DNA of 34,682 nt from Phycisphaerales bacterium (lineage in GTDB: Bacteria; Planctomycetota; Phycisphaerae; UBA1845): positions 1 to 34,682 of the forward strand of contig JABFSN010000029.1 in NCBI GenBank assembly GCA_013140575.1, read 5' to 3'. Shown in pieces: positions 1-34,682 of this stretch (position 1 is its first letter; each line of letters starts with the position of its first letter). The position numbers and the translations under genes are program-made. The notes under the pieces are model-generated. The model was given only the letters and a program-made list of their open reading frames with translations. It did no database searches and was not told where the DNA came from.

Positions 1-4
1 TTCG

Positions 5-122
5 GGGTGGCACGGGCAAGCGTACTCGCTTGCCCGTGATCTCCGACTTTCGGCCTCGACTGCGATTTCAACGCGCTGGCGGGTTTCACACGGACAACGG
101 AGTACCGTTGTCCGTGCCACCC
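5..122. repeat. Composite inverted-repeat element with two TACT-loop hairpins
   Basis: The outer ends are an 11-bp inverted repeat, GGGTGGCACGG at 5-15 and its complement at 112-122. Inside lie two perfect 12-bp hairpins. One is at 11-38 with loop TACT; the other is at 89-116 with loop AGTA, which is TACT on the other strand. The stems differ in sequence (GGGCAAGCG core versus GGACAACGG core) but each is fully self-complementary. A third relative sits at 31696-31723. This is seen directly; a mobile or structural role is inferred. No gene is visible between this element and the stop codon at 260. Confidence 0.7.
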
Positions 123-259
123 GACCCGGATCATTAGCTGCGACGGAACACTAGGGGCAAACCATCGCCGTTGCCGCTCACGCCCGTGGCGGGCTTTGAA
201 TACGGCCGGGGCGATGTTTCGATCGCGCCACGTGATCGCCGAATCCCCGCGCTGGAAGG

Positions 260-1840
260 CTACGGTCGGGAGGGCAGGTTTTTGGACAGCCACGCCTGCG
301 TGGACGGCGGCGTGCCCACCAATCCCTGGCGGAAGCGAATCAGATCGACCGGTTGGATCAGACCGTTGCGGTCGACGTCGGCGAAATCGGTGGCCAACCC
401 CAATCCATGGACCGTTCCGCCGGGTTCGGCGGCCAGGATTTGCCGGAAACGGATCATGTCTTCGGGGGCGGTCAAGCCGCTCTGCGTCGTGTCCATGGGC
501 AGGAAGCCGATGTCCACGCGGTCCTTTTCATCTGAAAATCCGAGATTTCCCTCGTTGGGAATATCATTGCCGGCCAAATCTTCGACGGCCGCGCGGATCG
601 TCGTCCACTGCCGCACCGGAATCGGTCCGGACAGGTTCACGACCACGGTCGGGTTGGCCGACGTGTTGATGCTCATCACCGTCGGCGCGGCTCCGCCCGT
701 CGTCGTCACGCTGAACGCCGCCGCGCTCAACGCCTGCCCACCGATGTTGCGGACCGCTTCGCTAAACACGACGGTCGCCTGGCTGATTCCCATGTTTTGC
801 GTCACACCGTTGGTGCTTTCGCCCCGCGGATCGATGTAGCCGGAATGCGGACGCGTCTGGCCGGGCAGTCCCTCGATGTGCACGATCTCCGGCGGGCTTC
901 CGGCCGCCCCGTAAACGGCGTGGGCGGTGCGATCCACTCCCGTGTTCATGGTCACTTCAATGGTCTGGCTGTTGGAATTAAACACCCCGTCCACATCCCA
1001 GCGGACGAACGGTTGACCGTCGCCCGAAAAGGAGAATGCGGTTAACACGCGAGCCTGCCCCTCGAGCAACGTCAGATCGAACGGCGTGGCCATGAAACTA
1101 TCCCCGGTATTGACCAGCGAACCGGTGGGATCGGACGTCACCGTCAGCGTGCGAATCTGATCGCCATCGATGCACCGCACCACCGCACGGATCAGCCAGT
1201 CGCCGCTGACGCCGACGCCGCCGCCGAGGTTGCACGCATCGTGCCAACCCGGCGAGATGCCGCCCGGCGCGGGCAACGCGAAAATCATGTTCTTGCCCGG
1301 CGTACAGCCGTTGCCGCCGTTCTGGACGCGCCGGTCGGAAAAAACCGTCCCCGCGAAGAAATCGTTGACATTGTTGTCGGCGAACTCCAGCGCGATGCTG
1401 AACTTGCCGGACTCGATGATCACGTCGTTGGGCAGAAACTGCTCCAGCACGAACGCGTTCAGGAAGCCCTCGGTCAACTGCGGACCTTCAAGCACGGCGA
1501 TCTGCGGACCGGGGTCGGGGAATGTGTTGCCCTTGAATATGCGGATGCTGTCGGCCACCGTCGGCTGACCGTTGTTGGTGAACGACCCCCAGAAAATATG
1601 CACTTCCAGGATTTGCAGCGGATACCAATGCGCCGGCGCCTGCAACTGCACCGCGGCCATCTCCCCCTCGACGAAACACGCGCACTGATTCAGCGCGCAA
1701 CCCACCTCGCAGCGGTCGTCGTTGGTCAGCGTCGCCCCGTCGCAGCTTTGACCCCGGACCGCCGCCGGTGCGACCAGCCCCGCCGACATCGTCGCGATGA
1801 AAAGCGACCAGGCCCGTACACCGCAACCCGCCCTGTTCAT
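260..1840 (-). CDS. Secreted protein with C-terminal dockerin-like repeats
   Basis: About 526 residues. The frame is open to an ATG at 1924, but the ATG at 1840 is preferred. A GGGAG lies about 7 bases upstream, and the protein then begins with a short basic stretch and a hydrophobic segment ending near Ala-Val-Arg-Gly-Gln, a typical Sec signal peptide. A cysteine-rich stretch follows (CDGAT, CEVGCALNQCAC), then a long beta-rich region without a recognised catalytic motif. The last ~70 residues hold two similar segments, APEDMIRFRQ and QPVDLIRFRQ, the second preceded by DFADVDRNG. These match the dockerin-like EF-hand repeats at the ends of many planctomycete secreted proteins. The role is probably extracellular or cell-surface; substrate and enzymatic activity are unknown. 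It stands alone, divergent from the amidohydrolase gene. Confidence 0.8.
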   Translation of the reverse strand: MNRAGCGVRAWSLFIATMSAGLVAPAAVRGQSCDGATLTNDDRCEVGCALNQCACFVEGEMAAVQLQAPAHWYPLQILEVHIFWGSFTNNGQPTVADSIRIFKGNTFPDPGPQIAVLEGPQLTEGFLNAFVLEQFLPNDVIIESGKFSIALEFADNNVNDFFAGTVFSDRRVQNGGNGCTPGKNMIFALPAPGGISPGWHDACNLGGGVGVSGDWLIRAVVRCIDGDQIRTLTVTSDPTGSLVNTGDSFMATPFDLTLLEGQARVLTAFSFSGDGQPFVRWDVDGVFNSNSQTIEVTMNTGVDRTAHAVYGAAGSPPEIVHIEGLPGQTRPHSGYIDPRGESTNGVTQNMGISQATVVFSEAVRNIGGQALSAAAFSVTTTGGAAPTVMSINTSANPTVVVNLSGPIPVRQWTTIRAAVEDLAGNDIPNEGNLGFSDEKDRVDIGFLPMDTTQSGLTAPEDMIRFRQILAAEPGGTVHGLGLATDFADVDRNGLIQPVDLIRFRQGLVGTPPSTQAWLSKNLPSRP

Positions 1841-1929
1841 GCGCATTCTCCCGGATCCCCCGAAACGGCCAATTGCCGGCACGACGCCGCACGCGGCAGG
1901 ACAGCCGTCGCGTGCCGCGACCATGCTTC

Positions 1930-1958
1930 ATTGTTACGTCCACAAAACTTCGATTCAA
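1930..1958 (-). promoter_or_regulatory. Candidate sigma70-type promoter for the dockerin-tailed protein
   Basis: On the minus strand TTGAAT (1958-1953) and AACAAT (1935-1930) are separated by 17 bases; each matches four of six consensus positions. Transcription would begin roughly 80 bases before the ATG at 1840. In a GC-rich genome this AT-richer patch stands out, but the match is weak. The rest of the divergent gap 1841-2231 shows nothing else recognisable. Confidence 0.25.
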
Positions 1959-2231
1959 CGGAAAACCGCGCCCGGCGGACAATCATGCCCCGTCACGTTT
2001 TTGGTGGAAACATCCAATTCCGGGGTTTGATTGCTCCAGATCGCACCTTTGTCGGTGTCGGTGGACGGCGATGGGCAATCCGTCATCGGCCTCAATTGAT
2101 GAAACGACGTGTGGCCGGGCCCTTATCTGCGAACGGCGCGAAACTATCGGACGCAGAACGATGCCGCGAACGCGCCACTCCCCTTGCGCACCATCGCGGG
2201 AAGTTTCCCCCCCCATTAAACTCTCCGATCC

Positions 2232-3491
2232 ATGATCCTCCGCGCCCAATATGTCGTCCCCGTCGACCAACCGCCCATCCGCCACGGCGCCGTTCGCATT
2301 CACCGCGACCGCATCACCGCCGTCGATCATGCCGACGCCGTCCAACCGCCTGCCGGCGACCCGGTCATCGATTTCGGTCTCGCGGCCATCATCCCCGGAC
2401 TGGTAAACGCCCACACCCACCTCGAACTGTCCGCCCTCGCCGGCCGCGTTCCGCCCGGACCCGATTTCGTACGCTGGATCAACACGCTGATCGACGTCCG
2501 TCGCCGGAATTGCTCCGACGCGAACGCCATCGCCGACGCCGTCCGCGGCGGCGTTCGAGCGAGCCTGGCCGCCGGGGTCACCACCATCGGCGACATCACT
2601 GCCCGACCCGACGTCGTTCGACCGGTGCTCAAACACGGCCCCATTCGCGTGGTGTCATTCGGCGAAGTGATCGCCGTCGGCGCCGGCCGCGGCATTCTCC
2701 AGGACCGCCTCCATGCCGCGATGGACGGGCAACACGCCTCCGAACATCTGACCATCGCGGTCTCGCCCCACGCCCCCTATTCCGTCGAACCGGACGGCAT
2801 CCGCGCCTGCGCCGACGCCGCGGCCGAGAACGACCTTCGCTTGTGCATGCACCTGGCCGAAACGCGCGATGAAGTTCAATTCGTGGAGACGGGCGGCGGA
2901 CCGTTTCGTGCCTTCCTGACCGACCTGGGCTTGTGGGACGACACCGTTCCCTGCCCGCGCGTGCATCCGGTGGTGCTGGCCGACGCGTGCGCTGCGCTGA
3001 CGCCGCGCACGCTCCTTGCCCACGTCAATTACGTCGACGACGCGCACATCGAATTGCTGGCCGCCCGCGGCGCGAGCGTCGCCTACTGCCCGCGAACGCA
3101 CGCCGCATTCGGGCACGATCCCCATCGGTTCGTGGATATGCTCCTCGCCGGCGTCAACGTGTGCATTGGTACGGACAGTTTGGCCTCGGCGCCGTCGCTA
3201 TCCCCATTGGACGAACTGCGCTTCCTTTGCGCCGGACATGGCGATGGCCACTCCCCACACCCCCGCCCTGCCGCGGACGTCTTGTTTGCGATGGCCACCG
3301 TTCGAGGCGCCCGGGCGCTGGGGCTGGCCGACGAAACCGGCAGCCTCGCAGTCGGCAAATCCGCCGATTTCACGATCATCCCCCTGACCGCCGACGGTCC
3401 CCGCCACCCGCTCGACAACATCCTCGCGTCCAACGTGGGTCCCATCGAAACCTACGTCCGAGGGAAGCGCGTCCACGGTCCGCGATTATGA
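2232..3491 (+). CDS. Amidohydrolase, chlorohydrolase/deaminase type
   Basis: 419 residues, a usual length for the TrzN/AtzA/SsnA/MtaD branch of metal-dependent amidohydrolases that deaminate or dechlorinate N-heterocycles and nucleosides. The N-terminus forms the small beta domain, followed by the metal-binding NAHTHLEL (HxH, ~residue 60). Later come SPHAPYS (His), CMHLAETRDE (metal His plus catalytic Glu region), LAHVNYV, and GTDSLASAP with the metal Asp. The C-terminal beta segment (KSADFTIIPL) closes the protein. The active site looks complete. Possible substrates include S-adenosylhomocysteine, methylthioadenosine, guanine or aminofutalosine; the sequence alone does not decide, and no menaquinone genes are nearby. 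The ATG at 2232 fits the family N-terminus; the Shine-Dalgarno is weak. The stop overlaps an ATG of the next frame (ATGA at 3488-3491). Confidence 0.85.
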   Translation: MILRAQYVVPVDQPPIRHGAVRIHRDRITAVDHADAVQPPAGDPVIDFGLAAIIPGLVNAHTHLELSALAGRVPPGPDFVRWINTLIDVRRRNCSDANAIADAVRGGVRASLAAGVTTIGDITARPDVVRPVLKHGPIRVVSFGEVIAVGAGRGILQDRLHAAMDGQHASEHLTIAVSPHAPYSVEPDGIRACADAAAENDLRLCMHLAETRDEVQFVETGGGPFRAFLTDLGLWDDTVPCPRVHPVVLADACAALTPRTLLAHVNYVDDAHIELLAARGASVAYCPRTHAAFGHDPHRFVDMLLAGVNVCIGTDSLASAPSLSPLDELRFLCAGHGDGHSPHPRPAADVLFAMATVRGARALGLADETGSLAVGKSADFTIIPLTADGPRHPLDNILASNVGPIETYVRGKRVHGPRL

Positions 3492-3565
3492 AGCACATGC
3501 CACGAGCACATCCCGCGCCGCGCGATCGCCCCGTTGGCCGCCAGTACCCGCGGCCTGTACACTTC

Positions 3566-4621
3566 ATGACCATGCACCTGTACGATCCCCAAGCGGCCGA
3601 TCCGAACCTGTTTTCCGATCGCACCGTGGCCGTCCTCGGTTACGGCAATCAAGGCCACGCCCACGCGCTGAACCTGCGCGATTCCGGCGTTTGCGTGGTC
3701 ATCGGCCAGCGTCCCGCCGGCCGGGGCTACGATCGGGCGGTTCAGGAAGGGTTTGATCCCATGACCGTGCCGCACGCCGTCGAGCGTGCGGACCTGGTCA
3801 TCCTGACGCTGCCCGACGAATCCGCGGCCGACGTATTCGACCGCGAGATCGCACCGGTGATGCGCGCCGGCGGCGCCCTGGGATTCGTTCACGGCTTCAA
3901 CATCCGCTACGGCTACATCAAGCCGCCCGACGGCGTGGACTGCATCATGGTCGCACCCAAGGGACCGGGCACGCTGCTGCGCTCGCTGTACGTCGACGGT
4001 CGCGGCCTGCCCGCGTTGGTCGCCGTCGAGCGCGACGCGACGGGTCGGGCGTTAGCCACCGCGCTGGCGTGGGCCGGGGGCATCGGCGCCGCCCGCGCCG
4101 CCATGGTCGGCACCACGTTCGCGGCCGAAACCGAGGCCGACCTGTTCGGCGAACAGGTGGTGCTGTGCGGCGGCGTGACCGCGTTGATGCAGGCCGCGTT
4201 CGACACCCTGGTCGACGCCGGCTACGACGCGGAACTTGCCTATCTGGAGTGTGTCCACGAATTGAAACAGGTTGTCGATCTGGTTTACGAACGCGGTTTG
4301 CAGGGCATGTGGGAACGGATTTCCAACACCGCCGAATTCGGCGGCCGGACGCGGGGCGCGCGGATCATCACCGATGCCGCGAGACAATCCATGCGCCGCA
4401 TCCTCGACGACGTTCGATCGGGCGCGTTCGCCCGCGAATGGATCACCGAGGCCCGCAACGGCGCCCCTGCATTGACCCGCGACCGGTCGCACGACGCCGC
4501 CCGCCCCATCGAACGCGCCGGGCAATCCGTCCGCCGGCTGATGCCCTGGCTGCCCGGAATGAATGTGGCAGAACCGAACGGCACTGCCGCTGGTTGCCAG
4601 GGCATGCGGCGCGGAGATTGA
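3566..4621 (+). CDS. ilvC: Ketol-acid reductoisomerase (class I, divergent)
   Basis: About 351 residues from ATG 3566. The enzyme converts acetolactate or acetohydroxybutyrate with NADPH and Mg to the dihydroxy acid in valine/isoleucine synthesis. The Rossmann motif GYGNQGHAHA is at residues 25-34. All expected active-site residues are present: His109 (HGF), Lys132 (PKGPG), Asp192 and Glu196 (ETEADLFGEQ), Glu228 and Glu232 (ECVHELK) and Ser253 (SNTAE). Unusual points are GQRPAG in the NADPH-specificity loop where GLR is normal, and PKGPGT where PKGPGH is normal. The tail is about 20 residues longer than usual. The start is uncertain. ATG 3488 overlaps the amidohydrolase stop as ATGA and would add 26 unconserved residues; ATG 3566 or 3572 matches the family N-terminus (LYDPQAAD). 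No ilvB/N is present in the window, so it may be a paralogue. Confidence 0.85.
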   Translation: MTMHLYDPQAADPNLFSDRTVAVLGYGNQGHAHALNLRDSGVCVVIGQRPAGRGYDRAVQEGFDPMTVPHAVERADLVILTLPDESAADVFDREIAPVMRAGGALGFVHGFNIRYGYIKPPDGVDCIMVAPKGPGTLLRSLYVDGRGLPALVAVERDATGRALATALAWAGGIGAARAAMVGTTFAAETEADLFGEQVVLCGGVTALMQAAFDTLVDAGYDAELAYLECVHELKQVVDLVYERGLQGMWERISNTAEFGGRTRGARIITDAARQSMRRILDDVRSGAFAREWITEARNGAPALTRDRSHDAARPIERAGQSVRRLMPWLPGMNVAEPNGTAAGCQGMRRGD

Positions 4622-4849
4622 GCTACGAATCGTTCGAATGCGGACGGTGTTGACCGCTTCGGTCGAAGCTGGACGCGTCGCCGCGAGCGTCACCATGCGA
4701 TTTCGGTTGCCGCAGGCGCACTCCGCGGCCGGGATTCCGGGTCGGAGACCCTCCCGGGTATTGCCTGGCAAGCGCGCTGATCGGGAACGGTCTCCAAATC
4801 CTTCTACGGACACTCCCGCCACCTGCCGGAACGATGGGCAGGATGGATT
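4622..4849. other. Intergenic gap between convergent genes
   Basis: 228 bases between the reductoisomerase stop and the stop of the thioredoxin-like gene on the opposite strand. No convincing gene, terminator with a U tract, or hairpin of the window's repeat families was seen. Confidence 0.5.
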
Positions 4850-6172
4850 CTATCGCGAATCGCCCGCACTCGGCGCATCCGACGTCGGCGTGCCTTCGGC
4901 CATCAGGGCTTCCAGCGTTTCGGCCAGCTGTCCGCCGCGGACGTTGGCCCGTACCACACCGTGGCGGTCCACCACCAGCACGGTTGGATAACTGTTCACG
5001 TGCATGGTCTCGGCCCACTGCGGGCTGCGCAGTTGCACGCCGCCCAGGCCGTTGCGCTCGACCATGGTCTTCCACAACCGATCCACATCGTCGGTGTCCG
5101 CGCTGACGCCCAGCCACTCCACCCCGTCATCCTTGTATTTCTCCCAGGTCGCCTGCAACACAGGCATTTCGTCCTTGCACGGCTCGCACCAGGTCGTCCA
5201 GAAATCCACCATGACCAACTTGTCCTTGAATTGATCGAGGCTCACCTCGCGGCCTTGCACGTCGACCCCCCGCAGGTCCGCCAGCGGCTTGCCGATGGGT
5301 GACTGCTTCACGGTGACCAATTCGTGGTAATCGGCCAGCGCGACGCGCTTGGTCGTCTGCTTGCCCTCGTGTTCATAGGTGACATCGATTTCGTTTCCGG
5401 GCTTTTCATTCACCAGCGCGCCGGCGATGTCGCCCACGTTTGCGATTTCCTTGCCGTTCACCCTGATCAGTTTGTCACCGATCGCGATGCCGGCCAGCAC
5501 GGCGGGCGAGCCATCGATCACCGAGACCAGCGTGTTGCCTTCGGTGCGCACGCCGAGGAAAGGCCTGTCCTTCAATGGATTGAAGCCCCCCTCGGGCAGA
5601 GCCGATGTGGCGACGCGGCTTTCAATCCTGCGGGTGAGCCCCCAAGGATCCTGGTCTCCGCCCAGCTTGAGCGGAATGGCGCGAACGGCGCTGCCGCCGG
5701 AGAGGTCGATGGAGGAACGGTTGTCGCAGCCCGTGAGCGTCACACCCCATGGGTGGAAATAGATGCCTTCCTTCGCGCCGAAGCCGACGGCCATCTCGTT
5801 GCCCACGGTCATGGACGCCAACCCGCCGTACGCCTGTGCCCCTTTCGCCCGGGCGAGCCAGAAAAGCTGCATGTTGCGATGGGCCTTGACGAACGGCTTG
5901 CCCTCGATCTTGAGCCAGGCGCGGAGATCATCGGGCGAAACTTCAGTCACGGTTGTGCCCAGCTCCCGGTATTTCTCGACGGTGAGCCGTTCGCATTTCG
6001 CGAGGTCGTCATACCCTTCATCTTCCTTGTCGGCGAGGACGAAGAGCAGGTGTGACGTTGGTTTGGCATCCTCCGCCCGCGCGGAAGAGACGCAAGGCGC
6101 GAGGCTAATGAAACCCATCGCGGTCAACGCGCGGGCAGATCCCACTCGACCCGCCAGTCGGTTCCCGATCAT
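4850..6172 (-). CDS. Exported PDZ-thioredoxin (TlpA-like) fusion protein
   Basis: 440 residues. GAGGG sits 7 bases before ATG 6172. The N-terminus is a signal peptide ending near SSARAEDA. Residues ~40-195 form a domain I do not recognise. Residues ~205-280 are a PDZ-like domain (PFLGV, GSPAVLAGIAIGDKLIRVNG). Residues ~290-425 are a TlpA/ResA-type thioredoxin domain with the redox motif WCEPC (Cys329, Cys332) and the cis-proline region SYPTVLVV. The protein probably acts outside the cytoplasmic membrane as a thiol-disulfide reductase, with PDZ binding of a partner or peptide end. TlpA-like proteins serve cytochrome c maturation or general disulfide reduction, but no cytochrome genes are nearby. 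The order unknown domain-PDZ-redoxin is typical of modular planctomycete exported proteins. The gap to the next gene upstream (6173-6416) shows only a T run near 6353-6360. Confidence 0.85.
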   Translation of the reverse strand: MIGNRLAGRVGSARALTAMGFISLAPCVSSARAEDAKPTSHLLFVLADKEDEGYDDLAKCERLTVEKYRELGTTVTEVSPDDLRAWLKIEGKPFVKAHRNMQLFWLARAKGAQAYGGLASMTVGNEMAVGFGAKEGIYFHPWGVTLTGCDNRSSIDLSGGSAVRAIPLKLGGDQDPWGLTRRIESRVATSALPEGGFNPLKDRPFLGVRTEGNTLVSVIDGSPAVLAGIAIGDKLIRVNGKEIANVGDIAGALVNEKPGNEIDVTYEHEGKQTTKRVALADYHELVTVKQSPIGKPLADLRGVDVQGREVSLDQFKDKLVMVDFWTTWCEPCKDEMPVLQATWEKYKDDGVEWLGVSADTDDVDRLWKTMVERNGLGGVQLRSPQWAETMHVNSYPTVLVVDRHGVVRANVRGGQLAETLEALMAEGTPTSDAPSAGDSR

Positions 6173-6416
6173 GGCATGACCCTCGTCCGGCGCAAGAGAA
6201 AGGAAGAGGCCGTTCGGATCCGACCGGATGACCCGACCACCTGTCAGCCGACATTACTCGTTCGGCCCGCGCTCGCACTGCGTTCACCAGCCGAGCGGGG
6301 ATCGTACGGCGGACCAGCCCCGAATTCAAGCCAAATCCGTCGCTCACGCCGTTTTTTTTCGGACTTTCGGGGCGTTTACCGGAATCCGACCCATCTCCGC
6401 CTTCCCGGCTGGACAC

Positions 6417-8150
6417 TCATCCCAGCGACGTCTCCACCGTTGACAGCGTTTCGACTGTTTCCGTTTCTGACGCCGTTTCCGTTCCCGAAGCCCCTCCGGA
6501 CACATGACGCGTTCCCCGCTGCGGAGGTTCTTTCTGACACTGTCTCTCGGACAGCGCCGGCAGGCCGTCGCCGGGGTAGTTCGTCCGCCGCAGCCGAGGG
6601 TGTTGGAAGACGTGCAATCTCAGTGTGAGTGACGTCCACAGCGCGGCCGGGAAGGCGAACGCCGTCAGAACGGCCGTGCGCACCCACGGCACGGGCATCT
6701 CGCGAAGTCCACGGCGCAGCAAGCGCCATGCGCCGCGCCGCGCCGCGGGGCTGGGCCCCAGCACGGCGGCCACCGGCAATATGGGCAGACCCCGAACGAA
6801 GTCCCGGCCGAAGTCGGCCGCCTTGTTGCGTAACCGCGGATCGTCATGGTGCCGCCAGCGGTGATATCCGTTGAGGCAACACTCCAGGGAGCGCACGATC
6901 GAGGGGCCAAGGCGTTCGAAATCCTCCTTGAAACACAGGCGTTGCTGCTGCCGCAGCTCTTCGTCGGAGAGCGTTGGGTGCGTCACCATGGCGTCAAATC
7001 CGGTGCAACGCTTGAAATAGCGCGGGCGGTCCTGGGCGAGATCGGGTCGCAGGCGGCCTTCACTGATGACGCGATCGTAAAAGGGCGTTCCGGGAGTCGG
7101 CCCGTAGATGAGGAACTGGGCCAGCGTGGGTTGCTGATCGAGAAGATAATCCAACTCCTCACGGATGATCTCGGGCGTCTGGTAGTCGAAGCCGACAATC
7201 ATGGAAGCCAGGGTCACGATGCCGGCCGAACGCAAATCCGCGAACAGGGTCGCGATATCCACCCCCGACTGTTTGGCGTAGCCGGAGCGTCGGCCTTCGA
7301 CGCCGATCCACAGCCCGTCGATGCCCATGCGCACCAGCTCCTCGACCGTGTACTGCGAGAGGGCCCGCACGCTGGCGAAGCAGAAAATCGAAAGCGTTCT
7401 GCCGCTCTCGTGGACGGCCTCGGCGAACTCCCGGGCGCGGTGCTTGTTCAGGAGGAAGTCCTCGTCGAGAATGGTGATCTTCATTCCTTCCTTGATGTGC
7501 TGGTATTCCTCGATCGTGCGGAGAATGTCCTTGCCGCGCTCGAGCAGGCGAATGTGGCGGCGTCGAAAGAAGTGCGACGTGCAGCAGAAATCGCATCCGG
7601 CGGGGCAGCCCAGCCCTGCGAAGACCAACCCGGTCCGGGTCACGGGTACGGAGAACACGCGCAGTTTCGAAACGACGACGGGATGGCGAAAAGGACCGTT
7701 CCTGGGGGTCTCTCCGAGCAGCTCCTTCATGAAGCCGACGCCTTCTTCGCGGCAGATGTAGTCACCGTAGGGTTGCAGAAGCTCGTCCTCGATGACCGTG
7801 CCGTAACCGCCGAGAATGATCTTGCTGCCGGGGCTGTGCTCGCGGATCAGGGCGACGATCTCGATCATGCGGTGGTACGTGCTGAGCACGAACGAGAGCC
7901 CGACGAACTCGTAGCCCTGCTTCAGCTCCCGAATCAACTGCCTTCGGGATGGGTAGTTCAACACGGTCGACGGCGTGTCGAGGTTTGCGGCGATGAACTC
8001 CAGGCCGTACTGAAGGTGCACGGCTCGCGGACTGAACAGTCCCTGGGCGGTGGTGACCTGACCGTGGAGCAGTTCGTAGCCGACCGAGGGCGAATCTCCG
8101 TAGCGCGGACCGATCGGCTTGCAGATGCTGGTAAGAAGCAGCTTGTTCAT
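6417..8150 (-). CDS. Cobalamin-binding radical SAM protein
   Basis: About 577 residues from ATG 8150, which has GAGGAG just upstream; the frame is open to 8198. Residues ~45-145 look like the B12-binding Rossmann domain common in class B radical SAM methylases (VGLSFVLSTYH, IILGGYG). The radical SAM core follows, with the cluster motif C-x3-C-x2-C at Cys182, Cys186 and Cys189 (GCPAGCDFCC), then DEDFLLN and GIDGLWIGVEG. Such proteins methylate or rearrange unactivated carbons or tailor lipids and pigments; substrate specificity cannot be read here. The C-terminal ~40 residues are a Glu/Thr-rich low-complexity tail (TETASETETVE), odd for a cytosolic enzyme. The gene is upstream of the TlpA-like gene on the same strand but 244 bases away, so co-transcription is doubtful. 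Confidence 0.85.
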   Translation of the reverse strand: MNKLLLTSICKPIGPRYGDSPSVGYELLHGQVTTAQGLFSPRAVHLQYGLEFIAANLDTPSTVLNYPSRRQLIRELKQGYEFVGLSFVLSTYHRMIEIVALIREHSPGSKIILGGYGTVIEDELLQPYGDYICREEGVGFMKELLGETPRNGPFRHPVVVSKLRVFSVPVTRTGLVFAGLGCPAGCDFCCTSHFFRRRHIRLLERGKDILRTIEEYQHIKEGMKITILDEDFLLNKHRAREFAEAVHESGRTLSIFCFASVRALSQYTVEELVRMGIDGLWIGVEGRRSGYAKQSGVDIATLFADLRSAGIVTLASMIVGFDYQTPEIIREELDYLLDQQPTLAQFLIYGPTPGTPFYDRVISEGRLRPDLAQDRPRYFKRCTGFDAMVTHPTLSDEELRQQQRLCFKEDFERLGPSIVRSLECCLNGYHRWRHHDDPRLRNKAADFGRDFVRGLPILPVAAVLGPSPAARRGAWRLLRRGLREMPVPWVRTAVLTAFAFPAALWTSLTLRLHVFQHPRLRRTNYPGDGLPALSERQCQKEPPQRGTRHVSGGASGTETASETETVETLSTVETSLG

Positions 8151-8221
8151 GGGCTCCTCGAATGTGACCTTTCCCAGGCGGTGCGACGACCGGGTCACGA
8201 CGGGGCGCGACCGATGGGATT

Positions 8222-8956
8222 CTATCCACCGTCATCGGCACTCGGCGGTGTCTTCGCCGAATCGAGCGAATCGACGTCGACCGCCCGCAGCTTCGGAACG
8301 ACCGACACGCCGTCCACCGCCAGGTCGCGGAGGTCCATCTGCCGCCAGTCGGCGGCGAAGAAGGTGACGGCCACGTCGGCCGATCCGTTGACGAAATCGC
8401 CGGTGTAGTGCAGTTCCCACGAACCGTCGAGTTGGGGTTGTAGCGGCGTTTGCGACGGTTTCCAGGCGGTCATCGATCCGTTTTTGGTGATCACGCCGGT
8501 CAACCATTCGGTGAACACATCGCGCGGGGCGAACGACTCGAAGCGCGGGAATTGCTTGTAAAACGCATCCGCCTTTTCCATGACCGTTGTCCGGCTCGCG
8601 CGAAGCACCGCGCCGACATGGAGGGCTTCCCGTTGCATGTCAAATAGCACAACCCCGTACAGGGCCAACATCCCCACCAATGCGCTGACCACGACACCGA
8701 CGGGGATGGCCGCGATGGCCAGACCCATTCCCTTTCGCCGCCCGCCGCGGGTGCGGAAAATGCCCACGATGCCGAGCAGAACGCCAAGCGGGGCCAATGC
8801 CAGCAGGAATGACAGTACGAATCCGGTGATGGCGACAATGGACCATCGGGGGGCGGACGGCGGGGCGAACGACGGATCGCCCCCCGGCCACAACCCGCCG
8901 CGGGGGTCGAGTTCGTACTGTCGCGGGTCGAACCGATCGACGTTGGATTCACTCAT
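8222..8956 (-). CDS. DUF4190-type membrane protein
   Basis: 244 residues. The first ~35 are Pro/Gly/Ser-rich and cytoplasmic in style. Residues ~38-110 carry two strong hydrophobic segments (SIVAITGFVLSFLLALAPLG and LAIAAIPVGVVVSALVGML) joined by a short loop, GIFRTRGGRRKG. That is the DUF4190 pattern: two helices with a Gly/Arg-rich loop. The remaining ~130 residues form a soluble domain without a recognised motif, predicted outside or on the far side of the membrane. No function is known for the domain. The start ATG 8956 has no clear Shine-Dalgarno; nothing better lies downstream. It is 71 bases upstream of the radical SAM gene start and on the same strand, so it could lead a short operon. 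Confidence 0.7.
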   Translation of the reverse strand: MSESNVDRFDPRQYELDPRGGLWPGGDPSFAPPSAPRWSIVAITGFVLSFLLALAPLGVLLGIVGIFRTRGGRRKGMGLAIAAIPVGVVVSALVGMLALYGVVLFDMQREALHVGAVLRASRTTVMEKADAFYKQFPRFESFAPRDVFTEWLTGVITKNGSMTAWKPSQTPLQPQLDGSWELHYTGDFVNGSADVAVTFFAADWRQMDLRDLAVDGVSVVPKLRAVDVDSLDSAKTPPSADDGG

Positions 8957-9155
8957 GCGGGCCGATTACACCGCGAAAAGGCGCCGGTGACAACCCGCAT
9001 CAGAATGGTTGATACCGGCCGTCCGGGCGCGTACAAACGATGATCCGGCGGTGTGCGACGTGTTCCGCCGCACGACGCAGAAACGGGGCCAATGGGCGAC
9101 TATCCCGAGACGGAATTCCCGGGCCCGGTCCACGCGAAACATAGTCGACGCGCAT

Positions 9156-9242
9156 GGAGGAGTGGCCGAGCGGCTTAAGGCGACGGTCTTGAAAACCGTT
9201 GGACGGGAAACTGTCCCGGGGGTTCGAATCCCTCCTCCTCCG
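9156..9242 (+). tRNA. tRNA-Ser (anticodon UGA)
   Basis: 87 nt folding as a class II tRNA. The acceptor stem GGAGGAG (9156-9162) pairs with CTCCTCC (9235-9241) and the discriminator is G9242. The D-arm region starts GGCCGAGCGG. The anticodon loop CTTGAAA gives anticodon TGA. A long variable arm (GGACGGGAAACTGTCC) is as expected for serine, and the T loop is GTTCGAATC. CCA is not encoded. A run of T follows from 9243. The gap 8957-9155 before it shows no gene; no convincing promoter was found. Confidence 0.95.
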
Positions 9243-9254
9243 TTTTTTTTTTGT
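9243..9254 (+). terminator. T tract after tRNA-Ser
   Basis: An uninterrupted run of T begins directly after the tRNA discriminator base, following the GC-rich acceptor stem. It is a plausible intrinsic stop for the tRNA transcript, although no separate hairpin precedes it. Confidence 0.45.
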
Positions 9255-9330
9255 TGGGGGATTTCGGGAGGTTCGGTTTTCCACGGACATCGCCCTGGGC
9301 GGGTGGCCGGCGTGATCGCGCGGGGATGGA

Positions 9331-10401
9331 TTATTGCCGCGGTTCGACGGCAGGCGTACCGAGCAGGGCGTTGATGGGGTCGGCGGGCTGGGGTGCGTAT
9401 TTTTGGATCAGGTCGCGGACGAGCGGTTGGTCGGGATCGGCCTCCAGCGCCCGATGCCAGTGTTCCAGGGCGCGATCTCGATCGTCGGTGCGGTTCTTGT
9501 CGCGGACGTAGTCGAGCATGACGATGGCGCCGACGCCGACGTGGGCCTTGGCCAGCCGCGCATCGAGCGACAGGGCGGTGTTGTAGGCGGCCGTCGCCTC
9601 CTCGTATTTCTGCATGCGGAACAGGCAGTAGCCCATGGCCTCGTGGGCGGAGGGAAGGGCGGGATCAGATTTGATGGCCTGTTCGAGCGTGGCCCGGGCG
9701 ATGGGGAATCGGTTCTGATTCATGTAGGTGTGGGCGAGATTCACCAGGATCATGGGGCGATGACCGTCGTGTTCGACGGCGGTCTGATAGGCGGCGATGG
9801 CGGCGTAGTACTTGCCTTCGGAATCGAGGGCGACGCCCAGGTTCAGATAGGCTTCCGAACGATTGGGCTCGATGGCGATGGCTTTGTTGAAGCGTTCGAC
9901 GGCGAGCTTCACTTCGCCGAGCTGCTGGTAACACAGTCCCAGGCTCATGTGCGCGGCGTAGTGGTTGGGATCGAGGTCGATGGCGGCCAAATAGGCCTCG
10001 ACCGCGTCCTTCAATCGCTTCACGAAGTGGTAGCACTCGGCCAGCGCGAAAACGTCCTTGAAGGAACGGGGATCGGCGCGGACGGCGTTGGAGAAGGCGT
10101 CGATGGCCCGGCCGTATTCGCCGAGACGGCGGAAGATGTCGCCCATGTAGGAGTGGGCGCGGGCCTGGGCGGGGTCGATACGGACGGCCTCCTCGAACGC
10201 GGCAAGGGCCTGATCGAGCTGTTCATCGGCGAGGAGCTTCTCGCCGCGTTGGACCATGGTTTCGGCGCGGCGGTTTTCCATTTGCGCTTGCCACGTGGCG
10301 CAACCCGGCAGCATGACCGCGAACGAGGGCACCGCGATCAGGCGCCACAGGCGATTGCGGCTGGGGGTGGGCCGGCGACGGGTCAGGACTTGTCCGGTCA
10401 T
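9331..10401 (-). CDS. TPR-repeat lipoprotein
   Basis: About 356 residues from ATG 10401; the frame is open to 10500, but the downstream start places a basic N-terminus directly before the hydrophobic stretch and lipobox. The motif VMLPGC indicates lipid attachment at Cys after signal peptidase II cleavage. The rest is a row of about eight tetratricopeptide repeats (for example AHSYMGDIFRRLGEYGRAIDAF and AYLNLGVALDSEGKYYAAI, each seen in part), a helical scaffold for protein-protein contacts. It probably sits at a membrane facing the periplasm and organises a complex; the partner is unknown. It ends with a short Pro-rich tail. It is divergent from the glycosyltransferase gene with about 190 bases between starts. 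Confidence 0.85.
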   Translation of the reverse strand: MTGQVLTRRRPTPSRNRLWRLIAVPSFAVMLPGCATWQAQMENRRAETMVQRGEKLLADEQLDQALAAFEEAVRIDPAQARAHSYMGDIFRRLGEYGRAIDAFSNAVRADPRSFKDVFALAECYHFVKRLKDAVEAYLAAIDLDPNHYAAHMSLGLCYQQLGEVKLAVERFNKAIAIEPNRSEAYLNLGVALDSEGKYYAAIAAYQTAVEHDGHRPMILVNLAHTYMNQNRFPIARATLEQAIKSDPALPSAHEAMGYCLFRMQKYEEATAAYNTALSLDARLAKAHVGVGAIVMLDYVRDKNRTDDRDRALEHWHRALEADPDQPLVRDLIQKYAPQPADPINALLGTPAVEPRQ

Positions 10402-10592
10402 GGCATAGACATCGGGTCCGGGGTGTTGAACAGTTTGGTGAAAACGTACTGACACATCGCGGAAGCCCGAAACGGGCGGTTCGGTCCGTGGTTCTGCCAT
10501 CCGGGTCGGTTGATTTTCCGGGCGTGCATTCTACCATAATAGCGTCGGTGAAACCATCCGCGTGACGCAGTTCGTTAGGGAGACGCTTGACC

Positions 10593-11339
10593 ATGTCATC
10601 TGGGTTCCTGGTGGCGATCCCCGTTTTCAACGAGGAAGCGTATCTGTCGGAGGTTGTCCGGGAGGTGCGTCGTTACGCGTCGGAGATTCTGGTCGTGGAC
10701 GACGGTTCGACGGACGCCACGCCGCGCCTGCTGGCGCGCGAGCGGTTGACGGCCGTGGTGCGGCATCCCGAAAACCGGGGCTATGGGGCGAGTCTGGCGA
10801 GCGCGTTTTGTTACGCCCGGCGTCACGGGTATCGCTGGTTGATCACAATGGATTGCGACGGGCAGCACGAGCCGTCGTTGATTCCCGCGTTCGAGCAAGT
10901 CGCGGCGGGGGATGCGTACGACATCATCAGCGGATCGCGTTATCTGGAACCGAACCCGAACGACGATCAACCACCGGCCGATCGGCGGGCGATCAACGGC
11001 CGGATCACGCGGATGTTGAACGAGCGGCTGAGGATGTCGCTGACGGACGCGTTCTGCGGGTTCAAGGCGTATCGGGTGGGGATGCTGAATCGATTTCGGG
11101 TCACGGTTCCCGGTTACGCGATGCCGCTGCAGTTTTGGGTGCAGGCGTGGCGGGCGGGGCTGCGGATCGTGGAAGTGCCCGTGCGGCTGATCTACAACGA
11201 CCCCAATCGATATTTCGGCGGGCACCTCGACGATGCCGATTCCCGATTGGCCCATTACGTCCGCGTGTTCGAAACGGAATTGGGCGCGGCGCCGGTGGCG
11301 GTGAACACCCCGGACGACTGTGAACTGCGAACGGCGTAA
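10593..11339 (+). CDS. Family 2 glycosyltransferase (polyprenyl-phosphate sugar synthase type)
   Basis: 248 residues from ATG 10593; a TTG at 10587 is an in-frame alternative, and AGGGAG lies ~10 bases before the ATG. GT-A fold signs: AIPVFNEE at the N-terminus, VVDDGSTDAT (nucleotide binding), and MDCDGQHEP carrying the DxD-like metal site. DAFCGFKAYR and the later QFWVQAWRAGLRIVEVPVR complete the dolichyl-phosphate-mannose-synthase-like pattern. There are no C-terminal membrane helices, so this is the soluble short form that would transfer a sugar from a nucleotide donor to a polyprenyl phosphate or other acceptor at the inner face of the membrane. The ArnT-like enzyme at 23913-25799 uses such lipid-linked sugars, but a link is only inferred. 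The next gene starts about 70 bases downstream. Confidence 0.85.
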   Translation: MSSGFLVAIPVFNEEAYLSEVVREVRRYASEILVVDDGSTDATPRLLARERLTAVVRHPENRGYGASLASAFCYARRHGYRWLITMDCDGQHEPSLIPAFEQVAAGDAYDIISGSRYLEPNPNDDQPPADRRAINGRITRMLNERLRMSLTDAFCGFKAYRVGMLNRFRVTVPGYAMPLQFWVQAWRAGLRIVEVPVRLIYNDPNRYFGGHLDDADSRLAHYVRVFETELGAAPVAVNTPDDCELRTA

Positions 11340-11409
11340 CCCAGCGCGGGAGCAGATCCGTTCATCGCCCGCGACCGTTCCAAGCACTCCTGATCGGGCG
11401 CCGACCACG

Positions 11410-12930
11410 ATGTTTGATTTTTCGCGACTGGTGACGCCGCCCGAGCATGGCGACGTGCTGATCGAACCGGATCACGGACGGTTGCGGGCACTGGCCGAGG
11501 CCAACCGGCGATTGATCGATTCGTATCCCATTCGGTTGCTGGATCGTGACTTGCGTGACTGCCGGGCCGAGGCGCGGGGGGCGTTGTGCGGCGCGTGCGA
11601 CGGGCCGGTGGTGACGGTCGGGCACCAGCCGGAATTCATTCACGCGGGGGTGTGGGCGAAACACGTGGTGGCGAACGATGTGGCCGCAGCGGTGGGGGGC
11701 AACGCGGTCAATCTGGTGGTGGACAGCGACGTGGCGAAGTCGACGGCGCTGGACGTGCCGACCATGGACGGCAACCGTCAATCGTCGCCGGTGCCCTATG
11801 CGCACGTTCCGGCGGGTACGGCGTACGAGTTCATTCCGGCCATGGATGTTGTTCGACGGCGGGAATTCGCGGCGGCAGTGCGGGAGGCGATGGGGTCGCG
11901 GTTCGACGGGTCGTGCCTGCCGGGGTTCTTGTCGGCGATGGGCGACGCGGCGGACTGGGTCGATCAGATGACCGGGGCGCGGCGGACGATGGAGCGCGAT
12001 TTTGGAGTCACGATGCTGGACCGGCGAATCAGCGCCGTCTGGATGGGACCATTGTTCGGGGAGATGGTCGCGAACGCGGAGCAGTTCGCGGCGTGCTATA
12101 ACGCAGCGTTGGAGGAATATCGCCGCGCCAACCGCGTACGGGGCACGCAGCGCCCGATTCCGGACCTGGTATTTGCGTTGAATCGCGTGGAACTGCCGGT
12201 GTGGACGTACCGACCCGGCGGGAAACGCAAGCGGCTGTGGGTTAAGCCGTGGAGGGGCGCGACGGTGCTGTTCGGCGGCCACGAGCCGATTGGTGAAATC
12301 AGTGACGCGGCGATGGCGTCATGGGACGGTGTGCGGCACGCGCTGGATGGAATGCCGGGGGTGCTATTCCGTCCGCGGGCGCTGGCGTTGACGTTGTGGG
12401 CGCGCCTGGTCGCGGGCGATCTGTTCGTCCATGGAATCGGCGGGGCGAAATACGACCGTATTACCGACGGAATCTTTCGATGGTATTTCAACGTCGTTCC
12501 GCCGGGGATGGGGTGCGTGTCGGCGACGATGATGCTGGACGGTCCGACGCCGCGACGGGACGCGTCTGTGCTGGCCGGACACGTACATCGGTCGCGCGAC
12601 GCGCGATTCAATCCGCAGCGGTACGTGCCGCCCAGCGACGAAGGCGAACGGTTGATCGCCATGCGAACGGCGGCGGTCGCGGAATCCGAGCGATGGCGAC
12701 GTGACGCACGGGGCGATCGCGGTCGGCGCCGCGACGTATTTCGGCGAATCCGGGAATTGAACGAGTCGATCGCCGGCCTGAATGGGTCGGCGGTTTCGGA
12801 TGCGGTGGAGGCCGTGTCGCGGGAGCGCGAATTGCTGCATTCGGCGGCGACGGCCCGTCGTCGGGATTATTTTTTCGCGATGATGCGACGGAGTGATTTG
12901 CAGCGTCTACGCGAGACGCTGGCACCGTAG
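11410..12930 (+). CDS. Conserved hypothetical with GHQP motif (BshC-like?)
   Basis: 507 residues from ATG 11410; an ATG at 11320 would overlap the upstream gene and add 30 unpatterned residues. I do not recognise an assigned function. Visible marks are VVTVGHQPEFIHAGVWAKH at ~67-85, NLVVDSDVAKST at ~101-112, a Trp/Arg-rich middle (VWTYRPGGKRKRLWVK), and GDLFVHGIGGAKYDRITD near residue 345. The C-terminus is helical and charged. The order G-x-Q-P, a run of aliphatic residues, then an Asp-rich turn recalls the Rossmann core of BshC, the cysteine-adding enzyme of bacillithiol synthesis (T-G-Q-Q-P-G and E-D-H-D). The similarity is remote and unproven. No bshA or bshB is nearby. It could equally be a separate sugar- or nucleotide-handling family restricted to planctomycetes. 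Confidence 0.65.
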   Translation: MFDFSRLVTPPEHGDVLIEPDHGRLRALAEANRRLIDSYPIRLLDRDLRDCRAEARGALCGACDGPVVTVGHQPEFIHAGVWAKHVVANDVAAAVGGNAVNLVVDSDVAKSTALDVPTMDGNRQSSPVPYAHVPAGTAYEFIPAMDVVRRREFAAAVREAMGSRFDGSCLPGFLSAMGDAADWVDQMTGARRTMERDFGVTMLDRRISAVWMGPLFGEMVANAEQFAACYNAALEEYRRANRVRGTQRPIPDLVFALNRVELPVWTYRPGGKRKRLWVKPWRGATVLFGGHEPIGEISDAAMASWDGVRHALDGMPGVLFRPRALALTLWARLVAGDLFVHGIGGAKYDRITDGIFRWYFNVVPPGMGCVSATMMLDGPTPRRDASVLAGHVHRSRDARFNPQRYVPPSDEGERLIAMRTAAVAESERWRRDARGDRGRRRDVFRRIRELNESIAGLNGSAVSDAVEAVSRERELLHSAATARRRDYFFAMMRRSDLQRLRETLAP

Positions 12931-13059
12931 TCAGATTGGTGGAATCGAGGTAGGCTATGGCTTCGCGGAGGCGGCGCGGCGGTCGGGGCGACGTCGGGTA
13001 GTTTCCGGCGTGCCGTTGGGTTTGCGTGATCGAATCGTGGCGTTGCCCGCGGGTCTGCC

Positions 13060-13142
13060 GCCCCTCCGGGGCTATTTCGCCAGGGGTGACAGGTCCGGGG
13101 GCTGACGCCCCCGGCTACTGACTGTCGCCCCTTCGGGGCTAC
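13060..13142. repeat. REP-like triple hairpin cluster
   Basis: Three hairpins lie in the 12931-13224 gap. The first is GCCCC-TCC-GGGGC at 13060-13072. The second is CCGGGGGC-TGAC-GCCCCCGG at 13095-13114, followed by CTAC. The third is GCCCC-TTC-GGGGC at 13127-13139, followed by CTAC. On the minus strand each is preceded by GTAG or ATAG, the tetranucleotide foot expected of REP elements. The rest of the gap shows no gene. Confidence 0.7.
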
Positions 13143-13224
13143 CAGAAAGGCCACGCGAGTAGGTTTGCCGCGATTTCATGCGTGCATCGGATGCGTCACG
13201 AACCAAGCTAACCAGGAACGGGAC

Positions 13225-13632
13225 ATGAGCGATCAGCCGGGCGGACCCAAGATTATCGTCGATTCGGACTGGAAACAGGAAGCGGCCGAGGAAAAGAAAC
13301 GGCTGGACGAGGCCACGCGGGAAGCAGGGCAACGCGGCCGCATGCCGGATGCGTCTTTCGCGGAGATCATCAACCTGCTGGGGATGCAGGCGGCGGTGGC
13401 GATGGGCGGGATGATGACGCAAGCGGGGGAGCGTCTGCCGGCCGATCTGCCGGCGGCGAAGTACTTCATCGATCTGCTGCAGGTGTTGCAGGACAAGACG
13501 GCGGGCAATCTGGAGGCCGAGGAGAAGCGCGTGCTGGACGCCGTGGTGTACGACCTGCGGATGCGATTCGTGGAAACGACATCGGCCCCGATGCCCCGGG
13601 CTGGAACACCAGCGCCGAAGATGACGATCTGA
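13225..13632 (+). CDS. DUF1844 family protein
   Basis: 135 residues. ATG 13225 is preceded by AGGAACGGG; an upstream ATG at 13165 would add 20 residues unlike the family. The N-terminal ~45 residues are charged and helical (DSDWKQEAAEEKKRLDEA). The conserved DUF1844 core follows: FAEIINLLGMQAAVAMGG, then LPADLPAAKYFIDLLQVLQDKT and a helix ending VVYDLRMRFV. The family is small, helical and widespread in planctomycetes and acidobacteria; its role is unknown. The C-terminus is Pro/Ala-rich. It leads a compact plus-strand row: the rhomboid gene starts 46 bases after its stop, and the aminotransferase follows that. Confidence 0.85.
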   Translation: MSDQPGGPKIIVDSDWKQEAAEEKKRLDEATREAGQRGRMPDASFAEIINLLGMQAAVAMGGMMTQAGERLPADLPAAKYFIDLLQVLQDKTAGNLEAEEKRVLDAVVYDLRMRFVETTSAPMPRAGTPAPKMTI

Positions 13633-13678
13633 TGTCGATCGCGGTCGGGATGCGAATCGGGAAGGACGACGGGTCGGC

Positions 13679-14878
13679 GTGATTTTCATTCCCATACGAA
13701 CGGAGATGGTCAGTCGGCGCACGCCGGTGATGAATTACGCGTTGCTGGCGGTCAATGTGCTGGTGTTCGCGGCGTTCAACGTCCTGGCGCGCGATCAACT
13801 GGACGGATTCCGGGAGCGGTACCTGGTTTTGCAGGGCGAGTGGCCGTCGCTGCATCAGTTTTTCACCTACCAGTTCGTACACGCGGATCCGTGGCACCTG
13901 GCCGGGAACATGTTGTTCCTGTGGGTTTTCGGAAACAGCGTGAACGCGAAGCTCGGTGATCTGGCGTACGGGATGTTCTACCTGGCCGGTGGCGTGTTCG
14001 CGGCGTTGACGTTTCTATTGGGCAATACCGCGCATTTGCTGGGCGCGTCCGGGTCGATCGCTGCGGTGACGACGGCGTATCTGGTGCTGTTTCCGCGGAG
14101 CCGGGTCACGGTTCTGTTTATTTTCTTTTTCATCACCTTTGTCGAAGTGCCGGCCATGGTGTTGATCGTGGTGAAGGTCATTTTGTGGGACAACATCGTG
14201 GCCCCGCGCATTCACGGTGCGGGCGACGTCGCGATCGCAGCCCACATCGGGGGGTACGCGTTCGGGTTCGTGGCGGCGATGACCATGTTGCTGATCAAGG
14301 TCGTGCCGCGCGACCATTTCGACCTGCTGGGGCTGGTGGACCGATGGAACCGGCGGCGGGCGTATCGGGCGACGATGGCCGATCCGGACCTGCGGCGGGC
14401 GGCGACGTACGGAACGGTCGGTCGGGCGCCGCTTTCGGAGGCGGAGCGGAAACAGGAGGAAGCGCGTCTGGATAGGATTGGCGACCTGCGGACGCGGATC
14501 GGCGATCGGTTGACGGGCGGCGACATGGACGGGGCCATCGCGCTGTACGAGGAGTTGACGACGCTGGACAGCGGGCAATGCCTGTCGGCGCGGGATCAGC
14601 TTGAAATCGCCAAGGGGTTTTACGCGCGGCGGCGGACGCCGCAGGCGGCCGGCGCGTTTGAACGGTATTTGAGCTGCTATCGCACGGGAACCGAAACGGA
14701 CGAGATTCGTTTGTTGCTGGGCATCATCTACGCGCGCGACCTGCAGCAGTATGGGGCGGCGGAGAAACACCTGTCGGCGTGCGTCGACCGGTTGAAGGGC
14801 GACGACCGCAAGAACCAATGCCAACAATGGCTGGACCACGTTCGGCAGTATTTGGGAAGGCCGGCAATCGATGGGTGA
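13679..14878 (+). CDS. Rhomboid family intramembrane serine protease
   Basis: 399 residues starting at GTG 13679. Residues ~15-215 form the six-helix rhomboid core. The oxyanion Asn77 lies in HLAGNMLFLWVFG, catalytic Ser124 in GASGS, and catalytic His189 in AHIGGYAFGF, so the Ser-His dyad is intact. It would cleave membrane-spanning substrates within the bilayer. The C-terminal ~160 residues are soluble and helical, with TPR-like pairs (AGAFERYLSCYRTGTETDE, RDLQQYGAAEKHLSAC), a common accessory for substrate or partner binding. The start is set by the first hydrophobic segment and the weak GAAGGA upstream. The aminotransferase gene overlaps its end by 8 bases, so the two are probably translated from one message. 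Confidence 0.85.
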   Translation: MIFIPIRTEMVSRRTPVMNYALLAVNVLVFAAFNVLARDQLDGFRERYLVLQGEWPSLHQFFTYQFVHADPWHLAGNMLFLWVFGNSVNAKLGDLAYGMFYLAGGVFAALTFLLGNTAHLLGASGSIAAVTTAYLVLFPRSRVTVLFIFFFITFVEVPAMVLIVVKVILWDNIVAPRIHGAGDVAIAAHIGGYAFGFVAAMTMLLIKVVPRDHFDLLGLVDRWNRRRAYRATMADPDLRRAATYGTVGRAPLSEAERKQEEARLDRIGDLRTRIGDRLTGGDMDGAIALYEELTTLDSGQCLSARDQLEIAKGFYARRRTPQAAGAFERYLSCYRTGTETDEIRLLLGIIYARDLQQYGAAEKHLSACVDRLKGDDRKNQCQQWLDHVRQYLGRPAIDG

Positions 14879-15719
14879 ACTGGCGTACGTGAACGGGCGG
14901 TTTTGCGAACTCGCGGAGGCCGTGGTGTCCATCGAGGATCGCGGTTTTCAATTCGCGGACGGCGTGTACGAGGTGGCCGTGGCGCTCGGCGGACGGGTGT
15001 TCCGGCTGGGCGAGCATCTGGAACGTCTGCGGCGAAGCATGGCGTCGATATCGCTGGAGGCCGATTGGGCGGAACTGGGGCTGGAACGGGCGATCGACGA
15101 GGGGCTGCGGCGCAGCGGGTTCGATCAGTCGTTGATTTACGTGCAGATCACGCGGGGCGTCCAGCCGCGTTCGCACGTGATCGCCAAGGGCTTGAAACCG
15201 ACGGTGGTGATGACGTTTAAGCGGCGGGCGCCCCTCGATCCGGGGCAGCGCGAACGCGGGCTGCACGTGGTGACGGTGGACGACTTCCGATGGATGCGCT
15301 GCGACATTAAAGCCATCGCGCTGTTGCCCAACGTGATGGCCAAGAACAAGGCGATCGGCGACGGTTACGACGACGCCCTGTTCGTCGGCCCGGACGGCGA
15401 GGTTCGCGAGGGCACGTCGGCGAATGTGTTCGCCATCCGCGGCGGGCGGCTGGTGACGCCCAGCGTGGACGAACCGATCCTGCACGGGATTACGCGGCGG
15501 TACGTATTAGAATGCGCCCAACGGGCGGACGTTCCGAACGAGCAACGGCGGCTATCGGTCGATGATCTGGCGTCGGCCGACGAGGCGTTCATTTCAAGCA
15601 CGTCGGTGGACATTCTGTCGGTCACGCGGTTGAACGGACGGTTGATTGGAACGGGCCGTCCGGGACCGGTGACGCAGCGGCTGTATCGGACGTTCATGGA
15701 CGGCTTGCCGCGCGGCTGA
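14871..15719 (+). CDS. dat: D-amino acid aminotransferase (class IV PLP enzyme)
   Basis: 282 residues, the normal family length. Class IV aminotransferase fold: EDRGFQFADGVYEV near the N-terminus, then TRGVQPRSH (residues 94-102), whose Arg/His pattern is characteristic of D-alanine transaminase and distinguishes it from branched-chain enzymes. The PLP lysine is Lys147 in DIKAIALLPNVMAK, and the cofactor-contacting Glu180 is in EVREGTSANVF. ILHGITRRYVL and FISSTSVDILSV complete the fold. It interconverts D-alanine and D-glutamate with 2-oxo acids, supplying cell wall D-amino acids or degrading them. ATG 14871 overlaps the rhomboid gene by 8 bases. Its last 26 bases overlap the end of the convergent peptidase gene, so antisense overlap at the 3' ends is expected. 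Confidence 0.88.
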   Translation: MGELAYVNGRFCELAEAVVSIEDRGFQFADGVYEVAVALGGRVFRLGEHLERLRRSMASISLEADWAELGLERAIDEGLRRSGFDQSLIYVQITRGVQPRSHVIAKGLKPTVVMTFKRRAPLDPGQRERGLHVVTVDDFRWMRCDIKAIALLPNVMAKNKAIGDGYDDALFVGPDGEVREGTSANVFAIRGGRLVTPSVDEPILHGITRRYVLECAQRADVPNEQRRLSVDDLASADEAFISSTSVDILSVTRLNGRLIGTGRPGPVTQRLYRTFMDGLPRG

Positions 15720-18714
15720 CGGGCGGTGAATCGCCGGGTTCGAACGGCGGCGTCACGCAGGGGTCGGCGCATTGCGTCGGGTCGGCGGCGAAGGCGCCCA
15801 ACACGGCCAACACGTCGAATACATCAATCGTCGCGTCGCCGGCGCAGGGGGCCAGGTCCACGGCGTCAGCGGTGCAATCCGCGAAGACGCCCGCGAATCC
15901 ATCAAGAACACACAGAATATCGAAGATGTCGATGTTTTGGTCGTGGTTGACGTCACCGTAGGCGAAGATCATGCACGGAAGGCATTCGTCGAGGTCGTCG
16001 TCGCACGCGAACCCGTTGCAGGGATCGGATCCCGGTTGGCACATGCCGAACGGGTCGCAGGTTTCGTCACCGTTGCAAAACTGGGCGTCGGCGCAGTCTA
16101 TGTCGTCCAGGCAATCGCATGGCGGGCAGGGGCCGCCGCAGTCGATGCGCGTTTCGCCCTGATTCAGTTGCCCGTCGATGCACGACGAGCAGGTAATGTC
16201 GCGGATTTCGAACTGGTCGATGGCGGCCTCGACGATGGACCCCGCGCCGAGATCGGACGCGGCGAAACGGATGCGGAACTGCGTCGTCAGCGGAACGAAA
16301 TCGGCGATGCGGAAGGTCTTGACGAACCAGCCGCCGCTGACCTCCGCGCCGGCGGGCCCGACGGCTTCCAGCGGAACCCAACTGCCGCCGCCGTTGCCGG
16401 ACACGTCGATGTTGAACACGTCGGTGAACGGCGAGTCGCCCGCGCTGTTGGAATACCAGCGGGCGTAGACCACATCCGGATCGGTCATGGCGCTGATGTC
16501 GAAATCGGGCGACTGCAAGGTCGTGGTGCCGCCGTCGACGTCGGAATTGCCCGACACGTTGTCGGTCAGGAAACACTGCCCGGAACCGTCGTAGTCGGTC
16601 GGTGGATCGCCGCGGACGCCGCCGCCCACGGGGATGCCGCGATTCCATGCGCCGTCGGTCAGGCCGACGTTGGCGACGGTCCAGCCGACGGCCGTCTCGA
16701 AATCGAGGTCGGCGGCGTAGGTGGCGGAACCGGCCGACAGGGCCTGGAAAAACACGGTCGGGGCCGTCGGGGGATCGGCCGATGTACCGCCGGTCTGCCC
16801 GTCGGCGCTCAAATAGTATTGAATCGATTCGCCGCAGGGAGCGGCCGGCAACCCGACCTGATACGAATCACCGCCAAGATGGGTTAGTGAATCGGCCGCG
16901 AACAAACCGGTCGTGCCGATGCGATGATTCAGGGTTGCCGACGACGGATCGGGGGTGGCGTTCAGGGTCGTGATGTCGACGGGAAACGTGGTTCCGCCGC
17001 CGGGCGAGGAGAGCGCGGGGCGGCCGGAAGGGTAATCAAACGTGAAAAGCATCAACGGCGGGCAGGCGAGACTGTGGGCCGCGAAACCGGTGCAGATTTC
17101 ATCGTAGTGCGGCGTGCCGTTGGCGAGGTCGGCGTCGTCATCGTCGAGCGTCAGCACGTCGGTGACCACGGACGGAGCGATCTGGTGGTTGCCGCTGAAA
17201 ATCTGCCCGATGTAGAAATCGCGGGCGAGTTGCAAACCGGCGGCCGGTCCTTCCGTGGCGATCAACTCGGTGCGCATGTCCCAAAACGCACCGGCGATGA
17301 CCTGTCCGCAGAAATGGCCGCTGCCGCTGCAGGGGAACTGGCGGTCGGACGTTTCGACGTTGCGCAGGCATCCGGACCCCTGGCCGAAGAAATCGTGACC
17401 GAGGCACGGATCATTCTGAAGCAGGGTGCTGACCACGTCGGACATGCCCTCGTGATAGTCGCCGTTGTCGGGTCCGCCGGGGGAAAAATCGACGACGAAG
17501 TGCCCGTATTCGTGGTAAACGACGCCGGCGTAGGCGGAGTTGGGGCATCCGCCGCCGGAAAGGAAGAAGTTCAACGAGGGGCTGCCGGGCGTGTAGAACG
17601 CGTTGCACGTGTCATTCTGGTTGACGCTGGTGGGCATGGAAAGATCGAATCCGGTGAAACCGGGGTTCAGCGATTTGACGAAGTCGTGAACGACGGTGAT
17701 GCGCGTCATGGCGTTGACCTGGGCGGTCAACTGCTGTGTCGGCGTGGGGTTCAACACGAAGTTGACGGGTCCGGGCGGGGTGACGTTTTGGGTGGCGGTC
17801 ACTGTTCCGCCGCCGGCGGCGTTCGAAACGGTGGCCCATTGCCCGACGAGGTCCACGACGACGTCGACGGGCGAAGCGCCGCCGTTGGGCAGCACAAAAC
17901 TGCCGTTGACGCCGACGTAAGTTGTCCCGCCGCCGATGGCCCGCACGCGGGCGCCGAACACAGGCAGGGCGGCCGGCGGATTGTTCGCCTGATCGGGGAA
18001 CGGCACCGGCGATTGAAACCCGTTGACCGTGCCGGTGATGTCGGCGTGGTACAACCCGGGGCGCTTTTCGGTCAATTCGCCCGTCGATGCGTCCACGAAG
18101 AACTCCCAACGATCGAATGCGGTCGGTTGCCCATTATCGCCGAACAAGCGCCACGCGAGTACGGGCGCGCCGGCATCGGGCGCCAGGTAGACGAGGTACG
18201 GCCGGGTGAATTGCGTAGCCGACGGCTCATTCTGGCGTGCCGCGGCGATGGCGACGGCCTCGTCGGCGCGCGGGGTCCGCGGCAGGGCGACGGTCATGGA
18301 TGGCGGCACGGCCGATGAATTCACCAGCACCAGCGAGTTGGCGGCGTCACGCCGGACGAGCAGCTTGACCCATCGATCGTGGACGTCGATGCCGTTGATT
18401 CGCTGCTGATAGGTGAACAGCCGGAATCGGCCGTCCATCAAATCGAACGCGCCGGCGGCGTCGAGCCGGCTCGGGTCGATGCCGAGGGCGGCCGCGTTTT
18501 GATTCAGGAATGCGTCGGCGGATTCCGCGGGGGTCCGGCCCGTCGAAAGCGCGCGACCGTACACCTGCGAAACGAGGCCGTTGTCGACCGTGACGCGCGC
18601 CTGGGGGAGCTGTTGGGTGAAGGCATCGAGGTCGGTTGCCGGTTGCTGGGCCGACACACGAACCGCGAATGAAACCACGGCGGCCAGACACATGATGCGA
18701 CGTAATCGTATCAC
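15694..18714 (-). CDS. Secreted gluzincin metallopeptidase (M4/M36-like) with dockerin-like tail
   Basis: 1006 residues from GTG 18714. GGGAGG lies 6 bases upstream and the protein then opens with MIRLRRI, a hydrophobic run and a cleavage site at VSA-QQ. The alternative ATG 18795 lacks this context. The N-terminal ~200 residues resemble the FTP/PepSY propeptide of thermolysin- and fungalysin-type enzymes (RLFTYQQRINGIDVHDRWV). The zinc motif HEYGH is at 401-405 and the probable third ligand is Glu422 in EGMSD. Between and after come beta-sandwich segments, then a Cys-rich stretch (DCGGPCPPCDC). Two dockerin-like repeats, YGDVNHDQNIDIFDILCVL and CAGDATIDVFDVLAVLGAF, lie in the last ~90 residues. 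It is an exported protease, probably retained at the surface or cell exterior. The 3' end overlaps the aminotransferase by 26 bases. Confidence 0.87.
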   Translation of the reverse strand: MIRLRRIMCLAAVVSFAVRVSAQQPATDLDAFTQQLPQARVTVDNGLVSQVYGRALSTGRTPAESADAFLNQNAAALGIDPSRLDAAGAFDLMDGRFRLFTYQQRINGIDVHDRWVKLLVRRDAANSLVLVNSSAVPPSMTVALPRTPRADEAVAIAAARQNEPSATQFTRPYLVYLAPDAGAPVLAWRLFGDNGQPTAFDRWEFFVDASTGELTEKRPGLYHADITGTVNGFQSPVPFPDQANNPPAALPVFGARVRAIGGGTTYVGVNGSFVLPNGGASPVDVVVDLVGQWATVSNAAGGGTVTATQNVTPPGPVNFVLNPTPTQQLTAQVNAMTRITVVHDFVKSLNPGFTGFDLSMPTSVNQNDTCNAFYTPGSPSLNFFLSGGGCPNSAYAGVVYHEYGHFVVDFSPGGPDNGDYHEGMSDVVSTLLQNDPCLGHDFFGQGSGCLRNVETSDRQFPCSGSGHFCGQVIAGAFWDMRTELIATEGPAAGLQLARDFYIGQIFSGNHQIAPSVVTDVLTLDDDDADLANGTPHYDEICTGFAAHSLACPPLMLFTFDYPSGRPALSSPGGGTTFPVDITTLNATPDPSSATLNHRIGTTGLFAADSLTHLGGDSYQVGLPAAPCGESIQYYLSADGQTGGTSADPPTAPTVFFQALSAGSATYAADLDFETAVGWTVANVGLTDGAWNRGIPVGGGVRGDPPTDYDGSGQCFLTDNVSGNSDVDGGTTTLQSPDFDISAMTDPDVVYARWYSNSAGDSPFTDVFNIDVSGNGGGSWVPLEAVGPAGAEVSGGWFVKTFRIADFVPLTTQFRIRFAASDLGAGSIVEAAIDQFEIRDITCSSCIDGQLNQGETRIDCGGPCPPCDCLDDIDCADAQFCNGDETCDPFGMCQPGSDPCNGFACDDDLDECLPCMIFAYGDVNHDQNIDIFDILCVLDGFAGVFADCTADAVDLAPCAGDATIDVFDVLAVLGAFAADPTQCADPCVTPPFEPGDSPPVSRAASRP

Positions 18715-18991
18715 CCGGTACCTCCCAGATTGAGCGACGCAGTCGGACGTCAACGGCCGACCGATTCGATCGACTGATTCGTAATCGGAACCCAACCCCC
18801 GGCAGGGCTAATTCAAGTCTGAAGCGGCGGCACCCGTCAGGGACAACCGCAAACCCGGATTATAGGGCAATCCACGCTGTTGATACCAGACCAGCATTGT
18901 AACGGATCAACAAGACCATCGCCGAAAAAAAACACGCGACGGGGCGCGAGGCGCCGGCGACGTTGCGCCGATGATTGCGACGCGGGAATGT

Positions 18992-18999
18992 GGTACAAT
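18992..18999 (+). promoter_or_regulatory. Candidate extended -10 promoter for the selenoprotein gene
   Basis: TGG followed by TACAAT (18994-18999) is an extended -10 element. Transcription from about 19006 would leave ~50 bases before the GTG at 19058. No good -35 is placed at 16-18 bases, which is acceptable for the TG-extended type. The divergent gap 18796-19057 also carries an A-rich stretch around 18926-18934 but no gene. Confidence 0.4.
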
Positions 19000-19057
19000 T
19001 CAACGTGTAACCCGTGGCGGTTCAGTGCCATCGGCGAATTCGAAAGGAAATCAATTC

Positions 19058-19285
19058 GTGAAAGTGTCAATTGAGTATTGCATGCAGTGAAACTACGAAC
19101 CCAAGGCCGCCAGTTTGGCGGAGGCGATCAAAAAGAAACACGGAATCGGCGTGACCATGATCGAGGGACGTGGGGGCATTTTTGACGTTCGCGTCGACGG
19201 GTCGCTGGTTTACAGCAAACAGCAGACGGGTCAGTTTCCCGAGCACGCGGAGATCCTCGACAAGCTGGCGACGGTCGCGAAGTGA
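19058..19285 (+). CDS. selW: SelW-like (Rdx family) selenoprotein with in-frame UGA
   Basis: 75 residues if the UGA at 19088-19090 (codon 11) is read as selenocysteine; otherwise the frame stops after ten residues. The start is GTG 19058 with AAGGAAA about 8 bases upstream. The N-terminus reads MKVSIEYCMQU, so the redox motif is C8-x-x-U11 exactly where Rdx/SelW/SelT/SelH proteins have CxxU or CxxC. The rest fits the family throughout: NYEPKAASLAEAI, then VTMIEGRGGIFDVRVDG, then SKQQTGQFPE at 53-62, close to the SelW motif SKKxTGRFPE. The family has a thioredoxin-like fold and is thought to act in thiol redox chemistry, with glutathione for some members. Family membership is strong from the visible residues; recoding is inferred from the frame and the downstream hairpin. 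A Cys-to-stop mutation or sequencing error is the alternative. A hydrolase and a cysteine-pathway gene follow. Confidence 0.8.
19107..19121 (+). promoter_or_regulatory. Candidate bacterial SECIS hairpin
   Basis: CCGCC (19107-19111) pairs with GGCGG (19117-19121) around loop AGUUU. The loop begins 22 bases after the UGA and has G at its second position followed by U. This fits the general bSECIS pattern of a short stable stem within roughly 16-37 bases of the UGA and a loop G near the start. SelB would bind it to deliver Sec-tRNA. The hairpin lies inside codons, so it also encodes AASLAE. Experimental binding is unknown. Confidence 0.6.
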
Positions 19286-19362
19286 CCCTCGCGATCCGGC
19301 GGAGCGCGGCCGATGCGGATCGGAACGATTGATGCCGTCCCTCGCGTTGAACGGGGCGCAAA

Positions 19363-20103
19363 ATGTCAATCCAGGCGAGCATGACATGGTTGGGGCACGC
19401 GGCCATTCGGTTGACGCTGCCGGACGAACGGGTGGTGCTGATCGATCCGTGGCTGCGGGATAATCCGTCATGCCCCGAGGGGATGAAGGATCCGCCGCGG
19501 TGCGATTTTCTGGTGTTCACCCACGGGCACAGCGATCACACCGGCGACGCGGCCCATCTGATCGAACGCCACAATCCGCGGGTCGTGGCGGCCGTCGAAC
19601 TGTGTGCGTTGCTGGGCATGGACAGTCCGAAGGCGCGTTTTTCGCCGATGAACATCGGCGGCACGCAGACGATCGACGGCGTGACGTTCAGCATGACGCG
19701 GGCGTTTCATTCGTCGAGCATCGACGGCAAGAACGGTCCCTTGTATGCCGGAATGCCGGCCGGTGTCGTGGTCCGCGTGCCCGGGTTGGCCGGTTTCTAT
19801 CACGCGGGCGATACGGACGTGTTTTCGGACATGCGGCTGATCGCGGAATTGTTTCAACCGCGAATCGCGGCGCTGCCCATCGGCGATCATTTCACGATGG
19901 GCCCGCGGGGTGCGGCGATCGCCACCCGGCTGTTGGACGTGCGAAACGTGGTGCCGATCCATTTTGGCACGTTTCCGATTCTGCGGGGGACGGTGGCGGC
20001 GCTGCGTGAAGCGCTGGGCGAGGAACTGACCGATCGCGTGGTCGAGCCGAGACCGGGGCAGCCGGTGACGTGGACGGTGGACGGATTGGAACCGGTGGGT
20101 TAG
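19363..20103 (+). CDS. Metallo-beta-lactamase-fold hydrolase (UPF0173 type)
   Basis: 246 residues. The metal-binding motif THGHSDH holds His54, His56, Asp58 and His59. Further ligands are His116 (RAFHSSS), Asp150 (YHAGDTD) and His200 (VPIHFGTFP). This is the full set for a two-metal UPF0173/UlaG-like hydrolase. The short N-terminus before WLGHAA and the GPRGAAIAT segment agree with UPF0173. Members are soluble; substrates are mostly unknown, with UlaG relatives acting on ascorbate-6-phosphate lactone. ATG 19363 is used; ATG 19381 is a possible alternative closer to the usual family start. It lies 77 bases after the selenoprotein gene and 30 bases before the acetyltransferase, all on the plus strand, so one transcript is likely. 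Confidence 0.85.
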   Translation: MSIQASMTWLGHAAIRLTLPDERVVLIDPWLRDNPSCPEGMKDPPRCDFLVFTHGHSDHTGDAAHLIERHNPRVVAAVELCALLGMDSPKARFSPMNIGGTQTIDGVTFSMTRAFHSSSIDGKNGPLYAGMPAGVVVRVPGLAGFYHAGDTDVFSDMRLIAELFQPRIAALPIGDHFTMGPRGAAIATRLLDVRNVVPIHFGTFPILRGTVAALREALGEELTDRVVEPRPGQPVTWTVDGLEPVG

Positions 20104-20133
20104 CGGCTCGCGTCGTCGGTCGATGGATTGCGC

Positions 20134-21117
20134 ATGAACGGTGAATTCGAAATCGGTGACGATCTGACCCGGCTGGTGGACGGCGTGGTCCGCAGCTATC
20201 GGGCGGACGAACGGACCCGGCACATCGGGCAGTCGTTTTTTCCGTCGCGCACGGAAATCGGCGAACTGATCGAGCGTCTGTTGGAACTGGTATATCCGGG
20301 GTTTTTCGGCCGGCAGGGGTTGACCGATCACAACGTGGCCTATCACGTCGGCGAGTTGATTCCGCGAATCGCGTTCATCGCCCATCGGCAGGTTTATCGC
20401 AGCCTGTGCTATCACGACCGGATCAGTCGCGGCGGCGCCACCCACGACCCGTCCTGCGAAGCGCGGGCCGACGAACTGACCCGCGAATTCCTGAATCGGC
20501 TTCCCGGGGTGCGGGCGCGGCTGGCCGACGACGTTCAGGCGGCGGTCGACGGCGATCCGGCCGCGACGGGTTGCGACGAGGTGGTGCTGGCCTATCCGGG
20601 CATGCTGGCGGTTTCGGTCTATCGCCTGGCGCACGAACTGCACGAACTACGTGTGCCGTTGATTCCGCGGGTGATGACCGAATGGGCCCATCGCATGACC
20701 GGCGTGGACATCCATCCGGGGGCCACGGTCGGCCGGTCGTTTTTTATCGACCACGGCACGGGCGTCGTGATCGGCGAGACCACGCACATCGGCGACAACG
20801 TCAAGGTTTACCAGGGCGTGACGCTGGGGGCGTTGTCGTTTCCCAAGGACGCGGGCGGGCGCATCATCCGCGAGGCCAAGCGGCACCCCACGGTCGAGGA
20901 CCGGGTGACCATTTACGCCAACGCGATCATTCTGGGCGGGGAAACGGTGATCGGCCACGATTCGGTCATCGGCGGGTCGGTGTTCCTGACCAGCAGCGTG
21001 CCGCCGCGATCGACGGTCACGTTCGCCCCGCCCGACCTGCGCATCAAGGGTCGCGACGGCGTTTCGCGGCTGCACGACGGCAAGCAGCAGACCATCATTC
21101 CCGATTATCAGATATGA
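20134..21117 (+). CDS. cysE: Serine O-acetyltransferase (EpsC/CysE type)
   Basis: 327 residues from ATG 20134; TTG 20128 is in frame but less likely. The N-terminal ~180 residues are helical (LYHDR- and RLAHELHEL-like segments). The C-terminal half is a left-handed beta-helix of hexapeptide repeats: VDIHPGATVGRSFFIDHG, TGVVIGETTHIG, GVTLGALSFPKD, then VTIYANAIILGGETVIG. The catalytic His is in IDHGTGVVIGE. It transfers acetyl from acetyl-CoA to L-serine, giving O-acetylserine for cysteine synthesis in the cytoplasm. The GALSFPKDAGG insertion and long helical N-terminus match the EpsC-like subgroup rather than E. coli CysE. No cysK is in the window. Its position after a thiol-redox selenoprotein gives the cluster a sulfur/thiol flavour, which is inference. 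Confidence 0.9.
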   Translation: MNGEFEIGDDLTRLVDGVVRSYRADERTRHIGQSFFPSRTEIGELIERLLELVYPGFFGRQGLTDHNVAYHVGELIPRIAFIAHRQVYRSLCYHDRISRGGATHDPSCEARADELTREFLNRLPGVRARLADDVQAAVDGDPAATGCDEVVLAYPGMLAVSVYRLAHELHELRVPLIPRVMTEWAHRMTGVDIHPGATVGRSFFIDHGTGVVIGETTHIGDNVKVYQGVTLGALSFPKDAGGRIIREAKRHPTVEDRVTIYANAIILGGETVIGHDSVIGGSVFLTSSVPPRSTVTFAPPDLRIKGRDGVSRLHDGKQQTIIPDYQI

Positions 21118-21139
21118 TCCGCGCGGTGCGATGCGCGGA
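21118..21139 (+). terminator. Hairpin directly after the acetyltransferase stop
   Basis: TCCGCGC (21118-21124) pairs with GCGCGGA (21133-21139) across an eight-base loop, starting one base after the stop codon. There is no U tract, so factor-independent termination is uncertain. A REP-like half-hairpin, GTAGGGCGGGTTTCAC with an imperfect partner, follows at about 21158-21177 before the convergent gene. Confidence 0.35.
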
Positions 21140-21232
21140 GCGCGCCGCCGGTTCGCGTAGGGCGGGTTTCACGCGCCGAGTTCGCTGCATTCCAAAGTGC
21201 CGCATCCCAACACAAAGCAGTGGTGAGGTTGG

Positions 21233-22021
21233 CTATGCCTCGTTGCGTTTCACGCTCTTTCTCGGGACGTTTGAGGCCTTCCCGGCATCGAGGGCGGGCT
21301 TGTACCGTTCAATCAAGCGGACTCTCGTCTGCTGAAGGACGGGATCGTCGGCTGGGCACGCCACACGCAACATCTCGTATCCAAGGGTCGATGTGTATTC
21401 TGCGGCGTTGCGATCACCGAGCAACTCAAGAGTCTCACCGATCGCGAGCGTGACCTGTGCGCAATCGCGGTCTTCAATCTTGCCGCCATTCAACGGAATA
21501 CTTTGGCAGGCAGCAACCAGAGGAGCTAGTGCCACTCTTGAGATCGATGTCCCATCCTCAGCTGACGAGAGTGAACGTGAGATTCGGGCGGCGCTCCAAC
21601 TCGGTTTTCTTCCTAGCCCGGGCAGCCCGATCGAAGTTGAGCGTGCGATAACAAAAAGGGTCAGGTCTGCCCGAACGCTCTCAGGAATGAGGCCAATCTT
21701 GCACAGCGCGTCAAAGGTCATACACCAATCCCGCACGGCGTTCCTTCGCCGCTCCATCAGGCGCCGAACAATTTCCGCGCTACTAAGGATGAACAAGAAG
21801 ACCGCGCCGGAAAAATTGTTGGGCGTCACTGTCGTCACGGCATTTGGAAAGTGACTGAGTAGTCTATTAACAATGCCAAACATGAACAATAAATACGCGC
21901 AAGATGCGAAAAAGGTGGCAATGACAAGTGGCCATGCAGAGCTAGCGAGTCTTTCGCAGAATCGCTGAACAGATTGTGGGATTGGAATTGCGAAGGGATC
22001 TTGCGGCTTCATCCGCTCCAT
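21233..22021 (-). CDS. Uncharacterised two-helix membrane protein
   Basis: 262 residues. I do not recognise a family. Two hydrophobic segments lie near the N-terminus: WPLVIATFFASCAYLLFMFG (~30-50) and NFSGAVFLFILSSAE (~69-83). A basic stretch follows (RRLMERRRNAVRDW). The rest, ~100-262, is soluble and mostly helical, with LGYEMLRVA and LIERYKP possibly TPR-like at the end. The soluble part probably faces the cytoplasm by the positive-inside rule. It overlaps the end of the pentapeptide gene: ATG 22021 gives a 13-base overlap and ATG 22012 forms an ATGA overlap, so the two are probably co-translated. The DNA is visibly more AT-rich than the flanking genes, with codons such as AAT, TCT and GCA used freely, suggesting later acquisition. 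Confidence 0.65.
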   Translation of the reverse strand: MERMKPQDPFAIPIPQSVQRFCERLASSAWPLVIATFFASCAYLLFMFGIVNRLLSHFPNAVTTVTPNNFSGAVFLFILSSAEIVRRLMERRRNAVRDWCMTFDALCKIGLIPESVRADLTLFVIARSTSIGLPGLGRKPSWSAARISRSLSSAEDGTSISRVALAPLVAACQSIPLNGGKIEDRDCAQVTLAIGETLELLGDRNAAEYTSTLGYEMLRVACPADDPVLQQTRVRLIERYKPALDAGKASNVPRKSVKRNEA

Positions 22022-23265
22022 CCTGGCGAAGCGGTGCTGGCGGGGGCAACTGACAGTTCAGCACTGGGATCATCGAGGGAGGATATTCGCCGGTACAAAT
22101 CGACGGCCTCCCGTGCGCCAAGATTGCCGATTGAGATTCGAGACGAGCGCAGAACTACATGTGCCACAACATAACTAGCAATGAGCACACCGCCTCCATA
22201 TCCACCGTACCCAACCAAGTGTGCCACGACTAGAGCGGCTAATGCGATTGCCAGTGATGGTGCCGTTGGATCGGGCTTGCCTGCCAAGGTCTCGCTCTGG
22301 AGTCGAAGCGCACGGAAGAGACGAGGAACGCCTATCCACTTGGCCCAGAGATCTACTGTCTGTGTCACACTCGGTTCATGCCACCTAGCTACTAAGATAC
22401 CACCGTGCCCATACACTTGGACACCAGGTACTCCTACGTAATCGAGGTCAATGCCTGTAACAACCGTATCCTCCAAGTGAGTCGACCGAAGCGCATCCTC
22501 GCTAAACGTCGCGTTTGAAAGGTCTGCTGACTGCAACTTGCAGCCGCGAACATGGGCTCCACGAAAATCCGCGCCCATGCATTTGGCTCCATAGAGAGTG
22601 GCGTCTCGCAAATCTGCATTAACGAGTTTACTATTCTCTAAACTCGCCCCCGCAAAACTAGCTCCGACCATCATCGCACTGGAGAACTTCGCGTTGGCGG
22701 CATTTGATGTGTCGAGTCGCACAGAGTTCATTTGCGTCTTTCGAAAATTCGTTTCGAGAAGAGTAGCATTGATCAATACCGCGTTGTTCAACACGGTATA
22801 CGTGGCGTCACCCTTGGACCAGTCGGCATTCGAGAAAATGGCACGCGACAGGTCAGAGTTATTCAGCGTGGTTCCCACAAGAATTGCTGATGAGAAGTCC
22901 GCACCGTGGAGGTTGCAGTCAGTCAAGCGAGCGCCACCAATGTTTGCTTCGCGAAATCGACACTGCGGCATCGAGCACTTGCGAAACATGCCTTGCTGCA
23001 TCTTGGCCTTATTAAAGTTCGCACCATCAAAGGTGCATTCGTGAAAAATGCAACCCGAAAGATCCTGGCCACTGAAATCAACCAATTTGAACCAGCCTTT
23101 CCTTTGCGCCTGCGACCGAGCTTGCTGGCAGATGGCAGCTACTATGCGAGGCTGATCCTCAAGCGCAATGTGTCTCCAGCACTTCCCCTCGCCGTATGTG
23201 ATTGGATAGCCCTCGCAGTTCAGGAAACTACACTCGTTATGGGCGCTCGCCATTACCTGCGCCAT
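22009..23265 (-). CDS. Pentapeptide-repeat protein with N-terminal Cys/His motif and membrane tail
   Basis: 418 residues. Near the N-terminus is C12-x4-C17-x11-C29-x2-H32 (ECSFLNCEG, KCWRH), a likely zinc knuckle seen in front of other pentapeptide proteins. Residues ~64-270 are a long array with the A(D/N)LxX spacing: DLSGCIFHECTFDGANFNKA, DFSSAILVGTTLNNSDLSRA, NADLRDATLYGAKCMGADFRGA, forming a right-handed square beta-helix. A ~60-residue linker follows. Two hydrophobic segments (LAIALAALVVAHLVGYGGYG and GGVLIASYVVAHVVL) lie at ~345-380, then a short cytoplasmic tail. Pentapeptide proteins include DNA mimics that shield gyrase as well as scaffolds; the membrane tail argues for a scaffold or effector here. 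ATG 23265 is preceded by AGGTGA. It is first of a two-gene unit with the membrane protein. Base composition differs from neighbours. Confidence 0.78.
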   Translation of the reverse strand: MAQVMASAHNECSFLNCEGYPITYGEGKCWRHIALEDQPRIVAAICQQARSQAQRKGWFKLVDFSGQDLSGCIFHECTFDGANFNKAKMQQGMFRKCSMPQCRFREANIGGARLTDCNLHGADFSSAILVGTTLNNSDLSRAIFSNADWSKGDATYTVLNNAVLINATLLETNFRKTQMNSVRLDTSNAANAKFSSAMMVGASFAGASLENSKLVNADLRDATLYGAKCMGADFRGAHVRGCKLQSADLSNATFSEDALRSTHLEDTVVTGIDLDYVGVPGVQVYGHGGILVARWHEPSVTQTVDLWAKWIGVPRLFRALRLQSETLAGKPDPTAPSLAIALAALVVAHLVGYGGYGGGVLIASYVVAHVVLRSSRISIGNLGAREAVDLYRRISSLDDPSAELSVAPASTASPGWSG

Positions 23266-23912
23266 TCGTCACCTAGCTTTCTGGAGGGCTCTTCATGTGT
23301 CGGTTCGGTTCTCCCTCCGACAGACACCAGCAAACACGGTAGGATTGTTGGGCCTGATCGACGAAATATGACCAAAGGGCTAGGGAACGCTTGGAGCCAG
23401 CCATAAACATTAGCAAAGGAATGATATTGTCGCTTCAAGTGACCGTCCTGCCGTTCCTGCTCCAAGGGGGCGGGGGGCACCCAGCCGTTGAGTGAACGAT
23501 GAAAGTTTTACCGATTGTTCATCGGATGTCAATAGGGTACCCCCTAAACACAACCTTCAATCGCGCGTAAAGTGTCACTGATTGCCAATTTTTGTGGGCT
23601 TGGATACGCATGACCATCTGGTTCGTCCTGGAATCAGACTGCCCGGTCGCGTTGGGAAGTTGTTGTCTATCACTCAAGACCGGCCGGGGCGATACCGACT
23701 CAAAACCCGCACCCGCATCCCATTCCTCGCGCCACAAGGGGCGGAGGAAATCCTCTTTCATGGTGACTTGATGCCGAACCGCGCCTCGCCACCCCTTGTT
23801 GTACGGGGAATTGAGCGAGCGGCATGCGATGGGCGACAGTGACCTGCCCATATTTGCAAGCATTGTGAATCCGGTCAGTCTGGCCTTGCCCGGCCAGTGT
23901 ACGCTCGGCTGC
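23266..23912. other. Unassigned 647-base gap at the edge of the AT-richer region
   Basis: No convincing gene was found on either strand. A minus-strand frame running through 23519-23912 stays open but mainly shadows the glycosyltransferase gene at its upstream end, and its gap portion (for example KNWQSVTLYARLKVVFRGYP) matches nothing I recognise. Base composition is intermediate between the island and the GC-rich flank, so this may be a junction or a decayed gene. Part of it must carry the promoter of the pentapeptide gene; TTGAAG with GCTAAT 18 bases on, on the minus strand near 23412-23440, is a weak candidate. Confidence 0.35.
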
Positions 23913-25799
23913 CTATTGCGTGCCTGCTGGCTGGCCCGCGGACGTGGACTCGGCCGCCCGGTTGCGGCCGCCGCTGCGGTCCTCCTCTTCGCCGGTGTTC
24001 CATGGATTGGTGATGACCACCCAGTCGTCATCGGTGTCGTCGATTTCATCGCCGGGAACGCGCAGGACTTCTCGCGCCGGCAGGCCGTCGTTCTGCCGCA
24101 GCCGGTCCCAGAAATCGGCGTCAATGATGAAATACTCCTCCTGCGCGGCCGCAAGAAGCCGCCGCAGACGGTCAGCGCCGGCGGTCACCAGCGATTCGGG
24201 AATGGTCGCGCGGCCTTCGCGGAAGGGCGCCACTTCCAGCGGGCTGAACAGCGGCTGGATTTCGCGTCCCAGGCTGTAGGCCAACCGGGCGTCGGGTCTT
24301 CCCACGACCCAGGTTAGCCGGTCTTCCGCGCCGATGGATTCGGCCCGCAGTTGATCGGCCATGGTGTCGACCTGACCGTTCAGCGCCCGTGATAGTCCGA
24401 TCGCGTCCCAGGTTATGCCAAACGCCAGCCCCGAACTGACGCACAGCGTGGCCAGACTGAACGCCCGCCGCCGCCGGACGAACGCGATGGTCCCGGCGAC
24501 GGCGCCGACGCCGACCAACAACCCGCCGACGAGATAGGCGCGCATCACGTCGGCGTATTCGCGTTGCACGAACACCGCACCCAGCACCAGACCGACGGGA
24601 ATCGCCAGAACGATGACCACCGCCGCCAAGTGGAGGCGACGTCTGTCGAATGCACGCGCGGCAATAAAAAGCCGATCCAGCACCGGTCCCAACAGGAGGC
24701 TGAACGCGGGCAGCGCCCCGATCAAATAATGCGGCCTCTTGAATGCCGAAATGCTCAAAAAAACCAGTTGGATGGTCGCCCAGGTAAGCGCGAACAGCAG
24801 ACCCTTGCGATGCTCGCGATAGACGTTGCGGAATGGTGCGGCCAATGCTTCCGGCAGCGACAGGCTGAATGGAAATGTCAACGCCAGCGCGATGGGCAGG
24901 TAGTACCAGAACGGCTGCGACCTGCCGCTCAATTCACCGGAATAGCGATCCACGAATTCAATCTTCCACAGATAGAGCGCGTTTTCGACATTCGAATACA
25001 CGTAGATCGGCCACGGCAGGAACAACAGACCGAACAAGATGATCCCGGACAGCGGCCGCAGCCGGCCGACCCGCACGATTTGGTGCCACACGCCGGCGCT
25101 ATAGGTTGGTCGTGATGCCCCGACCGGCGCGGCGTCGCGGACCGCCGGTTTCACAAAAAACCACCAGACGGCCAACGGCAGACAGACCGTCCCCAGCGGC
25201 ATGGGCGCCTTGGCCATCATGGCCAATGACAGGCTCGCGTAACACAGCCAGATCGCCCGCGACCGGCGCGACGCGGTTTCCGTGCCCCACCAGAATCCCG
25301 CGAACGCCATCGTGCCGAACAGCGTCAGCACCATCTCGACCTGCGCGTTGTGCGAAAAAAAGAGGGTGCCGGCCGATGCCGCCATGACCGCGCCGCTCAC
25401 CATGCCGATGCGATGACCAAACATCGATCGGCCAAGACCGTACACGACCAGCGTCGTGGCGATGGCCGCCAGTGCGGACGGCAATCGAGCCGCCAGCGGA
25501 CTGACCGGCGGCTGGACCACGGGCGGATCGACGACATACGACGCGGCCGCCGCCAACCAAAACGCCAGCGGCGGCTTGCGGATGAACGGCAGGTCGTTGA
25601 CCTCGGGAATCAACCACTCGCCGGTTTCGCGGATCTGCCGCGCACCGAGCGGAACGATGGCCTCGTGATCGCCCAGGCCCGGTCCGCCCACCAGACCCCA
25701 CAGCGATAGAAAACTGCTGAACGCGAGCAGCACCAGCACGTCCAGCGCGGGCGATCGTCCGACCGGCTCTTCGCGGAACGAAATGTCATCGCCTGGCAT
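23913..25799 (-). CDS. ArnT/PMT-like membrane glycosyltransferase (GT39 superfamily)
   Basis: 628 residues with about twelve hydrophobic segments. After the first helix comes GLGDHEAIVPLGARQI, carrying the conserved acidic pair in the first outer loop. RKPPLAFWLAAAASYV and LPSALAAIATTLVVYGLG follow, the hallmark order of ArnT-like enzymes that move sugars from polyprenyl phosphate to lipid A, proteins or other acceptors outside the membrane. Later helices (ISAFKRPHYLIGALPAFSLL) keep the KRPHY motif common in this group. The last ~150 residues are soluble and would lie outside. The start at ATG 25799 has GGTGA upstream. Acceptor and sugar are unknown. A soluble family 2 glycosyltransferase at 10593 could make the lipid-linked donor, but the two are far apart. 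Confidence 0.85.
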   Translation of the reverse strand: MPGDDISFREEPVGRSPALDVLVLLAFSSFLSLWGLVGGPGLGDHEAIVPLGARQIRETGEWLIPEVNDLPFIRKPPLAFWLAAAASYVVDPPVVQPPVSPLAARLPSALAAIATTLVVYGLGRSMFGHRIGMVSGAVMAASAGTLFFSHNAQVEMVLTLFGTMAFAGFWWGTETASRRSRAIWLCYASLSLAMMAKAPMPLGTVCLPLAVWWFFVKPAVRDAAPVGASRPTYSAGVWHQIVRVGRLRPLSGIILFGLLFLPWPIYVYSNVENALYLWKIEFVDRYSGELSGRSQPFWYYLPIALALTFPFSLSLPEALAAPFRNVYREHRKGLLFALTWATIQLVFLSISAFKRPHYLIGALPAFSLLLGPVLDRLFIAARAFDRRRLHLAAVVIVLAIPVGLVLGAVFVQREYADVMRAYLVGGLLVGVGAVAGTIAFVRRRRAFSLATLCVSSGLAFGITWDAIGLSRALNGQVDTMADQLRAESIGAEDRLTWVVGRPDARLAYSLGREIQPLFSPLEVAPFREGRATIPESLVTAGADRLRRLLAAAQEEYFIIDADFWDRLRQNDGLPAREVLRVPGDEIDDTDDDWVVITNPWNTGEEEDRSGGRNRAAESTSAGQPAGTQ

Positions 25800-25880
25800 C
25801 TGATTTCACCACGGGCCGCCGACGAATCGGCGCCGACCGAATGCCGACGGCATCAGCACCCACCACGCCGTACATCTATA

Positions 25881-26064
25881 GCGTCCCGCAGGGACGCCAT
25901 GAATGTAGCCCAGCACTTCAGTGCTGGGAGGACGCCACCCTCTCGATTCGGCTAGTCCCGAAGGGACGGCTGATGCCGAATGCGGCGCTTCAGCCGTCCC
26001 TTCGGGACTCGACCCCATCACGACGTCGGCATACCCCGTGTTGAAACACGGGGCTACATTCATG
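25881..26064. repeat. BIME-like cluster of inverted REP hairpins
   Basis: Located in the 25800-26268 gap. CATGAATGTAGCCC (25898-25911) and GGGCTACATTCATG (26051-26064) form 14-bp inverted ends. Inside them sit GTAG-preceded hairpins CCCAGCAC-TTCA-GTGCTGGG (25909-25928) and, inverted, CCCCGTGT-TGAA-ACACGGGG (26034-26053). Shorter hairpins are GCGTCCC-GCA-GGGACGC (25881-25897), GTCCC-GAA-GGGAC (25955-25967) and a GTCCC-TTC-GGGAC copy near 25996-26008. A separate 9-bp inverted pair CAAGTGGCG/CGCCACTTG lies at 26113-26121 and 26221-26229. No gene is visible in the gap. Confidence 0.75.
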
Positions 26065-26268
26065 TCTTCCCCGGGCAAGCAACAGGCGGAAACGCTAAAC
26101 ACGTACCCCGCGCAAGTGGCGTACCGATCTGCGCTGACCTTGGTCGCCCCGGTCGCCGGGCTTCTTCATTGCCTCGCCGGGAAAAAACGGTCGCAGTCCG
26201 ATCGGATTCCGCAACCTCGGCGCCACTTGCCGAAGCGCCGTCGATGATACGTCGGCCGGGCGCCGATT

Positions 26269-27675
26269 CTAACGGAACCCCAGAAACTGCAGAAACACAT
26301 CCTGCGTCAAAATGGGAATGGACAGGTTCGTCGCGGATGCCACGGTGGCATCAAACACGTCGCGTGCGGCGCGGCGCGCCTGGTCGCGATCGCCGGCGTC
26401 CCGATCGCGGGCCTCGGTTCCGGCGACCGCCGCGGGAACGGGCGGCGCTGCGCCGGCCACCACAAAATCGACGCGGCTGGTCAGTGTGTCCACCACGTCG
26501 CCGCCCCATTGCGCGATCAGGCTCTTGACGCGATCCCCCCCGGTCGGATCCTGCACCCCGTCGCCGTCGGCGTCGAACCAGCCGACCACGACGAATTGCA
26601 GCGTCCGATCGCGATCGTAGACCGGATTGGCCACCAGATCGCCGCGAACGATGATCTCCTGACGGGCCATGCCGACGATCCGGCAGGCGGCCGTGTTCTC
26701 GTGAATCTTGACCACCTCGACCCGTCCCTTGGCCCGGCCGTCGATGGGGATGCCCTCCGCCGGATAGACCGCGAACTGCAAACCCGTGGTCAGATGATGC
26801 CGTTGCCCCAGCCCGATGTAGACCATTTCGTCACCCGGAACGGCTAACACCACTTGACCATCCTCGCGTCGCGCGGTCAGGCGTTCGCCCGGCTTGACCT
26901 GCAACTCGCCGAGCTTGGCCTGCAATTCCGCGTAGCGAACCTGCAGATCTTCCAGCCGCTTCCGCTCGCCCTCCACCTCGTCCTTCCGCGCCTGCAAGTC
27001 GCGCGAATGCTCCTGCCGCAGGTCGTCCATCTCCTTAACGAAACCGTCGACCTGCTGATCGCGCCCGGCGATGTAGGCCGTGTGCTCGGCCTTCAATTCG
27101 GCGATGCTCTTTTTAACTTCATCGGCCGCGGCGTCGAGCGCCGTTCGAATCTCCTCGTGCGCCCGGGTCATCTCGGCCGACTGTTGCTCGGCCGCGTCCG
27201 CCCGCGCCACGGCGTCGCGCCGCTGACGGTGTTCGCCCGCGAAGTTCTCGTACAGCGCCTTCATGGCCGGCAGCAGTTGCTGGGTCTGGTAGGGCGCGAC
27301 ATCATCGACCAGTTTGTCGCCGACGATGCGTTTCAGCAGTTCGTCGTCCACCTTGGTGCGGGCGGCGGCGGCATCGGCCAGCTCCTCGCCGACAGCCAGG
27401 ACCATCATCTCCTTGCGCGCCTGCTCCAGCAGACCGGCCATCGACGCCCCGTTCTCGCTCGCCTGGGCATATTGCGGCAGACCCTTGTCGCCGCCGCGAA
27501 CCAGCTTGGTGTTCTCCCGACGCAGCGTGTCGCGTTCATTGACAATGGCCTCCTGCTCGGTGTACAGCCACACCAGCAGAACCGTGGACACCAACCACAG
27601 GAACACGAATCCGATCATCCAAACGTGGGCCGCCGTGAATCCGCCGCCCTGTGTTCGCGCTTGGGCCATCTGCAT
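26269..27675 (-). CDS. Membrane-anchored coiled-coil protein with BRCT-like C-terminus
   Basis: 468 residues. CGGAG precedes both ATG 27675 and ATG 27669. One membrane helix lies at ~18-38 (WMIGFVFLWLVSTVLLVWLY). Residues ~40-250 are charged and heptad-like (ERDTLRRENTKL, ELKAEHTAYI, RKDEVEGERKRLEDL), a long coiled coil. A small beta domain at ~265-365 follows (RREDGQVVLAVPGDEMVYIG, IVRGDLVANPVYD). The last ~90 residues read like a BRCT fold: SLIAQWGGDVVDTLTSRVDF then VVAGAAPP, a charged insert of about 25 residues, then IPILTQDVFLQFLGF. In BRCT domains the pattern is G-G-x-V plus VDYVVAG plus IPIL-x-E-x-F. The function is unknown; a structural or envelope-spanning role is likely. The gene stands alone. 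Confidence 0.7.
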   Translation of the reverse strand: MQMAQARTQGGGFTAAHVWMIGFVFLWLVSTVLLVWLYTEQEAIVNERDTLRRENTKLVRGGDKGLPQYAQASENGASMAGLLEQARKEMMVLAVGEELADAAAARTKVDDELLKRIVGDKLVDDVAPYQTQQLLPAMKALYENFAGEHRQRRDAVARADAAEQQSAEMTRAHEEIRTALDAAADEVKKSIAELKAEHTAYIAGRDQQVDGFVKEMDDLRQEHSRDLQARKDEVEGERKRLEDLQVRYAELQAKLGELQVKPGERLTARREDGQVVLAVPGDEMVYIGLGQRHHLTTGLQFAVYPAEGIPIDGRAKGRVEVVKIHENTAACRIVGMARQEIIVRGDLVANPVYDRDRTLQFVVVGWFDADGDGVQDPTGGDRVKSLIAQWGGDVVDTLTSRVDFVVAGAAPPVPAAVAGTEARDRDAGDRDQARRAARDVFDATVASATNLSIPILTQDVFLQFLGFR

Positions 27676-27701
27676 TCACTCCGCTGGGTTGGTTCATCGC
27701 G

Positions 27702-27725
27702 CCGCGAGCGCTCGCTCGCGGCTAC
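27702..27725. repeat. REP-like hairpin
   Basis: CCGCGAGC-GCTC-GCTCGCGG (27702-27721) is immediately followed by CTAC, so on the minus strand GTAG stands at the 5' foot of the hairpin, as in REP elements. It lies upstream of the coiled-coil gene start, in the 27676-28106 gap, which contains no gene. Confidence 0.65.
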
Positions 27726-27891
27726 GGGCGTGTACCCGGAATGGCAGGTCGGTTGGGGGCGGACGGGGCTTCCGTCCACCCGCGTCGGTCGCCGACGTCA
27801 CCCGCTGATAACCCATTCTCCACACGCCGGGCGGACTCGTCAAGCAGGCGATACGGGCGGGATCTGGCGAGCAGTTATGGCCCCGGCGATT

Positions 27892-27912
27892 GTAGGGCGG
27901 GTTTTACCCGCC
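27892..27912. repeat. REP-like hairpin with GTAG foot
   Basis: GTAG (27892-27895) is followed by GGCGGGT-TTT-ACCCGCC (27896-27912). It is a relative of the imperfect copy near 21158. It lies in the same gap as 27702-27725, about 170 bases away. Confidence 0.6.
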
Positions 27913-28039
27913 GGCCCCGGGGCTCGTAGCGGCGTGAAATCCGCCCTCCGGCGCCGCATGACTTCCGAATCCGAAATGAAGGTCATTGACATGACCGGAA
28001 CGTATTCCACGTTCACCGCGACGGCCGCCAATCCCCCCA

Positions 28040-28066
28040 AATCTTGTCAATCTTGTAAATCCTGTC
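28040..28066. repeat. Three tandem 9-mers
   Basis: AATCTTGTC, AATCTTGTA and AATCCTGTC follow each other directly, with a decayed fourth unit after them. This is a short degenerate tandem repeat just beyond the 3' end of the Hsp20 gene. Confidence 0.55.
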
Positions 28067-28106
28067 CATCTCCAAATCGTTCACCCCATCCAATCGCGAC
28101 CCCGTC

Positions 28107-28547
28107 CTAATCTCCCTGAACGGGGATCTTCCGCCCCTTCGCAGTCGACAGCTTCGGGAGCACGATGCACAGCAGCCCGTTCTTCAGGACGGCGTTGACC
28201 GCGTTGGTGTCCACGTCCTGCGGCAGCGTGACCATGCGCGCGAAATCACCGTGACGCCGTTCCCGCCGGTGATAGGTGACGTTGTCCGATTGCGGCGGCG
28301 ACCAACAGCCCTTGACCGACAGTTCGGTTCCGACCACTTGAACGGTGACGTCGTTCATGGTCAATCCCGGCAGGTCCGCCTCCACGTGCAACGCGTCGGG
28401 GCTTTCCCACACGTCCAGCGCCGGCTGACCGTAGCCGCGGAACGGCAGGTGCGGACCGACGCCGCCCACGAAATTATCGATCACCCGGTCCATCTCCCGG
28501 CGAAATTCGTTGAACGGCAACACCGATTCCCAATCCCGTGCGGACAT
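28107..28547 (-). CDS. Small heat shock protein, Hsp20/alpha-crystallin family
   Basis: 146 residues. A short N-terminal region (NEFRREMDRVIDNFVGG) is followed by the alpha-crystallin domain at ~42-135: PALDVWESPDALHVEADLPGL, VQVVGTELSVKG, HRRERRHGDFARMVTLPQDV, then the conserved AVLKNGLLCIVLPK (usually A-x-x-x-N-G-V-L). The C-terminal KIPVQ carries an I-P-V form of the I-x-I/V oligomerisation motif. It is an ATP-independent holdase chaperone in the cytoplasm. The start at 28547 has GAGGTC just upstream and lies four bases after the GH3 gene stop, so the pair is almost certainly one operon with translational coupling. No CIRCE or ROSE-like element was seen at its start, because its leader is the GH3 gene. 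Confidence 0.92.
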   Translation of the reverse strand: MSARDWESVLPFNEFRREMDRVIDNFVGGVGPHLPFRGYGQPALDVWESPDALHVEADLPGLTMNDVTVQVVGTELSVKGCWSPPQSDNVTYHRRERRHGDFARMVTLPQDVDTNAVNAVLKNGLLCIVLPKLSTAKGRKIPVQGD

Positions 28548-28551
28548 GACC

Positions 28552-30285
28552 TCATGCCTCCTTTCGTGCGCCGGACAGCGCCGGCTCCTCGACGCGGCGC
28601 GACGCCGCGTCCACCCACGTCAGCAACTCGTCGTCCTCCCCCGGCCGCGTATACAAGTACTGATGTTTGAACTGTTCGTTCGCCCTGCGAAACCGCGTCG
28701 CCCGAACTCCGTCGATGCCCGCCATCGCGCCTCGCCGGACCGCGACGCCCTCGATCGGCCCCAGTCGTCCGCCCGATCGTTTCGACGCGTATTCCATGTT
28801 CAACCGCGCCAATTGCGTATCGACGCCGCGGGCCAGTTTCGCCGACCGCTGCATGTCGGTTTCAGCGGCGCCGCCGCGTTCCACGTACAACCGGTAAAAC
28901 GGCGGGTCCGACCACGCCGGCGCCAACACGAACTCGACGGCGTCCGCGCCCACCGCCGCCGCGGCCTCGCCAAACGCTTGAACCACCTGATGCTCGGTGA
29001 TTTTCTCCCCGGTCACCGACGCCACGTGGTCGCCCTTGTGCAAAAATTCGATCAACGGCACGAGCCCCTCGAAACCGGTCACCCGCACGCAATCGCTGAT
29101 GTCATATCGGTAGAACCCCGCGGATGTCGTCAGCAGGATGAAATACTCCTCGCCCTCGTGCAACTCGTGAACCCGCAGGACCGTCGGCGCAACCGAGCCC
29201 CGTTCGGCCACAGGAATGAACTCCAGAAACGTGTGCGAAATCGCCGCCATGCCCGCCGGCGTGCCGTCCGCCATCGGGATGGACATTCGCCCTTCCGTGG
29301 CCAGCAGGCCGATGTCCCGAACCGGCACGTCCCCGAAATACTCCGGAAACTGCCGCAGATACAACCCCATCGTGCCGCCCGTCCAATTGCCCAAAAACCC
29401 CAACCGCCAATAGTCCATCGGGCGAAACCGGCCCGCGCGTTGCCGAATGGTCTCCAGTCGCCGTGCCGTGACCGGATCGGCCCGCAATCGCGGCATTAGT
29501 TCGTCACGAATCGACCCCGGAATCGCCATGTCGTCCGTCAGCGTGCCGTCGTGAACGTCGCGAATGATCGTGTCGGCGTGCGACTCCGCCGTTCGGACCA
29601 GTTGCAGCACCGTCGCCGGGCTGGCCGTCACCATCCAACCCACATCCCGCGGTACGGCCAGCCGCATGATCGTGTACCGACGCGCCAGCCCGTCGGGAAT
29701 GTACGCGACGCACAACGGCGCCGCGTAGTAGCGCAGCACCTGCTTGTACTGAACCGACGCCATCAGCCCCGTGATCGCGCCGCACGGAACGCCCGACGGC
29801 GCCCGCGCCTCGTCCATCGGCGACGTCACCTGCACCAATGGCCGACCGAAACAGTTCGCGTGATCCGTCAACGCCTTGATGCCGAACGCCCGCCATCCCG
29901 CCTGCACGTCGGACAGAAACCGGTCCGTCACCGGAACGTATTTCGGCCGATCCGTCGTGCCGCTGGTCATCGCGAACATGCGCACGCGCTGCCGCGCGCC
30001 GAACATGGCCCGCACGTCGCCGCGCCGCACCCGTTCAATCCACGGTGACAATTCGGCGTACCCCTGAATCGGTACGTGCCGGACGAAATCGCCGTATCCG
30101 CGGATTGAGGCGAACCCGTGCGCCCGACCATAATCGCTTGCCGCGTTGGCCCGAACGAACGACATCAGCAGGCGGTCCTGAACGACCGGGGCGCGACGTG
30201 CGTCCGCCCGCAAACGCGCCAGAACCCGCCGGGCGTGCAGCCCGATCAGGCGATTGATTACGCGATCCCCCAACGATTGGTTCAT
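28552..30285 (-). CDS. GH3 family protein (acyl-adenylating amidotransferase-like)
   Basis: 577 residues, full length for GH3 proteins. ATP-binding motif AMTSGTTDRPKYVP at ~109-122, then PIQGYAELSPWIERV before it, PCGAITGLMASVQY, LGFLGNWTGGTMGLY and the acidic catalytic segment YRYDISDCVRVTGF near residue 395. The C-terminal lobe includes ASVTGEKITEHQVV and LYVERGG. Plant GH3 enzymes adenylate hormones and join them to amino acids; bacterial members, including many planctomycete ones, have no fixed substrate. The active-site order seen here supports adenylate formation. ATG 30285 is the only reasonable start, without a strong Shine-Dalgarno. The Hsp20 gene follows four bases after the stop. 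Upstream is a 580-base gap filled with REP-like clusters. Confidence 0.85.
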   Translation of the reverse strand: MNQSLGDRVINRLIGLHARRVLARLRADARRAPVVQDRLLMSFVRANAASDYGRAHGFASIRGYGDFVRHVPIQGYAELSPWIERVRRGDVRAMFGARQRVRMFAMTSGTTDRPKYVPVTDRFLSDVQAGWRAFGIKALTDHANCFGRPLVQVTSPMDEARAPSGVPCGAITGLMASVQYKQVLRYYAAPLCVAYIPDGLARRYTIMRLAVPRDVGWMVTASPATVLQLVRTAESHADTIIRDVHDGTLTDDMAIPGSIRDELMPRLRADPVTARRLETIRQRAGRFRPMDYWRLGFLGNWTGGTMGLYLRQFPEYFGDVPVRDIGLLATEGRMSIPMADGTPAGMAAISHTFLEFIPVAERGSVAPTVLRVHELHEGEEYFILLTTSAGFYRYDISDCVRVTGFEGLVPLIEFLHKGDHVASVTGEKITEHQVVQAFGEAAAAVGADAVEFVLAPAWSDPPFYRLYVERGGAAETDMQRSAKLARGVDTQLARLNMEYASKRSGGRLGPIEGVAVRRGAMAGIDGVRATRFRRANEQFKHQYLYTRPGEDDELLTWVDAASRRVEEPALSGARKEA

Positions 30286-30363
30286 CGACGCATGTTCCGA
30301 TTCGTTCGTTTATGCCGCGACATTCGCATACGAGTAGCGACGTCTTGTAACGTGTGCGTGTTT

Positions 30364-30467
30364 CCGCCCCGGCGGGGCGGCGGACTGTAGCCACGGGTGG
30401 AGCGCTGCGCAGCATCGCGCAACCCGTGGATTCGATCGCCCCGGCGACCCCGCCCCGGCAGGGGCGG
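30364..30467. repeat. REP-like triple hairpin cluster
   Basis: CCGCCCC-GGC-GGGGCGG (30364-30380) is followed by GTAG and a long-looped hairpin. Its arms are CCACGGGT (30391-30398) and ACCCGTGG (30422-30429), with an inner GCGCTGCGCAGC-type palindrome in the loop. The unit closes with CCGCCCC-GGCA-GGGGCGG (30450-30467). The two outer stems are identical. Confidence 0.7.
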
Positions 30468-30612
30468 AGGAACCGTCGCAGGCAACGCTATACACGTGCC
30501 TGCATTCTAACCGGCCGGCATCGGGCCGACGACTGCGACGGGCCGTCATTCGCCGACCCTATTGTTCGCGTGGTCGCGAACGGCCATTCGACGTGCGGAC
30601 TTCGCGCCTCGG

Positions 30613-30694
30613 TTAGCCCCGGCGGGGCGGAAGTTAGTAGCCGGGGGCGCTAGCCCCCGGGCCCGTTACCCCGATCAACAAGCCCCGCAGGGGC
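30613..30694. repeat. REP-like triple hairpin cluster
   Basis: TTAG then GCCCC-GGC-GGGGC (30616-30628) comes first. GTAG then CCGGGGGC-GCTA-GCCCCCGG (30641-30660) follows, and GCCCC-GCA-GGGGC (30682-30694) closes the unit. Same order as the clusters at 13060 and 33413. The central stem equals that at 13095-13114, but the loop differs (GCTA versus TGAC). The remainder of the 30286-30866 gap holds no gene. Confidence 0.7.
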
Positions 30695-30866
30695 GGCAGA
30701 CCGGCAGGCCATGCAACTCTCCGCATGTTCGCAATCGCCCGCCTGACAGAACGCTCGCCGATGCTATGATGACCACCGCGGACGCGCGAACCGCTGCCGT
30801 GGCCGAATCCCACACCGCATCGGCGACGCGCCACCCGTTGCTGCGGCGATTAATCGGATTCAGGAA

Positions 30867-31646
30867 ATGCCCGTAAACCCGCCCGTCCCGGCTTTCGACC
30901 ATTGCGCCGGGGATTACGCGCGTCACCGACCCGATTACCCGTCGGCCGTATTTGAATTGCTGAACCGCGCGACGGACGCGCTTCCGTCACGCCGCGCCGC
31001 CGACCTCGGCGCCGGAACCGGCATTTTCTCGCGGCGCCTCGCCCAACATGGCTGGACCGTCTTCGCCGTCGAACCCAGCCGTACGCTGCTGCAACACGTG
31101 CGCCCACCCGGCCATTCAACGCATGACGGCTGCATTCACCTCGTCGGCGGCGTCGCCGAACACCCGCCGTTACGCGACGGCGCCGCCGCCCTCGTGACCG
31201 CCGCCCAGGCGTTCCACTGGTTCAACCCACCCTACGCGCTCGCCGAAATCGCACGCATCCTGACGCCCGGCGGCGTGCTGGCCCTGATATGGAACAACCG
31301 CGACGCTTCCCGTTGCCCATTCACCGACGCGTTCGAATCCCTCGTCGCTCGCTACAACCCGTCCTACGACCGCGAATACCGCCAGCAGGATTGGCCCGGC
31401 AAAATCGCCGCCTCCGGCCGATTCGACCCCGCCCAATACGAACGCATCGATCACCTATGGCCGCAGGACGCCGATGCGTTCGTCGGATTCACCCGCAGCG
31501 CTTCCTACATTCGCAACGTGCTGTCCCGGGACGCCCGCGGCCGGTTCGAAAACGACTTGCGCGCTCTGATTCGTCAACACTTCGGAAATGAACCGTTTGC
31601 CATCCCACTCCGAACGGACATCTGGATCGCCCGGCGCACGCCGTAG
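30867..31646 (+). CDS. Class I SAM-dependent methyltransferase
   Basis: 259 residues. The N-terminus FDHCAGDYARHRPDYP matches the common opening of this UbiE/COQ5-like group. Motif I is AADLGAGTGIFSRRLA at ~44-59, the acidic motif is VFAVEPSRTLL, and the post-motif region is AAALVTAAQAFHWFNPPYAL followed by LTPGGVLALIWNN. These bind S-adenosylmethionine. The C-terminal part (FVGFTRSASYIRNVL) caps the substrate pocket. The substrate cannot be read from the sequence; relatives methylate small molecules. ATG 30867 is close to AGGAA, with no better upstream start. It is an isolated plus-strand gene between repeat-rich gaps. Confidence 0.85.
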   Translation: MPVNPPVPAFDHCAGDYARHRPDYPSAVFELLNRATDALPSRRAADLGAGTGIFSRRLAQHGWTVFAVEPSRTLLQHVRPPGHSTHDGCIHLVGGVAEHPPLRDGAAALVTAAQAFHWFNPPYALAEIARILTPGGVLALIWNNRDASRCPFTDAFESLVARYNPSYDREYRQQDWPGKIAASGRFDPAQYERIDHLWPQDADAFVGFTRSASYIRNVLSRDARGRFENDLRALIRQHFGNEPFAIPLRTDIWIARRTP

Positions 31647-31695
31647 CGCAGTTCGCCTGATCGCCCGCCTGCCTACTAAACGGGACGTTGGGTGG

Positions 31696-31797
31696 CACTG
31701 GCAAGCGTACTCGCTTGCCAGTGTCCGCTGGTGCGAGAATCCCTTCTCGCACCCATACTTGCGGGAATCCCTTCCCGCGATTGCCCGCCTCCGGGCA
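31696..31797. repeat. Row of four covarying hairpins
   Basis: In the 31647-31957 gap. First is CACTGGCAAGCG-TACT-CGCTTGCCAGTG (31696-31723), a relative of the hairpin at 11-38 with a paired G-C to T-A change; it is also preceded by GGGTGGCAC. Then come GTGCGAGAA-TCCC-TTCTCGCAC (31731-31752), GCGGGAA-TCCC-TTCCCGC (31761-31778) and TGCCCG-CCTC-CGGGCA (31782-31797). No gene is visible in the gap. Confidence 0.7.
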
Positions 31798-31957
31798 GGG
31801 GCGGACGAGGCACCGCGAAAAGCGCCAACCCCGTCATGCGCGATCAGTGGTGGAAATCATCGGTCCGACGGAGCCCACTGCCCAATTGGTGCGCCCGTCA
31901 AATGCACCTGCCCGCCGCACGACCCGTTGCCGGAATACTCTCAAATTGAAGGACAGG

Positions 31958-33367
31958 TCACGAAACCGAACGCCCCACCAGTGCGCACACCGCCTCCGCA
32001 TCCGTCGGCAATGCCGCCGTCAGATTCTCCGGCCCACCGGCCGATGCCTGCCGAACGTGAATGTTGTCTTCAATCCGAATTCCGCCGAACCCCGCCGCCA
32101 GCATCTCGTCAACCACGGGCCGATTCACGCAATCGGCGAACGGCGATGTCAGCTCCTGATTCCCCCACAACGCCGGTATCAGGTAAACGCCCGGCTCGAT
32201 CGTCACCACCATCCCCGGCGCCAAATCCCGGTCCAACCGCAGAAACTTGTCGCCGAACGCCGCACGCCGCGTCCGACCGGGCGCGTAACCGGCCGAATCG
32301 CCGAAATCCTCCAGATCGTGAACGTCCAGACCCAGCAGATGCCCCAACCCGTGTACGAAAAACAACGTATGCACCCGCCGCGAAACCAGGTCGTCCGCCC
32401 GCCCCTTCAACACGCCCGCATCGACCAGCCCCTCGCAAATCACTCCCGCGGCCAGATCGTGCACCTCACGAAACCGCCGCCCCGGAACGCACGCCTCGAT
32501 CGCCGCCCGCTGCGCCCGCAGCACCGTCTCATAAACCGCACGCTGCCGGCCCGTCAGCTTGCCGTTCACCGGCCACGTTCGTGTGATGTCGCTGCAATAC
32601 CCATCCGGTTCCATCGCCCCGGCATCCACCAGCAGCAGCTGCCCCTTGCGCATCCGGTCGGGATATCCGTCGCGATGCAAAATCTCGCCATGAACCGTCA
32701 CGATCGGCGTGAAACTGGGTTCCGCCCCGGCGGACACGTATATCGACATCAACGCCCCAGCCAGCTCGGCCTCCCAGCGACCGTCCCCTGTCGCTGCCAG
32801 CGCCGCTTGATGAGCCCAAACCCCGATTTCCGCCGCACGACGCATGGCCGTCAGTTCATGTGCGTCCTTGTACAGACGCATGTCGATGATCGCGGTCCGC
32901 TCGGACTCGGTCGCGTCCTTCAATCCAAGACGCCCCCACCAACCCATCGCAACTGGACATTCCGGACAAATGACGCTTGCATCCCGTCCGCCGACCAGCT
33001 TTTCGAACCCTCCCGGCGTCGCCAGCGCCCCAACGCCGATCCCCGCGGCGCTCGCGATCGCCCCGTCCGTCGGCCCCTCGCCGATCCACACTGTGTCATC
33101 GAACGTCGCAACCCCCCGGCACAGCGTGCATCCGCCTTCACCGTCCGCGCCCGGCTCGATCAACCACGCCGCCCCCTGCATCGGCGGTCCCCCGAAATAA
33201 CGATAGGTGCTGCCCGGCAGGAACGGATGAACATTGGCCGCATACGTCCGCGCCCGCGCCCATCCCGCGAACAAAACCATCGGCCGATCAATGCTGGCCG
33301 CCAACCGCTTCCGCCGCTCGCGGTAAACGCCCGGCGGCGCCGGCATGCGAATGGTCGGTAGACTCAT
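31958..33367 (-). CDS. pepP: Xaa-Pro aminopeptidase, M24 family
   Basis: 469 residues, typical of aminopeptidase P. The N-terminal domain (~1-165) precedes the pita-bread catalytic domain. Metal ligands are all visible: Asp248 (LLVDAG), Asp260 (CSDITRTWP), His343 (HGLGHLLG), Glu391 (TIEPGVY) and Glu433 (IRIEDN). It removes N-terminal residues before proline in the cytoplasm. The N-terminal domain contains two C-x-x-C pairs, Cys80/Cys83 and Cys134/Cys137, unusual for the family and possibly a structural zinc site. No signal peptide is present. ATG 33367 is used without a clear Shine-Dalgarno. Specificity between aminopeptidase P and prolidase is judged from the HGLGHLLGLDVHD region and is fairly secure but not certain. 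Confidence 0.87.
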   Translation of the reverse strand: MSLPTIRMPAPPGVYRERRKRLAASIDRPMVLFAGWARARTYAANVHPFLPGSTYRYFGGPPMQGAAWLIEPGADGEGGCTLCRGVATFDDTVWIGEGPTDGAIASAAGIGVGALATPGGFEKLVGGRDASVICPECPVAMGWWGRLGLKDATESERTAIIDMRLYKDAHELTAMRRAAEIGVWAHQAALAATGDGRWEAELAGALMSIYVSAGAEPSFTPIVTVHGEILHRDGYPDRMRKGQLLLVDAGAMEPDGYCSDITRTWPVNGKLTGRQRAVYETVLRAQRAAIEACVPGRRFREVHDLAAGVICEGLVDAGVLKGRADDLVSRRVHTLFFVHGLGHLLGLDVHDLEDFGDSAGYAPGRTRRAAFGDKFLRLDRDLAPGMVVTIEPGVYLIPALWGNQELTSPFADCVNRPVVDEMLAAGFGGIRIEDNIHVRQASAGGPENLTAALPTDAEAVCALVGRSVS

Positions 33368-33412
33368 CGTTCAGCGCCTGCCCTGAAAATACAATTACCT
33401 GTGACCCACTTC

Positions 33413-33493
33413 GCGCCCGGAGGGCGCACGATCCTAGCCAGGGACTTCAGTCCCTGGAAAACGCCCCCTCCATTACCTCCGCCCGGAGGGCGG
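33413..33493. repeat. REP-like triple hairpin cluster
   Basis: GCGCCC-GGA-GGGCGC (33413-33427) comes first. CTAG then CCAGGGAC-TTCA-GTCCCTGG (33438-33457) follows, and CCGCCC-GGA-GGGCGG (33479-33493) closes the unit. The central loop TTCA is shared with 25917-25920 while the stem is different. The cluster sits between the helicase and aminopeptidase genes (33368-33560), where no gene is seen. Confidence 0.7.
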
Positions 33494-33560
33494 ACGGATC
33501 TCGGTCTTTCGATTGTGGGTTCCATATTTGGACAACTCGCCGCCCCGGGGCGCACTCCGT

Positions 33561-34682
33561 TCAGAACGGCGCCTCTTCCGACGCCGCGTACCCATCCGCC
33601 CCCGAAACGCTCCCCTGGAACAGATTGTCGAATCGCGTCAGGCGCCTGTTGAAATTCAGTTTCACGGTGTCCGTCGGTCCATTCCGTTGCTTCGCGATGA
33701 TAATCTCCGCGATCCCCTGCACGTCGATCTGCTGCGGCTTGTAGTACTCCTCGCGATGGATCAGCAGGACGACATCCGCGTCCTGCTCGATCGCCCCCGA
33801 TTCCCGTAGATCGCTCATCCGCGGGCGATGCCCTTCCCGCCCCTCGGCCTGACGGTTCAACTGCGCCATCGCGATGATCGGAATGTTCAGTTCCCGCCCC
33901 AGCGCCTTCAAGCCGGCGCTGATGGCCGCTATCTCCTGCTGCCGCGATTCGGTCCCGCTCGCCCGCATCAATTGCAGGTAGTCCACGAAAATCACCTGGA
34001 TGTCGTATTGCCGCGCCAACCGCCGCGCTTTGGCCCGCAATTCCAGCACCGTCATCCCCGGCGTGTCGTCAACGTAAAACGGCGCCTTGGCCAACTCGTC
34101 GCAAACATGCCCCAGCCGGTTGATGTCCTCCTCGTCCAGCATGTGCCGGCGAAACTTATGCGAATCCACCTTGCCCCGGCTGCACAGAATCCGTTGCGCC
34201 ACCTGCTGATTGCTCATCTCCATTGAAAAGAACGCCACGCGAACCGCCGGTTCCGTACTGCCGGCCATATGGTCGGCCATCGTCAACCCCAGTGCCGTCT
34301 TCCCCATCGACGGCCGGCCCGCAACGATGATCAAATCGCCCTTCTGAAATCCGCTGGTCAACTCGTCCAGTTCCGTGAATCCCGTCGCGATCCCCGACAG
34401 ATACGACTCGTCCCGCATCTCGATCTGCTTGAACAACGGCTCCAGCAGATCGCGCAGCCGGTTCGCCTGCCGGCTGATCCGCCGCTCCGTCACCGCGAAC
34501 AGCTTCTGCTCGGCATGGTCCAGCAACTCCTCCGCCGACGGATGCTGCGCGTAACCCAGTTCCGCCAACTCCCCCGAACACCGGATCAAATCCCGCAGCA
34601 TCCCCTTGTCGCGCACGATCCGCGCGTAATGTTCCGCATGCGCCGCCGACGGCACGCTCTCCGCCAACGACACCAGGTAGCC
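33561..34682 (-). CDS. dnaB: Replicative DNA helicase DnaB (5' end beyond the window)
   Basis: About 374 residues are visible; the frame runs through the window end, where the GTG at 34673 is internal (GYLVSLAESVPSAAHAEHYA is a conserved DnaB stretch of the N-terminal domain). The linker helix follows, then the RecA-like motor. Walker A is GRPSMGKTAL, the H1a/Walker B region is VIFVDYLQLM, then AMAQLNRQAEGR, and the arginine-finger area is DLRESGAIEQDADVVLLIHRE. The protein is the hexameric 5'-3' helicase that unwinds the chromosome at the replication fork. The tail is short and no intein is visible. Most of the N-terminal primase-binding domain lies outside the window. Confidence 0.95.
   Translation of the reverse strand, partial: GYLVSLAESVPSAAHAEHYARIVRDKGMLRDLIRCSGELAELGYAQHPSAEELLDHAEQKLFAVTERRISRQANRLRDLLEPLFKQIEMRDESYLSGIATGFTELDELTSGFQKGDLIIVAGRPSMGKTALGLTMADHMAGSTEPAVRVAFFSMEMSNQQVAQRILCSRGKVDSHKFRRHMLDEEDINRLGHVCDELAKAPFYVDDTPGMTVLELRAKARRLARQYDIQVIFVDYLQLMRASGTESRQQEIAAISAGLKALGRELNIPIIAMAQLNRQAEGREGHRPRMSDLRESGAIEQDADVVLLIHREEYYKPQQIDVQGIAEIIIAKQRNGPTDTVKLNFNRRLTRFDNLFQGSVSGADGYAASEEAPF

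What the first reader, a model, noticed from the sequence alone, without database searches (positions are those of the whole stretch)
19058..19285. Overlooked SelW-like selenoprotein gene with in-frame UGA
Seen: a GTG-initiated frame with a good Shine-Dalgarno, one internal UGA at codon 11, then 64 further sense codons that match the Rdx/SelW family to the end, including SKQQTGQFPE. The UGA falls exactly at the second redox position of CxxU. Known: Rdx proteins carry Sec or Cys at that site. Inferred: the organism decodes UGA as Sec here. Standard gene callers would stop at residue 10 and miss it.
Basis: partly seen in the sequence, partly recalled or inferred. Interest (0 to 1): 0.85.

Follow-up and report, generated by a model that had tools for sequence, protein, structure and literature searches.

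The report
Ordinary bacterial SelW-type selenoprotein gene

Summary
The observation and its interpretation both hold. Window 19058-19285 (+) encodes a 75-residue Rdx/SelW protein (Pfam Rdx, 70.7 bits, cut-off 22.6) with one in-frame UGA at codon 11, at the second redox position of CxxU.

The same genome (5.05 Mb, 96% complete) holds the full selenocysteine system: a 95-nt tRNA-Sec with anticodon UCA, adjacent selB and selA, and selD. selD itself carries an in-frame UGA at its catalytic position.

Among 298 genomes of the class, all 65 Rdx matches (in 60 genomes) contain exactly one UGA and none is a Cys form. All 60 genomes carry Sec machinery.

Immediately downstream of the UGA lies a hairpin (19107-19121) that meets every rule of the published bacterial SECIS model. 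It shows compensatory changes across 58 homologues, and the serine codon in its loop is locked to AGT (48 of 49, against 8 of 159 elsewhere in the same genes).

Sequencing error, pseudogene and a recoded genetic code are excluded or made very unlikely. Incorporation of selenium itself is inferred, not measured. The family is known (SelW-like was the most abundant family in Sargasso Sea and GOS surveys), so this is a new member of a known kind with low to moderate interest.

The parts
19043..19048 (+). AAAGGA, Shine-Dalgarno-like, 9 nt before the GTG
   Evidence: read from the sequence
19058..19285 (+). SelW-like (Rdx family) selenoprotein gene, 75 residues, GTG start, TGA stop
   Evidence: Pfam PF10262 and NCBIfam NF041051/TIGR02174 above cut-offs; homologues
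19079..19090 (+). CxxU redox motif (Cys8-Met-Gln-Sec11)
   Evidence: translation; aligned in the 58 unique TGA homologues
19088..19090 (+). in-frame UGA, selenocysteine codon 11
19107..19121 (+). bacterial SECIS hairpin: CCGCCA / loop GUU (19113-19115) / UGGCGG, 22 nt between UGA and loop
   Evidence: fold; fold energy versus synonymous recoding in 58 homologues; covariation and AGT codon lock; model rules from PMC13188914
19363..20103 (+). metal-dependent hydrolase of the metallo-beta-lactamase fold, 77 bp downstream of the selenoprotein gene; neighbour conserved in relatives
   Evidence: Pfam and NCBIfam; synteny
20128..21117 (+). serine O-acetyltransferase-like (CysE-like) gene, conserved as a further neighbour in some relatives
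   Evidence: TIGR01172 158 bits, below its 210.65 cut-off; synteny

Best explanation
The locus is a selenoprotein gene of the bacterial SelW-like branch of the Rdx family. During translation the ribosome reaches UGA at codon 11. The SelB elongation factor, carrying Sec-tRNA-Sec (tRNA charged with serine, converted by SelA using selenophosphate from SelD), binds the hairpin that begins 16 nt after the UGA and inserts selenocysteine instead of terminating. The finished 75-residue protein has a thioredoxin-like Rdx fold with a Cys8-x-x-Sec11 pair and most likely acts as a small thiol/selenol oxidoreductase. Shown here: the frame, the family, the machinery, the conserved UGA and the conserved hairpin. 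Inferred from established knowledge: the insertion of Sec, the fold and the redox role. The physiological substrate is unknown.
For: Family: Rdx and SelW models above cut-off; solved Rdx proteins match by sequence. Machinery in the same genome: tRNA-Sec 66.4 bits (gathering 47) with anticodon TCA; selB 342 bits for the frame (cut-off 242) directly followed by selA 560.7 bits (cut-off 267.9); selD 365.9 bits (cut-off 125) with its own in-frame UGA in CAGUAGKLP. Conservation: all 65 Rdx matches in 298 genomes of the class have one TGA and none lacks it; 30 of 31 matches in a second collection covering several phyla also have TGA at this column, the 31st TGC. Co-occurrence: 58 of 60 SelW-bearing genomes have a selA match against 51 of 238 others, Fisher p about 1e-28; the two exceptions have selB and tRNA-Sec, their selB lying at or near contig ends. 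SECIS: the hairpin fits the published rules; the 48 nt from the UGA fold better than synonymous recodings (mean z -1.10, p 4e-9), whereas two control stretches of the same genes do not differ significantly (-0.24 and -0.30); the N2-N3 pair is Watson-Crick in 57 of 58 (40 expected on shuffling), and the N1-N4 pair is Watson-Crick or GU in 56 of 58. Coding selection downstream of the UGA: dN 0.27-0.47 against dS above 1.1.
Against: No protein or selenium measurement exists here. The fold of the window copy alone is not exceptional (z -0.55 against dinucleotide shuffles); the SECIS case rests on the set. Neither the codon and pair shuffles nor the Fisher test correct for relatedness, although homologues from several phyla share the pattern.
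Confidence: 0.97

Rival explanations
1. A sequencing error or a pseudogene: the true codon is TGC/TGT, or the gene is dead.
For: A single base change would turn TGA into TGC or TGT; the genome is a fragmented assembly of 268 contigs.
Against: The same TGA is present in every Rdx match of the class, 65 of 65, and in 30 of 31 loci of another collection; strong purifying selection downstream of the UGA.
Confidence: 0.005
2. UGA is read as another amino acid, by a variant genetic code (for example Trp) or by a suppressor tRNA (for example a Cys-accepting allo-tRNA).
For: Cys occupies this place in some other Rdx proteins, for example L078.
Against: Many genes of the window end in TGA, so UGA is a stop here; the TCA-anticodon tRNA examined is a canonical long tRNA-Sec and the genome has selA, selB and selD. 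Other tRNA genes of the genome were not all enumerated for TCA anticodons.
Confidence: 0.015
3. Not a gene: a chance open frame in GC-rich DNA, the real gene being one of the overlapping frames, such as 19067-19471 on the minus strand.
For: At 64% GC long frames are common: 213 of 901 TGA codons are followed by 64 or more sense codons.
Against: Rdx scores far above cut-off, homologues in many genera, third-position excess of changes; the overlapping frames match no Pfam family.
Confidence: 0.002

Closest known systems
Bacterial SelW-like selenoprotein family (Pfam Rdx PF10262; NCBIfam NF041051 and TIGR02174; Sargasso Sea and GOS selenoproteomes, PMC1088965 and PMC2398784)
   Same: length, CxxU motif, SECIS hairpin right after the UGA, presence of Sec machinery
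   Different: nothing of substance; the host lineage (Planctomycetota, probably Phycisphaerae) was not named for this family in the papers I could read, and no Cys form was found in the 298 genomes of its class
Cys-containing Rdx proteins (for example PDB 2fa8, 2ljk)
   Same: the same fold family by sequence, CxxC in place of CxxU
   Different: no UGA and no need of Sec machinery
Sec-containing SelD (selenophosphate synthetase)
   Same: second UGA-containing gene of the same genome
   Different: a component of the machinery, not an Rdx protein

Membership tests
Rdx/SelW family | score above the curated family cut-off | tested here: met
   Pfam Rdx 70.7 bits (cut-off 22.6); NF041051 91 (88); TIGR02174 61.3 (34.2)
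Rdx/SelW family | CxxC/CxxU motif near the N-terminus | tested here: met
   Cys8-Met-Gln-Sec11, aligned in the homologues
Rdx/SelW family | thioredoxin-like fold | not tested
   sequence match to solved Rdx chains only; no model was made
bacterial selenoprotein gene | in-frame UGA at a conserved redox Cys/Sec column | tested here: met
bacterial selenoprotein gene | bSECIS: G in the first two loop positions, loop 3-9 nt, upper stem 4-16 bp, spacing 16-37 nt, energy at most -7.5 kcal/mol (rules from PMC13188914) | tested here: met
   loop GUU, stem 6 bp, spacing 22 nt, -10.3 kcal/mol; rules; covariation
bacterial selenoprotein gene | selA, selB, selC and selD in the same genome | tested here: met
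bacterial selenoprotein gene | selenium present in the protein product | not testable with these tools
   needs 75Se labelling or mass spectrometry

The most novel reading that the evidence does not exclude
In this class of bacteria the Rdx protein exists only as a selenoprotein and, in the window's family, often sits just upstream of a metal-dependent hydrolase and sometimes a CysE-like gene. The three could form a functional unit in low-molecular-weight thiol metabolism, which would give bacterial SelW its first concrete pathway.
Probability: 0.12. Interest if true: 0.55.

Novelty: new member of a known kind. Interest (0 to 1): 0.22.

Why it matters
It is a clean example of a gene that a caller treating every UGA as a stop would cut at residue 10, and it shows how nucleotide-level constraints (SECIS pairs, a locked AGT codon) can support recoding from sequence alone. 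The family's biological role in bacteria is still unclear, and the conserved neighbourhood here is a modest lead. The finding does not change what is known about selenocysteine.

Tried and rejected
Single-sequence folding of the window's hairpin region gave no significant excess stability, so I turned to the set of homologues. Open-frame length as evidence was rejected because the window's GC content makes long frames common. The overlapping frames on both strands were scanned and match no family. Two genomes that seemed to have SelW without selA were followed up and do have selB and tRNA-Sec. No structure prediction was run, since family membership was already clear. Papers naming SelW in Planctomycetota were sought without success; most subscription papers are not held.

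Full report
Observation. The frame at 19058-19285 is exactly as described: GTG start, AAAGGA 9 nt upstream, one internal TGA at 19088-19090 as codon 11, 64 further sense codons, and a terminal TGA. An open frame after a TGA is worth little in 64% GC DNA: 213 of 901 TGA codons in the six frames are followed by at least 64 sense codons. The evidence therefore has to come from homology and conservation.

Identity. The read-through product matches Pfam Rdx at 70.7 bits (cut-off 22.6) over residues 2-70. It also passes NCBIfam NF041051 'SelT/SelW/SelH family (seleno)protein' and TIGR02174. Solved Rdx proteins such as 2ljk and 2fa8 match by sequence, with Cys at the UGA position. The overlapping frames on both strands match no Pfam family.

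Machinery in the same genome. The window is contig C210 of a 5.05 Mb, 268-contig genome, 96.5% complete. It has a tRNA-Sec at C90 (66.4 bits, gathering score 47), which ARAGORN calls tRNA-SeC with anticodon TCA. selB is at C263:12537-14417 (342 bits for the frame, cut-off 242) and is followed directly by selA at C263:14459-15820 (560.7 bits, cut-off 267.9). selD at C143 (365.9 bits, cut-off 125) contains an in-frame UGA in the motif SCAGUAGKLP, the known catalytic Cys/Sec place of SelD (the equivalence to the catalytic position is my own knowledge). So a second selenoprotein gene exists in the same genome.

Conservation of the UGA. Of 298 genomes drawn from the class, 60 hold a match to the protein. 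A search with the Pfam Rdx model gives 65 matches in 60 genomes, every one with exactly one TGA inside and none without. A scan of a second collection, with named records, gave 31 loci from Phycisphaerae, Pirellulaceae, Gammaproteobacteria, Verrucomicrobia, Gemmatimonadetes, Acidobacteria and others; 30 have TGA at the aligned position and one (L078, Acidiferrobacterales) has TGC. The nearest named records are Phycisphaerae metagenome-assembled genomes, which suggests the window is Phycisphaerae or near (inference). selA matches occur in 58 of the 60 SelW-bearing genomes and in 51 of the other 238 (Fisher p about 1e-28, not corrected for relatedness). The two apparent exceptions, G236 and G269, have selB and tRNA-Sec above cut-off, with selB at or near a contig end; a selA beyond the contig end is the likely reason, given that selB and selA are neighbours in the window's genome.

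SECIS. From the U of the UGA, a hairpin forms at positions 20-34: CCGCCA, loop GUU, UGGCGG (window 19107-19121), -10.3 kcal/mol for the folded 53-nt stretch. The published bacterial model asks for a 3-9 nt loop with G in its first two positions, a 4-16 bp upper stem, 16-37 nt spacing and energy at most -7.5 kcal/mol (PMC13188914); all are met (3 nt, G first, 6 bp, 22 nt). In 58 unique UGA-containing homologues the 48 nt from the UGA fold more stably than synonymous recodings drawn from local codon usage (mean z -1.10, Wilcoxon p 4e-9). Two other stretches of the same genes do not depart significantly from their recodings (mean z -0.24 and -0.30, p 0.13 and 0.15). The serine codon in the loop is AGT in 48 of 49 cases but AGT makes up only 8 of 159 serine codons elsewhere in these genes; where the residue is glycine the codon is GGT in 9 of 9. 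The two stem pairs that lie on third codon positions covary: N2-N3 is C-G 47, T-A 9, G-C 1, and one mismatch; N1-N4 is Watson-Crick or GU in 56 of 58. Shuffles do not correct for shared ancestry, but the alternative pairs occur in different phyla.

Coding selection. Downstream of the UGA, dN to relatives is 0.27-0.47 and dS above 1.1; close pairs differ mostly at third positions.

Mechanism. UGA plus SECIS recruits SelB with Sec-tRNA-Sec. This is established for bacterial selenoproteins; here its parts are shown and the insertion event is inferred. The product should be a small thioredoxin-like oxidoreductase with a Cys/Sec pair. The 2005 Sargasso Sea paper calls the function unclear and infers redox activity from CXXU.

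Neighbourhood. A metal-dependent hydrolase (NF001911, 229.7 bits) starts 77 bp downstream, followed by a CysE-like serine acetyltransferase (TIGR01172 158 bits, below its cut-off). The hydrolase lies downstream of SelW in 10 other genomes of the window's family among the fetched loci, and the CysE-like gene follows in several, with only 1.5-2.5 kb of flank available. This may be an operon with a thiol-related theme, but that is speculative.

Novelty. SelW-like was the most abundant family in the Sargasso Sea set (48 genes) and at the top of the GOS table (427 sequences). A 2006 survey already noted that SelW-like has few or no Cys homologues in Sec-using bacteria. The finding is a correct but ordinary new member of a known kind.

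Noticed in passing
window 13095-13140 (+), 25882-25928 (-), 30615-30660 (-): Three matches to the Acido-Lenti-1 RNA family (RF01687) within 34.7 kb, all between the main annotated frames; the density suggests a dispersed repeat-like element.
   Followed up: no
window 19058-21117: SelW-like gene, metal-dependent hydrolase and CysE-like gene in one direction; the order recurs in other genomes of the same family.
   Followed up: partly
L019 1480-2490 (G000 contig C143): selD of the same genome carries an in-frame UGA at codon 18 of the translated frame (SCAGUAGKLP), so it is itself a selenoprotein gene.
   Followed up: partly
298 genomes of the class: Rdx was found only in the Sec form in this class, and about 50 genomes have a selA match without SelW; the gene seems to be lost rather than converted to Cys.
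   Followed up: partly
G136 C22 at about 194.8 and 204.7 kb; also G192, G200, G287, G293: Five genomes of one family carry two UGA-containing Rdx genes; in G136 they lie about 10 kb apart on opposite strands.
   Followed up: no
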